Below are positions 1 through 64,000 of a DNA stretch of 64,000 bases, in pieces; within the stretch, counting starts at the first letter, position 1; each line of letters begins with the position of its first letter. The stretch is from positions 1 through 64,000 of the forward strand of contig CAIMEY010000061.1 of the NCBI GenBank assembly GCA_903840165.1, written 5' to 3'. The notes under the pieces were generated by a model, which saw only the letters and a program-made list of their open reading frames with translations, did no database searches and had not been told where the DNA came from. A program made the translations under genes and the position numbers. This DNA comes from an uncultured Myxococcales bacterium (GTDB taxonomy: Bacteria; Myxococcota_A; UBA9042).

Positions 1-1107
1 GCCGGAGCGTCCCGGATTGTCGCGGGGAGCGCCGGGTCGAGCGCCGCCGGAGCGTCCCGGATTGTCACGGGGAGCTGCAGGCCGACCGGTATCTGCGCGC
101 CGTGGCGGGCGGCGAGTCGCTTGAGGATCGCGGGGCAACTCATTGGTACTATTGCGATTGCTCGATCGGCGGCGGTCGGGCTTGTCAGCAGGCACGTCCC
201 GCGCGGGTTTGGCGGGCCGCTTGGGGGCCGAAGAGGGCGCAGCCGACTGCGAACGTGGCGCTTTAGCAGGCAATTTAGACGTCTGCACCCAGTTGCCTTT
301 GCGCCGGGGGTCGGGAGGCAGCTCAAAGGCTCCGACATGGCCTTTTCGCTCTAACTGCTCAATCTCGCTCGGAGACAGCAGGCGCCATTGTCCCGCCTTC
401 AACTCACCCACGCCTAGGCCCGCGTAGGCGATGCGGCGCAGGCGAACGACAGGGTGACCGACGCGCTCGAGCATTCGCCGCACTTCCCGGTAGCGGCCTT
501 CCACGAGCGTTAGGCGAACCCAAGCATTTTGCTCTGTTTGTTTGACAATCGCGGCATTCTCCGCCCGAGCCAGACCGTCTTCGAGGCGAACGCCCCGTTG
601 CAATTGCGCTAAAGTATCGGCACTTGGCACGCCACGCACGCGCGCCTCATACACGCGCTGGACGCTGAATCGCGCGTGGCCAATGCGCTCAGCGAGTGCA
701 CCGTCATTGGTGAACAGCAGGACGCCTTCAGTATTAAAATCAAGGCGTCCGATGCTACGCAGCGCAAGGTCCTTGGGCACCAGCGAATACACCAACTGGC
801 GGTGCTCCGGGTCACTGACGGTGCATAAGTAGCCGACTGGCTTGTGCAAAAGCAGCACCAGTCTTTCGCCAGGCCCGCGCAGCTTCTCGCCGTCAAGCCG
901 GACTTCATCCACAGCCGGGTCGACGCGTGTGCCCAACTGGGTGATGACCTGCCCGTTGACTTCCACCCGCCCCTGCACGATCAGTTCTTCGGCCGCTCGT
1001 CGCGAGGAGATCCCGCAACTAGCTAAGAACTTTTGCAATCTATCGCCACTGGCTGGAGGCGATGCTGCCGAGGCTTTCTTGTTCGTGGGCTTGCCGGGGG
1101 TGGCCAT
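1..1107 (-). CDS. rluB: Ribosomal large-subunit pseudouridine synthase, RluB/RsuA family (3' end cut by window)
   Basis: The reverse strand from ATG 1107 is open to position 1 (369 codons, no stop), so the gene is truncated at its 3' end; the ORF track missed it for that reason. An N-terminal S4 RNA-binding domain (about residues 20-65, DRLQKFLASCGISSRRAAEE) is followed by the catalytic GRLDFNTEG motif with the nucleophilic Asp, and by VEGRYREVRRML typical of RsuA/RluB enzymes. The family isomerises a specific uridine in rRNA; 23S (RluB) is more likely than 16S but cannot be settled. After about residue 265 comes a basic, Ala/Pro/Arg-rich, low-complexity tail ending in two near-identical copies of APRDNPGRSG. 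Such tails are known from longer RluB proteins and are presumably RNA-contacting. A good minus-strand promoter candidate lies about 35 nt upstream. Family is secure; the exact paralogue is less so. Confidence 0.9.
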   Translation of the reverse strand, partial: MATPGKPTNKKASAASPPASGDRLQKFLASCGISSRRAAEELIVQGRVEVNGQVITQLGTRVDPAVDEVRLDGEKLRGPGERLVLLLHKPVGYLCTVSDPEHRQLVYSLVPKDLALRSIGRLDFNTEGVLLFTNDGALAERIGHARFSVQRVYEARVRGVPSADTLAQLQRGVRLEDGLARAENAAIVKQTEQNAWVRLTLVEGRYREVRRMLERVGHPVVRLRRIAYAGLGVGELKAGQWRLLSPSEIEQLERKGHVGAFELPPDPRRKGNWVQTSKLPAKAPRSQSAAPSSAPKRPAKPARDVPADKPDRRRSSNRNSTNELPRDPQATRRPPRRADTGRPAAPRDNPGRSGGARPGAPRDNPGRSG

Positions 1108-1513
1108 GGTGCGTGTCCTGGCGCTCTGGCGCCGCGAGGGGCAGGTAGGCCAAAGTGCGCTTTTTGTCAACCCTTTGCCAAAGCAAGCTTGGCCTTATTG
1201 AGCAAGAACATATTGACAGTAAACAGTAAAATGAAAGCCGCTTGGGCCCACTGGCATGGCCGCGCACGGGGAGGGGGCTGCACGGCTAGGTCGCTAGGTT
1301 TGGCCGAGCGAGTTGGAAATGGGCCATGCAACACCTCATTCCTAAAGGCATTTGAAGGTGCAGTTGGGGGTGCGATGAGGGCCACCCCTGGTAGGCCAAA
1401 AGGCCGATTCGGGTTTGACAGGCCCGCCCCGACCGCGCATTCTTGCACAAGAACCTCAAGGGGCGTCTCTGGCGACGCTGGCGGTCTGCTTGTTGATGAA
1501 TTGTGCTGACAAT
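1108..1513. other. Intergenic region between divergent rluB and TPR-protein genes
   Basis: About 400 bp without a convincing gene. It holds the rluB promoter candidate on the minus strand. A TTGACA on the plus strand at 1213 has no matching -10. The ORFs listed here lack start-site support and family features, so I treat them as noise. Confidence 0.6.
1142..1170 (-). promoter_or_regulatory. Candidate sigma70-type promoter for rluB
   Basis: On the minus strand TTGACA (1170-1165) and TACCTG (1147-1142) are separated by 17 nt, about 35 nt before the rluB ATG. The -35 is perfect; the -10 is weak. By inspection only. Confidence 0.4.
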
Positions 1514-2482
1514 ATGCGCATTTGCTTGGCCCCACGGTCCCTGCTGGTTCGCGTGGCTTTGACGCTGGTCGTCACTGTTTTTGCCGCGCCAGGTGCTGCC
1601 TGGGCAGCTGACAAGGGCGCGGCCGACAAGGCGGCCAGCGAGAAGGCCGCAATCGAATTGGCCGCGCAAGCGAAATCTGCCTTTGTTGCCGGGGCCTTTG
1701 CCCGTGCAGCGGGTCTGTACATGGATGCGTATGGGCAGTATCACGAGCCGACGCTGGTGTTCAACGCCGGCCGTGCCTACCAGCAAGCGGGCCAACCTCG
1801 TGAAGCGCTTCCGCTATTTCAGCTTTACTTGTCGGTGACCAGCGACAAGCATCCCGGCGAAATCGAAGGGCGTCGCGATGCCCGAGATCATATCGCGCAA
1901 GTACAGGCATTGATAGATAAAGAGGACGCAGCGCCTCAGCAAGTGGTCGTCAAGCCGGTGCAACCTCAGCCTGTTGACCCAAAGCCGATCGAGCCCAATC
2001 ACTTCGAGCCAGCGCCGAACCAGAATCCGACGATCGCGGTCAAACCGGAAGATCATGTGCATAATCCGGCGCTTTTCGAGAGAGTGCAGAGCCGCCACCC
2101 ACGGCCGTCGGGTCCGAGCCATACCGGATCCTTTGTCGCCGGTGGCGCGGGAATTGCGTTGATCGTGGGCGGTCTTGTGCTTGGCGGTATGGCTAGTTCA
2201 GACGTTAAGGATTTGCAGGCGCGCTTGCAGGCAGACCGCCAGGTGGTCGGCGGGACGGTGCTGCATACCAGCGTGCGCCAGGCTGAGGTAAATAGCGCGT
2301 ATGTCAGCCATAACAATAAGCAAATCGCTGGTTCAGCTCTACTAGCTGTAGGATCGGCCGCAGTGGTCACGGCCGTGGTGCTGTGGTTGCTGCCGACTGA
2401 TCAGCAATCTACTGATCATGTTCAACTTTTGCCCGGCGTCGCCGCCGACGGGGTGCACGTGGCCCTGCTGGGACGGTTCTAA
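1514..2482 (+). CDS. Secreted/membrane TPR-like protein with two C-terminal membrane helices
   Basis: The track ORF opens at a TTG at 1415, but the ATG at 1514 starts a clean signal sequence (MRICLAPRSLLVRVALTLVV... ending near AAWA), giving 322 residues. A Lys/Ala-rich helix is followed by a TPR-like unit (residues about 48-110, FVAGAFARAAGLYMDAYGQY and VFNAGRAYQQAGQPREALPL). Next comes a Pro/Gln-rich linker and two hydrophobic segments near the end (GSFVAGGAGIALIVGGLVLGG and IAGSALLAVGSAAVVTAVVLWLL). Proteins of this plan, periplasmic TPR plus C-terminal helices, are common in Myxococcota, usually without assigned function. Its stop codon overlaps the next start by one base (TAATG), so the two genes are translationally coupled. 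The product at 22776-23675 has a related plan. No clear Shine-Dalgarno sequence precedes 1514. Confidence 0.75.
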   Translation: MRICLAPRSLLVRVALTLVVTVFAAPGAAWAADKGAADKAASEKAAIELAAQAKSAFVAGAFARAAGLYMDAYGQYHEPTLVFNAGRAYQQAGQPREALPLFQLYLSVTSDKHPGEIEGRRDARDHIAQVQALIDKEDAAPQQVVVKPVQPQPVDPKPIEPNHFEPAPNQNPTIAVKPEDHVHNPALFERVQSRHPRPSGPSHTGSFVAGGAGIALIVGGLVLGGMASSDVKDLQARLQADRQVVGGTVLHTSVRQAEVNSAYVSHNNKQIAGSALLAVGSAAVVTAVVLWLLPTDQQSTDHVQLLPGVAADGVHVALLGRF

Positions 2483-3153
2483 TGCAGTGGCCATGCAGGG
2501 CGCGCAGTTGGTTCCGGTTCGCTTGCATCTGCTCGGGACTGTTCACTTTTGGCTGTAGCGATGGACTGACCGCGACCAGCGCTGGGGAGCGGTATGCCTG
2601 CTCGACAACCGCTGACTGCGTCTCGGGATTCCGCTGCGATTGCGGTATTTGCCAGCCTAGTGGCGTCAGTTCGGTATGTCCCGGCGGCGATACGCAATCC
2701 CTTGATACGCAAAGCGATGTAGCTGACAGCCTGTCTTCGGATACCGGGCCCGTTGACGTCGCAGTGGCTGACATTGTTGGTGTGGATGCCGCTGAAATTG
2801 CTGATACTTCTGCTGCCGATTCGTTCAGCGGTCCCTGCAACTTGGTGGATTGGACGCCTTGTGGGGCCGGGCAGGGCTGTTACTTTGACACCGCCCATCC
2901 CACGGGTCAGTGCCTGACTCATGGCAATCTGGGGCAAAATGCTAGTTGCAAAGCGAACTTAACGGAATGCGGACTCAGCGACACCGATCGGCCCATGCTC
3001 TGCGACACCCTGGACCTCAAATGCTACCCGACCTGTCAATGGAACAATCTCACGGCCTTTGGCTGTAATGCTGGGCAGACCTGTTACAAGTTGACCGATT
3101 CCAGCAATCAACCCTTGCCTGGGGGCGCCGGAATTTGCGTGCCAGGGACCTAG
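2482..3153 (+). CDS. Cys-rich lipoprotein, unknown function
   Basis: 223 residues. The start ATG shares one base with the preceding stop (TAATG). The N-terminus has a hydrophobic stretch ending in a lipobox-like FTFGC, with lipidated Cys about residue 25, so the product is probably an outer-membrane or periplasmic lipoprotein. The mature part opens with a Cys-rich module (ACSTTADCVSGFRCDCGICQ) of the kind seen in myxobacterial disulfide-rich surface proteins. A low-complexity Asp/Val/Ser linker follows, then a second Cys-rich domain (CNLVDWTPCGAGQGCYFD to ICVPGT). The even spread of cysteines suggests disulfides outside the cytoplasm. I do not recognise a specific function. It probably works with the coupled TPR protein. 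Confidence 0.7.
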   Translation: MQWPCRARSWFRFACICSGLFTFGCSDGLTATSAGERYACSTTADCVSGFRCDCGICQPSGVSSVCPGGDTQSLDTQSDVADSLSSDTGPVDVAVADIVGVDAAEIADTSAADSFSGPCNLVDWTPCGAGQGCYFDTAHPTGQCLTHGNLGQNASCKANLTECGLSDTDRPMLCDTLDLKCYPTCQWNNLTAFGCNAGQTCYKLTDSSNQPLPGGAGICVPGT

Positions 3154-3307
3154 GGATCGCTGTAAATCAACCGAGTTCGCCTATGCGCCTCCTTTGGCGG
3201 GATTGGGCCACGGAAGGCGCGGATTGGCACCATCGAGCCGATCTTGCGCGGGCATGAAGGAAAAGCTGCAATTTTAGGATACTGCGCCAGGCCAAGTACC
3301 GCGGGTG

Positions 3308-4609
3308 CTAGAGCTTGATCACGCCGCTGACGACCAAGCCGGCGACCACCAGGGCCAGCAAGACCACGACAATCACGCCGATTTTGGCAGGGCTAAGGGC
3401 GCCTTCGCTCTTGGCTGTGCCTGCGACGGCCGGTGTGCGCTTAGACGCTGCGCTTGCGGGCCCCAAGCTCTTGCCGGCCTGCGCCGGCACCGTGCGCGAT
3501 GGCCCGGAAGCAGGCGAAAGAGGCGCATTTCCGGGCCGAACAGGGGCAACCGTCGATTCCGCGGGCGAGGCCGGTGCGTCCGCTGGTGCCGTCTTGTTGG
3601 GGACCTGCATTTCCGGAGGGCTGCCTCCCGGACGCCGGCCAGGAGCGGATGAAGTACCGCCCTGAATTCTCGGTGGATTTGGCGGCGCGCCCGGCTCGAC
3701 GGCTTCGGCCCAAGCGTTCTGCGGCGAGAGCCCGGCCTTGACCCCGTCGAAGAAAGAGTGGAAATCCTTCCAGGTTGTCCCACTGTCGGCAGAAACGGCC
3801 ATCGTCTGGCCAGCCTTGTTGGTTGCCCAGTTGAGCAACGCATCCAAGCCATGAAAATTGTAGGTCAAACCCATGGCCTTGAGCTTCCAGTCGCGGATCT
3901 CCCAACTGGGCTCGGGCGCCGCCGTTTCAACGGAATACTCGAAGTCCTCGTCTGCGTTTGCGGCGTGCTCGGGCCCCTGAGGCTGCCGCTGCGTCGCTCC
4001 GTCCAAGGAGCCGAAGTGGTCCGACTCGGCCAAAGCATCAACGGGCGTCTTTTCCTCAAGATCGATAGGGAATTCGTCGCCGACGATGTTCGACTCGCTG
4101 ATCGGCTGTGGCGCTGCGCGGACCGCGCGTAGCAACTCGCTTTGGCTGTGATCGGGGCGCAACGTCGCGCCATCCAAGCCGAAACTATCGGGCGTGCCAG
4201 CGACAAAACCAAGGCCTTGATCTTCACCCGGTCGGCCCGGCTCCAGGTCGGGAGGCAGCCACCCATAGGGCGTGGCGTTGTCCAAGTCCGGGAAGCCCGC
4301 GTCTACCGGCAAAGGTGTTGGTTCTGCGTGCTTGTTGAAGGAGCTCGATTCGGGACGCCCAGAAAAGCCGCCAGAGTCAGGGTCCATGGCCCGGGGCGCG
4401 CCGCGCACAGCGTCGATAATGCTCTGGTCTTCGGCGGGCATTTGGTGGCCGCAATGGGGGCAAACCAGTTGATTGCCCTGCAGCACGCCCTTGTCAGTGC
4501 GGGAAAATGAATTCCAACAACTGCCGCAAACGTAGTCGGTTACGTTGGTAATTGGCCTTGCGTCGGACACCCGTAGCCTCCCGCAGCACGCGCACCGTGC
4601 GACGGTCAT
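3308..4609 (-). CDS. Zinc-ribbon protein with GYF-like domain and C-terminal membrane anchor
   Basis: The track start (TTG 4684) adds 25 residues of poor quality; ATG 4609 begins MTVARCACCGRLRV, giving 433 residues. Three Cys pairs (CACC, CGSC, CPHC) in the first 60 residues form a zinc-ribbon-like module. A long acidic, proline-rich, low-complexity region follows. Around residues 240-305 a compact segment (WEIRDWKLKAMGLTYNFHGL ... SADSGTTWKDFHSFF) resembles the GYF-like/DUF4339-like domain seen in Myxococcota zinc-ribbon proteins. A further disordered stretch rich in Pro/Ala/Ser leads to one terminal helix (IGVIVVVLLALVVAGLVVSGVI). The product is likely tail-anchored in the inner membrane with the zinc ribbon in the cytoplasm. 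Function unknown; a scaffold or sensor role is inference. It converges with the lipoprotein gene on the other strand. Confidence 0.7.
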   Translation of the reverse strand: MTVARCACCGRLRVSDARPITNVTDYVCGSCWNSFSRTDKGVLQGNQLVCPHCGHQMPAEDQSIIDAVRGAPRAMDPDSGGFSGRPESSSFNKHAEPTPLPVDAGFPDLDNATPYGWLPPDLEPGRPGEDQGLGFVAGTPDSFGLDGATLRPDHSQSELLRAVRAAPQPISESNIVGDEFPIDLEEKTPVDALAESDHFGSLDGATQRQPQGPEHAANADEDFEYSVETAAPEPSWEIRDWKLKAMGLTYNFHGLDALLNWATNKAGQTMAVSADSGTTWKDFHSFFDGVKAGLSPQNAWAEAVEPGAPPNPPRIQGGTSSAPGRRPGGSPPEMQVPNKTAPADAPASPAESTVAPVRPGNAPLSPASGPSRTVPAQAGKSLGPASAASKRTPAVAGTAKSEGALSPAKIGVIVVVLLALVVAGLVVSGVIKL

Positions 4610-4797
4610 TCCCTGCCGGTCTGCGCTGGCCCCAACGCACCGTGCAAGGATGCCAACATAGCAGCGCTTGCACGTCTGGGTCAACGCACCGCGGGCCAGT
4701 GCCTAGCACTTCGACTGCAACTGCCCGTTACTGGTGCGGTTCGCTGATTGCACAATTCTCCGCCTGCCGTCATCGCCGGCGACCGTGTTGACTCCGC

Positions 4798-5934
4798 CTA
4801 CAGCGATAACCAAATGGCGTCGTGCACGCTACGGCGAAGGGCGCGAATCCCTTGCACTTCTGCGCGGTCCGGGTGGACCCGATTGCTCAGAAGCACGGCG
4901 ATGGCCGACCGTGCCGGGCAAATCCACAGCGAAGTCCCCGTAAACCCAAGGTGACCAAACGTTGTTTCGGGGACAGAGTCACCAGCAGTTGAGCCGGGCC
5001 GACTCGGGGTGTCCCAGCCCAGGCGCCACGTGGTCGACGGCGCGGCCGCCGTCTGCAGCCAAGCCTGCACCACATCTGGGTCTAACCCTAAGCGATCCGC
5101 AGGCTTTTCTTGAGCAGCGCGCAGCCAGGACTGGGCTTGGGTGACCACATCGACCACCGAGCCAAACAGACCAGCATGTCCGGAAATGCCGTTCAATCCT
5201 GCGCTATTGTCATCGTGGACCGCGCCTTGAAGGGGCCGACCATCGCTGCAGCGCGGCGGCCAAATCTCCGTTGCGACGATCGCATCAAAGGGCAACTGCT
5301 GAGGCAGCGGACGGAATCCCGAGTGAATAGAAAGCGGTTTGGCAATTCGCTGCTGATAGAGTCGGTCCAGCGGTTGGCCGTGCACAGCCTCCAGCATCCA
5401 GCCAAGCAGCAGAAAGCCGAGGTCGCTGTACACCGCTTGGGTGCCGGGCGGCGTCGCCAGGGGCGTGGCAAGGACAAGCCGTTGAATTTCCTTAGCGCGA
5501 TCGGGCTGCTCGCAAGCCTGTTGGTAGAAGTCGTGCCACGCGGGCAGGCCCGAACCGTGGCCGATCAAACTCGAGACCGTCAGCTCGGCCAGGGGCGTAT
5601 TCCGGCTTGGCGCCCAGAGCCTGTCGAGCGGTGTGTCTAGGTCGTAACCTGCTGTTCGTGATGACAAATCTTGGGCGATCAGGGTCGAAGTTACCAGCGG
5701 CTTGGTCAGAGACGCCAGGTCAAAGGCCGTCGTGGGGCCGATGGGCAACCCCGGGTCGGGCAGCAGGGTACCTTGACCGTCCCGCCGATAACGCTTTGTT
5801 CGGCCTGCACAATGGTACCAAGCCCGCTCGGGCGTCCAGACGGCCAACGCCACCGCGGAGCCCAAACCTTGGCTCACAGCGTCGTCGACCAGGGCCGCAA
5901 TCGGCGCCCGTGCATGGGACCACGGCGGCTTCAT
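4798..5934 (-). CDS. Serine hydrolase of the beta-lactamase/transpeptidase fold (class C-like)
   Basis: 378 residues, the usual length. The three family motifs are present: SxxK as SLTK (Ser75, Lys78), YxN-like YSD at Tyr169, and an HxGxTG-type motif in GHLGFTGTSLW near residue 330. These define class C beta-lactamase-fold esterases, D-Ala-D-Ala carboxypeptidases and D-aminopeptidases; the substrate cannot be read from sequence. No clear signal peptide is visible, so the enzyme may be cytoplasmic. Its ATG overlaps the stop of the upstream aminopeptidase gene by 4 nt (ATGA), a strong sign of one operon and shared peptide metabolism. Confidence 0.88.
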   Translation of the reverse strand: MKPPWSHARAPIAALVDDAVSQGLGSAVALAVWTPERAWYHCAGRTKRYRRDGQGTLLPDPGLPIGPTTAFDLASLTKPLVTSTLIAQDLSSRTAGYDLDTPLDRLWAPSRNTPLAELTVSSLIGHGSGLPAWHDFYQQACEQPDRAKEIQRLVLATPLATPPGTQAVYSDLGFLLLGWMLEAVHGQPLDRLYQQRIAKPLSIHSGFRPLPQQLPFDAIVATEIWPPRCSDGRPLQGAVHDDNSAGLNGISGHAGLFGSVVDVVTQAQSWLRAAQEKPADRLGLDPDVVQAWLQTAAAPSTTWRLGWDTPSRPGSTAGDSVPETTFGHLGFTGTSLWICPARSAIAVLLSNRVHPDRAEVQGIRALRRSVHDAIWLSL

Positions 5935-8501
5935 GGCAAGTTGGCGGGCGTGGGCTGCTGACGCTCAAGGCGTTCGGTGAGATCGCGCATTTGATTGCGC
6001 AACGTATCGACATCCTGGCGTAATGCTTCGACTTGTTTGCCTGCCGCCAGCCCCGCACCTATTTGGGCAATGGCGTCCTGGGCGCGGCGTTTGACACGTC
6101 CGTCAACGGCCCGCTCGGCCACGGTTTGCAGCAGGGCAATGGCACGACCGTCACCCAAATTGCCTAGGTTGCTCGCTAGGTTGAACGCGAAACGAAAGCT
6201 CGTGTCCGCCGTCCAGGGACCGAGGATATCGAGCACCTGCGGGGCCTGGGCCACAAAGGCGCACAAACTGCGCAGGGCGGCGCAACGCAGTAAGGTATGG
6301 TGCTCTTTGGAAAGGAAAACTGCAATTTGATCAATGGCTTGTGGGTCGCGCAGTGCAGCCAAGCCATCGAGCACGCCACAACGAACCGTCTCGTTCCATC
6401 CCTGACGGTCTAGACATCCGCGCAACACGTCAAGAACTGCCGGCTGACGGGTCCGACCAAGCGCAATGGCGGTTTCCGCTTCGACCAGGTAGGAGGCGTC
6501 ACCAGCAACTAGGCATTGCGTCAACAGTTTTGCTGCCTCATCGGTTTGCCAGTTGCCCAGGGCCGTGCGCACGCTGCGGCGAGCCTTGGCGTGGGGCAAA
6601 TGCACGTTCAGAGCTAGCAGTTCAAAGGCTTGTGTAGTCGCGATCTTGCCCAATGCTTTGGCCACTTCGGCGGCGACGCACCAACTTGAGTCCGCGCCCA
6701 AAGCGTCGCCCAGTGCTGCCGTATTGGCATGGCCATCGCGCTTGCCGAGGGCTTGGGCCGCCGCAATGCGAGTCATGGCCCAGGGTGCTTGTTTGACCAT
6801 CGTTCGCAACATAGGCTCTGGCAACGACAATTCCCACGTCGCTAGTAGATCGCCGCGCGGATCGACGGCCACCAACTGGGGCGAACTGGGCAGGTCGATG
6901 TGAAAGGTCTGTTTGACACTGTGCAAAACCAAGGACTTATCGACCTGGGTGCCATCAGCTAGGACGGCAACGACGCGAACCGGCAGCCAAAATAGTGGTG
7001 CCAGTTCAAGGTCTTGGGTCTGCTCAAGGGTCAACTGCCACTGTCCGGTGTCCCCGTCCCAACTGCCAGCTACCTTGAGCGCGGGGTGGCCAGCGCCCTC
7101 TTCCACCCATTGCTGGAAGAAGCGGCCGAGGTCAATGCCGCCAAAGGCCTCCAAAGCACGGCGCAAATCGGGCGTTTCCACGTTGCTATCGGCGTGGGCG
7201 TACAGGTAGTTCTTCAGGCCGCCAAAGAACGTCGCATCGCCCAGCAAACGCCGCAGCATGTGCAAGACCGAACCGCCCTTTTCATAGAGGTGCGCATCAA
7301 AAACATCGATTGGTTCAACGTACTTGCGCGTCACGATGCTGCGACGGTAGCGCCCTTCGTCTTCCGCCAAATAGGTGCGCTGGGCCTGCAGGCGGCCGTA
7401 GTCGAACTCGTCGGCTGTCTCGACCTCTTCGCGCCACAACTCTTCGAAATAGGTGGCAAAACCTTCATTGAGCCAGCCGTGCGCCCAAGTCCGGCACGTC
7501 ACGAGGTCCCCAAACCATTGGTGAGCTAACTCGTGAGAAACAAGCGGTTCTGAGCTAAAGTCGATGTGCGCGCGTTCGTCGTGCAGGGTCAGGTCGGTCT
7601 GCGTGGTCATCGACGCATTTTCCATCCCGCCAAAAACAAACTCGCCCACCGCGACTTGGCTATACTTTTCATAGGCAAACGGCACGCCGAGCAGGCGCTG
7701 ATAGTAGTCGATCATCTGCGGCGTTCGACCAAATGCACGCTCGCCGTCCGCCTCTCTGCCAGGAAGTACCCAGTACGAAACGGGAAAAGGCTCTTGCCTC
7801 TGTTGCACTTCGACAAAGGGCCCCACCACCAGGGTCAACAGGTAGGTCGGAATCGGGCGCGACAGCTGCCAGTCGTAAATCCGCGTTCCTGCTTGGGAAC
7901 CGGCGTAAACGTCCCGCAGGGCCCCGTTGGACAGGGCGACCATGCCTTCCGGAACCGTGGCCAGCACGTGGACGCGCTGCTTGTGGTTCGGACTATCGTG
8001 GCAGGGGAACCAAAAACGTGAATCCTCATCCTGACCTTGGGTCCAGGCGTGGGCCGGTCGATCGGGATGATCGGCGTCCGGCAGGATGAAATAAAAACCT
8101 GCACGTGGATTCTTGCAGGAAAAATCAATGCTTAGTCGAATCGCATCGCCACGGTGCGCGGGCTGAGCCAGTTCAACCCAGAGGGTCCGGCCGTCGTGCG
8201 AGAAGGTTCGATTGTGGCCATCCCCGCAGAAAACGCGCAAAATATCAATCGCATCGGCGTCAAAGCGAGCGCGGGTCACCTCCGTCTTGCGGACGGTTCC
8301 TTCGTAGGTCACGGTGCCGTGGACCGCTTGGCCCAGGACGTCGACCTGCACCTGCAGCGTCAATTCGTGCCAAGCGATGGGCAGATCCGGGGCGAACTGC
8401 AGCGGCGTGTCCTTGGCCTGAAAGGGCTTGGGCGCGCGCAGAGCCTGTTGAGACGCGGCGTGCACCGCATGAAGATTGGAAAAACCGTGTTCGCAGGGCA
8501 T
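5931..8501 (-). CDS. M1-family zinc aminopeptidase with C-terminal HEAT-like domain
   Basis: ATG 8501 (MPCEHGFSN) has GGAG 8 nt upstream and is preferred to the track start at 8588, giving 856 residues. The M1 signatures are complete: exopeptidase motif GGMEN (291-295), zinc motif HELAH (323-327) and the third ligand Glu346 in WLNEGFATYFEE. The enzyme removes N-terminal residues from peptides. The part beyond about residue 560 is made of helical repeats (for example AAAQALGKRDGHANTAALGD and AETAIALGRTRQPAVLDVLR) that look like HEAT/PBS-lyase repeats. It ends in a short coiled coil (DTLRNQMRDLTERLERQQ). No signal peptide is seen, so it is probably cytoplasmic. Coupled by a 4-nt overlap to the downstream serine hydrolase. 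Confidence 0.93.
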   Translation of the reverse strand: MPCEHGFSNLHAVHAASQQALRAPKPFQAKDTPLQFAPDLPIAWHELTLQVQVDVLGQAVHGTVTYEGTVRKTEVTRARFDADAIDILRVFCGDGHNRTFSHDGRTLWVELAQPAHRGDAIRLSIDFSCKNPRAGFYFILPDADHPDRPAHAWTQGQDEDSRFWFPCHDSPNHKQRVHVLATVPEGMVALSNGALRDVYAGSQAGTRIYDWQLSRPIPTYLLTLVVGPFVEVQQRQEPFPVSYWVLPGREADGERAFGRTPQMIDYYQRLLGVPFAYEKYSQVAVGEFVFGGMENASMTTQTDLTLHDERAHIDFSSEPLVSHELAHQWFGDLVTCRTWAHGWLNEGFATYFEELWREEVETADEFDYGRLQAQRTYLAEDEGRYRRSIVTRKYVEPIDVFDAHLYEKGGSVLHMLRRLLGDATFFGGLKNYLYAHADSNVETPDLRRALEAFGGIDLGRFFQQWVEEGAGHPALKVAGSWDGDTGQWQLTLEQTQDLELAPLFWLPVRVVAVLADGTQVDKSLVLHSVKQTFHIDLPSSPQLVAVDPRGDLLATWELSLPEPMLRTMVKQAPWAMTRIAAAQALGKRDGHANTAALGDALGADSSWCVAAEVAKALGKIATTQAFELLALNVHLPHAKARRSVRTALGNWQTDEAAKLLTQCLVAGDASYLVEAETAIALGRTRQPAVLDVLRGCLDRQGWNETVRCGVLDGLAALRDPQAIDQIAVFLSKEHHTLLRCAALRSLCAFVAQAPQVLDILGPWTADTSFRFAFNLASNLGNLGDGRAIALLQTVAERAVDGRVKRRAQDAIAQIGAGLAAGKQVEALRQDVDTLRNQMRDLTERLERQQPTPANLP

Positions 8502-8659
8502 GGCTGAGTCTCCAAAGCAGGGACCGGCAAGGTACGGCAACCGCGAAGTGTCGGCAAGCATGGAACGTGGAGCCCTGTCTGTACCCACTCGCGCTACGAG
8601 AATTGTGCAGGCATATCAGGTTGCTACGGCAATGATCCCACGTTCTGGCGAATCGCGTT

Positions 8660-10945
8660 CTAGGCTAGGCCCCAACGTCGTCGAAAGGTCCATTCGGCGC
8701 CGAGCAGCAAGATAATCCAGGCAAAGACTTCCGGCCGACTCCAAAGGTCATCATGTGATTGCTCAGCAAGATCAGGGAGATCGCGAACCATCAGCGGCAC
8801 CGGACCGGTGGGCCCGCGGTCTCGCCATAACTTGCCGCCACTGGCCTGGGTAAGGCTGCGCAAGATCCCGTCATCTGGCTGTAATTGTTGCCACTCAGCC
8901 TGATTGGGCGCCACAACCAACGGCACCGAAGCCCGGCACGCCTGGCCATCGACCATGGCCTCGACCACGACCAGCAGGGCACCGACTTCTTTGGGTATCA
9001 GGTTGAGCTCGATGCGCCCTTGATCGTCGCTAGCGGTGCTCCAGATCGCGGTCGCGTGCGCGTCCTTGGTCGCCTCCGTCAGCGGTAGAAGATCGGCTTT
9101 GACGGAAACGCCAACCGCAGGTTTTCCATTGGACGTAACCACTTGCACGCGCACATGCACGGGCTGTCCTTGGGCAATCGGGGCGGTCGGCGCCTCGAGT
9201 CGGAGGCTGTCGAGGTCCGGATCCCGCAGCAGCCAAGCGGTTAGCTGATCGAGCAACTTATGATAATCGCCGCGGATTCGTTGCCTTTCGAGGTCGCTCC
9301 CCTGGTCCGGAAAGGCCCAGGCCCACAAGCCATCGGACGCAAGCACGCCGCTGCGTCCTTGGCCGACTTCGCCGACCGCTAGCAGGGGCTGACCATGGTC
9401 GTCGGTGACCAAGACACTTGCATTTTCAGTCGCTTGTAGGCCCGTGTTGCGGCCATGCCAGCTGCGCGCTGCCCACAAAGCGCCATTGGAATCCGCATCT
9501 GCGTCTAACTGCACGACCGGATGGCTGCGGCCCGCGGGGGTCAACTGCAGGTGAGCGGTCGAGTCGACATACCCTAGATCTTCGCCGGCCAGCGGTTGCA
9601 GACGAACTGGTAACCATTGCGCAATTTCCGTTCCGTAATAGCCCCCGGCCGACAGAGATTGGCGCCCACCTAGGACCAGGAAAGCGCCGCCCCCGGTGAC
9701 GTATTGCTGCAATTGCCGCAGGTACTGTTCGACCTGAAAAGGGCCAAACGGAAAGTCTTGGAAGATAACGAGGTCGAAGCTGGACAGAGATTCTTCGAAG
9801 ATCTCACGGGTTGGAAAGGGAATTAGGGTGGTGTCCTCGGCGCTGACAAAGGAACCGGAGCCTTGACCGACCATGACATAGAAGGACACGAGGTCGACGC
9901 TGGGGTCCGCGCGCAAGTGGGTGCGCAGGAAGCGCGTGTCCCAGGATGGATGGCCGGCGAGGTGTAAAACCCTTGTTCTATCACGGACTACCTGCACCTG
10001 GGCCCAGGCGCGATTGTTCGACTCTGTGGCCTCTCCCGGCAACGCGGCGACTTCGGCTTGCAACAGGTGAGACCCGACGTGCTGAGGTAAGTATGTGAGA
10101 TCCAAGGTTCTTCGTGCCGGACCTGCCGTTGCCACCGGCTTTGTCGCGACGAGTTGGCCGTTGTCGCGCAGGGTGACCGTCAGATCGCCACTATTCTTGG
10201 TTAAACCGCTGATTTCTAAATCGATGCTCACGGGCATTTCGGTTCGCGTGAAGCCAAAGCTGGCCGCCCGCACCGCTGCGATGGCGACGTCGCGAACGGG
10301 TTCGGCATCGGCGATGTGGATGGCATGGAGCGGAATGCCTAACTTTTCAAGAACATCAGCCGTGTCCGCGTCCAGGCTATGGTCACGACCAGCGCGGGCG
10401 TGCAGCAGGGCGTTGTCGAGTCCGTCCGACACAAGCACGACAGCCGCAAGGTTTCTCGATGGCTGTTGCTCCGCTAGTGCTTGCAAAGTATGAAGAAAGT
10501 CCGTCGTCTCACCCCGGGGCCCGAGCTTGCGCAGTGCCTCTGCATCCGCCACGGGTTGCAACTGGTCGCTCATGGCAAACCATTGAACAGACTGACGTTT
10601 CGCTAAGTCAGTGGCTGCCAGCATCGCTGCGTCAAATCGCTGCTGCCCGGCCGTCCCCTGGGCCATCGACTGGGACCGATCGACCACGACCGCCACCTTG
10701 CGCCCGGCGTGCTGGGAACGCGTGCTCACCCAGGTGGGTTGTAGCAGGACGGTCCCAAGACTCGCCACGGCCGCGGCCCGCAAAAGCAGAAGAATGACTG
10801 AGTGTTTGCGTCGAACCACAGTGCGCAGGTTAAAGGCGCTCAGGGCAAGGACGGCCAGGGCCAGCAACGCCACGGGCAGGAGCGCAGGCACTGACCACTG
10901 CAGTCCCCACTCCAAGTGTCCGTCAAGGCGAAGCAAATGCGGCAT
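8660..10945 (-). CDS. Membrane protein with von Willebrand factor A and glutamine-amidotransferase-like domains
   Basis: 761 residues; ATG 10945 has AAGGA 5 nt upstream. Two N-terminal membrane helices (about 19-38 and 50-69) precede a VWA domain with an intact MIDAS motif DRSQS (about 87-91) and the later LVSDGLDN. Two Ig-like stretches follow, then a class-I-amidotransferase-like fold (LVIFQDFPFGPF; YVTGGGAFLVLGGRQS) that lacks an evident catalytic Cys. A last helix is at the C-terminus (AWIILLLGAEWTF). This plan is known from BatA-type clusters with MoxR ATPase, DUF58 and DUF4159 proteins. Here only the DUF4159 gene is next to it, upstream on the same strand, separated by the repeat element at 11035-11286. 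Role in the envelope is unknown. Confidence 0.85.
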   Translation of the reverse strand: MPHLLRLDGHLEWGLQWSVPALLPVALLALAVLALSAFNLRTVVRRKHSVILLLLRAAAVASLGTVLLQPTWVSTRSQHAGRKVAVVVDRSQSMAQGTAGQQRFDAAMLAATDLAKRQSVQWFAMSDQLQPVADAEALRKLGPRGETTDFLHTLQALAEQQPSRNLAAVVLVSDGLDNALLHARAGRDHSLDADTADVLEKLGIPLHAIHIADAEPVRDVAIAAVRAASFGFTRTEMPVSIDLEISGLTKNSGDLTVTLRDNGQLVATKPVATAGPARRTLDLTYLPQHVGSHLLQAEVAALPGEATESNNRAWAQVQVVRDRTRVLHLAGHPSWDTRFLRTHLRADPSVDLVSFYVMVGQGSGSFVSAEDTTLIPFPTREIFEESLSSFDLVIFQDFPFGPFQVEQYLRQLQQYVTGGGAFLVLGGRQSLSAGGYYGTEIAQWLPVRLQPLAGEDLGYVDSTAHLQLTPAGRSHPVVQLDADADSNGALWAARSWHGRNTGLQATENASVLVTDDHGQPLLAVGEVGQGRSGVLASDGLWAWAFPDQGSDLERQRIRGDYHKLLDQLTAWLLRDPDLDSLRLEAPTAPIAQGQPVHVRVQVVTSNGKPAVGVSVKADLLPLTEATKDAHATAIWSTASDDQGRIELNLIPKEVGALLVVVEAMVDGQACRASVPLVVAPNQAEWQQLQPDDGILRSLTQASGGKLWRDRGPTGPVPLMVRDLPDLAEQSHDDLWSRPEVFAWIILLLGAEWTFRRRWGLA

Positions 10946-11034
10946 TGCGTCCTTGTTCAGTGCCAGCTAGGGGCGCCCTACCGGGTCGCAGCGGTGCCGG
11001 GCCAATCGGCGGGCCTTGGTCGTAGTCTCGCACA

Positions 11035-11068
11035 CTAGTACCGCAAACCCGAAGTTCCTTGCGGGTTA
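11035..11068 (+). repeat. R repeat, copy A (34 bp)
   Basis: Begins CTAGTACCGCAAACCC and ends GCGGGTTA. It contains a small palindrome AACCC/GGGTT around a 12-nt loop. It matches copy C (36597-36630) at 30 of 34 positions and copy B (11253-11286) at 26 of 34, all ungapped and counted by eye. Confidence 0.8.
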
Positions 11069-11120
11069 GAGGTACAGTGTTTGCTTCTAGTTTCAAGGGG
11101 GGCGCGCCATCTCCCCTTTC

Positions 11121-11142
11121 GCCGTGCCAGACTTGGCACGGC
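11121..11142. repeat. Perfect 9-bp hairpin inside the repeat element
   Basis: GCCGTGCCA and TGGCACGGC flank the loop gact. This is the strongest stem in the element and could fold in RNA from either strand. Confidence 0.7.
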
Positions 11143-11252
11143 TCATACGCTGCGCGCACCGTGGAGTCCTCTCCCCGCCCGCGCGTGCGGGCTCACCCCT
11201 GGGTTCGGCCGGTTCCCCGGCTGCAAAGTCCACAACGCCGAGTCCTTCGCGG

Positions 11253-11286
11253 TAACCCGGAAAGGACTTAGGGTTGCGTGTACTAG
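11253..11286 (-). repeat. R repeat, copy B (34 bp, inverted)
   Basis: Read on the minus strand it begins CTAGTACACGCAACCC and keeps the AACCC/GGGTT palindrome with a 12-nt loop. It starts 13 nt after the stop codon of the DUF4159 gene in the direction of transcription and faces copy A. Confidence 0.75.
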
Positions 11287-11299
11287 CGCGGAGAGCCCT

Positions 11300-12256
11300 T
11301 TATTCTTCAGCACCTGCAGCGGGTACTGCTGCAGGAACGTGGCTGCCGCGTCGGTTGCGCAAAAGGTGCATCACGTGGGTGTGATCGTCCTTGTAGTCCA
11401 AGCATAATGCATACATCACCAAGTTTACCGCCAAGCGAAACGCCTGCTCGCGCTGCGATTCGCCTCCCGGCACGGCGCTCAGGGCAAAGCCGCCGAATTG
11501 CGACCGCTGCAAGGCCCCCGCAAGGTCGTTGCGCGTATATAAGACCACGTAATGATTGCTAACGCGGATCCCTTCCAGTTCCCGCGTATCGGCGCGGCGG
11601 CCCACGGGTTGATCCAGGCGGTAGAAGCTGCGGAACAGGACGTGGCCACTGTTCAGCCGTTGCATAGGCTGCGGAAAAATCCGTTGCAATTCAGCGCGAA
11701 TGCTGGTGTCAAAGGCACTGTTCGCCTCCGTTCGGCCGACATTGTCGACCACCAGTAGGCCACCGGTCGACAAGTGTAGGCGCAGGTTGGCGACGGCTTG
11801 ATCGCTCAGCTTGGCGACGGCCTTGTCACCCGACCAATACAGCAGAGGGTAGTGAAAGATGGCGGGATCTTCAGGACGAATTCCAATAGCTTGGGTCGCA
11901 ATATCAACGCTGGTTCGCAGGCGAATTTCTTGGGCCCAAGCGGCCAGCGCCGACGAAGGGTCACCGCTGCCGGGCACCTTGAGCCAAGCCAAATGAATCA
12001 TGTTCCCAGGTGGTTCCAGTCCTTGCACGCTGCGAGGGTGAACCGTCACCGCCATCAGGCCGAGGAGCATAACGACGCGGCCCCAACCGATGGGTCCCAA
12101 GGGCAGCCACAAACTGATCGAATCAAGCCAATCGGCCCGTTTGCGGACCAGCATGCCGACCAAGGAGAATGCCGACTTGCGCTTGACGCAGTCCCGGCCG
12201 CAAGGCAAGGCTCCCAAGGGAATGGGTAATTGAATCAACGCATTGCTAGGACGCAT
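11300..12256 (-). CDS. DUF4159-family protein
   Basis: About 318 residues from ATG 12256 (the track uses the adjacent TTG 12259). No Shine-Dalgarno sequence is evident and an internal start near 12154 is possible. A hydrophobic segment (WGRVVMLLGLMAVTV) around residue 60 suggests export or anchoring. The family core is clear: FHYPLLYWSGD, LSTGGLLVVDNVG, YRLDQPVGRR, LEGIRVSNHYVVLYTRNDLA and a C-terminal REQAFRLAVNLVMYALCLDY. DUF4159 proteins have an amidotransferase-like fold of unknown activity. They usually sit with VWA/BatA-type proteins, as here with the gene at 8660-10945. Confidence 0.85.
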   Translation of the reverse strand: MRPSNALIQLPIPLGALPCGRDCVKRKSAFSLVGMLVRKRADWLDSISLWLPLGPIGWGRVVMLLGLMAVTVHPRSVQGLEPPGNMIHLAWLKVPGSGDPSSALAAWAQEIRLRTSVDIATQAIGIRPEDPAIFHYPLLYWSGDKAVAKLSDQAVANLRLHLSTGGLLVVDNVGRTEANSAFDTSIRAELQRIFPQPMQRLNSGHVLFRSFYRLDQPVGRRADTRELEGIRVSNHYVVLYTRNDLAGALQRSQFGGFALSAVPGGESQREQAFRLAVNLVMYALCLDYKDDHTHVMHLLRNRRGSHVPAAVPAAGAEE

Positions 12257-12653
12257 CAACGGTTGTCTCGTCAGGGCCTTGCGCGCTGCGGCCGCGGTGG
12301 CAGTGCTTGGTCATGTTCAGCCTGCCAATTGCTTGGCGCTCAGCAGCATAGCAGCAACGGCGTTGCCCCGGGAATTTCACGCCCAAAACGCACACCACGG
12401 CCGCCAGTCGCTGCGGTACTCCGCACGATCATGGCAGAACGCAAAGCCTACCCGGGGGCCGGCTCCATGCCCGCCAATTGCTGGGTAGCAAGCAGCGACC
12501 GAAGGTGGCACAATCCCCAGTCCGCCGCGGCATTCGTGGCTGCCGACCAACACAGGTGCGCCGATGACTTTTCGCCTTGGGCTCGACCGTCCCATGCCCT
12601 GCACAAGCCCCACGACCGATACGGGAGCTCGCACTTCATCTCCGCGTAAAGAC
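12257..12653. other. Intergenic region between divergent DUF4159 and lipoprotein genes
   Basis: About 400 bp. Promoters for both flanking genes should lie here, but I see no convincing -35/-10 pair, hairpin or repeat, and no supported ORF. Confidence 0.5.
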
Positions 12654-13868
12654 ATGGTTTTTCGCCGTCTGGTCGCCTTTTTGCTCCCCGCGACGCTGGC
12701 GCTGTCTTGTGGCCGAACCCCGCCGCCGTCCCCGGTTGCGCCCCCTTTGCCGGCTGCCCAAGCCAAGGCCGCGGTCGACAAGCCGTTGCCCCCGCCCTTG
12801 CCGGACTTCGGCGTCGCCTACGAGACCTACGTCTCTGCGCGGGTGCTCGATCTTTGCGCGCAAAAATATGGGCAAAATCACCAAGAAGGCGAGCGATTGG
12901 CCGTCGAGTTTCTCGCAGGTCGCAAGCCCGTTTGGAACCTCGATTTGGCGCTCACGCCCGAGGCCAATCCAGTCAACAAGCCGACCAAGTCCGGCAAGGG
13001 TGCCAAGGGAACCCCCGTGATCAAGGGGGATTTGCCGGCCAAGGCGGCAGCAGAGTCTGCCCAAGTTGCGCCTGAGCCCGCGGCCGAAAACGAGGCTGAT
13101 CGGGCCACGCGCGCTCTGTATTTGCACGGAATCGACCTGTCGATCAGCCACACGCCGACCAGCGAAGCGATCAATGCCCGTGTCCAGAAGTGCTTGTATG
13201 CTAAAGAAATTGGCCTCATCGAGCAATCCTTGATCGACCGCTATGCCAAAGCATTTGTCGAGATCGCGTGCCTGCAGGCGCAGATGACCGATGACAAAGG
13301 CAAACTCGATACGCTGGCCCACGCGCAGGCAGCGGCGAAGATCTTTCAGGAAAACGAATTTCAAGCGGCCGATTTTTCAAGAATTGGCCTAATCTTCGGC
13401 CGGTTCCCGATTGTTCAGACCCAGATTCAGGAAAAGAAGGCTGGCCGCTGTCCAGACCCACGTGTTGCGGCGTTCCAGGCGCGGCAGACCGGGCAGTGGT
13501 CCGGTAGTGTATCAGGAGAACGCAATGGTTCCGTGCAGTTTTCTGGTACTGATGGCGCGCTGACTGGCCAAGTCCAGTGGAACGGCGTGCCGCGCAAGCA
13601 GCCCGACGGCCGCGCCCAGACCCAACCAGCTATCGCTGTCGAGGGGCGTATTTCCGGGACATCCCTCAATGCATTCGGGCAGGTGGGCCAGGACTGGGTC
13701 CGTCTGACCGGCACGGTGCAGGGGGCTCCCGGGGCAGCTCACCCCGATTCCTTGACGGGCACCTGGCAGGGCGAAGTGGATTTCCACAAGCTAAAAGGCA
13801 CGTTCAAGGCGGAGCGCGTCCCGCCGGCGGCCCCTGTGCCTGCTGTGACGACGCCCACCGCCCCCTGA
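12654..13868 (+). CDS. Lipoprotein of unknown function
   Basis: ATG 12654 gives MVFRRLVAFLLPATLALSCG, a lipoprotein signal with Cys19; the track start at 12564 lies 30 codons too early. 404 residues. A Pro-rich linker is followed by a helical domain (ETYVSARVLDLCAQKYGQN, and residues about 150-270 with Cys and Gln-rich helices). The C-terminal third is beta-rich (GQWSGSVSGERNGSVQFSG, LTGTWQGEVDFHKLKGTF) and looks like a small sandwich or lipocalin-like repeat. No family recognised. It ends 36 nt before the alpha/beta hydrolase start, so the two are probably one transcript. Confidence 0.7.
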   Translation: MVFRRLVAFLLPATLALSCGRTPPPSPVAPPLPAAQAKAAVDKPLPPPLPDFGVAYETYVSARVLDLCAQKYGQNHQEGERLAVEFLAGRKPVWNLDLALTPEANPVNKPTKSGKGAKGTPVIKGDLPAKAAAESAQVAPEPAAENEADRATRALYLHGIDLSISHTPTSEAINARVQKCLYAKEIGLIEQSLIDRYAKAFVEIACLQAQMTDDKGKLDTLAHAQAAAKIFQENEFQAADFSRIGLIFGRFPIVQTQIQEKKAGRCPDPRVAAFQARQTGQWSGSVSGERNGSVQFSGTDGALTGQVQWNGVPRKQPDGRAQTQPAIAVEGRISGTSLNAFGQVGQDWVRLTGTVQGAPGAAHPDSLTGTWQGEVDFHKLKGTFKAERVPPAAPVPAVTTPTAP

Positions 13869-13904
13869 GTGCGCTCGACCTTCGGATCGCGCTGTGAGGT
13901 ACCT

Positions 13905-14759
13905 ATGTCGACCCTAAATTGCGAAGTCATTCAGATCACTGCACGGGATGGCATCGCCCTGCATACCCGCGTCAATCGGGCCGACCAAGGTCGCGGTACC
14001 GTGCTGATTCACCACGGTTTTGCCGAGCATGGTCAACGCTATGGCCACGTCGTCGACCCGCTAGTCGCTGCCGGTTGGCATGTGGTGACCTTTGACGCGC
14101 GCGGCCACGGCAATAGCGGTGGCATCCCGGTTTTCTGTAAGACTTTTGAAGAGTACGTCGACGACCTTGCCCGAGTCGTCGCCGACGTGAAGGCGCGACT
14201 GCCCGGACCCCTGGTTTTGCTAGGGCATTCCATGGGAGGCCTCGTGGTGCTGCGCCTGCTCGTCGACCAACCGCGGGTCTGCGATGCTGCGGTGCTGTCC
14301 AATCCGGCCCTTGTCAATAAAGTAGTGATTCCTGCTTGGAAATCTTTGCTCGCCATCGGGGCCTCGCGCCTCGCACCTGGACTGCAAGTGCCCTCCGGCA
14401 TTCCGCCGACCGACATCAGCCGCGACCCTGAACAGGTCAAGCTTTACCAAGAAGATCCCTTGGTTCACAAAGTTGCGACCGCGCGCTGGTACACGTCCTT
14501 TATCGGTGCCCAGGCCCAAGTGCTTGCGCGTGCGGCGGATCTGGCTTCTGTCCGGATTCTGCTGCTGCTCGGCACGGGCGATCGCATCATCGATTCGGCG
14601 CGCACGAGGGCATTTTACGAACAAATTCCAGGCAATTTGCATGCTTTGCAGGTCTATGACGGCTTTTACCACGAACTGTTCAACGAACCGTTGGCGGACC
14701 GCCAGCGCGTCATCGCCGATCTGTGTGCATGGCTGCAGCAATTGCCTGTAGTTGCATAG
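13905..14759 (+). CDS. Alpha/beta hydrolase, monoacylglycerol lipase-like (S33/Hydrolase_4)
   Basis: ATG 13905 with GAGG about 6 nt upstream; 284 residues. The nucleophile elbow GHSMGG is followed by a late acid in LGTGDRIIDSARTRAFYEQI and a C-terminal His in GFYHELFNEP. The N-terminus has the oxyanion-type HHGFAEHGQRYGHVV. This matches lysophospholipase or monoacylglycerol-lipase-like serine hydrolases, which cleave fatty acyl esters. No signal peptide, so likely cytoplasmic. Follows the lipoprotein gene closely. Confidence 0.88.
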   Translation: MSTLNCEVIQITARDGIALHTRVNRADQGRGTVLIHHGFAEHGQRYGHVVDPLVAAGWHVVTFDARGHGNSGGIPVFCKTFEEYVDDLARVVADVKARLPGPLVLLGHSMGGLVVLRLLVDQPRVCDAAVLSNPALVNKVVIPAWKSLLAIGASRLAPGLQVPSGIPPTDISRDPEQVKLYQEDPLVHKVATARWYTSFIGAQAQVLARAADLASVRILLLLGTGDRIIDSARTRAFYEQIPGNLHALQVYDGFYHELFNEPLADRQRVIADLCAWLQQLPVVA

Positions 14760-14819
14760 AGTTGTGGTGCGTTGTGTTCCTTTGTCCAGGCGCTGCCATC
14801 GCAGCGTTAGGGCGGCGCT

Positions 14820-16496
14820 GTGCAAGACGAATTGGGGCGTTACCATCTGCTGCGGCACCTAGCCACTGGGGGCATGGGCGAGGTGTACCTAGCTGAGGCC
14901 AAGGGCGCGGCGGGTTTTGCAAAACGCCTTGTTATCAAGACATTGCGGCGTGAATTGGCGGCTGACGAGCAGCTCGTGCAGCAGTTCGTGCGCGAAGGCC
15001 AGCTGCTAGAAGCGTTGGATCATCCAAATATCGCGCAAATACAAGATCTTGGGCGTGATGGCGACACCTACTTTTTGGCCATGGAGTTTGTCGAAGGCTT
15101 CGACCTCCGGGCGCTGCAGCGAGCCCTGCCACTTCAAGATGGCGAAACGCCAAGACTTTCGGAGAAGTCTGTTCTCTACATCGTCGCAGCCGTCGCTCGG
15201 GCCCTCGAGCACGCCCAGACGCGTCGCGGGCCCGATGGCGCGCCGCTCAAGATTGTCCACCATGACGTGACGCCGTCGAACATCATGGTTCGGCAGGATG
15301 GCCATGTAAAGCTTGTGGATTTTGGCGTGGCCCGCTCGGCCGTGGTTCATCGGTTGTCGGCGGGAGCCCTGCGCGGCAAGTTGCCGTACCTCAGCCCTGA
15401 GCAGGCCAATCAGCAGGCGGTGGACGGGAGGGCTGATCTGTTTGCGCTCGGCCTGTGCGCCACGGAATTGATCAGTGGGCAAAGGGCCTTGGACGTCACT
15501 GAGCCTGAAGCCTTGGAGGATGCCTACGCCCGATTGCCGCAGCGCTTAGCGGGACTAACCGGGCGATGTGGTGAGCAAACCATTGAATTAATTAGCAACC
15601 TCTTGGGGCGGGACCCAGCCGCTCGCCCTCGTGACGCCGGCATCGTCGCTGACCGGGCCGAAGCCCTGCTCGTGCAGTTGGGCGAAGCATCGCCCGCCCG
15701 TGCGCTTGCCGCAGAACTCAGCCCTGCGCTGCGGGTTTTGGCGGCCAAGGCTGCCAGCTTTGACCAGACCTTGGCCCAACTCGTTGGTGTTGGTGGTGTT
15801 TCCGCGGTCGAAGCCACGGGCACGCTCAGTCTGCCGGGCATTGAAGTGGTCCAGGTTGCCGCGGCCAGTGCCCGGGATGAGGCGCCTGTGTCTGCTACGG
15901 TTGTGCGGCGGCCGTGGCGTAAGCGCTTGATGACAGCGGCGTTTCTTGTACTTCTTGCCGCGGTTGCCCTGGGATTCTGGCTCGGTGCCCGCCGGACTCC
16001 AGCCCCCGATGAGCCAAGCCACGCGCCAACCATGCAGGGCACCGAGTCCCCTTCAGGGCAAAATCCGTCATTGGCATGGAAAACTCAGGGGGTCGCCCTG
16101 CCGAATCCACCCACGCAGCTACAGGGCTCCGTGGTCCTCGCCGCGGAGAAGAAAACCTTGTCAGCACTGGAGTTGCCGATTGCAGTCACGGCCCAGCAGC
16201 CACCCGACGCGCAGGCACGCAAGGCGACGGCGCATAAGCTATCGCATGCCGATGTTGCCACGGGTATTGTGAAGTTTCGCGTGCTTCCAGCGGATTGCCG
16301 GGTCAGCATCGATGGGGTCCTGCGCCGCCCCGATCGGACGCGCAACACGTACCGTCTGGCGCTGGTCCCGGGCGATCACCGCCTCAAGATTGAAGATCCG
16401 GATACCGGCGAATCAAAAGTGATAGAAATCAAACAGTTGTGCGCGCAAGAAGAACGCGACATCGCCGACACGCTGCTGGGCGGCGGCCTGCCTTAG
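14820..16496 (+). CDS. Ser/Thr protein kinase (PknB-like) with membrane helix and PEGA-like C-terminus
   Basis: 558 residues from GTG 14820, preceded by an AGGGCGG-type ribosome site. All kinase elements are present: Gly loop LATGGMGEVY (14-23), Lys40, catalytic loop HHDVTPSN (147-154, Asp149 with HHD in place of HRD), DFG (167-169), and SPEQ in the activation region. The kinase domain covers about 7-275. After a linker there is one membrane helix (about 365-385, TAAFLVLLAAVALGFWLG). The extracytoplasmic part ends in a beta segment like a PEGA domain (VLPADCRVSIDGVLRRPDRT). HHD kinases with GGMGEVY are typical of Myxococcota. The next gene encodes an FHA domain, a phosphothreonine reader, so that regulator is a natural target; this is inferred from adjacency. 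Confidence 0.93.
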   Translation: MQDELGRYHLLRHLATGGMGEVYLAEAKGAAGFAKRLVIKTLRRELAADEQLVQQFVREGQLLEALDHPNIAQIQDLGRDGDTYFLAMEFVEGFDLRALQRALPLQDGETPRLSEKSVLYIVAAVARALEHAQTRRGPDGAPLKIVHHDVTPSNIMVRQDGHVKLVDFGVARSAVVHRLSAGALRGKLPYLSPEQANQQAVDGRADLFALGLCATELISGQRALDVTEPEALEDAYARLPQRLAGLTGRCGEQTIELISNLLGRDPAARPRDAGIVADRAEALLVQLGEASPARALAAELSPALRVLAAKAASFDQTLAQLVGVGGVSAVEATGTLSLPGIEVVQVAAASARDEAPVSATVVRRPWRKRLMTAAFLVLLAAVALGFWLGARRTPAPDEPSHAPTMQGTESPSGQNPSLAWKTQGVALPNPPTQLQGSVVLAAEKKTLSALELPIAVTAQQPPDAQARKATAHKLSHADVATGIVKFRVLPADCRVSIDGVLRRPDRTRNTYRLALVPGDHRLKIEDPDTGESKVIEIKQLCAQEERDIADTLLGGGLP

Positions 16497-16552
16497 CGAG
16501 CGCGGCGGTTTTGCTTTGAATCCGCGTCGCGTCTTCGCTATCGTCTGCGCCC

Positions 16553-17926
16553 ATGGATGCTGCCACCCGAACACTGACCGCCGCTGCCTTTGCCGATCGG
16601 TACACGTTGCCCAAGTACCGTCTGCGGGTGATCAACGGGCCAGATGCCGGATTAGAAAAGATTTTTGACCGTCGCTTGGTCTACGTTGGCTCGGCACCGG
16701 ACAACGACTTTGTGCTTGATGATCCGTCCGTCTCCCGTAATCATTTGAAAATTGATGGAGAACGCGGCGGCTATCGGATTCGCGACCTAGACTCCAAGAA
16801 TGGCACCTGGTTTGCCGGCGCAAGGCTCAGCGAGGCGATTCTCGGCAGTCCATCGCTCCTGCGCCTCGGGCAAACAGAGTTGCAATTCGAGCAGTTGCCT
16901 GAGCTCCACGAAGTCGCGCTGGCTCGGGAGCCGAACTTTGGCCACTTGCTCGGGCAATCGCCTGAAATGCGTGAGATATTCGCACTGTTGGCGCGTGTCG
17001 CCCCGGCCGATAGCACAGTGCTTGTCCAAGGCGAATCGGGCACCGGCAAAGAACTGGTGGCCGAAGCGCTGCATCACCACTCCAAACGCCACCAGAAACC
17101 CTTTGTTGTTTTCGATTGTTCCGCGATTCAACGCGACCTTGTCGAAAGCGAGTTGTTCGGCCACGTCAAGGGCTCCTTCACCGGCGCCATCGCCACACGC
17201 AAGGGGGCCTTTGCCGAAGCCCATGGCGGCACGCTGTTTTTGGACGAGATCGGCGAGCTGGACATGGATCTGCAGCCTAAGCTGTTGCGGGTACTGGAGA
17301 AACGGGAGATCAAGCCTGTAGGCAGCAATGAGCGCCAAGCCGTGGACGTGCGCATTATTGCCGCCACCAATCGGGATTTGAGCCAAATGGTGCGCGACGG
17401 CACCTTTCGCGAAGACCTCTACTACCGACTTGCGGTGATTACTGTTCAATTACCGGCACTTCGGCGACGGCGCGGCGATATTCCACCGTTGGTCAACCAC
17501 TTCTTGCAGGACGTGGTAGCGCGCAATGGGCTTGGGCGTTCGCTCACCGTGTCCTTTGACACCATGCAGCAACTGCAAAATCACAGTTGGCCGGGCAATG
17601 TGCGGGAACTCCGCAATCACATTGAGCGGGCGGCGGTGCTCTCCGATGGGCAGCAACTGCAAGTGCAGTGGTCGCCCCTGGGAGCCAATGCCGCAGAACC
17701 CGTTTCTGAACAAGCGCTTGCGGCGGACTTTGATCTGCCATTCAAGGACGCCAAAGCGCGGCTGATCGACGCGTTCGAGCGCCACTACTGGCAACGCGCC
17801 CTCGATCGGGCGCAATGGAACGTTTCCGCGGCGGCGCGAGCGACCGGTCTGCATCGCAAGTCCTTGGAATACCTGATTCGCAAGCTGGATTTGCAGCGCG
17901 ATGAGCCCGCCTCTCGGTCCCCCTGA
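16553..17926 (+). CDS. FHA-domain sigma-54-dependent transcription activator
   Basis: 457 residues. FHA domain at about 24-112 (VYVGSAPDNDFVL, SVSRNHLKI, DLDSKNGTWFAG). AAA+ domain at about 130-360: Walker A GESGTGKE (160-167), the sigma-54-contacting loop as GSFTGA (207-212, Ser in place of the usual Ala), Walker [10 protein letters not shown], and R-finger region. C-terminal Fis-type helix-turn-helix (WNVSAAARATGLHRKSLEYL). FHA-AAA-Fis enhancer-binding proteins are a myxobacterial hallmark and are switched on by Ser/Thr phosphorylation signalling. It lies 56 nt after the kinase gene, probably in one operon. The target promoter is unknown. Confidence 0.95.
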   Translation: MDAATRTLTAAAFADRYTLPKYRLRVINGPDAGLEKIFDRRLVYVGSAPDNDFVLDDPSVSRNHLKIDGERGGYRIRDLDSKNGTWFAGARLSEAILGSPSLLRLGQTELQFEQLPELHEVALAREPNFGHLLGQSPEMREIFALLARVAPADSTVLVQGESGTGKELVAEALHHHSKRHQKPFVVFDCSAIQRDLVESELFGHVKGSFTGAIATRKGAFAEAHGGTLFLDEIGELDMDLQPKLLRVLEKREIKPVGSNERQAVDVRIIAATNRDLSQMVRDGTFREDLYYRLAVITVQLPALRRRRGDIPPLVNHFLQDVVARNGLGRSLTVSFDTMQQLQNHSWPGNVRELRNHIERAAVLSDGQQLQVQWSPLGANAAEPVSEQALAADFDLPFKDAKARLIDAFERHYWQRALDRAQWNVSAAARATGLHRKSLEYLIRKLDLQRDEPASRSP

Positions 17927-17950
17927 GTGCGCAGTCGGCGGCCCGTTTGC

Positions 17951-17973
17951 CGCCCGTCGGATTGTGCTACACT
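17951..17973 (+). promoter_or_regulatory. Candidate promoter for the TSP3 lipoprotein gene
   Basis: An extended TGC-TACACT (-10 at 17968-17973) lies 37 nt before the ATG at 18011. The -35 is poor. The -10 resembles those before 40172 and 61821. Confidence 0.25.
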
Positions 17974-18010
17974 TGCTGCGGCCGATTCCTTTCTGGTCAC
18001 GGAGCATGCC

Positions 18011-20380
18011 ATGCCTTTTGCCGTTGCTGTGCCTAGGTTGGCCGCACGCTCGCGTTCTTGGATTGGCCTGCTGGGCCTGCTGCTGACCCTAGCTGCGTGC
18101 ACTTCGGGCGGCGGGCTGACGCCGCGCTTCGTGCAGGTCAGTCAGCTCGGCGATACCTATGATGATCACAGCACTTATGCCGTTTGGGCCACGGTCGTTC
18201 CCGGCGATCAACCGCTGAGCCACGTTCGGCTGTATTACGCCCGCAATCAAGAGGTTACATTCCATTCCGTCGAAATGGCGGGGCTCGGCGGCGCGTCCTG
18301 GCAGGGGGCCGTTCCTTCCCAACCCGCTGGCACGACCGTGCGCTACTACGTCGCGGCGCAGGATGCCAACGCGTCAGTGACCTATCCGGCAACGCAAATC
18401 CCTGAAAAATATCTACAATTTCGCGTGCTCAGTGCAGGCGAACAGCCAGGCCAACAGCCGGGCATCGTGACTGTGCCGACTGACGCAGACGCCGTCTCTG
18501 TAACCGATGGATCTGCAGGCGAAATTGCCCAAGACGTGCAAATTGGACCTGCAGATACTGGCGCAGAAGTGGCCGTCGATGCTGGCCCAGCTCCAGACGT
18601 AGCGGACACCAATGTGCCCGATACGCAACCGATTTTTGACACTTTGGATATTCAACCACCGGCAGATACCGACCTCAAGGCCGACTTTGATAACGACGGA
18701 ATTCCCGACTGGAAGGACAATTGTCCCAAGAATTACAACCCGAACCAAGCCGATAGCGATGGCGACGGGCTCGGCGATACCTGCGATCCGGACAGCGACA
18801 ATGACGGCATCCCGGACGATTCCGACAACTGTGACACCACCTACAATCCTAACCAAGCGGATTTAGACAAGGATGGCAAGGGGGATGTGTGTGACACCGA
18901 CCTTGATGGCGACAAGGTGCCCAACGCCATCGATAACTGCCCCTGGGTGGCAAATCCAGACCAAAAAGACAGTGATAAAGATGGCTTAGGTGATGCCTGT
19001 GACCCGATCGAATCGGCGATTGGCGACAAAGATCAGGACGGCGTGCCGGACAACGTCGATAACTGTCCCACTGTGCCCAATGCGGACCAAACTGACTTAG
19101 ATAAAGACGGGTTGGGCGATGTTTGCGATGACGACATGGACGGCGATTCGGTCGTCAATGCCAAGGACAACTGCCCCTTGGTCGCCAATCCGGACCAAGC
19201 CGACAGCAATGGCAACGGCGTAGGCGACGCCTGCGACAAGAGCGGCGACAAAGACGGCGACGGCGTGCCCGATGCCATTGATAACTGTCCGAAAATCAAG
19301 AATCCAGACCAGGCCGACATGGACAAAGACGGCATTGGCGATGCGTGCGACAAGGACACGGACGGCGACGGCTGGCTTGATGCCTTTGACAATTGCCCCT
19401 TTGTTCCCAATAAGAACCAGAAGGATACGGACGGCGACGGCATTGGCGATGCCTGTGACTCTGAACAACTTTGCGGGGCCAAACTGCCTGCCTGCCCTGC
19501 CGGTCAGCAGTGCTTTGACGGCATTTGCCTAGCGCCGAGTCCTTGCAACAGCCAAGCGGACTGCAAGACAGGTACATTCTGCTACAAGAACCAGTGCTTG
19601 CCTCCCCAAGTCGTCCCTTCCGACTACTGCCAAGCTGACGCCAACTGCCCCGCCGGCTTTGTCTGCCAGTTCAGCCAGTGCGTGCCGGACAAGTGCAAAT
19701 TCAATAGTGATTGTCCGAATCAACAGAAGTGCATCCTCGGCGAGTGCTTGCCCGGCAACATTCCCGTCTCGGGCTGCACCGTCAGCGAGGAATGCGGGCC
19801 GAAAAAGCAATGCATTGGCGGCCTTTGCGTCCCGGCCCAGTGCGCTACCGACGCCGACTGCAAGGGCAAGAGTAGCTGTTTCAAGGGGTTCTGTATCCCG
19901 ATGGTTGGCGGCTTCTCGGTGCCGCAAATCGACTGCAAGACCAACGCCGACTGCCCCAACCTGTCCTTCCAGGGCATGACCATCAACACGCAGTGCGCTG
20001 CGGGCGTCTGTGTTCCCAAGCAAATCGGTAACTTCACGCTTCCCGACCTCTGCACCACCGACGCCGACTGCGGCGCGGGCAAGCAATGCTTAGTCGCCAT
20101 TTGCGTCACCAAACAGTGCAATGTGGAAAAGGATTGTCCGGCCGGCCAAGCATGCACCTTCGGCCTGTGCACCGCGCAAGGGCAGGGCATGCCAGGACCC
20201 GGGCAGTGCAAGACAAGTGCCGATTGTAGCAGCGGTTGGTCGTGTCTCGCTTCGATTTGCATCCCCTTGCAACTCGGCGGTGGCAGCGGCGGCGGCATTC
20301 CCGGCATGACCCCTTGCCAGGCGGACGGCAGTTGCGCAGACAAGACAAAGACCTGCCAATTCGGTCTGTTCTGCTTGTAA
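18011..20380 (+). CDS. Thrombospondin type 3 repeat, Cys-rich lipoprotein
   Basis: ATG 18011 (GGAG 8 nt upstream) gives 789 residues with a lipoprotein signal ending LTLAAC (Cys30). The track start at 17927 is the wrong one. Residues about 40-140 form a beta domain ([36 protein letters not shown]) like the Ig-like domains of bacterial surface proteins. Seven TSP3 repeats follow (about 220-485), each with a DxDxDG calcium loop and DNCPxxxNPxQ. The rest (about 490-789) is a chain of roughly 40-residue Cys modules such as [15 protein letters not shown]. Known TSP3 arrays bind many calcium ions and are rigid. The product is likely a surface-exposed, calcium-stiffened lipoprotein; its partner is unknown. 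It sits between the kinase/FHA pair and the pentapeptide fusion gene. Confidence 0.9.
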
Positions 20381-20403
20381 TTCCACGGCCGGGGGCGATT
20401 GCT

Positions 20404-22566
20404 GTGGCTGTTCAACCCAAGATGCCCCTTGATGGCTTTGGGCTGCTAGCGGGTCCCGACCGATCGCCCCTGCAAGCGCCGGCCGCAACCGATCCGCCAT
20501 TAGACTTGCGCGAAGCCAACTTACGGGACGGCGCCTTTGCCGGTGCCGACCTGCGCGATTGCGATGCGCGACACGCCTGCTTGGTGGGCGCTGACTTGCG
20601 CGGTGCGGACTTACGCGGTGCACGCCTAGCGCGGGCCGACCTGACCCTGGCTCGTCTGGAAGGGGCGCAACTGCAGGGAGCTGACTTGCAAGGCGCTGAT
20701 CTGCAAGGTGTTGATCTTCGTGACGCCGACCTTCGCGGTGCCGATCTGGCCGAGGTCAACTGGGCCTGGGCGTGGACGGCGGGTTGTCGCGGTTTGCCAA
20801 GCGACTTGCCGTCTGGGGCGGCGGGCAATGGCCGGCTGTCTGGGCCGACCGCCACTGGCGATTCTCAAGAGCCTTCAGCTGGTTTGCTGGCCTATGGTCA
20901 TGGCCGTCGCGCGCACATGCGGGCACAACTAGGCCTAGCAGAACAGTATTACCGGCTGGCCTTGGGCTGGGTGCCCCTGTCCGACGCTGTGCGCTACGGT
21001 TTGGCCATGGTTGCGCTGGAGCGTGGTGATTTACCTTGTACTATTGGGTGGTTGCGGGATGCTCTGGAAATCGAACCCACGGCTGACCGGGCCCGCGTCG
21101 ACCTGGCGATGCTGCATTTGGCCCAAGGCGATACTGAGGGGGCGCGCACCCACCTTCTCCGGCTGGCCGAGCGCTTGCCAGCCGGACAAGAGGCGGCCAA
21201 GGCAGCTCAGAAACAGGACTGGCAGCAAGTCCGTGTGATTCTAACGCAAATGACCCCGGACAGCCCGGCGTTGCGCTGGCAGCCGCGGCCGGCGCTGGCG
21301 GTTCCAAGGCTGGTGGCAGGCGAAGATGAAGCATGGGTATCCAGGGAACTATCCGATATTCAGCTTCTTTTGCAGGGCAATGACGAAGGTGGGGCGGTTG
21401 CCCCGGAATGGCTGTGGCAAAGTGTCATCGCGCGGGCCTTGCACGTCGGCGCCCTGACCCAAGCGCAGAGGGCCCTGCAGCGGCTGCAGACGGACGCGCC
21501 GGAGACGGCCCTGTGGAGTCTGCAGCTCAAGCAACTCGACATGACGGCTGAGGCTTTTGCTGCCCTGCTGCCCCAATGTCCCGGTCCCTGGGGCCCGATT
21601 CGCGCTGTGCACTGGCGGGCTCTAGGCGTGCATGGGCCGACGGCCAAACTGGTTTGCGAAGCGGGAAACGTCTATGGTAAGCGCTACTTGGGCGGTGTAA
21701 GGTCCGCCGCCAGCATTGGCTTTGGTCACCGCGTGGCGGCGCAAGTGGCGGCTGCTGGCCTTGGTGCCCCTGTGGCCCTACGCGACCGAAATGATCGCGA
21801 TATCATTGAGTTTGCTGGTGACTTCATCGCCTTTTACCCGGACCTAGGCGAACGCGCCCTTGCCGATGCTGACTTGGATGAAGGCCTTGCCGAAGACATC
21901 GGTGCGACCATTGGTGAAATTCATCAAGCATTGCAAGTGTATGCATCAGGTCCAGGCCGTCCAGAAGGCGGCGTGCGGGCCGGGACGCGCATCTTGAGGC
22001 ACCCGCAGCCAGGGCTGGCACTTGGGGCAGCCGTATCGGTCGACGGCACCTCCTTGGCCGTGGTTAGGGCACATCCGCTGTGGTCTCGGGTGGTTTCTCT
22101 GACCGAAGCCACTTCGCGACGGTTGCGCAGCGTGCTGAGCGACTGTCCCCTTGGCCTGACCCATGGCGACATTGGTCCAGGGAACATCGTGCGGCAAACC
22201 AACGGCCAACTAGGCTTGATTGATTGGGATTTGGCGGACATGGACCTGCTGGTCTGGGACTTGGCGCGTGCCGTGGACCGCATGGCCGTTCACTGGCCGA
22301 GCGACCCGGCTCAGCCTGTGGAACTCCGCGCTTCGATTGCGAAAGCGCTGTGTCGGGGGTATCAACGCCATCGCCCCTTACACCGATCCGAAGTGGCGGC
22401 CCTGCCCCTGCTCGTGGCCGCGAGTCGGGTCGACTTGGATGCCAGCGTCTTGCCACTGTGCGCCGGGCTTGAACCTGACGCGGCGCATCCCATCATCGTT
22501 CGGCAGTTCCAACGCCTGTCACGCGCAGTTGCTGGAGCCCCTGAAATTGCAGCTCTATTTCGATAG
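20404..22566 (+). CDS. Fusion of pentapeptide repeats, TPR region and aminoglycoside-phosphotransferase-like kinase domain
   Basis: GTG 20404 (MAVQPKMPLDGF) follows a GGGGG site; ATG 20422 is an alternative. The track start at 20236 lies inside the previous gene. About 720 residues. Residues about 30-120 are pentapeptide repeats of the A(D/N)LxG type (GADLRGADLRGARLARADL), predicted to fold as a right-handed beta-helix. A linker precedes TPR-like helices (about 160-270, AEQYYRLALGWVPLSDAVRY). The C-terminal part (about 470-690) has a kinase-like fold of the APH family, with VCEAGNVYGKRYLG and the catalytic HGDIGPGNIV plus metal-binding IDWDLADMD. Both catalytic motifs are intact, so it may phosphorylate a small molecule or protein. 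No signal peptide, so cytoplasmic. It starts 24 nt after the TSP3 gene. The substrate is unknown. Confidence 0.82.
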   Translation: MAVQPKMPLDGFGLLAGPDRSPLQAPAATDPPLDLREANLRDGAFAGADLRDCDARHACLVGADLRGADLRGARLARADLTLARLEGAQLQGADLQGADLQGVDLRDADLRGADLAEVNWAWAWTAGCRGLPSDLPSGAAGNGRLSGPTATGDSQEPSAGLLAYGHGRRAHMRAQLGLAEQYYRLALGWVPLSDAVRYGLAMVALERGDLPCTIGWLRDALEIEPTADRARVDLAMLHLAQGDTEGARTHLLRLAERLPAGQEAAKAAQKQDWQQVRVILTQMTPDSPALRWQPRPALAVPRLVAGEDEAWVSRELSDIQLLLQGNDEGGAVAPEWLWQSVIARALHVGALTQAQRALQRLQTDAPETALWSLQLKQLDMTAEAFAALLPQCPGPWGPIRAVHWRALGVHGPTAKLVCEAGNVYGKRYLGGVRSAASIGFGHRVAAQVAAAGLGAPVALRDRNDRDIIEFAGDFIAFYPDLGERALADADLDEGLAEDIGATIGEIHQALQVYASGPGRPEGGVRAGTRILRHPQPGLALGAAVSVDGTSLAVVRAHPLWSRVVSLTEATSRRLRSVLSDCPLGLTHGDIGPGNIVRQTNGQLGLIDWDLADMDLLVWDLARAVDRMAVHWPSDPAQPVELRASIAKALCRGYQRHRPLHRSEVAALPLLVAASRVDLDASVLPLCAGLEPDAAHPIIVRQFQRLSRAVAGAPEIAALFR

Positions 22567-22648
22567 TTGCGCGCAATCCAAGGCTGCCGAAATGTCGCCC
22601 GCATCGGTGACGCCACCAGTGCCGGCCCGTGGCCTCTGTCTCGCAACT

Positions 22649-22664
22649 TGGCACCACGCTTGGT
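22649..22664 (+). promoter_or_regulatory. Weak sigma-54-like -24/-12 element
   Basis: TGGCAC-N5-TTGGT matches the sigma-54 consensus except that the conserved -12 GC is GG. It lies about 110 nt before ATG 22776 and between two sigma-54 activator genes. Suggestive only. Confidence 0.25.
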
Positions 22665-22775
22665 GTCGCTTAGCATGGGGCAGGTCTTGGCCCTCCGTGT
22701 GGAGCGTGGCTGGCGCAGCGACGCGGTGACGACGCCTGTTCAGGGCGCAGTCTGACTGTCCGTGGATGCGGGAAG

Positions 22776-23675
22776 ATGCTGAATCTATTGCGAAAAAAGC
22801 ATGGATCAAGGTTTGTCGCCCTGCGCTCACTAGCGGCCGTGGCGTGGGCAGTTGGCCTGCTGGCCTCTGGCACTGCCGCCGCCGCCGACCGGACAACGAC
22901 CAAAGCCGCAGCAGACCAAGCCAAGTCCGTGCCAGCCAAGTCCGCGTCGCTAGAGGGAAATCGCCCGCCTCCTGCCGCGACGCCAGGGGGGCAGGGAACA
23001 GCCGACGCGGGCAAGGACCAAGCAGCGGTTTCTGCCTATGACAATGCGGTCAACGCCTTCAAGTACCAAGATTTCGAGAACGCAATTCCGCAGTTGCGCG
23101 CCCTCATCTTTCCGATCATGCGCGTTGACGCGGTTCGCGAGGCCAAAGTCCGCGAATATCTAGGTGCTTCTCTGTGGTGGCAAGGCGATCACCAGGGCGC
23201 ACAGGACGAGTTCACGGCTTTGCTGGTGCGCAATGCCAAGGCGCGACTCGACCCGGCGACGTATCCTCCGAAAATGGTTGCAGAGTTTGAGACGTTGCGT
23301 CAAAACCTCATTGGTCGAGGCGAGTTGCAGGGTGAAATCCGCCCCAAGCTCCCCGTGGGGCCAGAGACAGTGGCGCAGAATCCGCCCCTGGTACTGATGT
23401 TTTTTCCCTTTGGTGTTGGGCAGTTTGCCAATCGCACGCCCGGGCGTGGCACAGTATTTCTGGTCGGCCAAGCTGTGCTCGCCGGCTTGTGGGACGGCAT
23501 GTACGTGCACAACACCGGGCCTCATAGTAAGGCCACTGAAATTACACAGATTTCAGCCAGCGCAGCCTTCTTCGCGGTGGCTGGATGGGGCATCGTCGAC
23601 GCGTTGGTGCGCTATGGTCGCCGTTCCGCACTAGACGGCGCGCAAAATGACGGCGGCGGGGCGGAACCCAAGTAG
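22776..23675 (+). CDS. Exported TPR-like protein with C-terminal membrane helices
   Basis: 299 residues from ATG 22776. A signal sequence (LAAVAWAVGLLASGTAAAAD) is followed by an Ala/Pro/Lys-rich linker. A TPR-like region (about 85-160, AVNAFKYQDFENAIPQLRAL; YLGASLWWQGDHQGAQDEF) comes next. Two or three hydrophobic segments lie near the C-terminus (MFFPFGVGQFANR..., TVFLVGQAVLAGLWDG, ASAAFFAVAGWGIVDALV). The plan resembles the protein at 1514-2482. The periplasmic TPR region probably binds a partner protein. Function unknown. A weak sigma-54-like element lies upstream, and an FHA-GAF sigma-54 activator gene follows. Confidence 0.75.
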   Translation: MLNLLRKKHGSRFVALRSLAAVAWAVGLLASGTAAAADRTTTKAAADQAKSVPAKSASLEGNRPPPAATPGGQGTADAGKDQAAVSAYDNAVNAFKYQDFENAIPQLRALIFPIMRVDAVREAKVREYLGASLWWQGDHQGAQDEFTALLVRNAKARLDPATYPPKMVAEFETLRQNLIGRGELQGEIRPKLPVGPETVAQNPPLVLMFFPFGVGQFANRTPGRGTVFLVGQAVLAGLWDGMYVHNTGPHSKATEITQISASAAFFAVAGWGIVDALVRYGRRSALDGAQNDGGGAEPK

Positions 23676-23855
23676 CCCCGGGCATGCAGTCGAGCGCCGC
23701 CCTATCGCTTTAATTATGCCGCCTTCGCCGCATCAGGCCCTGCCTGGTTGCGCGATCCGCGGGCGTGGGCCATCCTGCACCCATGGCCGCTGTCGATGGC
23801 GTTGCTGTTCATCGGCCGATTGCCATAGCGCCTCTGGCCCCTGATTGGAGCTGTT

Positions 23856-25670
23856 ATGCCCCCCCATGCTTGGTTGCAAGAACTCGGCCCCGGCGACACG
23901 GTGCGCATTTCCCACCCTGTGGACAAGATGCTCTGCAGCCTCGGGACCGACACCGACAGCGATATCCAACTGCGCGGTAAAGGAATAGCTACTGTTCATG
24001 CGTGGTTGCGGACGACGACCAAGGGCGTCGTTCTAGAAGCCGTCGGCGGCGAACGCATTTGGGTCAATGGCAAACGCATGGAGAGCTCGCCGCTGAGCGC
24101 GGGCGATCAGGTCGACATAGGCCCCGTCAAACTCCGCTTTGTGACAGCAAAAAACCGTGATAGCGCCCGCATTCCCCCCTTGGCCGGTACCGGCGCTTCA
24201 GACTCCGGAGGCCTCCTTAGCGCTTTGGCCGGCTTTTCTGAAAGTCTGGCCGGACGTTATGATGTCGATGAACTACTTGTAACTATGCTGGATTCGATTA
24301 TCCAAGCCACCGATGCGGCCCGCGGTGCAGTGCTGCTCCTGGTCGATGGTCAGCCCCAGGTCCGCACAGCCCGGCGTTCTGGAGGTGGCGACGGCAGGAA
24401 TTCACTCGCTATTTCAGACAGTATCGTGCAACGCGTGCTCTCCACTCGCCAGCCCGTTGTGGTGAGCGATGCCATGAGCGATCGCGAATTCAACGCCGCG
24501 ATGTCGGTGATGGAATTCCGCATCTGTTCGGTGCTTTGCGTGCCGCTGATGGTGCGGGGCGATTTGCTCGGCGTCATCTACCTGGGCAATGACAACGTCG
24601 TGAATTTGTTCACGGAAGAAGCCCGCGAAGTGGCCACCGTCTTTGCCGCTCAGGCGGCGATGGCACTAAGAAATGCTATCCTTATCAATGACTTGCAACT
24701 ATCCAACGCGTCGCTGACCCAACAGATCGAGCGCATGAACTTCGGTTCTATCATCGGCGCCTCGGTGTCCATGCGCGAATTGTTTCGTAAAGTCGAGAAG
24801 GTAGCCGGCACCGACATCAGCGTCCTCATCGATGGCGAGACCGGCACGGGCAAAGAACTGGTCGCCAGCGAAATCCACCGCCGTTCTAACCGCGCCAAAG
24901 GTCCCTTTGTCGTCATCAACTGCGGCGCGATTCCTGAAAACTTGTTAGAATCAGAGCTGTTCGGTCATGTGCGCGGGGCCTTTACCGGCGCTGTGGCCAA
25001 CCGGGATGGCAAGTTCCAGGCGGCCCATGGCGGAACGCTATTTCTCGATGAAATTGGCGAGATGCCCCTGCTATTACAAGTGAAACTGCTGCGCGTCCTC
25101 GAAGACCGACGGGTCGTACGCGTGGGGGAAACCCATGGGCGCGAGGTCGACATCCGCGTGGTCGCGGCAACGAACCGTAACCTTGTAGAAGAAGTGAAGA
25201 ATGGGCGATTTCGTGAAGACTTGTTCTACCGCCTCAACGTGGTGCGCCTGAGCCTGCCGCCCCTGCGTGAGCGTGGCGACGACATCAACCTGCTGGCCAA
25301 GTATTTGCTCAAGCGCCACAGTGACGAAATTGGTATTAAAATCAAAGGTTTTTCCGATGATGCGGTCCGCGCCATGAACCTGCACCGCTGGCCCGGCAAT
25401 ATTCGCGAGCTAGACAACCGCATCAAGAAAGCGGTGATCTTCTGCGATCATGGCACAGTGACCGCCGTCGACCTGGACCTAGCGGCGCTGCAAGAGGCGG
25501 GGACGATCGAATCCCTCAACGACGCTAAGGAATCCTTTGCGCGCGGCTATGTTCGGCGTGTGCTTGAGATCAACGGCGGCAATCGCAGTCAGACGGCCAA
25601 GGACCTCGACGTAGACGTTCGCACCGTCTATCGCTATCTAGAGCGCGCCGGGGTCGAGGGCGAGGCCTAG
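23856..25670 (+). CDS. FHA-GAF sigma-54-dependent transcription activator
   Basis: 604 residues; ATG 23856. A degenerate FHA domain (about 20-100, [32 protein letters not shown]) is followed by a GAF domain (about 130-275, RAAVLLL-type strand [14 protein letters not shown] and [20 protein letters not shown]). The AAA+ core has Walker A GETGTGKE (327-334), a canonical GAFTGA (374-379) and Walker [11 protein letters not shown] Fis-type helix-turn-helix closes it ([20 protein letters not shown]). The FHA part should read a phosphoprotein and the GAF part a small ligand. It shares its plan with the activator at 16553, so the locus has two FHA-type activators about 6 kb apart. A separate promoter is likely in the 180-bp gap upstream, but I cannot define it. 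Confidence 0.94.
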
Positions 25671-25689
25671 AAGGTGGCACTTCCGCCCT

Positions 25690-25705
25690 CACTATAGTGT
25701 ATAAT
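25690..25705 (+). promoter_or_regulatory. TATAAT -10 box abutting a perfect 10-bp palindrome
   Basis: CACTATAGTG (25690-25699) lies directly before TATAAT (25700-25705), about 135 nt upstream of the lipoprotein ATG at 25841. The -35 is not recognisable. The palindrome could be a repressor or activator half-site covering the promoter. Confidence 0.45.
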
Positions 25706-25840
25706 ATCAAGATGTTTCGTCGCCTACCAGCAGCATGGCTAGATTCGCTGGGGTGTCGGGTCCCTGCGTGCGCTTGCATCGGCTGCAGGCAGCGCGTACC
25801 GTGGCAAGGTCCTCGGTCGGTCCGGTTTCTAGGGGGTCTC

Positions 25841-28021
25841 ATGTTGCGCAACTATTCGATTTTACTTACGTGTTGCGTGTCGTTGCTGGGCATCTGGCTC
25901 GCGGGCTGCTCCGACGACAGCGCTGCCGCGACCAGCACGACCTTGATGGGCTCGACGAGCAATGACGGCGGCTCCTTGGGTGACGCCTGGGACGGAGGCC
26001 CCATCCCGGACGGATGGACTGCGGTTGACGGTGGCTGGGTTGGCCCTGATGACAGTTTTATCAGCAATGATAGCGGCTTGACTGACGCCTGTACTGGCAA
26101 CGGCTGCCTGGCCGATGGAGGCTGGCTAGACAGCGGCTGCCTTGGTGACGGCTGCCTGGGCGACGGCGGCGTCGGGACCGATGGCGGCTGGTTGCCCGAT
26201 GGCTGGAACGCGACCGACGGCGGTTGGGTTGGTCCGGACGACAGTTTCATTAGCAAAGACGCGGGTTTGCCGGAGTCCGACCTCGGAGCCAGCGATGGTG
26301 GTTCGCCCATCGGTTGGGACGCGGTCGACGGTGGCTGGGTCGGCCCAGACGACAGTTTTGTCAGCAAGGACGCTGGGTTTCCGAGTGATGACGCGGGATT
26401 TCCCGCAAACGACGCGGTTGGCCCGGGGGAAATCGCCGGTTGCGTGCCGTCTCCAGAAGTCTGCAATGGCTTGGATGACAACTGCAACGGTCAGGTCGAC
26501 GAGAAAACCTGCGACGACGGAAACCCATGCACGACCGATTTGTGTGGTGGTGGCAATGGGTTATGCAGCCACGCCGCGATTCCGATTCCCACGGCTTGCA
26601 ACGCCGACGACAATGCCTGCACGCCCGATTCCTGCGTCGGCGGCACCTGCGTATCAGGATTGGCCAAGGACTGCGCCGACGCAAACCCTTGCACCTTAGA
26701 TGGTTGCGAGAAAATGACCGGCAACTGCGTGCACACGCCCGGCACCGGCCAGCCTTGCGAAGACGGCAACGCTTGCACCATCAAGGAAACGTGCGTCGGC
26801 CTTAACTGCATGCCAGGCGGTGCAAAGCTCTGTAATGATGGCAATATCTGCACTGTTGACGTTTGCGATGCCGCCACCGGCAATTGCACCGCCCAGCCGA
26901 TCGCGGACGGCGTCCCCTGCGACGACGGCAACAAGTGCACGGTCGGCGACAGCTGCGGCGCTGGTACATGCAAGGGCAAGGCCTTGATCTGCAACGATTC
27001 AAATCCGTGCACGGCCGACAGTTGTACCGCCGACAGCGGCTGCAGCCACAGCAGCTTAGAAGGCGCCCCCTGCGATGATGGCTTGGTGTGCACCATCGGC
27101 GAGCTCTGCAAGGCTGGTTTGTGCAAGCCCCAAGCTGGGTTGGGCTGTGATGACGCCAACCCTTGCACCACGGACAGTTGTCTACCGGCCGGCGGCTGTA
27201 GTCATGTATTGTCAAATGGAGGCTGCGATGACGGCAACGCCTGTACGGCCGGCGACAACTGCAGTTCCGGCGGTTGCGTCGGCACGCCCATCAACTGCGA
27301 CGATGCCAGCCCGTGCACGACCGACAGCTGCGATGGCAGTGGTGGCTGTAAACATGTAGATAATTCATCGCCTTGTAACGACGGCAACGCTTGCACCACG
27401 GGCGACGCTTGCACCGGCGGGGTCTGCTTGCCCGGCGCAGCGCTGACTTGCGACGACGGCATTGCTTGCACAGCCGACGTTTGCGACATCAAGACTGGCG
27501 GCTGCACCCACAGCCCCGACGCCATGAAGTGCGACGACGGAAATGCTTGTACATTCGACAGTTGCCAGCCTGCCAAGACCGGCTGCGTCCACGATCTGAT
27601 CCCCAACTGCTGCGGCGGCGTACAGTGCCAAGCCAACGAGGCGTGCATCATCTATCCCGACACCCTTGCGCCGTTCTGCGCCAAGACCTGCAACACGCCC
27701 GATGACTGCCCGACCTCCTGTTGCTACATGAATTTTAAGGTCAAACACTGCCTAACGCCGACCTACCAAGCCGAGTGCTGCGGCGTCAAGGAGTACTGGG
27801 CGACGCCAGCCGATCCGTACGCCTGCGGAGCCGGCGGCAAGGGACAATGCCTGAACTATCCCAATCCGCAGCCGCCGTACTGGCCCAGCGACGCCACCGC
27901 CTGCGTAATGAAGTGCAATTCCAACGCCGATTGTCCCGGCGGTTGCTGCCAGATCGATACGATGGGCAACAAGGAATGCGTGCCTCCCGCCTATAAAGCC
28001 CTATTCTGTCCAGGCGGTTGA
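25841..28021 (+). CDS. Large Cys-repeat lipoprotein (surface protein)
   Basis: ATG 25841, with GGGGG 5 nt upstream, gives 726 residues; the track start at 25697 adds a non-coding 48. The signal ends LAGC (Cys23). Residues 58-179 hold three copies of a 22-residue unit containing DGGWVGPDDSF(I/V)S, in a Gly/Asp-rich setting. A MopE-like NGLDDNCNGQVDE (about 209-221) follows. Then come about fourteen Cys modules with the pattern CDDGNxCTxDxC (for example CDDGNACTFDSC, CNDGNACTTGDAC). A C-terminal Cys-rich domain has NCCGGVQCQANEAC and TSCCYMN. Such disulfide-rich arrays occur in many Myxococcota surface proteins. Likely exposed on the outer membrane; adhesion or shielding is only a guess. Confidence 0.85.
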   Translation: MLRNYSILLTCCVSLLGIWLAGCSDDSAAATSTTLMGSTSNDGGSLGDAWDGGPIPDGWTAVDGGWVGPDDSFISNDSGLTDACTGNGCLADGGWLDSGCLGDGCLGDGGVGTDGGWLPDGWNATDGGWVGPDDSFISKDAGLPESDLGASDGGSPIGWDAVDGGWVGPDDSFVSKDAGFPSDDAGFPANDAVGPGEIAGCVPSPEVCNGLDDNCNGQVDEKTCDDGNPCTTDLCGGGNGLCSHAAIPIPTACNADDNACTPDSCVGGTCVSGLAKDCADANPCTLDGCEKMTGNCVHTPGTGQPCEDGNACTIKETCVGLNCMPGGAKLCNDGNICTVDVCDAATGNCTAQPIADGVPCDDGNKCTVGDSCGAGTCKGKALICNDSNPCTADSCTADSGCSHSSLEGAPCDDGLVCTIGELCKAGLCKPQAGLGCDDANPCTTDSCLPAGGCSHVLSNGGCDDGNACTAGDNCSSGGCVGTPINCDDASPCTTDSCDGSGGCKHVDNSSPCNDGNACTTGDACTGGVCLPGAALTCDDGIACTADVCDIKTGGCTHSPDAMKCDDGNACTFDSCQPAKTGCVHDLIPNCCGGVQCQANEACIIYPDTLAPFCAKTCNTPDDCPTSCCYMNFKVKHCLTPTYQAECCGVKEYWATPADPYACGAGGKGQCLNYPNPQPPYWPSDATACVMKCNSNADCPGGCCQIDTMGNKECVPPAYKALFCPGG

Positions 28022-28149
28022 TGCGCTGCTTGCCATGGGACGCGGTGGCGAACATCGGGCCGCGCGACATCAGCAAGGGCTCGCCCCAGCGGTTGCCGCC
28101 GCCGGGCCCGGCGCGGTAGCATGTTGCGCCCCTGCGACCGCTGTGGTCA

Positions 28150-30552
28150 GTGCGGGCAGGAAAACGCGTGCCGTCAACGGACTGTTCAGCCAAGCCTCCC
28201 TGCAGCGACGGTGCGGTCCAAGCGCCGACGTCGTGGTCCACCTGGGCCTATCGCCTGGCGATCGCGCTGAGTTTGGCGTGGTTTGCAGCAGTTTGCTTGC
28301 GCGGCATCGGCAGCCCCTGGCAATGGGGGCACAACGGCTACAACGGCGCGGCCTTTAGTCAAGCCGCCAGAAATAGCTTGCGCTTCAACCTATTCGGCCA
28401 AGCTTTGTACTACACCGGCCTGGACCGGCCCCCAGCGGACGCGCTTTATACCCATCATCCCATGATGTTGCACGCGCATCTGGTGGTGATGGAAGCGCTG
28501 TTAGGGCCGGCCGAATGGGTGCATCGCCTGGTGCCAGCTTTCTATAGTTTCATGGACTTGGCCCTGCTAGTGATCCTGGCACGGCGTACCTTTGGTCGGC
28601 TTGCATCGCTGCTGACGGCCCTGGTCTACGCCCTGACCCCATTGCCGCTGATCTTCGCCAACATGATCGACCACGAGCAGGGATGCATTGCCTGGACCCT
28701 CTTGATGTTCTTGGCTTTTCAGGCCTGGCAGCGCTCGGGGCGGTGGCCGTGGCTGCTCCTGTGCCTGCTGGCCACGGCGATGGACGCGCAGTGGGACTGG
28801 GCAGCCTATTACTTCATGTTTTTCTTGGCTTTATTTGCCCTGGGCTCCGGGCTTCGCCAAGGTCGACCGTGGCTGCGTTGGCGACCGGCCTGGACCTTTC
28901 TGCTTGTATACACCCTGATCGTTCTCGCCAGTTTCCTTGGTTTCTTTCTATGGATTCAGCGGGTTCGCGGCGGTTTGACCGAGATGGGCAGCGCCTTTGC
29001 CGGCCGCAGTTCCTCGCCCGATTCCTATTTTATCCGTTTGTGGTCGCGGAGTTTGGACCTTCAGGGCCCCTTGGTCATGCTGCTCGGCGGCCTGTGGCTG
29101 CCGTGGCTCGTGTGGCGCGTGCGCAAGGGGCAGGCCCACTTTGGCGATTTCGTCGCCGCGTGCTTTGTGGTCGGTCAGACCATCCACTCGCTGGTGTTCA
29201 AGCAGGCTGGATTCATCCATTGTTACTGGACGTTTTACGCAGTTCCGGCTGTGGCCTTGGGCGGGGGTGCGCTCCTAGCCGCGGCAGCCAAGCAGTTAGC
29301 GGCGACCTGCACCCATTGGCTCAGTCACCGGTCTCGCCTTCAGGTTGGTCTGAGAACTGTGGTTGCGCTGCTGCTGCTTGTGCCCCTGATTGTCGCCCAA
29401 TCTCGCTTTGCTTGGGCACAGTTGCAGTGGGGTGCTGCCACCGGATCGGCCTCTTACGTGGTGCCTTATGACAGCCAGTGGCCCGAATCGCGCTTCTTTG
29501 AGGCGGTTGCCGGTCAGTATCGGCGTGGCGAGGTGCACTACCTGGTGCACAGTTCGCTGCAGACGCGCATCGAACTCGAGTGGTATCTTGATGGACCTAT
29601 TGTGCAAATCGACGATCTGGACGCGGCCAAGGTGCAGGCCTACGCCACCGAACCGGAGCGCCCACCGTCCCCCAAGGCCCCTGTCCCTGAGGCCGTGCAT
29701 CTCCCTGCAGGTGCTACGGTTTTGCTCGTAGACCTGGCCCATGTCGAAGATCGAAGGCATGTCGTCGAACTGGCGGCCGGCCACGCGGCCCAACTGTATG
29801 ACCATCGGTTTGTCGCTGTGGATATCACGTCGCCACCTAAACCATTGGTTTCTTTACGGAGTATCGCGCAACCAAGTTCGCCGGCTTGGCGTTGGTTCGT
29901 TCACAGCCAACAGCCGCCGCTGCAATGGCAGGTGGTGTCGCCGCCGGAACTGCCGATTGTGGCTATCGATCCGCAGGCGCATACCACCGAGCCGGGCCTA
30001 GCGGGCGGCAAGGGCGGCACGGCTTTGCGCTGGACCTGTCCTTTGGGGCAGGTGCTCTCGGGCCTTTCGGGGCGCGTAAATCGCTGGGGAAAATCCCAAG
30101 AACTGGCTGAAATTCAACCTAAATGTCGGTCCTTGCGCCTTGGGCCAGACAACACTATGCGCACGGGTTCCCCAACGGAACTTGGCCCGCGTTATGGGGA
30201 TCAAGACGAGGCCGGCCACTTTGACCTCCGCTGTCCGGACGAACAGTTGCCCGTTGGCCTCTATGGTCATGCCAGTGAGTTTACTGATTCCATTGGTATA
30301 TTGTGCGCACCGCAGGCGGTCGCTGCGCCAGATCGCGGTGGTATTTGGCACGTTGCGCACGCCCCTTTGCAGCGGACTGCGGCCTATGGCGGCAAGGGTA
30401 ATCCAGGCTTTGTCCTTTCCTGTCCAGAGCATACGTTGCTCTGGGGCATCAAAGTTCGGGCCGCGTCGCTGGTTGATGCCCTCGGGCCCGTTTGTGCCCC
30501 GTTGACTGCCGACTTCCTCGCGGGCATTTCTGCAGGCGGATCAAGACGATGA
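28150..30552 (+). CDS. GT-C-type membrane glycosyltransferase with C-terminal CP...C repeat domain
   Basis: 800 residues from GTG 28150 (no clear Shine-Dalgarno). The first 400 residues carry about ten membrane helices, with THHPMMLHAHLVV and an acidic first-loop motif (NMIDHEQGCIAW), as in the PMT/ArnT group of lipid-linked-sugar transferases. After the last helix (LRTVVALLLLVPLIVAQSRF, about residue 410) is a soluble region. Its final 180 residues contain three repeats starting near residues 630, 695 and 758, each with CPxxxxLxG and a closing C (for example CPDEQLPVGLYGHASEF ... GILC). These resemble repeats in secreted Myxococcota proteins and may bind carbohydrate. Its stop overlaps the ATG of a GT2 gene by 4 nt, so the pair likely makes and uses a polyprenyl-phosphate sugar. 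Confidence 0.78.
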   Translation: MRAGKRVPSTDCSAKPPCSDGAVQAPTSWSTWAYRLAIALSLAWFAAVCLRGIGSPWQWGHNGYNGAAFSQAARNSLRFNLFGQALYYTGLDRPPADALYTHHPMMLHAHLVVMEALLGPAEWVHRLVPAFYSFMDLALLVILARRTFGRLASLLTALVYALTPLPLIFANMIDHEQGCIAWTLLMFLAFQAWQRSGRWPWLLLCLLATAMDAQWDWAAYYFMFFLALFALGSGLRQGRPWLRWRPAWTFLLVYTLIVLASFLGFFLWIQRVRGGLTEMGSAFAGRSSSPDSYFIRLWSRSLDLQGPLVMLLGGLWLPWLVWRVRKGQAHFGDFVAACFVVGQTIHSLVFKQAGFIHCYWTFYAVPAVALGGGALLAAAAKQLAATCTHWLSHRSRLQVGLRTVVALLLLVPLIVAQSRFAWAQLQWGAATGSASYVVPYDSQWPESRFFEAVAGQYRRGEVHYLVHSSLQTRIELEWYLDGPIVQIDDLDAAKVQAYATEPERPPSPKAPVPEAVHLPAGATVLLVDLAHVEDRRHVVELAAGHAAQLYDHRFVAVDITSPPKPLVSLRSIAQPSSPAWRWFVHSQQPPLQWQVVSPPELPIVAIDPQAHTTEPGLAGGKGGTALRWTCPLGQVLSGLSGRVNRWGKSQELAEIQPKCRSLRLGPDNTMRTGSPTELGPRYGDQDEAGHFDLRCPDEQLPVGLYGHASEFTDSIGILCAPQAVAAPDRGGIWHVAHAPLQRTAAYGGKGNPGFVLSCPEHTLLWGIKVRAASLVDALGPVCAPLTADFLAGISAGGSRR

Positions 30553-31292
30553 GCGAGATCGACCTGTCCATCGTCATCCCTGCCTGCAACGAGCAGGCCC
30601 GACTGCCGCCGACGCTGGCCGCGGTGACCGCTTGGCTGGACCTGCAAACCTTGCAAGCTGAAGTAATTGTTGTCGATGACGGCAGCCAGGACCTAACGGC
30701 AGCCGTGGTCCGCCAAGCGCAAAGCGCCGATGGCCGTATCCGACTTGTGCAACTTCAGAAAAATCAAGGAAAAGGGGCGGCATTGCGCGCCGGCGTCCAG
30801 CAAAGCCAGGGCAGGGCGGTGCTGTTCTTCGATGCCGACCTGTCCTACCCCTTGGCGTGCGTGGAAGTTGCCCTCAAAGCCCTTGAAACGGCTGATCTTG
30901 TGATTGGCGCGCGGGACTTGGTGGAGGGTGCCGGTCACAGCACCTACCCATGGATTCGCCGGCTCGCCACTGCAGGATTTCAGGGCGTAGTCGATGTCAG
31001 CCTCGGGCTGGGAATTCGCGATACCCAATGTGGTTTCAAGGCTTTTCGCGGCAACGTCGCTCGGGCCTTGTTTGCCGTGCTGACGGTGAATCGATTTGCC
31101 TTTGATGTTGAGCTCTTGTTTGTCGCCCGCCGCTGGCAGCTGTCCATCGCGCGAATTCCCGTGCGCATGACCCATGTCAGTGGCAGTTCGGTCCGTCTGC
31201 TGCGAGATAGTGCGAGAATGTTGCGTGATATTGCGAGGATCAGGCATCGGACTGCCCGCGGTGGCTATCCCAGCCGGCCCGACCACGTGTGA
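30549..31292 (+). CDS. GT2 glycosyltransferase, dolichyl/polyprenyl-phosphate sugar synthase-like
   Basis: ATG 30549 overlaps the stop of the membrane transferase (ATGA), giving 247 residues; the track start at 30492 lies inside that gene. The GT-A fold motifs are SIVIPACNEQARLP, VIVVDDGSQD, GKGAALRAGV and the DXD-type FFDADLSYP (Asp95/Asp97). The acceptor region has IRDTQCGFKAF, which is characteristic of dolichyl-phosphate beta-glucosyl/mannosyl synthases. It should transfer a sugar from a nucleotide to polyprenyl phosphate on the cytoplasmic side for use by the GT-C partner. No membrane helices are visible, so it is likely peripheral. Confidence 0.92.
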   Translation: MSEIDLSIVIPACNEQARLPPTLAAVTAWLDLQTLQAEVIVVDDGSQDLTAAVVRQAQSADGRIRLVQLQKNQGKGAALRAGVQQSQGRAVLFFDADLSYPLACVEVALKALETADLVIGARDLVEGAGHSTYPWIRRLATAGFQGVVDVSLGLGIRDTQCGFKAFRGNVARALFAVLTVNRFAFDVELLFVARRWQLSIARIPVRMTHVSGSSVRLLRDSARMLRDIARIRHRTARGGYPSRPDHV

Positions 31293-31373
31293 CGATGTCG
31301 CCATCGCCTTGAACACGCTAGGCGACGCAATTGCTCGGCAAGGCAAGTCAAAGTTCTTCTTATTACGTAGGAA

Positions 31374-33473
31374 TTACTCATCTGCGTCGGGCGTGCCAGT
31401 CGTGTGCCCGGGGGCCGGCTCAACGATAGGCGCGAGCAACCGACCCGACCGACCGCGCAGGGAGGGGCGATGCGGCTCCGGTGCGGACCAGGACGGCAGA
31501 GGCACGTGGGGCCACAGCGGCGTCAATTCAACGCCTAAGACCGCTGCATCCTTGAGTTTGGGCAGACGGCCAGGCATGGCTTCGAGCCAAGGTCCGGCGG
31601 TCGGTTCGCGCAGGTCGACGGCCAATTCGCCAAGACCTCGTTCAGAAAGAGCGTGACTTATCAAATGAATTTCGACGCGTTGCTGGGCGTATCGTTCCGC
31701 GATCTTGGTCCACTGCGCCGGCGTCGGTTGGGGCCAGGGGTCGGGGCTCAGATTGCGGAGAATTCGCCAGCGACCATGGTGGTATATCTCCACTAAATCT
31801 TTAGGCAATTCGTCCTGCCACGGCGGAGGCCCGCTGCCGAGGTCATCGTAGAGCGCGATGTAGTCATAGTAGCGCCCGTGGTCGCGCCAAGTGAACTGTT
31901 CTTGGGCGTCCCATGGCGGGGCTGGAATCGCTGTATCACGATTGATCACAACGGGTTTTGAGCTTGTGTCTGCGAAGGAATAGGGCACGTAGCCTCGGCG
32001 CAGGACCCCATAGTATTCGCCGATGCCGTTGAAGATATGATATCTAAACCATTGACTTTTTCTCTTCGATCGCAGGGTCAGGACTGCCTTTCCCTCGGGG
32101 ATGCGGCCGTAAGCTTGCCGAATGCTGTCGAATTCCGTCTGCGCACCCTGAAAACTGCGCCAGGTGGTTCGCGCCAAGACGATGCTGGCAGCGATCATGC
32201 ATAACATGCCAATCCACATGCGTAATTGCCGCTTGGGCACCGGCTCAAGGGGCCTCAAGGGCAAGGCCACCACAGCCAGAATCGCCAGCAGCTCAATCAT
32301 CCGGAAGTTGACACCGTGCAACCAGATCGGTTTGAGAAGATGCTGTGGAAAAACAAAGTAAAGACCAGATGTTAGACCGAGAAGCCAGCCCGTGTAGGCG
32401 CTGCCGTCGACCTTCCACCGACCCAGCGGCAGGGGATGTAGTGGCTCGTGGGGCCGGGCGTGGCGCTGGGCGATGGAGGCCGCGATCCAAAGGACCAAGC
32501 CAAAGAGCCAAAGCAGGGTAACCAGTTGACCTGGTTGGGATCCGAGCATCGGTGGGGCCTGTTGAGGTCCGACCGTGTCAAAGAGGCGATCGGCAACTTG
32601 GCGCAAATTATCAACGGGTCCAAGGTGTTCCCCGGCATAAACATTGGTTAGCCGCTGCCAAAACGTGCCTTTGTGCGAGACGCTGGCGGCATCGCTGGTC
32701 ACGACACCTTCGGAAAAAACGAAGTATTTCATGAACCAAGGCAGGAGCACGCCAACAGAAGGCAGGCCCAGGAGACCGTCGCGGATGGGCCAAACCAACG
32801 CTTGCCGCCAGCTCTGCCGGGCGCCAAAGACCAGCGCCAGTAGGGGAATCAGCAGTAAGGCTGCGGACCACAAGAGATAGTGCGTCGTCGCCAGGGCACA
32901 CAGCCATGCCACCACTTGCAGGGCGCGCAGCCGGCTCGGCGACCGCAGATAGCGCAGATGCGCCGCCATCAGCCAAAGGAACAGGGGCAGGGACATCAAA
33001 AAATTGAAGAAACCCATGAAGAAATCGGCGTTGAGCAGCCATGGGAGCACGCCCAATACCAACCAACGGCTGTGACCGGCCGCACGCAGCAGTGAAATGC
33101 TCGCCAGTGGAATGGCCAGCAAACAGGCCGTTAAAACAACACGATTGGCCCACTCTACGTCACGCAGATAGGCCAGCCAATCCACCGCGGCGTAGTACGA
33201 AATGTAGGGAACGATAGCGTGGACTTTGTTGTAATGCTTAGCAAAAACCGGAAGATTGAGGCCGTGGAGAATCGTAATCAAGTGCAGGTGCGAGCCAGCG
33301 TCAACCAGAGGCAGCAGGTCCACCATCCAGATCGGGGCAACTAGGCCTGCGCTCAAGAGAATCGTCAACACCATCCACAACCACGGCCATCGGTCGGTCA
33401 CGGCAGAACGGCTAAGGGGCGACGGCGGCATGGTTGTTCGCTGGGCTGAAAACATGCGGGGTTGGACCAGCAC
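31374..33473 (-). CDS. Polytopic membrane protein, GT-C-like
   Basis: 699 residues from GTG 33473; ATG 33455 or 33431 are alternative starts, and no Shine-Dalgarno sequence decides. About ten membrane helices cover residues 25-440 (for example WMVLTILLSAGLVAPIWMV, LLWLFGLVLWIAASIA, LLAILAVVALPL). The first periplasmic loop has VDAGSHLHLITIL with an Asp/His pair, reminiscent of GT-C glycosyltransferases, but no family-defining motif is certain. A C-terminal soluble part (about 450-699) includes RSKRKSQWFRYHIFNGIGEYYG. It converges with the GT2/GT-C pair on the other strand, so a role in envelope glycan modification is plausible but inferred. Confidence 0.68.
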   Translation of the reverse strand: MLVQPRMFSAQRTTMPPSPLSRSAVTDRWPWLWMVLTILLSAGLVAPIWMVDLLPLVDAGSHLHLITILHGLNLPVFAKHYNKVHAIVPYISYYAAVDWLAYLRDVEWANRVVLTACLLAIPLASISLLRAAGHSRWLVLGVLPWLLNADFFMGFFNFLMSLPLFLWLMAAHLRYLRSPSRLRALQVVAWLCALATTHYLLWSAALLLIPLLALVFGARQSWRQALVWPIRDGLLGLPSVGVLLPWFMKYFVFSEGVVTSDAASVSHKGTFWQRLTNVYAGEHLGPVDNLRQVADRLFDTVGPQQAPPMLGSQPGQLVTLLWLFGLVLWIAASIAQRHARPHEPLHPLPLGRWKVDGSAYTGWLLGLTSGLYFVFPQHLLKPIWLHGVNFRMIELLAILAVVALPLRPLEPVPKRQLRMWIGMLCMIAASIVLARTTWRSFQGAQTEFDSIRQAYGRIPEGKAVLTLRSKRKSQWFRYHIFNGIGEYYGVLRRGYVPYSFADTSSKPVVINRDTAIPAPPWDAQEQFTWRDHGRYYDYIALYDDLGSGPPPWQDELPKDLVEIYHHGRWRILRNLSPDPWPQPTPAQWTKIAERYAQQRVEIHLISHALSERGLGELAVDLREPTAGPWLEAMPGRLPKLKDAAVLGVELTPLWPHVPLPSWSAPEPHRPSLRGRSGRLLAPIVEPAPGHTTGTPDADE

Positions 33474-33789
33474 CCGCTAGTCGACGGGTGCGATGATACG
33501 CAGGCAGTGCCGCTGCGCCAACTTCACGGGCGGCCGATGTCAATCCCAAACCGCGTTCGCCCATGGCCCGAGGGCTTGTTGACGTCGAACAGGCCTGCGC
33601 AACGGCGTCTGTGCCCGTCCGGCTGTCCTTGGCCCTAGCGCCGCACAACAGCTGTTCTTGGTTGTGAAAAATGAGTATATTCAATTGGTTAAATGCTTGT
33701 GGGCGGGCCGCAACGCCTCACTTCCGTTTGCCTACCCGTCCGGCCAAGCGTACCATCACGGCCAGTATTGCTTGCCAAGGAGAATCACG
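33474..33789. other. Intergenic region between divergent genes
   Basis: About 316 bp. The only structure seen is a plus-strand promoter candidate at 33728-33756 and an AT-rich stretch (GTATATTCAATTGG) near 33675. No gene supported. Confidence 0.5.
33728..33756 (+). promoter_or_regulatory. Candidate promoter for the outer-membrane protein gene
   Basis: TTGCCT and TACCAT are 17 nt apart, with the predicted start about 25 nt before the ribosome site of the gene at 33790. Matches are partial. Confidence 0.33.
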
Positions 33790-34986
33790 ATGCACGCGCC
33801 CAAACTACCTCGTCGCTCGATTTTGGCTCGATCTGCCTCGAGTTTCGCCCTCTTTGGGGGCCTAGTGGCGATCGAGCTGGTCGCTTCGGTTCCGGCCAGT
33901 GCCGCCCCGTTTGCAACGGAAGACCTATTTGTCAGCCACACAATGAAATCTTCAAGCAGCGACAGGCACTTTACCGGTGGCGTCAATGTGCAAGTCGCGC
34001 CGGTCAAAGCCCTGGAGAAGAAATTGGTGACCGACCAAGTCAACAACTTTAAGGCCAGCAATCCGGCCATTGCGCCGGTGGTGGATAGCCTCAAGTACGT
34101 CGATACCAAGCAACTCAAGGCGTTAGCGGACAGTGGTCAAGTCGACCAAGTCAAGGCCCTGATTGTGCAGCAGGCCAAGGACAATGGGCATCCCCTGTCG
34201 ACCCAGCAGCAGGATGCGCTAAAGTTGATAACATCCAGTAATATCAAGACGTTGGCGACGGTTGTCGACATCTACAATCAGCCGCCTCAGTCGGCCCTGA
34301 CCTTTAGCCTAGAACCCTATGCCGAGCTCAATACGAAATGGCTGGCCGTCAAGACCCAGGTCGCCGTCGCCGGATTCCACACGGACAGCGGCAATTCCTT
34401 GGAACTAGGCAATATTGGGCTTAGCCTCAAGACCGGCGATGCCTACGGCCCCAGTGGTGCGGCCTTTGGCTGGAGCCTCGGATGTGACGTGTGGCTACCC
34501 ACGGGGACGGCCAATTCGGACGCCGTCGCGCTCAGTAACATCCTGGCTACTCCCCGGTATGCACACAGCTATTTGAGCGCAGCCCCCTTCGCGGTGATTG
34601 GCGTTGACTTGCCCTTTGTCGACCTCATCTTGCGCGGGCAGTTTGTCAACATGACGCCGGTGCGCGACAAAGAAGGTGACATCTTGACGGCCGCGCCGGC
34701 GCAGATGCAGTACAGCCAGATCGGCGGTGCGGTCATCTTGGACGCTGGATTCGTTGGTATTTCTGCGGAGATAGATGGTCTGCAGGACATCAAAAACGCC
34801 CCGAACATGAATAACGTTTGGCTCGGCACGCTGGGGATTCGCGGTTACTTCGCGGTCGTCCAGGCCGGCATCGGCGTGCAAGTTCCCTTGGTCAAGGCGA
34901 CTCAGGCTGCGCACACCTTTGGCCCTGTGAGTACAGGGGAAATTGCCTCGTTCAATGTGCTGGGCAACTTACTGTTCAAGCTGTAG
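33790..34986 (+). CDS. Probable outer-membrane beta-barrel protein
   Basis: ATG 33790 has AGGAG 8 nt upstream and a signal peptide cleaved near ASA-AP (residue 38); the track start at 33658 is 44 codons early. 398 residues. The N-terminal mature part is helical (KALEKKLVTDQVNNFKASNP; DQVKALIVQQAKDNGHPL). From about residue 180 the sequence alternates polar and hydrophobic residues with many aromatics, as in barrel strands (LTFSLEPYAELNTKWLAVKT; YAHSYLSAAPFAVIGVDLPF), ending in ...NVLGNLLFKL. It resembles porin-like or DUF-type outer-membrane proteins, but I cannot name a family. The helical N-terminus may sit in the periplasm. Confidence 0.62.
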   Translation: MHAPKLPRRSILARSASSFALFGGLVAIELVASVPASAAPFATEDLFVSHTMKSSSSDRHFTGGVNVQVAPVKALEKKLVTDQVNNFKASNPAIAPVVDSLKYVDTKQLKALADSGQVDQVKALIVQQAKDNGHPLSTQQQDALKLITSSNIKTLATVVDIYNQPPQSALTFSLEPYAELNTKWLAVKTQVAVAGFHTDSGNSLELGNIGLSLKTGDAYGPSGAAFGWSLGCDVWLPTGTANSDAVALSNILATPRYAHSYLSAAPFAVIGVDLPFVDLILRGQFVNMTPVRDKEGDILTAAPAQMQYSQIGGAVILDAGFVGISAEIDGLQDIKNAPNMNNVWLGTLGIRGYFAVVQAGIGVQVPLVKATQAAHTFGPVSTGEIASFNVLGNLLFKL

Positions 34987-35136
34987 CTCGGCCCCCAAGG
35001 CGGTCCGTAGGTGTCTGACGTGGGACCTATGGTGGCGCCGCGGTGCCGCACCGGGGACCTTCATTGGCCGCTCCACAAGGCTGCGCTCGCTTGGCAACAG
35101 TCGTGATCGTCTTATCTTACAAGGACATCTTGCGTG

Positions 35137-36459
35137 ATGAAACCGACCTATGCCCGAGCCGTCGTTGCCGATGAGGCCGGCCGCATTTTCGATCACCCGG
35201 AACTGGCGATGCTCGGCTGGGACGGCCAATCGTGGCGGCAGCCTCTGCCCGAAGAACTGATTCAGTTGCCCAAGGGCTCTGATCTTTTTGTGCTTCCAGG
35301 GCGAATCCCCTACGCGCTTGACGTCGACCGCGACGAACCGGTGCCCGTGCAGGGAGATGCGGAGACGGGCCAACTGCAGGCGGTTTCAGCATTTGTGGCT
35401 CCAGCCTACGCACGATTGCTGCATCCCGTTTACGAAACCCTGCCCGGCGCTCCTGATCTGACGTTGTATGCCTATACGGCGGTAGGTTGGCTAAACGGTC
35501 GCTTTGTGGTTCCAGCCGTACGCGTCGACGCTGACCAGCGCCAAGATCCCTATCGCTTCGACCTACCCAGCGTCGAACGAGGCGTTCGCGAACTCCGCGC
35601 CCAATTCCCGAAGAATGCGTCGATTCAGCATGTGGAGCACTGTGCGCTGGTCTACCATTGTCGGGCTGCGCAGAACTTCTTCTTAGGGCGTTGGGAAGCC
35701 CCCCTGCCGGCTGCGGCTGTGTGCAATGCGGCCTGCATCGGGTGCATCAGCGATCAGACGGGGTCGGCCGTTGAGGCGAACCACGAACGCATGAAAATCC
35801 CTGCGACTGCAGCTGATTTGGTGGAACTGGCCTGCCTGCACCTGCAGCGGGTGCCCAATGGTGTCGTGAGCTTCGGCCAGGGCTGCGAGGGCGAACCCTT
35901 GATGCAGCCGCAAGTGCTGGAGCAGACCATCCGCGGCATCCGCGCCCGCACCGACAAGGGCGTGATTAACCTCAACAGCAATGCTTCCTTGCCGCGCATT
36001 GTCGCCCGCCTAGCCGATGCCGGCCTGGACTCCATTCGCATTAGTCTGAACTCCGCCCGTCCGGCGGTGTATCGGGCCTACTACCGGCCAAAGGGTTATG
36101 ATTTTCACCATGTCGTCCAGTCGGGCCACGAGATGAAGCAGCGCGGTAGGTACGTGAGTCTGAACTACTTCGTCTTCCCGGGTGTCTCCGACTCGCCGGA
36201 GGAATTCGAGGCCCTTTCGGCCCTCATCAGCGATATCGGCGTCGACCTGATTCAACTCCGCAATCTCAATATCGATCCGGAGCTGTATCTTCGTATTCTT
36301 CCAGAGGATTCGGTTGGCGAGCCCATCGGGATTCTGGCGATGATTCGTCAGTTGCGGGCGCGTTTTCCCAAGCTGCGCTTTGGCTACTTCAATCCATCCA
36401 GGTCCAAGATGGGGCGGTCGGGGCCAACTCCAGGGCAGCGCCTGGCCCTAACACCGTAA
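35137..36459 (+). CDS. Radical SAM enzyme with a long N-terminal extension
   Basis: ATG 35137 (the track uses the GTG just before). 440 residues. The iron-sulfur motif is CNAACIGC, a CxxxCxxC at Cys196, Cys200 and Cys203. It is followed by a SAM-binding GEP-type motif in FGQGCEGEPLM. The barrel continues with GVINLNSNASLPRIV and DSIRISLNSARPAVY. The motif begins about 195 residues in, after a domain with no recognisable fold (VFAPAYARLLHPVYETLPG type sequence), where most family members have it near the N-terminus. No dedicated substrate peptide or partner enzyme is next door, so the reaction is unknown. The next gene (ssb) converges with it. Confidence 0.87.
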   Translation: MKPTYARAVVADEAGRIFDHPELAMLGWDGQSWRQPLPEELIQLPKGSDLFVLPGRIPYALDVDRDEPVPVQGDAETGQLQAVSAFVAPAYARLLHPVYETLPGAPDLTLYAYTAVGWLNGRFVVPAVRVDADQRQDPYRFDLPSVERGVRELRAQFPKNASIQHVEHCALVYHCRAAQNFFLGRWEAPLPAAAVCNAACIGCISDQTGSAVEANHERMKIPATAADLVELACLHLQRVPNGVVSFGQGCEGEPLMQPQVLEQTIRGIRARTDKGVINLNSNASLPRIVARLADAGLDSIRISLNSARPAVYRAYYRPKGYDFHHVVQSGHEMKQRGRYVSLNYFVFPGVSDSPEEFEALSALISDIGVDLIQLRNLNIDPELYLRILPEDSVGEPIGILAMIRQLRARFPKLRFGYFNPSRSKMGRSGPTPGQRLALTP

Positions 36460-36522
36460 TCATAATGCATAAATAGGTTTCGTCGCCCGTCCGGCGGTGG
36501 CGTGTCTTGCTGCCGGTGGCCC

Positions 36523-36579
36523 CAGGGTCCTGCGCTCGGTTTGACGGCGCGCAGCCATCTCCCCTTGCGCAGGATCCTG
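36523..36579. repeat. 13-bp stem-loop in the radical SAM/ssb intergenic region
   Basis: CAGGGTCCTGCGC (36523-36535) pairs with GCGCAGGATCCTG (36567-36579), with one G-T pair and a 31-nt loop. The loop contains CCATCTCCCCTT, also found inside the element at 11107-11118. Confidence 0.7.
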
Positions 36580-36596
36580 AGGGATTACGGGCACTC

Positions 36597-36630
36597 GAAC
36601 CCGCATGGAACTTTGGGTTTGAGGTACTAG
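36597..36630 (-). repeat. R repeat, copy C (34 bp)
   Basis: Read on the minus strand it begins CTAGTACCTCAAACCC and ends ATGCGGGTTC. It matches copy A at 30 of 34 positions. It starts 9 nt after the ssb stop codon in the direction of transcription. Confidence 0.8.
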
Positions 36631-36639
36631 TCGGAGGGC

Positions 36640-37053
36640 CTAGAAGGGCACCGCTTCACCGATGTTGCCGTGGAACGCTTCCTGGGCCATCGGCTGGGGC
36701 GCGTTGGGGGTACCCGCCGTTGCGACACGGCTCAGGAAAGTCACGTTCTTGGCGCGAATTTCCCGGTCATGGTGGTCGCGACCGTCCTTGTCCTTCCAGC
36801 TGTTGTTGTGCAAGTAGCCGTCCACATAGACAAGGCTGCCCTTGTCGAGGTGGTCGGCACAGCGGTCGGCTTGTTTGCCAAAGACCGCAACCGTGTGCCA
36901 TTCGGTCGTTTTTTCAAACTGACCCTCGCCACGCGCGACACTGTAGGACGTGGCGACGCGCAACTTGGCCAAGCTATCGCCAGTAGGCAACTTCTTGATT
37001 TCAGGCTTACTTCCGAGCCGACCGATCAGCAGCACTTTGTTCAAATCTGACAT
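36640..37053 (-). CDS. ssb: Single-stranded DNA-binding protein
   Basis: ATG 37053 with a perfect AGGAGG site gives 137 residues; the track start at 37089 is 12 codons early. The OB fold is typical: LNKVLLIGRLGSKPEI, LRVATSYSVARGEGQFEKTT, EWHTVAVFGKQADRCADHL, GSLVYVDGYLHNNSWKDKDG. The acidic C-terminal partner-binding tip is shortened and altered (GNIGEAVPF in place of DDDIPF), keeping the final PF, and the Gly-rich linker is nearly absent. It binds ssDNA in replication and repair. It lies 69 nt downstream of recA, on the same strand. Copy C of the R repeat follows directly. Confidence 0.95.
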   Translation of the reverse strand: MSDLNKVLLIGRLGSKPEIKKLPTGDSLAKLRVATSYSVARGEGQFEKTTEWHTVAVFGKQADRCADHLDKGSLVYVDGYLHNNSWKDKDGRDHHDREIRAKNVTFLSRVATAGTPNAPQPMAQEAFHGNIGEAVPF

Positions 37054-37122
37054 GACTTCCTCCTTGCCCTGGACACGAACTCCAGCCATGGCTGGACAGT
37101 TTTGACGCAGTTCTCGCTGGAA

Positions 37123-38151
37123 CTACGCCGCTTCTTCGAGATCGCCGCCCTCTGCGCCGACCTCAACCGGGGCTTCGCCGAGCAGCAGGACGATCCGCTC
37201 GCACAAGCCGGGGTTTGCCTTAAGCTCAGTCACCGCGCGTTCGCGGCCCTGGCCCACCATTTCCTCACCGAGCCGATAGAAGGCACCCGCGCGCGAGACC
37301 ACGCCCTGGGCCACCGCCGCGTCGAAGACCTCGGCTTCTCGGCAGAATCCCTTGCCGAACACCAGGTCAATCTCGGCCTGGCGGAACGGCGGTGCCACCT
37401 TGTTCTTGGTCACCTTGACCTTAACGCGGTTGCCGTAGACGCGATCGTCCTTCTTGAGGGAGCCGATGCGCCGGACATCGAGGCGCACCGACGCGTAGAA
37501 CTTCAGGGCATTGCCGCCCGTCGTCGTCTCCGGACTGCCCATCGTGACGCCGATCTTCATGCGAATTTGATTAATGAAAATCAACGTCGTGCCGGTCTGG
37601 TGCGCCAGGCTCGCCAACTTGCGCATGGCTCGCGACATCAGCCGCGCTTGCAGACCGACGTGGTTGTCGCCCATTTCGCCATCGATCTCGGCCTTGGGCA
37701 CGAGCGCTGCGACGCTATCGATGACGATGACGCCCACTTCGCCAGAACGAACAAGCGCTTCCACAACATCCATCGCCTGTTCGCCGCAATCTGGCTGGCT
37801 CAGCAGCATCTTGGCGCAGTTGATGCCGAGGTCGCGGGCGTAGCGCAGGTCCAGGGCGTGCTCCGCATCGACAAAGGCCGCCACGGCACCTTGGGCCTGC
37901 GCCTGGGCCACCGCACTGAGCGCCAGGGTCGTCTTGCCCGAGGCTTCTGGCCCATAGATCTCGATAATTCGCCCCTTGGGCAAACCGCCCACGCCAAGGC
38001 ACCGGTCGATGGCGAAGCTGCCCGTTGGCAAGATTTCGATGTCTTTTTGCACAACTGCACCGTCTGCCTGCATGAGAATCCCCTTGCCAAATGATTTCTC
38101 CGCCGAGCGAATCAAGTCATCCAAGGCCTTGATTCCAAACTTCTCTGCCAT
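37123..38151 (-). CDS. recA: Recombinase A
   Basis: ATG 38151 with AGGAGG upstream gives 342 residues; the track start at 38343 adds 64 residues that do not belong. The core is standard: Walker [11 protein letters not shown] (67-76), Walker [11 protein letters not shown], loop L1/L2 region [19 protein letters not shown] and [17 protein letters not shown]. RecA forms filaments on ssDNA for homologous recombination and SOS induction. The C-terminal tail is acidic ([13 protein letters not shown]). No SOS box is evident upstream; it may be cotranscribed with yifB, 103 nt upstream. ssb follows, so the three form a DNA-uptake/recombination group. Confidence 0.98.
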
Positions 38152-38254
38152 CTTTTCCTCCTGACAACGCGCAAACTGGGGCAGGCGCGTCCTTCGCGTC
38201 GACCAGTTGCTCGGGCGCACACCATGTCGCCCAGACTGACAATTTCGAAAATGC

Positions 38255-39841
38255 TTAGATTTCAGAAGGCTGGTCCAGTATCGAGGGTCCCGCCTGCCCA
38301 CAGGCTCGGGTCGGGGGCTGGACCGCCGAGACACGTTCGTCAAAGTGCCTGTATTGCAACGCTTCTCCGACGTGGTCGCTGCCTATGTCCGCGGCACCAC
38401 CAAGGTCGGCAATGGTCCGAGCCACGCGCCAGATGCGGTCATGGGCCCGCGGCGATAGACCAAACGCATCAATCGCCCGCAGTAGCAGGTCATGAACGGC
38501 CGGCACGAGCGGGCTCTTTTGTCGCAAGGCTGCCATCGCCACCGTGGCGTTCGTGGTGGCCTCGCTGCCGTAGCGGTCGGCCTGCACCTGCCGAGCGGCA
38601 CAGACGCGCGCGCGAATTTCGTCAGACGTGTCCGACGGCGGGCTGAGGCGCAACATCGAAGCTGTCAGATTTTGCAACTGCAGCTGAATATCAATGCGGT
38701 CTAGAAGAGGCCCGGACAAACGGCTTCGGTACCTGTCCAGGCCCATCGGTGAGCAAGCGCAGGGCTTGGTTCGCGACCCCAAGTATCCGCAAGGACAAGG
38801 ATTTAGCGCTGCCACCAGCATGGTGCGGGCGGGGAAGACCGCCGTCTGACGGGCCCGTGTGACCATGACGGAACCGTCTTCAAGTGGTTGTCGCAACGTT
38901 TCCAAGGTTTGTCTTGGAAACTCAGCCAGTTCATCGAGAAACAGCACCCCCGAGTGCGCAAGCGACACCTCACCCGGGCGAGGCAGCGAGCCTCCACCGA
39001 CCAAGGCTGCGGCGCTGGCGGTATGGTGCGGCGCACGAAAGGGCCGGTCGCGCAGTAAGCCGCCGCTTCGACTCAGCAATCCAGCCACCGAGTGAACCTT
39101 GGTGACTTCGATGGCTTCTGTTGGGCTCAGCGGAGGCAGGATCCCGGGCAACCGCCTGGCTAGCATGGTCTTTCCAGTTCCCGGGGTGCCGACCAACACG
39201 GTGTTATGGCCCCCAGCTGCTGCAACTTCCAGCGCGCGTTTGGCCATGGCGTGACCGCGCACATCGGACATGCACAGCCGGGCCTGAGGCGTCCAAACGT
39301 CAGTCGGCGGCGCGACAGGCAGCGGTGGCAGGTCCAGGGTCAAGGCCGACACCAGGTCCGCCAGCGTGGTGGCCGGATGAACAGTAATTCCAGGCACTGC
39401 GCCGGCTTCCCAGCCGTTGTCGACAGGGCAGACCACCCCGCGCAGTCCAAGCCTGCCCGCCATTTCAGCCACGGGCAGCACGCCACATACCGCGCGAACC
39501 GCGCCTGTCAGCGACAACTCCCCGACCACCACCCAGCCATCGAGGCAGCCCGGCGGCAGCACGCCACTGGCCAGCAGTAGCGCCAAAGCCACCGGCAAGT
39601 CGTAGCAAGTCCCCTCCTTGCGCAGATCGGCGGGTGCTAGGTTGACCGTCACATGGGTCCGCGGAAAGGGTAACTGCGCCTGACGTATTGCACTTCGGAC
39701 CCGAGTGCGGGCCTCGCGCACCGTAAGCTCGGGCAGACCGACCGTGTCAAAGCTCGGATGACCCGCCCCTACATCGCATTCGACCTCGACTAGGCGGCCT
39801 TCGACGCCGACGACAGCGGCGCTCAATACTTTGGCTAACAT
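38255..39841 (-). CDS. comM: YifB/ComM family Mg-chelatase-like AAA+ ATPase
   Basis: ATG 39841 with AAGGAG 6 nt upstream gives 528 residues, the family length; the track start at 40378 is far too early. N-terminal Lon-like fold ([36 protein letters not shown]), then Walker A GTPGTGKT (218-225), [17 protein letters not shown], Walker [10 protein letters not shown] and the C-terminal [17 protein letters not shown] and [16 protein letters not shown]. In naturally competent bacteria this hexameric helicase promotes branch migration during transformation; that role here is inferred from the family. Followed by recA and ssb. The leader region holds a hexamer microsatellite. Confidence 0.95.
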
Positions 39842-39980
39842 GGAGTCTCCTTGCCCGAGGTGCCCGGGCCTTACCCGCACATGGACCGTTGTTGCCAGAA
39901 CCGTGCCAGCCATTTGCCGCGACGGCAGATGGACCATATCCAGCAAAAACAGGTGTTTCTGCCCTGTCGCTTGGGCCGAT

Positions 39981-40020
39981 GGTCTCAGTCTCAGTCTCAG
40001 TCTCGGCTGGTCTCGAGACC
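39981..40020. repeat. AGTCTC microsatellite with palindromic end
   Basis: GGTCTC(AGTCTC)x3-type run from about 39981, then CGGCT and the perfect palindrome GGTCTCGAGACC at 40009-40020. The tract lies 140 nt before the comM start. Confidence 0.75.
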
Positions 40021-40112
40021 GATTGGCGTTGCTTGGGCCGGGCGCTTCGCATGGCTCTCGGTGCCGGTCGGTGGCTGATGACGGCCGCATAGGTGCCTCA
40101 ATATGTAAGCCT

Positions 40113-40141
40113 TTGCGGAGTTGCGCTCGGTCTGCTACATT
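40113..40141 (+). promoter_or_regulatory. Candidate promoter for the kelch-like lipoprotein gene
   Basis: TTGCGG and TACATT are 17 nt apart, with the -10 preceded by TGC. The predicted start is about 24 nt before the ATG at 40172. Confidence 0.35.
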
Positions 40142-40171
40142 GCACAGGCCTGCCAAGGCGGTTGAGGGACC

Positions 40172-43100
40172 ATGTTTTCGCCGAGCATCCGACGCGTCGC
40201 AGACCGACTGATGTTGGCAATCGTCATGATTTGCCTTGCCTTCTCCGTGGTATTTTCCACCTCGTGCGCTGCCAAGAAGATGCGGCGATTCGGTGCCACT
40301 TGCGGACAGAATGCTGAATGCGAAGGCGGAGTTTGCTATCACGGCCACTGCACCGCGTCCTGCACGTCCGACGCACAATGCGGCCCTGGCAGTGTCTGCA
40401 TCGTCGCCGATAAGGTATGCGAAAGTGCCGATGGCGACGCAGATGGTGATGGATTATCAAATAGTTACGAGATCAAGCATCAACTCGACCCCGCCAATCC
40501 GGATTCCGATCACGACGGGATCCCGGACGGCGTCGAAATTGGTGCCGACCAGGGCAACCCCGTTGACAGCAACCACAACGGCATTCCAGATGCCCTTGAA
40601 TCTAATACGGAAGATGCCGATAAGGACTGCATCGTCGACGCATGGGACGTCAAGCCCGGCAGTGCCGACCCCTTGCCAGCGCCAGCACTCATCTGCGATT
40701 TCGGCGTTTGCCAGGGACAACTCAGCGCCGTGCAAACGGTTTGTCCGGCGGCCGTCCACAGCGACGTACTCGGCCCCGATGGCTGCCTGGGGTGTGCGTG
40801 CAGCGCACCGGGTCTCAAGGACTGGCAAGCCCTTGAAACATGGTGTGATCATCTGGACAACGATTGCGACGGCGCCACCGATGCTGGGCTGGGTCTAGAG
40901 GTCACCGGGACCTCGGGCTTGACCGTGACCCTGCCTGTGGGTGCTACGTGCACTGCGTCATTCGGAATTTGCGCGTCCAACGGCGTATCCGGCGTCGTCC
41001 AATGTGGGGCAGCGCGCCAGGCGATTTGTTCAACCGATGCCGGCGGTTCGGCCACGCTGGCCAAGGCCGAAGTTTGCAACGGTTTGGATGACAATTGCGA
41101 CGGCAAGACCGATGAGCCATTTACGTACTTAGGCGGAACAATTGGGAAATTGTGCCCAAGCTGTGATGGCCAGACCCAGCTTTGCGCCGATGGCACTACC
41201 CCCGTCAATCCTTCGGTGGTCACGTGCAGCGCCGATGGCCAGAGCGCCGTCTGCAGCGGTCAGCCATTTGCGCCTGGTTTTCAAGAGAATTCCAGTGGTT
41301 TGCCTGCTGGCCGTGCGGTTTGGAGCGCTGCCTACGTGGCGGATTGGCACAGTTTGACGTTGTTCGGCGGCCAGTTGCCCACGGCGGACGGCAGCGCCAC
41401 CACGGCAGACGTCTGGCAATTGCCGACAGCCGATTTGAGCGTTGCCAGCACTAACCCCCAGACATGGAAGCGAATTCGCCATCCGGGACTGCCTGGTCGT
41501 CGCGGCGATGCGCTGGTCTTCGATGGCACATACAACCGCCTTCTGGCCCTTGGCGGCGTCCAAGGCGGCACCACGGCTGCCCACGTCCTGGCGATTTCGG
41601 TCGCCGGCGATGTCACGGATGTTAGCGCGGTCGAACCGCTAGATCCGGCCTTTGTTCCTGAACTTCCATTGGCTTCGCCGTTTGCCGCCGGGCAGCGCGC
41701 CTTTGCCGCCATGGCCAAAGTGCAGGGCAAAGAGGCCATAATTGTTTGGCAACCAGGAGCCCCGCCGCGTTGGAATGTGCCGTCCTCGGGCAATGTCGGC
41801 TGGCAAGTGTTGCCTGGCATGGTCAGTGGTGACGCCGTTTCCTGTTTGACCACAGATTCTACAGGGATTTTTGTGCTATCGGCTCAGGGCGACCTGTATG
41901 GCCTAGCTCCCGACGGGACTACACTGGGGGCCGTGCTTTTGCCGCCACAAGGAAATGCGCCACAATTTTCAGGTATTGCCCAGTGTGCGAGCCACGGCAG
42001 CGGGGCTCTTGAGTTCTTCGGCCTCGACGCCACAGGCAGCTTGGCCCACGTTGCGGCGACGGCGGTTGCTGTACCATTGTCTTTAGGTTCCGTAGTTTGG
42101 TCGCCCAGTGGACCTGAGACGACGCCCGAATCAATCTTGGCGCGACGTGGCGGCATTGCGGCCGTCGATCCCTCGTCAGGAACCATGTTGATTGCAGGCG
42201 GTTATGCGTGGCAGGACGGCAATCCCCATGCGTTGGTCGATGTGCAAGCTCGGGCGAAGGCGTCGCCAACGGTTGGGCGTATCGATGCGGAACAACCTGT
42301 AGGACGAATCGGCGAGGCCTACGCGTGGGCTGAGAAGCTGGGAAAATTCTGTATTGGCGGTGGGTTGCAATATGACCTGCCGGCGGGCTTGTCCGGTCCG
42401 GCTCGCGCTGTACCTGTGACTGACGTTTGGTGCCGGTCTGCCGACGGTCCCTGGCAAAAGGTCACTGACGCCGGGCCTGCCTTCGCCTTTGGCGTTTCGG
42501 GGGTCGACGCTGTCGCCGGGCGTTTGGTCCTGGCTGGAGGCCTTGCACTGACCAAGACGACCGCGGTCGGTGACATCTCCCGTTTGTGGACAGGCGGTTT
42601 GCTGGACGGTACTCACCAGATCGACCCAGCCTGGACGCCGACATCAACGGTTTACGCCGTGGATCTGACCTCCGGCCAAGTGCAGGTCTCTTCCTCCGCC
42701 GATGCGCCGGCGCTGGCCGCGTCAGGCTTTGTCCAAGATGCCAAGAACAACCGCGTCATCTTGCAGGGTGGATTTGATAACCTCCGAGAAACCGTTGCTT
42801 TTTACAGCCTCGATCTCGCCACGCTGCAATGGACCAATCTTGGACAACTGCTCCCGGGGGCCGATACCGGCAACTCGCAACATCCGAGCGCGCGGATGGG
42901 CGCTCTGATGATCTACGACCCGTGGCGCGACGTCTTGGCCGTGGCAGGGGGCTCGCTCAGGTACATATCAGGCGACCCAAGTGCGCAGAACAATTACACT
43001 GCTGGCCTGGACAGCGTCGAACCTGGGCCAGGACAGGACGCGTGTAACGACTTGATGATCAACCATTGCTACGGCCCCAAGGAAACGCTGCTCTGGCTCG

Positions 43101-43564
43101 CTAGGACCCAGCCGTCACCGGTATTTTCGCCAACGGCTGTGCCGGCTTATGCCGATGAGACGAACCTGCCGCCGCAGACGCCGCTTTTGAGGCGCATGCT
43201 GTGGGGCCCCGCGTTCCTGCCCGTCCTGTACGATGCCGTGGGTGGACGCGCCTGGGCCGCGGTGCAAGTGGCGCCAGCGGAACCCGACATGTGCCAGGAC
43301 GGTGCTGCCTGTGGGACGGACGTCGTTGCCATGGACTGGACTCACGTAACCGTTCAGCTTCATTGGGAAATATCGCACTGTGGCGATGCCAAACACCCCT
43401 TTGTCGTCACCCACGGGGCGCTGAGCCCGATCCCTTCGGCGCTACTGCTCGCCGCGTCGGGCTTTTCCAGCCAGCAACGCGTCGGCACGATTTGGGGTGG
43501 CATCGACCAAGATGGTAGTCTATCGGGCGCTTTCTCCGTTCTTTTAGAGGGTTGCCCGCCGTGA
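40172..43564 (+). CDS. Large calcium-loop/kelch-like lipoprotein
   Basis: 1130 residues; ATG 40172 with GAGGGA upstream. The signal ends near FSTSC (Cys32), a weak lipobox. A Cys module (CGQNAECEGGVCYHGHC) is followed by TSP3/calcium-loop repeats (DGDADGDGLSNSYEI, NPDSDHDGIPDGVEIG). Two MopE-like segments come next (DHLDNDCDGATDAG, NGLDDNCDGKTDE). From about residue 380 the sequence has kelch-type repeats (YVADWHSLTLFGGQLPTADG; LVFDGTYNRLLALGGV; MLIAGGYAW), predicted to form one or two beta-propellers. The last part is rich in Cys and Pro. Probably a surface lipoprotein that binds a glycan or protein. Its stop overlaps the next start by 2 nt. Confidence 0.85.
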   Translation: MFSPSIRRVADRLMLAIVMICLAFSVVFSTSCAAKKMRRFGATCGQNAECEGGVCYHGHCTASCTSDAQCGPGSVCIVADKVCESADGDADGDGLSNSYEIKHQLDPANPDSDHDGIPDGVEIGADQGNPVDSNHNGIPDALESNTEDADKDCIVDAWDVKPGSADPLPAPALICDFGVCQGQLSAVQTVCPAAVHSDVLGPDGCLGCACSAPGLKDWQALETWCDHLDNDCDGATDAGLGLEVTGTSGLTVTLPVGATCTASFGICASNGVSGVVQCGAARQAICSTDAGGSATLAKAEVCNGLDDNCDGKTDEPFTYLGGTIGKLCPSCDGQTQLCADGTTPVNPSVVTCSADGQSAVCSGQPFAPGFQENSSGLPAGRAVWSAAYVADWHSLTLFGGQLPTADGSATTADVWQLPTADLSVASTNPQTWKRIRHPGLPGRRGDALVFDGTYNRLLALGGVQGGTTAAHVLAISVAGDVTDVSAVEPLDPAFVPELPLASPFAAGQRAFAAMAKVQGKEAIIVWQPGAPPRWNVPSSGNVGWQVLPGMVSGDAVSCLTTDSTGIFVLSAQGDLYGLAPDGTTLGAVLLPPQGNAPQFSGIAQCASHGSGALEFFGLDATGSLAHVAATAVAVPLSLGSVVWSPSGPETTPESILARRGGIAAVDPSSGTMLIAGGYAWQDGNPHALVDVQARAKASPTVGRIDAEQPVGRIGEAYAWAEKLGKFCIGGGLQYDLPAGLSGPARAVPVTDVWCRSADGPWQKVTDAGPAFAFGVSGVDAVAGRLVLAGGLALTKTTAVGDISRLWTGGLLDGTHQIDPAWTPTSTVYAVDLTSGQVQVSSSADAPALAASGFVQDAKNNRVILQGGFDNLRETVAFYSLDLATLQWTNLGQLLPGADTGNSQHPSARMGALMIYDPWRDVLAVAGGSLRYISGDPSAQNNYTAGLDSVEPGPGQDACNDLMINHCYGPKETLLWLARTQPSPVFSPTAVPAYADETNLPPQTPLLRRMLWGPAFLPVLYDAVGGRAWAAVQVAPAEPDMCQDGAACGTDVVAMDWTHVTVQLHWEISHCGDAKHPFVVTHGALSPIPSALLLAASGFSSQQRVGTIWGGIDQDGSLSGAFSVLLEGCPP

Positions 43565-44244
43565 CCGATGCGTTGCCTCAGGTCGTCGTGCCCCTGCCAG
43601 AGGCGCAGCGCCAACTACTGGCCCGCGCCATGGCCAAGATGAGCCATGACATTGTCAATAACCTCGTCGGCAGCGTGTCGATGCTAGATCTTGTGTTACT
43701 TCAAGGGGTTGACCCGGCTCTATCAAGCCGTATGCAGCGAATTCGTCAGCAAATGATGGCACCGCGCGATACGCTGCAAGTGCCGCTTTCCATGGTGCCA
43801 GAGCGCCTCGACGCGCGCTTCGATGGCCCGGCGCTGCGACGGGAACTCATTGCTTATGCAGAAGAAGTGGGCGTGCAGTTGTCCCTGCCGGCGGACTTGG
43901 CCCCGCCGTCCGCGTGGCAGCCGGCATATTGGCTGATCGTCGTGCAGCAACTGGTCCTCAACGCCTTGCAGGCTCATGCCAATGACCCGGAGCCGAGCAA
44001 CGAACGCTGGTGTCATGTCCTTGTTTCTAAACAGGAGTCGGTTCCTCTTGAGGTTCGCGACAATGGCCCAGGGCATGCAGATTGGGCCAAAGTAGCCCAA
44101 GGCAACGCGCGCCGTTCAGGGGGAGGCCACCTAGGCGTAGGCCTGCCCATTTGTGCCAATTTCGCAGAAAAATACGGGTATTCGCTGATGATCGGCTCGA
44201 CCACCGCCCGGGGGTGTGTTGTGCTCGCGCGGCGATTGCCTTGA
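43561..44244 (+). CDS. Orphan histidine-kinase-like protein (H-box plus HATPase)
   Basis: GTG 43561 overlaps the preceding TGA; 227 residues. An H-box-like MAKMSHDIVNNLVGS (His29) sits in a helical dimerisation region. It is followed by an ATP-binding domain with N-box LVLNALQAHA, G1 DNGPG and G2 LGVGLPICANFAEKYG. There is no sensor, membrane or receiver domain, and no response-regulator gene nearby. It could be a soluble histidine kinase taking its signal from a partner, or a phosphatase/phosphotransfer protein like the degenerate HisKA group. The overlap with a surface lipoprotein gene is unusual and suggests coupled translation. Confidence 0.75.
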   Translation: MTDALPQVVVPLPEAQRQLLARAMAKMSHDIVNNLVGSVSMLDLVLLQGVDPALSSRMQRIRQQMMAPRDTLQVPLSMVPERLDARFDGPALRRELIAYAEEVGVQLSLPADLAPPSAWQPAYWLIVVQQLVLNALQAHANDPEPSNERWCHVLVSKQESVPLEVRDNGPGHADWAKVAQGNARRSGGGHLGVGLPICANFAEKYGYSLMIGSTTARGCVVLARRLP

Positions 44245-44338
44245 GCGCCTGTCGCGTTCCTTGACCACCCGTTGCCGCTCGCCCAGACCGGCGCAATGGG
44301 ACCCAAATCGCCTTGGGCATGTAGCCTTTGGCCGCGCC

Positions 44339-44367
44339 TTGACCCCACCGGCTCTGTCCCGGATACT
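44339..44367 (+). promoter_or_regulatory. Candidate promoter for the glycosidase-like lipoprotein gene
   Basis: TTGACC and GATACT are 17 nt apart, about 45 nt before ATG 44413. Confidence 0.33.
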
Positions 44368-44412
44368 GACGGCTGCCGGCCAGGGTTCAATGGCTTGGCC
44401 CAGGATTGCATC

Positions 44413-46515
44413 ATGGCTCGCACCCTTCGCCCGCTCCTGTTCGCGCCCGCTGAACTGTCGATGTTTCAAAAGAAATTCGGCCAGTTGGCCGTCGTCGCGC
44501 CGAAACTCGCAGCGGTAGCCCTTGCTGCTCTGGCGGTGACCAGCGGCTGTACGCAGGCCGAAACGGCAATCACATTACCTCAAAATTACAATACTTTGCG
44601 CAATCGATCGGTGAAGATCGACGCTGCGCAATGCCTCACGCTCAACGGCACCGCCACCGCGCCCGTGGCTTGCGCGGACATGACGATTGCCGCCAATGGC
44701 CTCAAAGCGGTCGGCTTGCGCGGCGGCAACGGCACCGACAAGACCGCGCTGTCCTTGGACGATGGCAGCAAATACCACAAGAACTTTGGCAACTTGAGCT
44801 GGTTCTGGCACCGCATTCCCGTCGGCTATGGCTGCGCGGTGAGCATGCAGGGCCTCTTTCCCGACCCGAGCAAGGACCCGACCGACGCCAATCAGTTTAA
44901 GTTCGACGCCTTAAGCGTGCTTATCAAGGCGGCCCATGACGCCGGCGGCTCCATTCTCTGGACCGCGGGCTATGACATTGGGGACGGCACTGGCAAGTGC
45001 AACTACCTCAACGGTGAACAAAAAGGCAATGGAATCGCCGATCCTGCCAAGTGGGCCAAGGCCGTCCGGACCGTGCTCAAGTACTATGACCGTACGCTTG
45101 CAGAATCGAGCAAAGCGATCTGCGACGCGGTGCCTACCGGTCAGGCCAAGCCCTACAACTGCGCCACCAACATCTTCAACGTTGAATTTATGCGCGATCC
45201 ATTCGGAGCCGGTGGCTTCGTTGACGCCCCCGACGGCCGCGCCAAGTGGCTCGCCGCCTACAAGCAGTTCGCAACGCAGATTCGCGATGAATTTAAGGAG
45301 CCTGGCAATGACGTAGCCATCGTTGGCCCTTCGGTGGTCATTCGCGGCGCGCTGCAGGTGGCCAACACGGCGGGCGCCAATCGTTCGCCCATCTTTGATT
45401 TTATTGACTATGTTGTCGCCACCAAGAACGACGACCCGACCTTTGGCTGCAAGCCCCTGACCAAGTGCCCGGCCAATGCCGCCAACGGTTGCTTCCCGGG
45501 AGAGGACCTGCCTTGCCCGACCCAGCTGCCGTTGACCTACTTGTCCTTTGAAATTGAAGCCGATTCGCCGCAAGAGGTTTATGACATCGTCAAGACCGTC
45601 GCCGACTACGCTTGGGCCCACGGCCTGCGGCATGAGAAGTATTTCGCGCCCTTGTATGGCAACGGCAAACTCACCCTGACCAACAAGGACGGCTCGGTGG
45701 TTGGGCATGTCTCCGATGGCAGCGAACCTATTCCGATTTTCATCACGGACTTGCGCATGGGAACGCCGCCTCTGCCGGCTGCGCTCAAGGCAGACCCGGT
45801 TCGCCTTTCGAATTATAAGGATGCCTTCTACGCCGCCTCCAAGATCCTGTTGCAGGGCCTGGTGATGCAGATGTCCTCGACCAACGGGCCCCGCTTTGCG
45901 ACCGTGGATGCCAGCAGCGTGACGGCCGAAGCGGCAGCGCAGACGGCCAAGGTCAGCGATGACTTCTGGTTCAATAACAGCAAACTAGGTGAAGATGGGA
46001 CCCTTTCGCCGGCTTCTTGGCATTCGTTCTGGTTTGCGCCCGGCTATGTTGAGAATCAGCAACTTATCGCGGTTGTGAATGGCCCAGACGCTTCCGGTTC
46101 TGGCAACGGCACCCCGGTTGTCGATTCCACCAAGGCAGGCGGCGGATTGGTGCTGATGGCCACCAAGGAAACCTGCGTGGATAAACAGCAATCGCCCATT
46201 GAGTGCATTCCATTGGCTGTCGGTCAGACGGTCAATGACAAGCCGGGGCAGCGGCGCATTCGCACGATCATCTCAGATTACAACGTGAATCTGGATTCTG
46301 ATCAGGTTGAACACGACTTGCGTGTGGACGTCGATCACATCGCCAAGGACGTCAAATCTGTGTATTATCGCTGGGCTTACTTTGATCCGACCTGGACCTT
46401 CTGGCCCGAGCCCAAGTTCCAAGACGAGGGCAAGCTCGATGCCGACCAGGGCAGCTTCCACATCACCAAGCCGGTGGCGGTACCTTCGGTCCAGTACTTC
46501 GAGTTTGTCTATTAA
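44413..46515 (+). CDS. Glycoside-hydrolase-like (GH39-type TIM barrel) lipoprotein
   Basis: ATG 44413, with AGGA 7 nt upstream, gives 700 residues; the track start at 44272 is 47 codons early, and ATG 44461 also gives a good signal. The signal ends VTSGC (Cys46). The mature protein has a barrel-like region (FGNLSWFWHRIPVGYG; IKAAHDAGGSILWTAGYDIG) with IFNVEFMRDPFGAGGF where GH39-type enzymes carry a WNEPD catalytic acid, and YLSFEIEADSP as a possible second Glu. It ends in a beta domain (LRVDVDHIAKDVKSVYYRWA). The family call is tentative because the canonical NEP is not present. Presumably it acts on polysaccharide outside the cell. Confidence 0.6.
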   Translation: MARTLRPLLFAPAELSMFQKKFGQLAVVAPKLAAVALAALAVTSGCTQAETAITLPQNYNTLRNRSVKIDAAQCLTLNGTATAPVACADMTIAANGLKAVGLRGGNGTDKTALSLDDGSKYHKNFGNLSWFWHRIPVGYGCAVSMQGLFPDPSKDPTDANQFKFDALSVLIKAAHDAGGSILWTAGYDIGDGTGKCNYLNGEQKGNGIADPAKWAKAVRTVLKYYDRTLAESSKAICDAVPTGQAKPYNCATNIFNVEFMRDPFGAGGFVDAPDGRAKWLAAYKQFATQIRDEFKEPGNDVAIVGPSVVIRGALQVANTAGANRSPIFDFIDYVVATKNDDPTFGCKPLTKCPANAANGCFPGEDLPCPTQLPLTYLSFEIEADSPQEVYDIVKTVADYAWAHGLRHEKYFAPLYGNGKLTLTNKDGSVVGHVSDGSEPIPIFITDLRMGTPPLPAALKADPVRLSNYKDAFYAASKILLQGLVMQMSSTNGPRFATVDASSVTAEAAAQTAKVSDDFWFNNSKLGEDGTLSPASWHSFWFAPGYVENQQLIAVVNGPDASGSGNGTPVVDSTKAGGGLVLMATKETCVDKQQSPIECIPLAVGQTVNDKPGQRRIRTIISDYNVNLDSDQVEHDLRVDVDHIAKDVKSVYYRWAYFDPTWTFWPEPKFQDEGKLDADQGSFHITKPVAVPSVQYFEFVY

Positions 46516-46542
46516 GAGCCTGATACGATTGCGCAATAGCCG

Positions 46543-47025
46543 TCAGGGCAGTCGCTTGCGCAGGGCTTGCAGCACCAAGGCGGGCACCAAAGGCTCGACG
46601 TCGCCGCCTAAGCCAGCTACTTCACGAACTAGCTGAGATGACACGAAGAAGTGAGACTTCTCGGTCATCATGAACACCGTCTCCAGCTGAGGCTGCAGCA
46701 GGTTGTTCATCGTCGCCATCTGAAATTCGTACTCAAAGTCCGCAACGCCGCGCAATCCGCGCAGGACCGCCGTCGCACCGACTTTGCGGGCGGCCTCGAC
46801 CATCAAGCCTTCAAAGACAATGACTTCGACGCGGCTTTCGCCAGCAAAGACCTCGCGCACCAAGTCTGCGCGCTCTTGCAGGGTAAACATCGCGTTTTTA
46901 TTTACGTTGTTGGCCAGCGCTACCAGCACGCGGTCAAACACGCGCAGGCCGCGTTGGATGATGTTGACGTGGCCGTTGGTCAGCGGATCGAACGATCCGG
47001 GATAGAATGCGCAGGTTTCCCTCAC
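46543..47025 (-). CDS. coaD: Phosphopantetheine adenylyltransferase
   Basis: 160 residues from GTG 47025, the expected length. It has the nucleotidyltransferase signature YPGSFDPLTNGHVNII, the substrate-binding FEGLMVEAARKVGATAVLRGLR, DFEYEFQMATMNN, and the C-terminal FVSSQLVREV. It catalyses 4'-phosphopantetheine plus ATP to dephospho-CoA, the penultimate CoA step. It is the last gene of the long minus-strand run, 81 nt after the amidase gene, and converges with the lipoprotein gene 26 nt away. Confidence 0.97.
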   Translation of the reverse strand: MRETCAFYPGSFDPLTNGHVNIIQRGLRVFDRVLVALANNVNKNAMFTLQERADLVREVFAGESRVEVIVFEGLMVEAARKVGATAVLRGLRGVADFEYEFQMATMNNLLQPQLETVFMMTEKSHFFVSSQLVREVAGLGGDVEPLVPALVLQALRKRLP

Positions 47026-47106
47026 AGCCAGCTCCGCGCCACTTGCCCATGGGCGCTGCGCAAGCGTACCCGGAGTCGGGGCTGGGGCAAGAAACTGGAC
47101 GCTGCG

Positions 47107-49617
47107 TCAATCCTCTGGCTTTTCCTGGTGTTTCCAGTCACCTGGCAGGGACGGCGCTTGCCATAGGTCCTGGAGCACCTCGGACGGAGGCGGCAAATCG
47201 TCCGCAGCGGAGGGCTGATCCGCCTCATCGTGCTCATCGTGAGCGCCCGCCGCACGAAATGCCGTTTCCTCGGCCTGACGAATCTTGCGGAACTGGTCTC
47301 CCGTGATCTTCTTGGCGCTGGCGCCGCCGGGATCGCCGAGCAAAGTCAACCAAACCAAGAAGTTAATCGGGTGAAAATGGGTCAGCACGCCATCCCACTT
47401 GCCGCCGGACTCAAAGCCAATGTGCTTGGCCACTTCTTCATTGAGCCAAGTGAAGGGCAATTGCCGCTTAATCTGCTCTGCAAACAAGCTGTTGCGCCAC
47501 CGTCCGCCCGAATCGTCGCGGAACAGGTCGGTTAGGTTCTTCTTGGCCGTGGGCCAGTCTTGACCTGCCGCGAGGACCTTGAACCAATCGACTTGGTCGC
47601 TCCACTCGCTGACGTGTCGGGTAATTGCCTTGCGAATTCGCGCCACAGCCGGGTTGGTGCGCGGGTCGTCGTTGTAGAACGATTGCACGTCCTCCGTCGC
47701 GATGTGGGCGTTTGTCAGCAGGAAATCCTTGTAGACGCGCGCCGAACGCGACGAGCGCTCGGGCAGAATCATCTGGATCAACTCATCGCAATCACACATC
47801 AAATCGTCGCCACTGTCGGTCCCTGGCTCAAACCAGTGGGCGCTGTGGGCCCCCAGCAAGTCCACGGCCCGACGCCAGCTTTCGTCGGCGAAGATCTCGA
47901 TGTGGACTAGGCTAAGTCTCTCGGCTTCTTCGCCAAATTCGCCAACCCTTCCGATACGTTCTCCAGGTGAAACGATGGTGTTGGCTTTGTCCGAAAAGCG
48001 CGCCACTTTGGCCGCCAACAAGGCCGCGGTATGTTCGCCGTGATCGAGAAAAGGCTGAAATTCCGCCTTACGCCGCTCAGCCGCCGATTCCTCGTCGCCA
48101 TCTTCGTCGTCGTCCGTCTTCTTTTGCCCAGGGACTTTGACCTTGGCCGCCGAGTCATCGCCCTTGGCGACCTTCTTCTTCTTGGGCAGCACCTTGGCCT
48201 TGCCGGTCTCAGGGTCAAGTTCCACTTTCTTTGCCTTGACTTCCTCGCCGTCCACCTTGGCTTGTTCTAGGGTGGTCGCGTCGCCCCGCAGCTTGCGCAG
48301 CCACTGTGGCGGCACGGCTAGCCCCTCGGCACCGCTTTGGTCGCCATGATCGCGCTTCCACTCTTCGTCGGTCACGTCACGGGTCGCGTCGAACTCGAGC
48401 ATGTGCATATACAGGGAATAAAAGCGGAAAACCTTCTTGTCGTCCTTAGGGTCAAAAGCGATCTCGTGCTTGAGCAGCACGAAATTGTTCGAACCCAGTG
48501 CCGGCGTTTCCGGACCGTTCTTGGCCACAACGACCCGCCCCGGAAACATCGCCAACACTGGCGCACCTTTAGGCAAATACAGGTGTATTCCGCCATGCCA
48601 CTGCCCGGAGAGGCCCACCGGATAGTAGCCGCCGGCTTCATTCTTCTCGGTATTGCGGCAGTAGGTTTCCGCCAATTCCTTGATATTCTCAGGTGATGCC
48701 ACATTAGCGATGGTCTTTGCTTTATGCTGCTTGTCGTCAAACTCCAAGGCCACCGGAAATGAATTGTGCTTGCGAGTCAGATGGTTCTGCAGCAGCACCC
48801 AGTCCATGCCCGGACCCGGGTCAAACTTGCGGGCCGTGATGTGGTAGTGGCCATAAATCCCAATCTTTTCAAGGTCTGGCTCGACCAGCGACCAAATCGG
48901 CTTGCTGTTCTCATCCATCGGCACCCGCAACTGCAGCTTGGGAAAGCGGCTGTGCAGGGTAAACATCAGTTGTGCCAAGGCCTTATACTGTGCCTCGGTA
49001 TAGCCGATGGAGCGCCATTGCTGATCGTGGATGGTCTGGGCAATGACCGGCCTTTCCCCACGACTTCCAGCAGGTTGGCCGTTGTCGTTGGGCCCGAGCT
49101 GCGGCAACATGCAGTTCATGTCGATGCCGATGGTGTAGGTGTTGGCGTCTTGCAACACTTCTGACCCACCGCCATGGAGCGTTTTCATCACAGGATCAGC
49201 GCCTTGATAGATAACGCCGTTCCAATCGACCATGAAATGCGTCGAGAAGCCGCGCTGCAGCAGGACGCGAAAGCAGCCGGCGGCATCGGCGGTCATATCA
49301 GCATGAATAATGACGCCTTTGACCACGTCCGCTAGCTCGGCGCAGGTCAGCATCTGCTTGCCCTTGACGTCGCGGGGCAGGACATAGCGCCCATCGGCCG
49401 ACTGGGCCCCGCCTGTATGTGCTTGAAAATCCCAGGCTTTATTGTCACGAAAGTTGACGATCCAGGTGTCCTCGACCGTGACTTCCTGGCCCTCAATTAG
49501 GATGAAGTTCTTGGCATCCGCTGGAATCGACTCGTCTTTGACCGCAACACGGGCGTTGCTAGCCGGTTGAGCCCCTGCGGTGGCGGCCTGTGGTGCCGGT
49601 GAATTGCCCTGCTTCAT
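47107..49617 (-). CDS. N-acetylmuramoyl-L-alanine amidase (Amidase_2) fused to a degenerate M23-like domain
   Basis: 836 residues; ATG 49617 with AAGG upstream; no signal peptide. The amidase part (about 95-275) has VIIHADMT (His105), a second ligand in IYGHYHI (His257), and KFDPGPGMDW (Lys264, Asp266), the AmpD/AmiD pattern of zinc amidases, and so is probably active. It should cleave the muramic acid-peptide bond. A second part (about 335-410 and 545-575) resembles M23 endopeptidases (GQWHGGIHLYLPKGAPVLAM; VSPGERIGRVGEFG; LVHIEIFAD). The first-ligand HxxxD is HGGIH, and HxH is reduced to one His. The two M23-like halves are split by a Lys/Glu-rich insertion. A C-terminal helical domain (about 590-836) is unknown. 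It lies 18 nt after the VWA gene. Confidence 0.8.
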   Translation of the reverse strand: MKQGNSPAPQAATAGAQPASNARVAVKDESIPADAKNFILIEGQEVTVEDTWIVNFRDNKAWDFQAHTGGAQSADGRYVLPRDVKGKQMLTCAELADVVKGVIIHADMTADAAGCFRVLLQRGFSTHFMVDWNGVIYQGADPVMKTLHGGGSEVLQDANTYTIGIDMNCMLPQLGPNDNGQPAGSRGERPVIAQTIHDQQWRSIGYTEAQYKALAQLMFTLHSRFPKLQLRVPMDENSKPIWSLVEPDLEKIGIYGHYHITARKFDPGPGMDWVLLQNHLTRKHNSFPVALEFDDKQHKAKTIANVASPENIKELAETYCRNTEKNEAGGYYPVGLSGQWHGGIHLYLPKGAPVLAMFPGRVVVAKNGPETPALGSNNFVLLKHEIAFDPKDDKKVFRFYSLYMHMLEFDATRDVTDEEWKRDHGDQSGAEGLAVPPQWLRKLRGDATTLEQAKVDGEEVKAKKVELDPETGKAKVLPKKKKVAKGDDSAAKVKVPGQKKTDDDEDGDEESAAERRKAEFQPFLDHGEHTAALLAAKVARFSDKANTIVSPGERIGRVGEFGEEAERLSLVHIEIFADESWRRAVDLLGAHSAHWFEPGTDSGDDLMCDCDELIQMILPERSSRSARVYKDFLLTNAHIATEDVQSFYNDDPRTNPAVARIRKAITRHVSEWSDQVDWFKVLAAGQDWPTAKKNLTDLFRDDSGGRWRNSLFAEQIKRQLPFTWLNEEVAKHIGFESGGKWDGVLTHFHPINFLVWLTLLGDPGGASAKKITGDQFRKIRQAEETAFRAAGAHDEHDEADQPSAADDLPPPSEVLQDLWQAPSLPGDWKHQEKPED

Positions 49618-49635
49618 TGGCCAACCTTGTTGACG

Positions 49636-51333
49636 TTACTTGCGAAACAGCTTGCGGATCAGCAGCACCAGGATCAGCAGCGCCACTAGGCCTGCCAGCA
49701 CTAGCACGCCGATGCCGACGGCGACATACAGCTTATACCCAAGCATTTCTTGGAGTTTTACGGCATTATGGCGCACGAGCTGTTCTAGCGATTGCCGCCA
49801 CGTGGGCTCAACCGGCCGCGTCGCGTAGATGGGCGGCGTCGTTAGCAATTCGCCTCGACCCAGCCGCGGTTCGATGTCCACGGCGAGCTTTACGGCGTAT
49901 TCTGGGTCCGCGTACTCCTCTTTGTGCGTGTATTCAATGGCAATTTGCCCTGTGACTTCGGCCATCGTTCGGCCCATGGCCTCGGCCAAGTGGTCTTCGT
50001 CCTGGGCCAGCCGATAGGTGCCCCCTGTACGCTCGGAAAGCAGGCGAATTCGTTCTAGTTCATAGTCCTTGCCCAAGGGCGCAATGCCGACGCCGAACGC
50101 GCGTACCCCAGCCGCCCGCGCCACGCCAATCCAGTGGCGCGCCTTGTCGCGGAACTGGGACTGCTGGGTCGCAATGCGACGCGCTAAGAAATCCGCCATG
50201 CAAGAACGAAATTTCTCCTTTGATTTTCCATCATTCCAGCTTGCGCACTCCTTGGGAGGTACCGTCTGACAGAGTTGCAGATCCTGCACGTAGCCGTCGC
50301 GGCCATCGCTCAGGAGCACGAGCGCTCGCTCATGGCCGCTCGGGCTATCCGCGACCAGGATGCGCAGCGCCTCGTCCATGGCAGATGTCTCGAAATCGAT
50401 CGCGTCGTTCTTGGCGCGCCGACTCTCGTACTCTTCCAGTTTGCTTTGGTAATCTGCGGAGTTGAACACCGCAAAACCGTCCAAGGCTCCCGGCGGTACG
50501 GTGCAATAACGGGCAGCACTGTAAAAAGGCAGACCTAGGTTGAACAGGCGGGGAAAAGATCCGCTAAACTGTTGAATCTTTGTGGCTTTTGCCAACGTAC
50601 CCACGTCGGTCGTCAGGCCGCACAAGTCGGTCCCGACCGGCGGCACCGGCGCGTCCTTGGCGGGAGGACCGGCCAGGGTCAACGGATCGTCCGAGAGGGC
50701 TTGCTGCCGCGCAGGAATGCAATCGCGACGCGTCCGCTCAATATCCTGCAACTGGCTGCTTTTATTCTTTAAGGCCGTGAACTGAAACAGTCGATCGTTG
50801 TACCAAATCAGGTTCACCCGCTCAGCTGCGCTCAGTGGCTTGAGGGCCGCCGCCACGGCTTCCTTGATACGGTCCTGCGTAGAGTCGCCAATGCCCCCGG
50901 AAATCCCCTCAGCCACCAAGACAATGTCGACAATAACACCTGTTTTATCGCGGAGTTTAAGCTTTGCATCCTTGCGATCGCCCTGGGCCTTGCCCATGTC
51001 AAAAGCGACAAAGCCTGGATTGGTCTTGCTGGCTCCAGCCGATTTTTTCCCATCCAATACATGGAGTTTGCGGATAGCATCTAAGGGCACCGGCCGACCC
51101 AGCTTGTCCAGCACCGTCGCTAGGATCTGCACCTTGGGCCAAAGGCTCACATCGAGGCGATCAATGCGAACCTGCGGAAGTTCCAGTGGATCTTGGGCGA
51201 CAGGTGCCGCCTCGACCACTTTGGCCTTGGTTCCCGCACCATCGGCAACCGCGGCGACGGCTAGGCCGACGCAGGCTGACACCAACCAAGCGAATCGCTG
51301 CGACGGACGGCGAGGAAAAACGGCTTGAATCAT
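49636..51333 (-). CDS. Exported VWA-like protein with degenerate MIDAS and C-terminal membrane helix
   Basis: 565 residues from ATG 51333. A signal-like N-terminus (FAWLVSACVGLAVAAVADG) is followed by a beta domain, then a VWA-like fold (DIVLVAEGISGGIGDSTQDR; ALVLLSDGRDGYV). The usual MIDAS DxSxS is EGISG here, so metal binding may be weak or lost. Residues about 390-430 include GVRAFGVGIAPLGKDYELER. A helix near the C-terminus (LYVAVGIGVLVLAGLVALLILVLLI) ends in a basic tail (RKLFRK), giving an outside-in anchor. Its start overlaps the Tat-gene stop by 4 nt, and the amidase gene follows after 18 nt, so the three act together, perhaps on peptidoglycan; this is inference. Confidence 0.75.
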   Translation of the reverse strand: MIQAVFPRRPSQRFAWLVSACVGLAVAAVADGAGTKAKVVEAAPVAQDPLELPQVRIDRLDVSLWPKVQILATVLDKLGRPVPLDAIRKLHVLDGKKSAGASKTNPGFVAFDMGKAQGDRKDAKLKLRDKTGVIVDIVLVAEGISGGIGDSTQDRIKEAVAAALKPLSAAERVNLIWYNDRLFQFTALKNKSSQLQDIERTRRDCIPARQQALSDDPLTLAGPPAKDAPVPPVGTDLCGLTTDVGTLAKATKIQQFSGSFPRLFNLGLPFYSAARYCTVPPGALDGFAVFNSADYQSKLEEYESRRAKNDAIDFETSAMDEALRILVADSPSGHERALVLLSDGRDGYVQDLQLCQTVPPKECASWNDGKSKEKFRSCMADFLARRIATQQSQFRDKARHWIGVARAAGVRAFGVGIAPLGKDYELERIRLLSERTGGTYRLAQDEDHLAEAMGRTMAEVTGQIAIEYTHKEEYADPEYAVKLAVDIEPRLGRGELLTTPPIYATRPVEPTWRQSLEQLVRHNAVKLQEMLGYKLYVAVGIGVLVLAGLVALLILVLLIRKLFRK

Positions 51334-51818
51334 GCGCTGAACCGCATATGTCGCACGCGGTAACCGCCCACGTCTTGGCGAGCCGCCACGGCCCCGTCGG
51401 GGTCAAAAAGGCGCAGTTCGACGCCATAGGTTCCTACGACCAAATCATGATGCGGATAGGGGGTTTCCAAATCGACCTGACCGTCGCCAAAGATCGCGTG
51501 CCGTTCGACGACAAACCAAGGCTGACCCGGCGCATCGACATGGCATACCGCGCAAGCTAGGTAGGCACCGAGGGGGGCCTGTTCAAACGCGACGCGCAGA
51601 GGGGCTCCGGGAAAGGAGGCCGTCCCAGAAACCTGCATTGTTGCAGTAGCTTCTGCAGCGCTATTGGCCCCTTTCGGCGCGCTGCCGCTAAGTGCCACCG
51701 GGATGGCTGCCCCGCCAGCCGAGACTGGTGGTTGGGCGGTTGCGGGCCGACACCATGACGCCACAGCGACAAGGGCCCCTGAATTTGCACAGATTTGTAG
51801 GAAAGTCCGGCGCTCCAT
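51330..51818 (-). CDS. Small Tat-exported protein, unknown function
   Basis: 162 residues from ATG 51818. The twin-arginine signal is clear: MERRTFLQICANSGALVAVAS, with RRTFLQ, then a cleavage region near ATAQPP. The mature part is a small beta domain (MQVSGTASFPGAPLRVAFEQ; VVGTYGVELRLFDPDGAVAA) with a Cys-x-x-Cys-like pair (ACAVCHVD). Tat export suggests folding or cofactor binding before transport. No family recognised. The start codon has no Shine-Dalgarno and lies 6 nt from a promoter -10 candidate, consistent with a leaderless transcript. Overlaps the VWA gene by 4 nt. Confidence 0.72.
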   Translation of the reverse strand: MERRTFLQICANSGALVAVASWCRPATAQPPVSAGGAAIPVALSGSAPKGANSAAEATATMQVSGTASFPGAPLRVAFEQAPLGAYLACAVCHVDAPGQPWFVVERHAIFGDGQVDLETPYPHHDLVVGTYGVELRLFDPDGAVAARQDVGGYRVRHMRFSA

Positions 51819-51824
51819 GGCCGC

Positions 51825-51854
51825 AATCTAGCAAGGCGCTGGGTCGGCTTGCAA
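51825..51854 (-). promoter_or_regulatory. Candidate promoter giving a leaderless transcript of the Tat-protein operon
   Basis: TTGCAA and TAGATT on the minus strand, 18 nt apart. The -10 ends 6 nt before the ATG at 51818, which has no ribosome site. Confidence 0.3.
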
Positions 51855-51937
51855 CACCCGTCGATTTTTGCCGTAATCGAAAGGGGAATCGCCGGGACAT
51901 GTCCGCTAGGCGGCGCGCAGGATCGGCGGCCGGTGGA

Positions 51938-52969
51938 CTACGGCGGACTTGCCGGATCATGCAACGCAGCACCGCCGTGCACAAAGCCCCCGGCGTGCAT
52001 CAAACGATCACCGACGTACAGCGTCACCTCTCCCGGCGGGCCAGACAGGGCAGTGCCGAGTTCGGTCACGGCAATATCGATGGATGCCAGGCAGTTGCGC
52101 ACGTCGAAATCGGCGGGACCCGCCACCAACAGTGCGTAATCGTCGCCACCGTGGGCGCAGGCTAGGCGCCAGTCGATGTCAATTTCTCTTGCATGATCAA
52201 GGAGATCTGCGGGCCAAGCGGCCGGGCAAGACAGCCTCAATGCTAGGGCGACGCCGGATGCCTTCGCCAGGGACGTTGCATCGCGTTGCAAACCATCAGA
52301 CACATCGACGGCAGCTAGGCGCGCGCCGCAAGCCGCCAAGAGCCCGCTTGCGGCCAGCAGTGGCTCGGGCCAAAGGTGATGGCGGATTGGCACGTCCCAG
52401 GGCGAACACGGGGCCTTGCCGTGGCGCAACGCTGCCAGTCCAGCTGCAGCCAGGCCTACTGCGCCGATCAGCCAAAGCCGATCGCCAGGACGGGCCTGAT
52501 CGCGCCGCAGGGCCGGCCCAGGCAGCCACCCCAACGCGGTGACCGTCCAGCGCGCCGGACCGGGGCTCAGGCCGACATCGCCACCGACAATCGCAGCACC
52601 GTGGGCCTTTGCCAGAGCGGTAAAACCATCAATTGATTCAAGAAGTTCTTCGATGTCAGTATCGCCTGGCAGCTCCAGCGCAAGCAGCAAGACCCCAGGC
52701 CGTGCACCCATGGCAGCAAGGTCGGAGAGGTTGACGGCCGCGGCTCGATGGCCAATGGCTGCTGGCGGCGTTGGTCCCTCCAGCCAATCCACCCCAGCGA
52801 CGATGGAATCGACGGTCGCGACGATCGGGCCTCGCGGTAGCCAAACTGCGCCGTCATCCCCATTGGCAACAGGCAGTTGGCTGCGGTCCCAGTCGGCGTA
52901 GGTCGCGTCAGTTCGCGCGCGAATGGCTTCAATGAGCCGTTGTTCGCCGAACGCCGCGAAAGTTATCAT
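51938..52969 (-). CDS. thiL: Thiamine-monophosphate kinase
   Basis: 343 residues. The PurM-like ATP-binding fold is recognised from NGDDGAVW, TVDSIVAGVDWLEGPTP, GHRAAAVNLSDLAAMGARPG, GAAIVGGDVGLSPG, and DVSDGLQRDATSLAKASGVALAL. The C-terminal GGDDYALLVAG is typical of ThiL. It phosphorylates thiamine monophosphate to the diphosphate cofactor. The start overlaps the end of the dnaJ gene by 4 nt, an odd partner for a vitamin kinase. No TPP riboswitch is visible upstream. Confidence 0.94.
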   Translation of the reverse strand: MITFAAFGEQRLIEAIRARTDATYADWDRSQLPVANGDDGAVWLPRGPIVATVDSIVAGVDWLEGPTPPAAIGHRAAAVNLSDLAAMGARPGVLLLALELPGDTDIEELLESIDGFTALAKAHGAAIVGGDVGLSPGPARWTVTALGWLPGPALRRDQARPGDRLWLIGAVGLAAAGLAALRHGKAPCSPWDVPIRHHLWPEPLLAASGLLAACGARLAAVDVSDGLQRDATSLAKASGVALALRLSCPAAWPADLLDHAREIDIDWRLACAHGGDDYALLVAGPADFDVRNCLASIDIAVTELGTALSGPPGEVTLYVGDRLMHAGGFVHGGAALHDPASPP

Positions 52970-54078
52970 GATTTTTTTGGCGCTGCTGGCATCTGCGCCA
53001 GCGCTCGTTCAAAAGCCTGCACCCGGCTGTAGGCCTGCCGTCCACCGGCAGCCTGTTCCAGATTGTGCAGCAATTGCAGCTGATCCCGGGTCAATGTGCT
53101 AGGCACATCGACGACCAGCCGAACCCGCAGCGCGCCGCGTCCGGCCCGACCTTGCAACGGCAAACCCCTATCGGCAATGCGAAATTCACGTCCAGAACTG
53201 CTTGCTGGCGGCACGGTCAACTGTTCCAAGCCTTCCAAGGTCGGCACCAAGATGCGGGCGCCGGCTGCCGCTTGATGCCAAGTCAGTGGCACGTCGACCA
53301 CCAAATCGTCCTTTTCGCAGCGCAAAAGCGGGTCACTCAGGATATCCACCACCACAACGAGGTCGCCGGTCTGTGCGCCCTGTCCCGGCTCCCCTGCGCC
53401 CCGGACGCGTACGACGGCCCCTTGCGTCATCCTTGCAGGTAGTTGGACTTCAACGACACGTTCGGTCGTCCCCTGGCCTGACCCGCGGCAACTCGCGCAG
53501 GGACGCAGCGTGATCTGCCCCTTTCCATGACAGAATCCGCACGCTTGCTCCGTTCGCCGCAGACCAACCCGCAATGTGCCCTGGCCCGCACAGACGTGGC
53601 AGACGGGCACTCGGTCGGGCATCAGCGTTGCGGCTCCGAGGCAGGTGCCACACGGAGTTGGGTAGCTTGCGCGGACGGCCACCTTGCCGCCCAGGACGGC
53701 AATCGCAAAGGGAATCGACTGTTTGACCCGCAAATCGCGCCCCGTAGGCACGCTGGGCAACGCCGCCTGCTTGCGGCGAACCCGTGCGACCACGCGATCG
53801 AGAACGTCCAGGGCCCTCTCCGCCCGCGGGTCGTCGACCATGCGAAGCGGGTCCTTGACCATGAGCATCCGGTCATAGTGCTGGCGTCGACCGACATCGG
53901 CAAGATCCGTGTACGCAGCTGAAATCTGTTTGAAACAGTCTTCCGCCGTGTCCGAACCACCTTGGGCGTCGGGGTGGTAGATTCTAGACAACTTCCGATA
54001 GTTATTCTTGATTTCTTCAGGCTCGGCGTGGAGGGAAACGCCGAGCAATCGGTAATGATCGGGCTGGTAACTGTCCAT
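52966..54078 (-). CDS. dnaJ: DnaJ-family co-chaperone without a Gly/Phe-rich region
   Basis: 370 residues. An N-terminal J-domain (about 7-70) keeps the HPD motif in YHPDAQGG. In place of the Gly/Phe linker there is a charged helix (AERALDVLDRVVARVRRKQA). The four zinc-binding CxxC modules follow (CGTC, CHVC, CGFC, CASC), then the substrate-binding beta domains (VEVQLPARMTQGAVVRVRG; DDLVVDVPLTWHQAAAGARI). It should present clients to and stimulate DnaK, whose gene lies just upstream. With no Gly/Phe region it is more likely a specialised paralogue than the main DnaJ. Three 28-bp repeats fill its leader. Confidence 0.9.
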   Translation of the reverse strand: MDSYQPDHYRLLGVSLHAEPEEIKNNYRKLSRIYHPDAQGGSDTAEDCFKQISAAYTDLADVGRRQHYDRMLMVKDPLRMVDDPRAERALDVLDRVVARVRRKQAALPSVPTGRDLRVKQSIPFAIAVLGGKVAVRASYPTPCGTCLGAATLMPDRVPVCHVCAGQGTLRVGLRRTEQACGFCHGKGQITLRPCASCRGSGQGTTERVVEVQLPARMTQGAVVRVRGAGEPGQGAQTGDLVVVVDILSDPLLRCEKDDLVVDVPLTWHQAAAGARILVPTLEGLEQLTVPPASSSGREFRIADRGLPLQGRAGRGALRVRLVVDVPSTLTRDQLQLLHNLEQAAGGRQAYSRVQAFERALAQMPAAPKKS

Positions 54079-54088
54079 GACCTAACTT

Positions 54089-54172
54089 TGTCGACGAAAA
54101 CGCTGGTGCGAGAACCTGTCGATGAAAACGCTTGTGCGAAAAATTGTCGATGAAAACGCGAGCGCTAGAAGC
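54089..54172. repeat. Tandem repeat, three units of 28 bp
   Basis: Units start at 54089, 54117 and 54145, each with TGTCGA(C/T)GAAAACGC. Units 1 and 2 agree at most positions; unit 3 diverges after base 15. They lie between the dnaK stop and the dnaJ start. Confidence 0.85.
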
Positions 54173-54237
54173 AGTGGCGTGGAGCGGGGCACATCAAGGC
54201 TGCGAAATTGCGCAAAGACGAGGCGCTTGAACCGAGC

Positions 54238-56040
54238 CTAGTCTTTGTACATCACTTCGGTGATGCGGAAGGCCGATCTCTCCAGGTCTCGCAGGGCGTT
54301 TTGGATGCGCGCGAGGTCAGAAGTCTCTGTGGCTCGTCGCGCACCTTCTAGGTCGGCTCGAATCTGATTGAGCTCCGCCTCTGTCAGATAATTGCCTGAT
54401 TCCGCAAGGGATCGCTCGGTCGTGTAGACCAAGCCAGCCACACGCCGACGTAGTTCTGCCGTTTCGACGTTGACGCGGTCGGCGTCGCTGTACTGCTCGG
54501 CCTCAGCCAGGATTCGTTCAATCGCGGCCTCCGTCAGACCGCTGGTCGCCCGGACCTTGACTTGGTGCTCCCGCTTGGTGCCGAGATCTCGCGCCGAAAC
54601 CGACAAAATGCCATTGGCATCAATGGAGAAATTGACTTCAATCTTAGGCACACCGCGCAATGCAGGCGGAATGCCGACCAGTTCAAACCGCGCCAGACTC
54701 GTGTTGTCCTGGGCCAAGGGACGTTCACCCTGCAGGACATGGATGTTGACCAGCGGCTGGTAATCCTCTGCAGTTGTAAACACTTCAGTCAGACTTGTCG
54801 GCACCGTCGAGTTGCGCGCGATCAGCTTGGTCATGACGTTGCCCGCGGTTTCAATACCCAGGGACAAAGGCGTCACGTCTAGAAGGACGATATCTCCTAC
54901 ATCCCCCGCAAGAATCGCTCCTTGCACGGCAGCGCCCACGGCGACGGCTTCGTCTGGATTGACCGAGCGATTGGGCTGTCGGCCGAAGAACTCGGCGACG
55001 CGCTGCTGCACCATCGGCATTTTGGTCATGCCGCCTACCAGCAAGACATCATTAATATCGCGCACATTCAAACCGGCTGCCTCGACGGCATCGCGGCAGT
55101 GCGCGATGGTCTGCTCGATCAAGTCATCACACAGCAATTCGAGATCGTTGCGCGACAGAATGTGCCGTAGGTGCTTGGGACCAGAGGCATCTGCCGTCAA
55201 GAACGGCAGCGAAATCTCGGTCTCCTCGACGCTGGAAAGCTCGATCTTGGCCCTTTCAGCCGCGTCCTTGAGCCGCTGCAGCGCCACGGGATCCTGATGC
55301 AAATCAATGCCTTCGTCGGCGCGGAATCCCACGATCAGCTGGTCCATCAGGCGCGCATCGACGTCCTCGCCGCCTAGGAACGTATCGCCATGGGTTGCGC
55401 GCACTTGGAATACGCCGCCCGAAAACTCGAGGATCGAGATATCGAACGTGCCACCTCCCAAGTCGTACACCGCGATAATCCCTGATTGTTCAGCGGAAAT
55501 GCCATAGGCCAGTGCTGCCGCTGTCGGTTCGTTGATGATGCGCAGGACGTTGAGACCAGCGAGGCGACCGGCATCACGGGTCGCTTGGCGTTGGGCATCG
55601 TCAAAATACGCCGGCACAGTGATCACAGCGTCATTGATGGGCTGCTCTGTGTATTCCTGGGCAGTTTCGCGTAGTTGGCGCAAGATAAATGCGCCAATCT
55701 CCGGCGGCGTGTAGCGCTTGCCGTGCACGATCACACAGGCGTCACCATTGTCGGCTGCCCCCACCTTGAACGGCGAGGTCATCTGCATCCGCTGTACTTC
55801 TTGGGACTTGAACTTGCGGCCCATCATGCGCTTGGTGGCGAAGACGGTACTCTGCGGATTGGCTACCGCTTGGCGTTTCGCAATGTTTCCGACCAGTCGC
55901 TGTCCGTCTGGCGTGAAGGCCACCATCGAAGGCGTCGTCCGCGTCCCTTCCGAATTCGGAATGACGTTGGGCACGCCGCCGTCAAAGATAACCACGCACG
56001 AGTTGGTGGTTCCCAGGTCGATGCCGATGACTTTATCCAT
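54238..56040 (-). CDS. dnaK: Hsp70 chaperone, DnaK family (short C-terminus)
   Basis: 600 residues, about 40 fewer than typical DnaK. ATPase signatures: [40 protein letters not shown]. The substrate domain is present ([58 protein letters not shown]). The helical lid is short and ends ...ITEVMYKD without the acidic tail. No GrpE gene is seen here. Together with the adjacent non-standard DnaJ this looks like a second, dedicated chaperone pair; whether the main dnaK is elsewhere cannot be seen. A promoter candidate lies 230 nt upstream. Confidence 0.95.
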
Positions 56041-56414
56041 TCCGATTCCATCGTTCCATCGCGTGTGCGATGCTGTTCAAGCAGGCCCAACGCCCCAGGG
56101 GGAGGAGGTTGCCGGGGCGATGTCGCCGGACTGCACTCGCAGTACCGCACGCTTGTTCGACCTTCCGGTTGCGGCGAAGCATTGCGGAAAGCTCCCCCAC
56201 CCGTCAACTGCAGCCTCTGAGCCAGCGGTTTGGGCGATGGCGGCCGCATGGGGCTGGGCCAGTCGTCTTCCCAACTAGCTAATATTTCAGTCTAAAAAAC
56301 CGGCCAATGGATGGGGCATGGCGGCCACAGTGCGATCAGCCCCGTCTGCTGTCCCTGAACGCCCCGCGTGTTGGCTCGCGCCCGCCGGGAAGTCGGGTTG
56401 GTGAGGCACGCAGC
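56041..56414. other. Intergenic region upstream of dnaK
   Basis: About 370 bp between the dnaK start and the stop of the Wzc-type gene (both minus strand). It holds one AT-rich segment with a promoter candidate. No CIRCE-type inverted repeat and no supported gene. Confidence 0.6.
56279..56307 (-). promoter_or_regulatory. Candidate promoter for dnaK
   Basis: TTGGCC and TATTAG on the minus strand, 17 nt apart, in the only AT-rich segment of the gap. The implied leader is about 230 nt. Confidence 0.3.
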
Positions 56415-58664
56415 TTAGGCGGCCGGCCTTTGTTTGCGCTTGCGCTCTTCTTCCTCTTTGCGTTCCTGTTCCGGATCAATGGCATAGCGATAACGGTAGG
56501 CAGCGCGCCGTCGGTAGCCCTGCCCGTAGTAGTAGCCGTAGCCAGCCCCGTGAATGCTTGTGCGCGACAACACCATGCCGAGCAAAGGCGCATTGATGCT
56601 GCGCATGGTATCCACGGCCGCCTTGACCGACTGACGCACGCTGCGTTTGGCGTGGCCGACCAGGACGACGCCATCGACCATATTGGCGAGCACCAAGGCG
56701 TCGGCGACGATGTCGACGGGTGAAGAGTCAAAGATCACCATGTCATAGCGATCTTGCAGATCACGCACCAACTGCCGGAAGCGTTCGGTATGCAGCAACT
56801 CCGACGGATTGGGCGGCACCGGGCCACAGGCCAAGAAATCCAGGCCAGTCACGCAGGTAGGGCGCACCAGTTTGTCGACCGACTCGTGGCCGACCACATA
56901 GCTGGTGACACCGACCTCATTGGTCAGGTCAAAGACCTTGTGTAAACGCGGTTTGCGCAGGTCCGTGTCCACCAATATGGCCTTGCCCGTCGAGGCGGCC
57001 AAGGTAATCGCCAGCGTCGTTGAAGTAGAGGTCTTGCCTTCGCGCGGCATTCCGGAAGTCACCAGCAGGGAGCGGAATGGCTTGTCTGGCCTCATAAATA
57101 AAAGATTGGTGCGCACGGCCCGAGCCGCTTCCGCCACCCGCGAGTTCGGCCGGAAATGAACGTAGAGGTCGAATTTCCCTTCTGGAATCGGCCCTCCTTC
57201 CTGCAGGTCCTGGGGCGAAAAGGTCGGAATCGAGCCTAAGAACGTAGTGCCAACGCGATCTTCCACATCCGCCCGGTCCTTGATCGTATTGTCGAGTCCT
57301 TCGGCGACAAGGGCAGCCAGTAGACCGCAGAGCAGGCCCAGCAAAAGGCCAATGACCATGTTCAGTTGCAAGTTCGGCCGAACCGGGGTCTTTGGCACCG
57401 TCGCCATGTCCAGGATGGACACGTTGTTGACGCCGACGTCGCGGGCCAGATCGGTTTCTGCATAGCGTTTTCCGACCTTCTCATAGAACATCTTGTCTTC
57501 ATCCGCCTTGGCCAGAAGCAGGTCGTGCTCCAGCTTGGCGCGACGGATCTCGCCGTCTTCCTCGTGATTCTTGCCAATTTGCGCTTCCAGGTCAGCCAGT
57601 TGTGCCTGTGACGCCGTGGCAATCTGGGTCGCCGAGTCGTAGAGCGCGTTGATGTGCTTGGTCGCCATCAGCACCAGTTGGTCCATTTGCCGTGTAATCG
57701 CCTCTACTTTTGGGTGCTTGTCGAGGTATACCGGCTCAAGCTCGCGGCGCCTAATCTCCAAGTCCATGTAGCGGCGCTTGAGTTCTCCGACCAGCGTGTC
57801 GCGCATGACCGTAGGCGCACCCGCGCTAAAAATATCCTTCGTTCCGCGGACCTTCTTCAACTGACCCACGTCTTGGGTCGCGCGCAGGTAGATGGCGTGC
57901 ACCTCCCGCCAGTCGTGGTTCAGGGCCAGCATCCGCTCGTTGAGGGCCGACCGTCGCGCATCGCTGAAGTCATGCTCCTTTTCAAAGTCGAATAGCTGCG
58001 TTTGTGACAGGTTCTTCTTCTCTTCCAGCCTATTGCGCAGAATCTGCAGTTCGCGGGAGGCCTCGCGTACCGTGCTCCGTTTGCGGTCGATGTTGCGATC
58101 CTTGTAGGCCTGCATCACCGTGTTGACGACCTGCTGGGCAAACTGCGGATCGGTGTCTTCCATGAAAATCTTTGCGATCATCGAATCATCGGGCAACTCA
58201 GTGCCGATGCGCCCGGCCAATGTTCCGACAGGGTCGGCCGACGCAATGATCTTGTCGCGCACTTCCTTGCTTGGCGGTGGATCGATGGCATCGATACCCA
58301 GGAAGTGCTGATTGGTAGACAATTTCAGAGAGTTGACGACGATCGCTGCCAAGTCGCGCGACTGGATGATCTGCATTTGCGCTGAATAGTAGGGCTTGGC
58401 CGCAAAGAAGTTAGAAGTGCCTAGCGTAACTACATCACTAACATCATTAAGAATTTTTGGAGGAGCCGAGTCGATTTGCACCATTCCGGTGGCCCGATAC
58501 ACCGGCTTCTGGTGCTTGGTGACCACGATGGACCCAGCAAACACCAGGATGGCCGTGGCTATGAACCACCAACGTCGCGCTGCAATGATTTCCGTCGTCC
58601 GCGCAATCGCTTGCTCTACGGCGACGTCGGCCTTGCCCGAGTTGGCGGGGCGCGTTTCAAGCAT
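56415..58664 (-). CDS. Wzc-type chain-length determinant and tyrosine kinase
   Basis: ATG 58664 (the track uses a TTG nine bases earlier) gives 749 residues. A Wzz domain is flanked by two membrane helices (WWFIATAILVFAGSIVV near 35; LNMVIGLLLGLLCGLLAALVAEG near 440). Between them is long coiled coil (EASRELQILRNRLEEKKNL). The cytoplasmic BY-kinase has a Walker A variant SGMPREGKTSTSTT, Walker A' VDTDLRKPRLHKVFD, and ends in a Tyr cluster (GYGYYYGQGYRRRAAYRYRY), the usual autophosphorylation site. The family controls polysaccharide chain length and export. The Wza gene lies 24 nt upstream, so they are one operon. Confidence 0.94.
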   Translation of the reverse strand: MLETRPANSGKADVAVEQAIARTTEIIAARRWWFIATAILVFAGSIVVTKHQKPVYRATGMVQIDSAPPKILNDVSDVVTLGTSNFFAAKPYYSAQMQIIQSRDLAAIVVNSLKLSTNQHFLGIDAIDPPPSKEVRDKIIASADPVGTLAGRIGTELPDDSMIAKIFMEDTDPQFAQQVVNTVMQAYKDRNIDRKRSTVREASRELQILRNRLEEKKNLSQTQLFDFEKEHDFSDARRSALNERMLALNHDWREVHAIYLRATQDVGQLKKVRGTKDIFSAGAPTVMRDTLVGELKRRYMDLEIRRRELEPVYLDKHPKVEAITRQMDQLVLMATKHINALYDSATQIATASQAQLADLEAQIGKNHEEDGEIRRAKLEHDLLLAKADEDKMFYEKVGKRYAETDLARDVGVNNVSILDMATVPKTPVRPNLQLNMVIGLLLGLLCGLLAALVAEGLDNTIKDRADVEDRVGTTFLGSIPTFSPQDLQEGGPIPEGKFDLYVHFRPNSRVAEAARAVRTNLLFMRPDKPFRSLLVTSGMPREGKTSTSTTLAITLAASTGKAILVDTDLRKPRLHKVFDLTNEVGVTSYVVGHESVDKLVRPTCVTGLDFLACGPVPPNPSELLHTERFRQLVRDLQDRYDMVIFDSSPVDIVADALVLANMVDGVVLVGHAKRSVRQSVKAAVDTMRSINAPLLGMVLSRTSIHGAGYGYYYGQGYRRRAAYRYRYAIDPEQERKEEEERKRKQRPAA

Positions 58665-58688
58665 GGCGACCAAGACTCCGACTCATCG

Positions 58689-59375
58689 CTAAAGCACCGT
58701 TTCCGGTACATAAATAATATCACCGGGTTGTACTGCGAAATTGACAGCAAGCCCCTGCATGATCTTTTCCACCGGCACGGGAATCCGTCGCTGTCCCGTG
58801 GGTTCTGCGCGCGTGACAATCGTGAAGTTCTTCTCGGCCACAGGGGAGAAGCCGCCGGCCAGGGTAATGGCCTCAACAATGGTCATGCGGTCGGTGAACT
58901 GCAAGCGACCAGGCGTTCTTACTTCCCCAAGAACAAAGACCTTTTTGCTGGAAAGTGACTTGACCTGAACCACCACATAGGGGTTGCGCAAGAAGCCTTG
59001 TTTGAGGCGTTTTCGCAGCAATTCACCGACTTGAGCTGCGGCAAGTCCCTCGACGGTGATGGTGCCCACTAGCGGATAGTCGATCTGGCCGGCGGGAGAG
59101 ATGACAAAACTCCCTGACAATGCAGGCTCTTCATAAACGCGAACTTCAATTTCGTCGCCGGCGCCAAGGCTGGTCGACTGAATGATGTGGCGGGCGTCAA
59201 TGCGAACTTCGGAGTAGTTGTTCGAGGCCGTACTCGGGCAACCCGTCGACCATACAGCGCAAAGCCCCAGCATCAGCCAACTGGCGATGCGTAAACGGCC
59301 ACGGGTGCCCCGGCAGTCGCATAGGGTGGCAACGAGGCGTGGCGGTTGCCTAAAGGCCGGTCCTGTTGCCGTCAC
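58689..59375 (-). CDS. Short Wza-type polysaccharide export lipoprotein (OPX)
   Basis: GTG 59375 with AAGGAG 9 nt upstream gives 228 residues; the track start at 59582 is 69 codons early. The lipobox is WSTGC. Poly_export domain: GAGDEIEVRVYEEPALSGSF, SPAGQIDYPLVGTITVEGL; SLBB-type domain: KVFVLGEVRTPGRLQFTD, TLAGGFSPVAE; ending GDIIYVPETVL. E. coli Wza has a C-terminal helix that forms the outer-membrane pore. Here the protein ends after the SLBB domain, so it cannot span the membrane and would need a partner, most likely the beta-barrel encoded upstream. Known short OPX proteins of Myxococcus work with barrels of the Wzp type. Confidence 0.92.
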   Translation of the reverse strand: MTATGPAFRQPPRLVATLCDCRGTRGRLRIASWLMLGLCAVWSTGCPSTASNNYSEVRIDARHIIQSTSLGAGDEIEVRVYEEPALSGSFVISPAGQIDYPLVGTITVEGLAAAQVGELLRKRLKQGFLRNPYVVVQVKSLSSKKVFVLGEVRTPGRLQFTDRMTIVEAITLAGGFSPVAEKNFTIVTRAEPTGQRRIPVPVEKIMQGLAVNFAVQPGDIIYVPETVL

Positions 59376-59606
59376 GGGTGGTTGCTCCTTGGTAGGCCGT
59401 GCCAGAGCGGGGAAACCGCTGTCCTGGCTCCTCGCTGCGCTGGCAGCTTTCGCGTTGCTTGGAAGTTGCGGAATGTGTTGGTGCTTCGTTTGGGACCGAA
59501 TCTCCGCCATCGTCGCTGGCCTTGGCTCTCGTTTCGGCCAAGCCCCGTCCGGCTCATCGAATTCTCGCACCACGCCAAGCACTCCGGCGGCCGCGTCGGC
59601 TCAGAC

Positions 59607-61076
59607 CTAGTAACGAACGGTGACAGTCGCAAAGATTTCATGGGCTTGGTACGCGCCCACGTCTAACACGCGGTTGGCGTTGCTCACCACCGTGCAGTCA
59701 TTGAGGCAGACCTTGTAGCCCGTAATCACTTGGCGTAGTGCATAGCCGAGGTCCACTGCCAGCAACCGCGACACGTCAAAGGAGGCGGACAGGGTTGCGT
59801 CCAACTGGTTGTCATGGCGGGTCCCCGCCGATACGCTTAGCGGCGTTCCGTTGACGCCAATCGTCGGTACGTACGGGCCAAACGTCACATAGCTGTAGCC
59901 AAAGGCACCTTTGAAATCAACGATCTTGCCGAACCGCTGCAGTAGCGAAATCGACGCGCGATGAAAGCTTGCATAGGTACCGTAAAACGAGGTGCGGAAG
60001 TCGTGGTTGTAGCCGACCGTCACGCGCGTTGCCTCAGCGGGGCGCAAACCGATAGCTAAGGAGGCCAAGTAGCCGCTATAAGTGCTCGGCCCTTCGCTCA
60101 TCGACAGGCCCCAGCCGCCTCCGACGTCGACGGTGACGCGTTTGGTCAAAGCGCCGGCCATACCGACCTTGGCGCGAAATGGCTTAGAATTCTGCGACAA
60201 GCCCATCTTCACCAGCGACGTGGAGGAGGTGCTGTCGACGTAGTTCATGAAATCCCAACCCAAATCGACCAAGGCCGCGGTCTTGGGCAAGAAGCGCCAC
60301 GAACCCGTCAGCCGCGTGCGCAGCGTGTTGGCGTTGCCCGCGGTGAATTCCTCAAAGCGTTGAATGCCAAAGGAGCCAATCGCGGCGATCACGAAGGGAC
60401 GTCGCTCTGGATGATCGCCCGGGTGAAACTCGATGCGACCACCAACGTCATTGTTATTGCTGTTGAGCGAGGCGATCGTGTCCCAGTTTTGGGCGCGCAG
60501 TACGCGGTTGAAGTGCTCGAACATGCTGAAAGAGATGGCTTTCTTTTGGCCGAAAGTCAGGTCTAGGTTCGCTGCGCCACCGATGCCGTCCTGAGCCGTG
60601 ACGTTCTTGTTGTCCGACAGGTACACGCGCCCTTCGCCCGAAGAGTTGAAATTGAACGCCGTGTTGCTGCTCAGATCGTTTTGCAGGCTCAGGCTCGGGC
60701 GAATGCGAATCGACGTCGCCGATACCGGAGCGTTGCCATATTCTTGCACGTTGCCGTTGAACAAGTTCGTGTCGTAATGGCCTTGGACGCCCACGGCTGG
60801 GTGGAGCACGAACTCGCCGCTGTGCAGGCCCGATTCACGGCCGATCACAGGCGGCAGGGCCTGTTCCGCGGTCTGGGCCCAAGCCTGTACCGGCAACCCC
60901 AAACAAGCTACTACCGCGAAAAGCAAGCGAAATGCGCGCCCCGGGCAAGCTGTGGCCCCATTGCGCCGTGGCGATGGCATTTGTCTTGTTGCGCAGCCCG
61001 TAGCCCCGCCGACGGACGAGCCGATCGCGGTCATTGCTGGGCCGGAGTTTCCGGAAATAGGGAAGAATCCTGGCAT
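59607..61076 (-). CDS. Outer-membrane beta-barrel protein of an exopolysaccharide locus
   Basis: 489 residues from ATG 61076, which has AGGATAGAAG before it; ATG 60980 would give a shorter signal (LLFAVVACLGLPVQAWAQ either way). The mature protein has many alternating strands (VGVQGHYDTNLFNGNVQEY; AFNFNSSGEGRVYLSDNKNV; RLTGSWRFLPKTAALVDLGW; RVTVGYNHDFRTSFYGTYAS) and ends in an aromatic (IFATVTVRY), the signature of an outer-membrane barrel. It starts next to the Wza and Wzc genes. In M. xanthus, barrels WzpX/WzpS/WzpB form the outer-membrane exit for exopolysaccharides with short OPX proteins. That role is inferred here by position. Confidence 0.8.
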   Translation of the reverse strand: MPGFFPISGNSGPAMTAIGSSVGGATGCATRQMPSPRRNGATACPGRAFRLLFAVVACLGLPVQAWAQTAEQALPPVIGRESGLHSGEFVLHPAVGVQGHYDTNLFNGNVQEYGNAPVSATSIRIRPSLSLQNDLSSNTAFNFNSSGEGRVYLSDNKNVTAQDGIGGAANLDLTFGQKKAISFSMFEHFNRVLRAQNWDTIASLNSNNNDVGGRIEFHPGDHPERRPFVIAAIGSFGIQRFEEFTAGNANTLRTRLTGSWRFLPKTAALVDLGWDFMNYVDSTSSTSLVKMGLSQNSKPFRAKVGMAGALTKRVTVDVGGGWGLSMSEGPSTYSGYLASLAIGLRPAEATRVTVGYNHDFRTSFYGTYASFHRASISLLQRFGKIVDFKGAFGYSYVTFGPYVPTIGVNGTPLSVSAGTRHDNQLDATLSASFDVSRLLAVDLGYALRQVITGYKVCLNDCTVVSNANRVLDVGAYQAHEIFATVTVRY

Positions 61077-61251
61077 CTTCTATCCTGGTCGACGTCTTCT
61101 GTCGCACCGTGGGTCAGACAAAGTCGACCCCGTTTTCTCAGCCAAACCTTGCTCGGTTCAGGCGTCTGGCAACCCAGTCTGTCCCGCCGTCGCCGTCGCG
61201 TCAGAACCCAGACCTCGCCGAGCGTCGGTCTTGCCTAAGGTCTCGCAGCGC

Positions 61252-61821
61252 CTAGTTCTTGCAGACACCACCCGGGCAAAAGAACGGGCTCGCAGAAACC
61301 TGTTGTTCGAGTTTGGGCACAATATCAGTCAGTCCCTGTGTTGGCTCCACGTCCGGCACGTCGGGGTCGATGACCTTCTCAATGTAGGGCCGGCCGTCGA
61401 TCGCGCCATCCACCGAGGGACCGCCGCAGCCCTTGAGTTGTCCTTCGAGCTCTTCTGACTTATTGAAAGTAATAGAAATCTTGACGTACTCGTGCTCTGC
61501 GCAGCCGCCGTCTTTGCGCGCGGCGCACTCCTGCATCGACATATAGTTGCCTTCAGCCAACCGCATCAGGCCCTTCATGGTCGTCAAGGCTTCGTTGACA
61601 CAGTTAACTCGGGTAATATTTTGCGATTTCCTCGCTTCTTCGAGTTCATTAAAACCGTCCGAGACCATCTTGTGCAGTCGATCGACGTAGGCCTTCCCTT
61701 GAGCCAATTGCCCTTCAATCTTGCCGGGATCTGCCGGAGCCTGCGCCTCTTCGGCACCGACCGCGACGGCGATCACCAAGCACAACAGCCCGACAGCCAT
61801 GGCAATGTATTGACGTAACAT
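61252..61821 (-). CDS. Small exported protein of the exopolysaccharide locus
   Basis: ATG 61821 (189 residues) is preferred to the track start 61845, since AGAGAG lies 8 nt before it, although AAGGAG serves neither well. The signal is LRQYIAMAVGLLCLVIAVAVGAEE. The mature part is helical (KAYVDRLHKMVSDGFNELEE; VNEALTTMKGLMRLAEGNYM) with six Cys, ending in FFCPGGVCKN. No family recognised. A strong promoter candidate lies 230 nt upstream, and the barrel gene follows 175 nt downstream, so it is likely the first gene of the operon. Confidence 0.68.
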   Translation of the reverse strand: MLRQYIAMAVGLLCLVIAVAVGAEEAQAPADPGKIEGQLAQGKAYVDRLHKMVSDGFNELEEARKSQNITRVNCVNEALTTMKGLMRLAEGNYMSMQECAARKDGGCAEHEYVKISITFNKSEELEGQLKGCGGPSVDGAIDGRPYIEKVIDPDVPDVEPTQGLTDIVPKLEQQVSASPFFCPGGVCKN

Positions 61822-62046
61822 GTTGAACTCTCTCTCCTTGTTCATTTCCGGTCACCGGGGCAGGTGGCTCAAGCGGCAATTGTCCTGGCGCCTTCGCCCA
61901 GGTTTCAGCACCGCGGTTGGCCGATCAGCGTTCGGTCTAGGCCGGCGATAGGACACCTGCTCCAGCGCTAAGTCTGGAAAAGGATGGTCTAATTCGCGAG
62001 CAAATCCCGTAGCGTCCATGAACCCCCATGTCCTGCAAACGTGCAA

Positions 62047-62076
62047 AGTGTAGGACTGGCCTGTTGTCTCTGTCAA
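62047..62076 (-). promoter_or_regulatory. Strong sigma70-type promoter candidate for the exopolysaccharide genes
   Basis: On the minus strand TTGACA (62076-62071) and TACACT (62052-62047) are 18 nt apart. The leader to ATG 61821 would be about 220 nt and could hold regulation. Confidence 0.55.
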
Positions 62077-62131
62077 TTCCGGACCGAAGGGCAACCCGGA
62101 GGCTGGAGCGGCGCAAGGCGTCGCAAACCGG

Positions 62132-63271
62132 TCACTCGTTGGGTTGCCGGGCCTGGTCCTTAGGATCAAAAAAATCGTGCTGCGCCTTGGACCAGCCAAT
62201 GAGCAGGGCCGGTGTCTCAGCCTGCTTGGGAAAAACGCGTGTGGTTGTAGGGCCTTTTAGCACATGGACGCCGTCGTCCTGGGCCTGCAATCCATCGCCA
62301 TCGCCGATCAAGTCGCTGAGATGGGCGGTGAAAAAGAGCTGGACGGCCCGAGCCTCTGCGTCGGCGAAGGCATTGACCCACACGCGGTCCAAGCGAAAGA
62401 TCGGAGAATCCATTGAATTGATAGATAATTGGTTGCGGTCCGGCCCAGGCAGCCACGCGCCATCGAGCGCCGCGAACAGCGGAAGACGCCAGTAGAGGAC
62501 GGGGCGACTCAGTGTTAATTCAAGTATTTCTGCGTACTTGGGTGCGGTCGCCAGCAGCGCTCGCCGATTGCGCCGCGCCTGCTTCAAGGCCTCGGCGCAG
62601 TCCAGGCGGCATGGGTAGTAGCTGGCCAGCTCTAAGTCACTCAAAGGATTAAGTAGAGCCTGGGGCGTCGGTCCTTGAGTGAGCGCCCGCCGACACGCGT
62701 CATCATTGACGGTGTCCTGATCTTGGCGGCTGTGCGCGAAATCGGCGACAAAGGCTTGGACACAACAGTGAGGAAACCCAAGCAATTTCCCGGCTGCGCC
62801 TGCATCTTCGCGCCGCGATTGCTCGAGCGCCCGTAACTGGCGACCTTGGTCACCACGGCTGGCGTAAATGCAGACCAACTGCTGGTCTCGCGGGACCCCT
62901 GCGGTACTGCGCTTGGAACGCAGTATCAGGTAATCTTTCGCATAAGGTGCCGTGACCTCGACCTGGTACGTCCCCGCGAAGCGATCTACGAAAGCGCGGG
63001 CGTGCGCCAGGGGAATGTCTTCGAACTTGACCACGGGCTTGATGCCTTGACCGAGCATGGCGAGTTCAGCAGGCTTAAAGCCCCGATACGACAGTAGTTT
63101 TTCGGTTAGGACCCGGCCATCAGGCCTCTGGGACCACGGCCATTGGCGCGGTCGCTGCGGCAGTTCGAAGCCTAGTATCTGACCCAACAGTTCAGAAGCC
63201 AAAGGTATTTCATCTTGCGCCAGGGCGCGCACCAACTTGGCATAGGTTTGGCTGAGTTGATACTGTTGCAT
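62132..63271 (-). CDS. DUF483-like protein of unknown function
   Basis: ATG 63271, with GGTGG 5 nt upstream, gives 379 residues; the track start at 63301 is ten codons early. The signature region KLLGFPHCCVQAFVADFA followed by YYPCRLDCAEALKQARR resembles DUF483, where a CC pair and two later Cys are conserved. The rest is mixed alpha/beta (YLILRSKRSTAGVPRD; RPVLYWRLPLFAALDG). The four Cys suggest a metal or disulfide site. No function is known to me. It is divergent from the UPF0158-like gene, 115 bp away. Confidence 0.6.
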   Translation of the reverse strand: MQQYQLSQTYAKLVRALAQDEIPLASELLGQILGFELPQRPRQWPWSQRPDGRVLTEKLLSYRGFKPAELAMLGQGIKPVVKFEDIPLAHARAFVDRFAGTYQVEVTAPYAKDYLILRSKRSTAGVPRDQQLVCIYASRGDQGRQLRALEQSRREDAGAAGKLLGFPHCCVQAFVADFAHSRQDQDTVNDDACRRALTQGPTPQALLNPLSDLELASYYPCRLDCAEALKQARRNRRALLATAPKYAEILELTLSRPVLYWRLPLFAALDGAWLPGPDRNQLSINSMDSPIFRLDRVWVNAFADAEARAVQLFFTAHLSDLIGDGDGLQAQDDGVHVLKGPTTTRVFPKQAETPALLIGWSKAQHDFFDPKDQARQPNE

Positions 63272-63386
63272 GGTCGCCACCTTCGCGGCAGCATCGCCCA
63301 AGGTTGGGCGGACAACAAGGTGGTTGCCGGCGTTGGGTCAAGGGCGCAGGCAGGGCGCAGTCCGTGCCGGAATTGGATAAAATACA

Positions 63387-64000
63387 ATGACTATGAGTTC
63401 TTGCGGCGCTCCAGAATCACAAGAGGTTGGTCAGCCACAGCTCGTTGATGCGCCCACGCGGGCCCATGGCGCCTGGCTTGGGCTCGTGCGGCTGTTCATC
63501 GAAGCCGGACCGCACAATGCCAGCCACTGGAACACGCGGACTGGACAGACGTTTTGCGCGCCCCGCGGCAATCGACGTGGTGAGGCGGTTCAGCAGTTCA
63601 CAGACCGCCTGATGCGCGAGCCCGATTGGCTGGAAGTGCCCTATTTGGAAAGCGATGATGCTTACGCGATGGCCCAAGCCTTTGTCGCCGGCTTGGCTCC
63701 GGGGCGAGGTCGGACGGCGCTGCAGCGCGCTTTGGCAGCCGACAAGCCGTTTCGGGCGTTTCGCGCCATTCTTGGCAGTTCGCCTGGATTATCAAGGCGC
63801 TGGGGCCGTCTTCAGCAGCAAGAAGCAGCGCTGCGCCTTGTGGGGCTGTGCCTGGACCTGGGGATGACGTTGCTGGACAAGGATTTCCGCCGCTACGAGG
63901 CGCAGTTGGCCGAGGCTGAGCCGCTTGAGCTCACCTTTGAACGAAGTAGCACGGCTGCGCCGATTCGCCGCAGTGTGGCCAGTTTGTCCATCGGAAAACC
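63387..64000 (+). CDS. UPF0158-like protein (3' end cut by window)
   Basis: The frame from ATG 63387 (or 63393) is open to the window end (about 204 codons), so the 3' end is missing. The segment DKPFRAFRAILGSSPGLSRRWGRLQQ resembles UPF0158 (KPFRRFRDxL...). The sequence before it (VPYLESDDAYAMAQAFVAGL) fits too. Unknown function. TAAAAT lies 3 nt before the first ATG, so a leaderless start at 63393 is possible. Confidence 0.65.
   Translation, partial: MTMSSCGAPESQEVGQPQLVDAPTRAHGAWLGLVRLFIEAGPHNASHWNTRTGQTFCAPRGNRRGEAVQQFTDRLMREPDWLEVPYLESDDAYAMAQAFVAGLAPGRGRTALQRALAADKPFRAFRAILGSSPGLSRRWGRLQQQEAALRLVGLCLDLGMTLLDKDFRRYEAQLAEAEPLELTFERSSTAAPIRRSVASLSIGK

Follow-up and report, generated by a model that had tools for sequence, protein, structure and literature searches.

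RUP of Streptococcus pneumoniae, a 107-bp element with about 108 copies, carries the ends of IS630-Spn1 (PMC2229807, PMC3049150). BOX, from the same species, has the architecture boxA-(boxB)n-boxC (PMC3049150), and the Correia or NEMIS elements of Neisseria occur in forms of 107 and 155 bp (PMC2229807). Insertion sequences of the IS630 type have TA as their target and duplicate this dinucleotide, and IS630 prefers a TA that lies within CTAG (PMC2170065, citing Tenzen & Ohtsubo 1991). The locus analysed here occupies positions 11035-11286 of a 64,000-nucleotide stretch of DNA (the window) from an uncultured member of the Myxococcota, and, judged from its sequence and that of its relatives, it is very probably a non-autonomous miniature element (MITE) of the IS630 family, which is of the Tc1/mariner type.

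Extent, modules and copy number of the element

A preliminary description of the window had singled out three copies of a 34-bp repeat, and they lie where it placed them: copy A (CTAGTACCGCAAACCCGAAGTTCCTTGCGGGTTA) begins at 11035 on the plus strand, and copies B (CTAGTACACGCAACCCTAAGTCCTTTCCGGGTTA) and C (CTAGTACCTCAAACCCAAAGTTCCATGCGGGTTC), both on the minus strand, end at 11286 and 36630, respectively. The CTAGTAC at the outer end and the AACCC/GGGTT arms are present as described, and the distances to neighbouring stop codons also hold, with copy B 13 nt from the DUF4159 gene and copy C 9 nt from ssb. The choice of the 34-bp repeat as the unit was wrong. We aligned 33 near-full copies from the genome to which the window belongs (G000, a draft of 5.73 Mb in 123 contigs, 93% complete), and found that conservation runs from CTAG to CTAG and that there is none outside. 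Hence, copies A and B are the two inverted ends of one element, and the unit is the whole 252 bp. The target-site duplication that had been reported missing is present, concealed in the CTAG that stands at either end; the sequence fits a duplication of either 2 or 4 bp (TA or CTAG). Base counts over 79 left and 61 right ends showed the outer C to be 91-93% conserved, while the flanks beyond it are near background except for 53% A at position -1 on the left side.

The genome-wide search for further copies that had been proposed showed them to be abundant. The 33-bp end pattern CTAGTACCNNNAACCCNNNNTTCCNNNCGGGTT, with at most 3 mismatches, gave 94 matches in this genome as against 0 for the reversed pattern used as a control, and a search with the 501-bp segment 10900-11400 recovered 53 matching places, mostly over the same ~250 bp and at 81-92% identity. 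The genome thus holds at least some 75-90 copies, of which about 75 were analysed. As the copies have diverged by 8-19%, the family looks old in this genome.

The element lacks a transposase gene and measures 252 bp in the window and about 140-310 bp in the other two-ended copies. A module map resolved it into four modules, namely a left module with the terminal inverted repeat (TIR), a 60-bp inner unit, a right body and a right TIR module. The number of inner units per element, arranged in tandem, is 0, 1, 2 or at least 3, with about 26 copies having none and about 29, including that of the window, having one. Tandem copies of the element have one CTAG in common, lone left ends of 34-75 bp are also present, and a 64-bp copy (L090) has both its ends fused. 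Copy C represents one end left behind by the element, for which no right end was recognisable by profile HMM (nhmmer). Tandem arrays of the inner module run off the ends of contigs C28, C48 and C61, the last being the contig of the window; such arrays at several contig ends help explain the fragmentation of draft genomes of this kind.

Table 1. Positions of the element, its parts and neighbouring features in the window
Feature	Position	Strand	Basis
Complete element, probable IS630-derived MITE, 252 bp, left TIR first	11035..11286	+	33-row alignment of near-full copies; 81-92% identical copies genome-wide
Left TIR (copy A), opening with the CTAG of the target/duplication	11035..11068	+	Motif matches, end conservation profile
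Left module (TIR + GTACAGTGTTTGCTTCTAGTTTCAAGG...), the portion retained in ~68-bp solo copies	11035..11101	+	Module map, solo copies
Inner 60-bp module with hairpin GCCGTGCCAGACTTGGCACGGC	11110..11169	+	Module map, alignment
Right body module	11170..11239	+	Module map
Right terminal inverted repeat (copy B)	11253..11286	-	Motif matches, module map, comparison with C90:13885
Right-end CTAG (target/duplication)	11283..11286	.	Sequence, end conservation profile
Copy C, lone left-TIR fragment	36594..36630	-	nhmmer E=4e-8 over 44 positions only; module map
Empty CTAG whose TAG (minus strand) is the ssb stop codon; 9 nt separate it from copy C	36640..36643	.	Sequence, gene call
DUF4159 gene	11300-12259	-	Gene call
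ssb	36640-37089	-	Gene call

The end pattern was also matched in 9 of 52 other genomes searched, all of them from the same family and none from outside it, and each of these relatives has its own version of the element. There are 128 matches in G010 (CAIXGW01, uncultured Myxococcales), where the element is a 138-bp pair of inverted hairpins arranged in tandem, and 58 in G014 (VGRO01, Deltaproteobacteria), where it is ~218 bp long; the version in G019 consists of 60-bp hairpins with CTAG on both sides. At five loci of the latter genome (L158-L162) two different 60-bp CTAG-bounded hairpin elements stand around a ~68-bp spacer, seemingly as one unit. The matches listed from a GTDB scan with a looser pattern belong mostly to Myxococcota or Deltaproteobacteria, together with an Oligoflexus and a few others; this kinship points to the Myxococcota as the phylum of the window's organism. 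In one Acidobacteriota-labelled MAG a CTAGTAC motif is immediately preceded by a CRISPR-like repeat, GTCGCCCCCCGTGCGGGGGCGTGGATTGAAAC (L198:6380-6446).

Ends in common with IS630 insertion sequences

In related genomes, IS630 insertion sequences, whose genes we had fetched by their Pfam domain DDE_3 and independently of the end motif, have as their terminal inverted repeat the motif CTAGTAC(N7)CC(N2)ARTTC(N4)CGGGTT with 0-3 mismatches. The locus L277 (G015) is a complete insertion sequence of 1.5 kb that encodes a transposase of the IS630 family (NCBIfam NF033545, 215 bits), and both its ends read CTAGTA...GAAGTGTC...TGGTT, each with 3 mismatches to the motif. Two further loci, L278 (G014) and L280 (G007), terminate in CTAGTACCAAAGATCGCTAATTCGCTCCGGGTT and CTAGTGCCGTCGATCCAAAGTCCCTTCCGGGTT, respectively, in either case right after an accessory ORF. 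At the opposite side, left ends precede the N-termini of transposases in L153 (G014), in L216 (Oligoflexus) and, by reading, in L207; the latter two are matches of the GTDB scan in which the motif lies just 5' of an ORF resembling the N-terminus of an IS630 transposase, and the L216 protein also passes NF033545. The accessory ORF, of ~110 aa (...LVxLLVxQFGWM...) and with no match in Pfam or NCBIfam, follows the transposase and ends at or near the right TIR in L277 (100-429, minus strand, where it overlaps the transposase gene), L278 (402-731, plus strand), L280 and L097.

The last of these belongs to the genome of the window itself. It is a decayed IS630 remnant (C90:13885) in which the right TIR directly follows the last codons of the accessory ORF (58% identity, E=5.7e-7), and this TIR is the same as the right end of the MITE consensus over ~29 outer bp, copy B of the window differing by one base. 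A second decayed remnant was found at C17:2469-3371. The 93%-complete draft yielded these two remnants only, with no intact parent IS630 and no left end joined to a transposase, and C90:13885 is the only candidate for an autonomous copy among the solo ends of this genome, the others ending in unrelated sequence. Given that the ends of the element match those of IS630, we regard it as an IS630-derived MITE. A MITE-like nature was among the two readings initially offered, and it is borne out by these comparisons, which also supply the family, IS630, and its CTAG/TA target.

By analogy with IS630 elements that have been studied, a likely course of events can be outlined. The ends of the element would be the terminal inverted repeats to which an IS630 transposase binds; this enzyme, acting in trans, would excise the element and insert it at the TA within a CTAG, and duplication of the TA on insertion would leave a CTAG at both ends. 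An insertion at a gene ending in ...C-TAG would rebuild the stop codon and, being harmless, could persist, while insertions within genes would be lost. The number of inner 60-bp units probably varies by slippage or recombination.

Placement at stop codons and alternative readings

The gene context of the copies was counted in about 80 fetched loci with a home-made gene finder based on codon usage. None of the 75 copies analysed lies inside a gene. In 27 of them the flanking gene stops at the TAG of a terminal CTAG, and the other 48 are located elsewhere between genes. Both orientations of the element occur at stops, and in one case (L062) both ends serve as stop codons between convergent genes. 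Among open frames that are 150 codons or longer and enter the ends of the element, the three frames (0:1:2) are represented as 23:0:1, as against 83:259:74 at other CTAG sites. Random truncation of genes would give two-thirds read-through into the element; the observed distribution therefore indicates that the stops were rebuilt by insertion at C-TAG. The flanking genes also look whole: the product of rpoA keeps its C-terminal domain, and those of the acetyl-CoA synthetase gene and others have complete domains. In both named genes the TAG of the element is the stop codon, and orthologues of the acetyl-CoA synthetase terminate at nearly the same residue. An element-free CTAG ends the acs gene of G017 and the rpoA genes of G001, G014 and G021; coming from other genera, these empty orthologous sites mark unoccupied CTAG stops and are not a strain-level before and after. 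At the rpoA locus (L063:877-2190) the MITE sits right on the stop codon and before the next gene of the operon, which is at the position of rplQ in relatives.

In this genome 27 of the 75 copies are at stop codons as against 33 of 177 other non-coding CTAG sites, a roughly twofold excess (Fisher p=0.006). As a general rule such an excess was discarded, for in the sister genomes it is not significant, with 14 stop versus 63 intergenic ends in G014 and 8 versus 26 in G010. Mapping of copies against stop codons thus confirmed the suspected tie to gene ends, but the reason is the target choice of a transposon: the copies are near stop codons because the target is CTAG, and since CTAG contains TAG, insertion at C-TAG restores the stop and is harmless there. 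We treat target choice together with the loss of harmful insertions as sufficient for this placement. The two gaps in the window, of 13 and 9 nt, reflect ordinary insertions just past gene ends.

The preliminary description had also considered a part in RNA processing or termination, in which case the repeat would be a selected 3' RNA element (a terminator, or a processing or stability hairpin) whose function lies in its position after stops. The excess at stops in the genome of the window speaks for this, as does the folding of the 252-nt transcript, which is better than that of shuffled sequences (z=-5.0), but a strong fold is expected wherever an element has inverted ends. The element lacks a terminator-like site, no Rfam family was matched (0 matches in the window at the gathering score, the best sub-threshold E being 0.18), and covariation in the end hairpins is weak, with 18 double changes against a shuffle mean of 8 and maximum of 15, the most variable stem pair being usually an A-C mismatch. 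The use of both orientations at stops, the lack of a clear stop excess in the two sister genomes and the 48 copies elsewhere between genes likewise count against selection for an RNA function, which we consider very improbable; a role at 3' ends as a by-product is possible. Derivation from tRNA or another known RNA had been considered in view of the T-arm-like GGGTTCGAG, but ARAGORN and Rfam gave nothing. It is somewhat less far-fetched, though still unlikely, that insertion or retention at stops is favoured, such that an IS630 MITE forms the standard 3' end of many genes, rpoA included, and the number of inner modules tunes mRNA stability or coupling to the next gene.

The REP-like reading of the same repeats would have them spread by a RAYT, the Y1-type REP-associated transposase, each end being a REP hairpin with a 5' tetranucleotide and copies A and B together a BIME. 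Each end is indeed imperfectly palindromic and has CTAG on the 5' side, the sister genomes contain tandem inverted pairs resembling BIMEs, and Y1_Tnp genes exist, with 5 in the genome of the window, 15 in G010 and 10 in G019. Yet a scan of the fetched Y1_Tnp loci found the repeat beside none of the 5 from this genome or the 30 from relatives, G014 combines 58 motif copies with a single Y1 match, and both outer ends have CTAG as their tetranucleotide and not GTAG or GGAG. The motif is found instead at the ends of IS630, by which this reading is largely refuted; we give it hardly any credence at all. The five Y1 transposases of this genome are RAYT-like and diverse (C23:16051, C29:139435, C2:265164, C110:125443 and C60:89991; L110-L114), and two of them run off contig ends; AAGGGCTCCTTA palindromes upstream in L114 may be the REPs of the Y1 transposases themselves. 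Folded sites of the attC type, suggested by the hairpin ends, were set aside upon inspection, as the integron core sites are not conserved in the arms from genome to genome.

Comparison with described elements

An IS630-derived MITE in this uncultured Myxococcota family provides it with a repeat family and a likely source of that family's mobility. It also illustrates how a transposon can be harmless by virtue of its own target sequence, as CTAG holds a stop that insertion copies. In relation to IS630 and ISY100 (Tc1/mariner-like insertion sequences; PMC2170065), the likeness lies in the transposase family of the matching ends, the TA duplication and the CTAG preference of IS630; those elements are autonomous, whereas the element of the window is without a transposase. 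Correia and NEMIS elements resemble it in having TIRs, TA at their ends and size classes that differ by an internal segment of ~50 bp, but they belong to another host, their sequence is different as far as known, and an inner array of multiple copies is not described in the review (PMC2229807). The likeness to BOX is in architecture only, namely fixed outer modules, variable tandem inner modules and lone modules; the outer modules of the present element carry IS630 ends, while BOX has been linked to a different insertion sequence, ISSpn2 (PMC3049150). Mycobacterial MIRUs (PMC12548453) are likewise small repeats placed exactly at a codon such that the host gene is spared, but they use start codons, carry an ORF and have no known sequence relation to the present element.

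Closest of all is RUP, an IS630-linked MITE that is similarly small, non-coding and intergenic, with IS630-like TIRs, a TA target and about a hundred copies. The element of the window differs from it in its longer, palindromic ends (~34 bp), its CTAG target, its exact insertion at stop codons and its modular interior. Set against the literature compared, which consisted of open-access papers, it is a new and slightly unusual example of a familiar kind of element.

Follow-up and report, generated by a model that had tools for sequence, protein, structure and literature searches.

A conserved operon of a small Tat protein, a VWA-like protein and a WHIX amidase in Myxococcota that co-occurs with an eCIS-type contractile system

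What does a peptidoglycan amidase do in an operon with a small Tat-signal protein and a VWA-like membrane protein? This question is raised by three co-oriented minus-strand genes in the window, i.e., the whole 64,000-nucleotide stretch (positions 1 to 64,000 of contig CAIMEY010000061.1) analyzed here from an uncultured Myxococcales bacterium. The host MAG has a size of 5.7 Mb and is 93% complete. A previous sequence-only reading described the three genes as a tight operon and proposed a wall-remodeling unit. The spacing on which it relied is confirmed by the ORF coordinates: genes 1 and 2 overlap by 4 nt (ATGA), and the start of the amidase gene is separated from the stop of the VWA gene by 18 nt. 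The locus contains the following features.

51330 to 51818, minus strand: gene 1, small Tat-signal protein of 162 aa, predicted beta-sandwich with a free C-terminal tail; proposed carrier
51798 to 51812, minus strand: twin-arginine motif RRTFL, gene 1 residues 3 to 7; both arginines invariant in 32/32 homologues
51333 to 51344, minus strand: C-terminal tail RFSA of gene 1; F-[SG]-x ending, as in WHIX-associated VgrG/PAAR-like carriers
49636 to 51333, minus strand: gene 2, VWA-like protein of 565 aa with signal peptide, VWA-like domain, one C-terminal TM segment and a short basic cytoplasmic tail
50896 to 50910, minus strand: EGISG in the place of the MIDAS DxSxS, gene 2 residues 142 to 146; motif loss family-wide
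49657 to 49731, minus strand: C-terminal transmembrane segment of gene 2, residues 535 to 559
47107 to 49617, minus strand: gene 3, signal-less amidase of 836 aa, composed of an Amidase_2/AmpD-like domain and a WHIX domain
48811 to 49323, minus strand: Amidase_2 domain, gene 3 residues 99 to 269; invariant metal-site residues H105, H257/H259 and D266
47353 to 48765, minus strand: WHIX domain, both regions, gene 3 residues 285 to 755; low-confidence charged linker (449 to 518) between the regions
48583 to 48600, minus strand: WHGGIH, gene 3 residues 340 to 345, the WHxxxH signature of WHIX region 1
47602 to 47616, minus strand: HVSEW, conserved in WHIX region 2; compare H/F-x-x-EW in T6SS WHIX effectors
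47365 to 47379, minus strand: HFHPI, conserved in WHIX region 2

The plus strand of the window carries, at positions 44272 to 46515, a 747-aa ORF whose N-terminal region is lipoprotein-like and which matches no Pfam family.

Among 53 relatives, the VWA protein was matched in 41 and the amidase in 43. The gene order was compared in 40 loci at the class level and in 20 from other families of the phylum. Within the class, the small RR gene is positioned upstream of the VWA gene in all 34 loci with enough upstream sequence, and the amidase gene follows within about 100 nt downstream in 33 of the 36 loci containing VWA; one genus accounts for three loci in which two extra genes or a contig end break the order. 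Outside the class, the amidase gene lies directly downstream of the VWA gene in 19/20 loci, and an RR gene lies upstream in 19/20. In most of the window's family, the trio is flanked by dnaK-dnaJ-thiL and coaD, and other genes flank it in other lineages. The order of the trio is kept while the flanks change. The three genes form a portable unit under selection, present in 67 of the 284 phylum genomes sampled. The sequence-only reading had proposed a search for the three genes in relatives; with the trio found across the phylum, the objection that they do not co-occur falls away, and the claim of a conserved set of three genes, so far undescribed and centered on a peptidoglycan amidase, is borne out. 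The two additional genes between VWA and amidase in the one genus (L097:7825-11103, L101:5741-8985) are a 362-aa antisense gene and a gene for a membrane protein of roughly 700 aa that looks sulfatase/LTA-synthase-like.

The gene 1 product begins with MERRTFL; the invariant R3 and R4 are followed by a hydrophobic stretch. Pfam TAT_signal was matched weakly by 13/32 homologues. TatC was found in the window's own genome and in 49/53 relatives; the four in which it was not found are all incomplete MAGs, and three of them (G022, G026, and G027) nevertheless have an identified RR small protein. The AlphaFold model of the small protein showed a confident beta-sandwich at residues 60 to 155 (block pLDDT of about 88 to 97) and a C-terminal end of lower confidence past the last strand. 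A Foldseek search against the PDB gave weak beta-sandwich matches for this protein, with a best E value of 0.001 and none below. Assignment as a PKD domain was rejected (12.9 bits, cut-off 23.5).

The gene 2 product has an N-terminal hydrophobic signal (residues 14 to 30). The window protein itself has no Pfam VWA match, 10/35 of its homologues match PF00092 weakly, and two homologues from the phylum exceed the Pfam VWA cut-off (27.5 and 26.8 versus 23.8 bits). The intact MIDAS DxSxS is absent; EGISG is found here, and AGYQ-, PGHQ- or AxHAE-type sequences are found elsewhere in the family. The sequence-only reading was right that the MIDAS is degenerate, and the degeneracy is family-wide, but it says nothing about the mode of binding, which was suggested to differ. 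The family keeps the DG motif (D343 and G344, invariant). Four cysteines are conserved in at least 90% of the family, which fits a periplasmic domain. VWA homologues of other families carry FHA (48 to 52 bits) and/or double zinc-ribbon modules behind the TM segment.

Pfam Amidase_2 was matched by the gene 3 product with 41.7 bits (cut-off 26) and by 33/33 family members. The nearest solved structure was AmpD, which provided the top Foldseek matches; DipM and EnvC were matched at weak scores. No signal peptide was found on the window amidase or on any homologue checked, as judged from the position of the start at the VWA stop and from the low N-terminal hydrophobicity (median maximum of 0.8; the two other unit proteins have 1.8 and 2.4). 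The label of wall hydrolase in the sequence-only reading suggests a secreted protein and needs correcting on this point. Five genomes (G029, G032, G036, G040, and G043) encode extra Amidase_2-only paralogues on other contigs. Amidase_2 homologues from Planctomycetota, Verrucomicrobiota and others (L146 to L199) match only about residues 94 to 273, and the match stops short of the WHIX region. A conserved tryptophan motif (PGEW/QGEW-x) is present near the C terminus of the window amidase (positions 47110 to 47160) and of most homologues.

Analysis of the C-terminal half of gene 3 gave a marginal Pfam Peptidase_M23 match (28.9 versus 28.7 bits). A tblastn search with the amidase led to an M23-annotated effector encoded beside vgrG on the Pantoea plasmid pEA320; this effector and its relatives are WHIX proteins. 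WHIX is a bipartite domain named after WHxxxH and published as a T6SS loading domain (PMC12135965). Alignment of the amidase family with 16 T6SS WHIX proteins by hhalign covered residues 285 to 755 with a probability of 99.9 and an E value of 6.5e-34, and no amidase long enough to cover the motif lacks WHxxxH. The M23 motifs are changed family-wide, HxxxD to HGGIH (D to H) and HxH to LVHIE (first H lost). By its sequence, the C-terminal half of the amidase is a WHIX domain; an ordinary M23 peptidase was rejected because the profile matches WHIX and both motifs are altered. The N-domain of TseP, reported as a Zn amidase (PMC11893102), appears from the spacing of H19 and H23 to be the same domain as WHIX. 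By analogy, the WHIX domain of the unit's amidase may be catalytic, instead of or besides docking.

The WHIX cavity is reported to cap the C terminus of VgrG, with binding requiring the 14 terminal VgrG residues (PMC12135965). Inspection of C termini revealed an F-[SG]-x ending in 42/52 small Tat proteins and a relaxed version of it in 51/52; some end otherwise, e.g., in LGS or AGA. The same ending was found in 8/11 carriers adjoining T6SS WHIX effectors (KFSFS twice, GFSE twice, TPFSG, TMFSG, and VFSD twice), the three others ending in LPLSD, SSSH and HSL, and in 0/34 VgrGs without a WHIX neighbor (26 from Myxococcota, 8 from plasmids). The signature is short, was first noticed in one family and was then compared post hoc, so the contrast of 8/11 versus 0/34 (Fisher p of about 8e-7) is to be read as uncorrected for relatedness and for the post hoc choice of pattern. 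The carriers checked represent about 8 clades, and 5/8 match at the clade level.

These features bear on the view that gene 3 encodes a cytoplasmic AmpD-like enzyme of muropeptide recycling that is merely cotranscribed with unrelated membrane proteins. The AmpD structural match and the lack of a signal peptide fit such an enzyme. The fused WHIX domain, the translational coupling and the conservation of the carrier tail would have no role in it, and the phylum-wide linkage to a Tat protein and a membrane VWA protein would be unexplained. We consider it very unlikely, since it fails to account for the linkage.

WHIX has been described as T6SS-specific (>98% of genomes), and the published set lists a single fusion to an AmpD-like amidase (PMC12135965), as would be expected if a T6SS delivered the amidase in the way published for WHIX proteins. 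VipB, however, was not found in the window's own genome or in its whole family, and in the 284 genomes it is unrelated to the unit (10/67 genomes with the unit versus 31/217 others; odds ratio 1.05, p 0.85). No VgrG of TIGR01646 was found in the own genome. No VgrG, PAAR or Hcp was seen among the conserved neighbors in about 60 loci, where the flanking genes were partly scanned against families. Delivery by a T6SS is hardly credible; for this lineage it is refuted, barring a T6SS hidden in the 7% that the MAG lacks.

The unit is associated with another contractile system. The phage/eCIS-type sheath PF04984 was found in 64/67 genomes with the unit versus 70/217 others, counts that are uncorrected for phylogeny. 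The difference was seen within the class (40/42 with the unit versus 3/10 without) and outside it (24/25 versus 67/207). For the short-sheath type that occurs in the eCIS-type cluster, the counts are 58/67 genomes with the unit versus 4/217 others. The cluster encodes Pvc16_N, sheath, gp19 tube, CIS_tube/LysM, Phage_GPD hub and gp25 proteins. In two genomes that were read to the end of the cluster, the last genes encode an FHA protein and then a VWA-TM-FHA protein (L306/L307 in G003, L309/L310 in G026). These VWA-TM-FHA proteins are homologous to the VWA protein of the unit (E values of 3e-10 and 0.0075). The clusters of G003 and G026 include a pair of sheath genes, whose products have about 400 and 600 aa. 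In the loci read, the unit never adjoins the contractile cluster and lies on other contigs. None of the cluster's conserved genes, including those for the hub, tube and baseplate proteins, has the F-[SG]-x ending, and docking of the amidase on the cluster's spike via the same tail was rejected on this ground.

The main rival explanation is that the amidase is cytoplasmic cargo of the contractile system, loaded by WHIX on the spike and injected into other cells, with the Tat and VWA proteins serving in the periplasm for immunity or docking. So far, contractile (T6SS) effectors are the only proteins from which WHIX is known, WHIX effectors are usually adjoined by genes for signal-peptide immunity proteins (PMC12135965), and the unit co-occurs strongly with the eCIS-type system. 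Against this, the F-[SG]-x ending is carried by the small Tat protein and not by the hub, tube or baseplate of the cluster, the unit and the cluster are on different contigs, and effector/immunity pairs usually vary fast, whereas the unit is conserved phylum-wide. Targeting of immunity proteins by Tat instead of Sec would also be unusual. The cargo explanation appears unlikely.

The combination of a signal-less WHIX amidase with the tracking of a contractile system points to a Tat-carrier/hitchhiker pair that serves such a machine. The operon and its conservation, the WHIX homology, the common tail signature, the missing signal peptide and the association with contractile systems but not with the T6SS are observed; from them we infer tail docking, Tat hitchhiking, the role of the VWA protein and the purpose of the unit, and tentatively prefer an export-and-anchor module that would open the wall for a contractile machine. 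The amidase would fold in the cytoplasm, where its WHIX cavity would cap the small Tat protein's conserved F-[SG]-x tail, as in T6SS WHIX-VgrG pairs. The Tat translocon would then export the folded pair, the small protein as the signal-bearing carrier and the amidase as the hitchhiker. The pair has about 110 kDa, and Tat hitchhiking of signal-less partners is known up to 135 kDa (PaoABC) (PMC4273604). In the periplasm, the single-TM, MIDAS-less VWA-like protein would dock or gate the amidase at the inner membrane. In other families, the cytoplasmic FHA/zinc-ribbon part of the VWA protein could provide a link to threonine-phosphorylation signaling. Probably, the unit serves to open the wall of the producing cell itself so that the accompanying eCIS-type system can be assembled, fired or released.

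Another explanation is self-contained wall remodeling in shape, division or septal splitting, independent of the contractile system, with the VWA protein as an anchor and the WHIX/M23-like part as a regulator or second hydrolase. Degenerate LytM-type domains are known as amidase regulators (EnvC), and DipM and EnvC are the weak Foldseek matches mentioned above. The location beside the housekeeping genes dnaK-dnaJ-thiL and coaD in one family and the precedent of TseP-N as a WHIX-like Zn amidase (PMC11893102) also agree with remodeling. On the other hand, roughly three in four genomes of the phylum sample lack the unit (present in 67/284), which indicates that it is not essential for shape or division, and the tight link with one type of contractile system and the common carrier-tail signature are left unexplained. 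Such a role is improbable. Of the earlier wall-remodeling claim, the part that stands is a conserved unit built on a peptidoglycan amidase; a stand-alone remodeling unit in the ordinary sense is not supported. The amidase has no export signal and carries a WHIX docking domain, and the unit is linked to a contractile system.

Returning to the export-and-anchor module, a broader version of it is conceivable though doubtful: WHIX might be a general docking domain that reads C-terminal F-[SG]-x tails, reused by Myxococcota outside the T6SS to couple a wall amidase to a Tat-exported carrier, in an export-and-gate module (VWA, FHA) by which they open their own wall for an eCIS-type machine. If the proposal is true, a conserved, T6SS-independent WHIX operon shows the portability of the domain and of its tail signature, the Tat pathway gains a peptide-tail docking mechanism for hitchhikers, and there is a candidate answer to how eCIS-type machines cross the producer's own wall. 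Literature searches for a Tat/VWA/amidase unit in Myxococcota gave no match. The papers found to join contractile systems, Tat and amidases do not appear to deal with such a unit, and the literature that could be searched held no account of WHIX without a T6SS or of this domain combination.

Comparison with known systems revealed partial similarities. The WHIX T6SS effectors (Awe1; WP_014598246 of Pantoea pEA320; PMC12135965) resemble the unit's amidase in the bipartite domain, WHxxxH, the conserved second region, the fusion to a peptidoglycan hydrolase, the upstream carrier gene and the lack of a signal peptide, and most of their carriers checked share the F-[SG]-x tail. They differ in that the carrier candidate of the unit is a small Tat protein and not VgrG/PAAR, with the VWA gene in between, and in that the unit is a phylum-wide operon with an eCIS-type link in a genome without a T6SS. 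The N-domain of TseP from Aeromonas dhakensis (PMC11893102) has an H19/H23 spacing equal to that of WHxxxH in the unit's amidase; it is itself reported as a Zn-dependent amidase, whereas the WHIX domain of the unit is fused behind a separate Amidase_2 domain and has putative activity. AmpD/Amidase_2 proteins (PF01510) share the catalytic domain and the metal-site residues, but the unit's amidase is large, is fused to WHIX and shares its operon with the genes of the Tat and VWA proteins. In the Tat hitchhiker complexes HybOC and PaoABC (PMC4273604), a small signal-bearing and a large signal-less partner are likewise co-encoded; in contrast to them, binding in the unit would involve a C-terminal tail in the WHIX cavity, as inferred from sequence. 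The VWA-TM-FHA protein of the eCIS cluster (G003, L307:9810-11330) has the architecture of the unit's VWA family, to which it gave the hmm match with an E value of 3e-10, whereas the window VWA protein is without a cytoplasmic FHA module and its gene lies apart from the cluster. Taken singly, WHIX, Tat hitchhiking, Amidase_2 and VWA are known; it is their combination that appears new.
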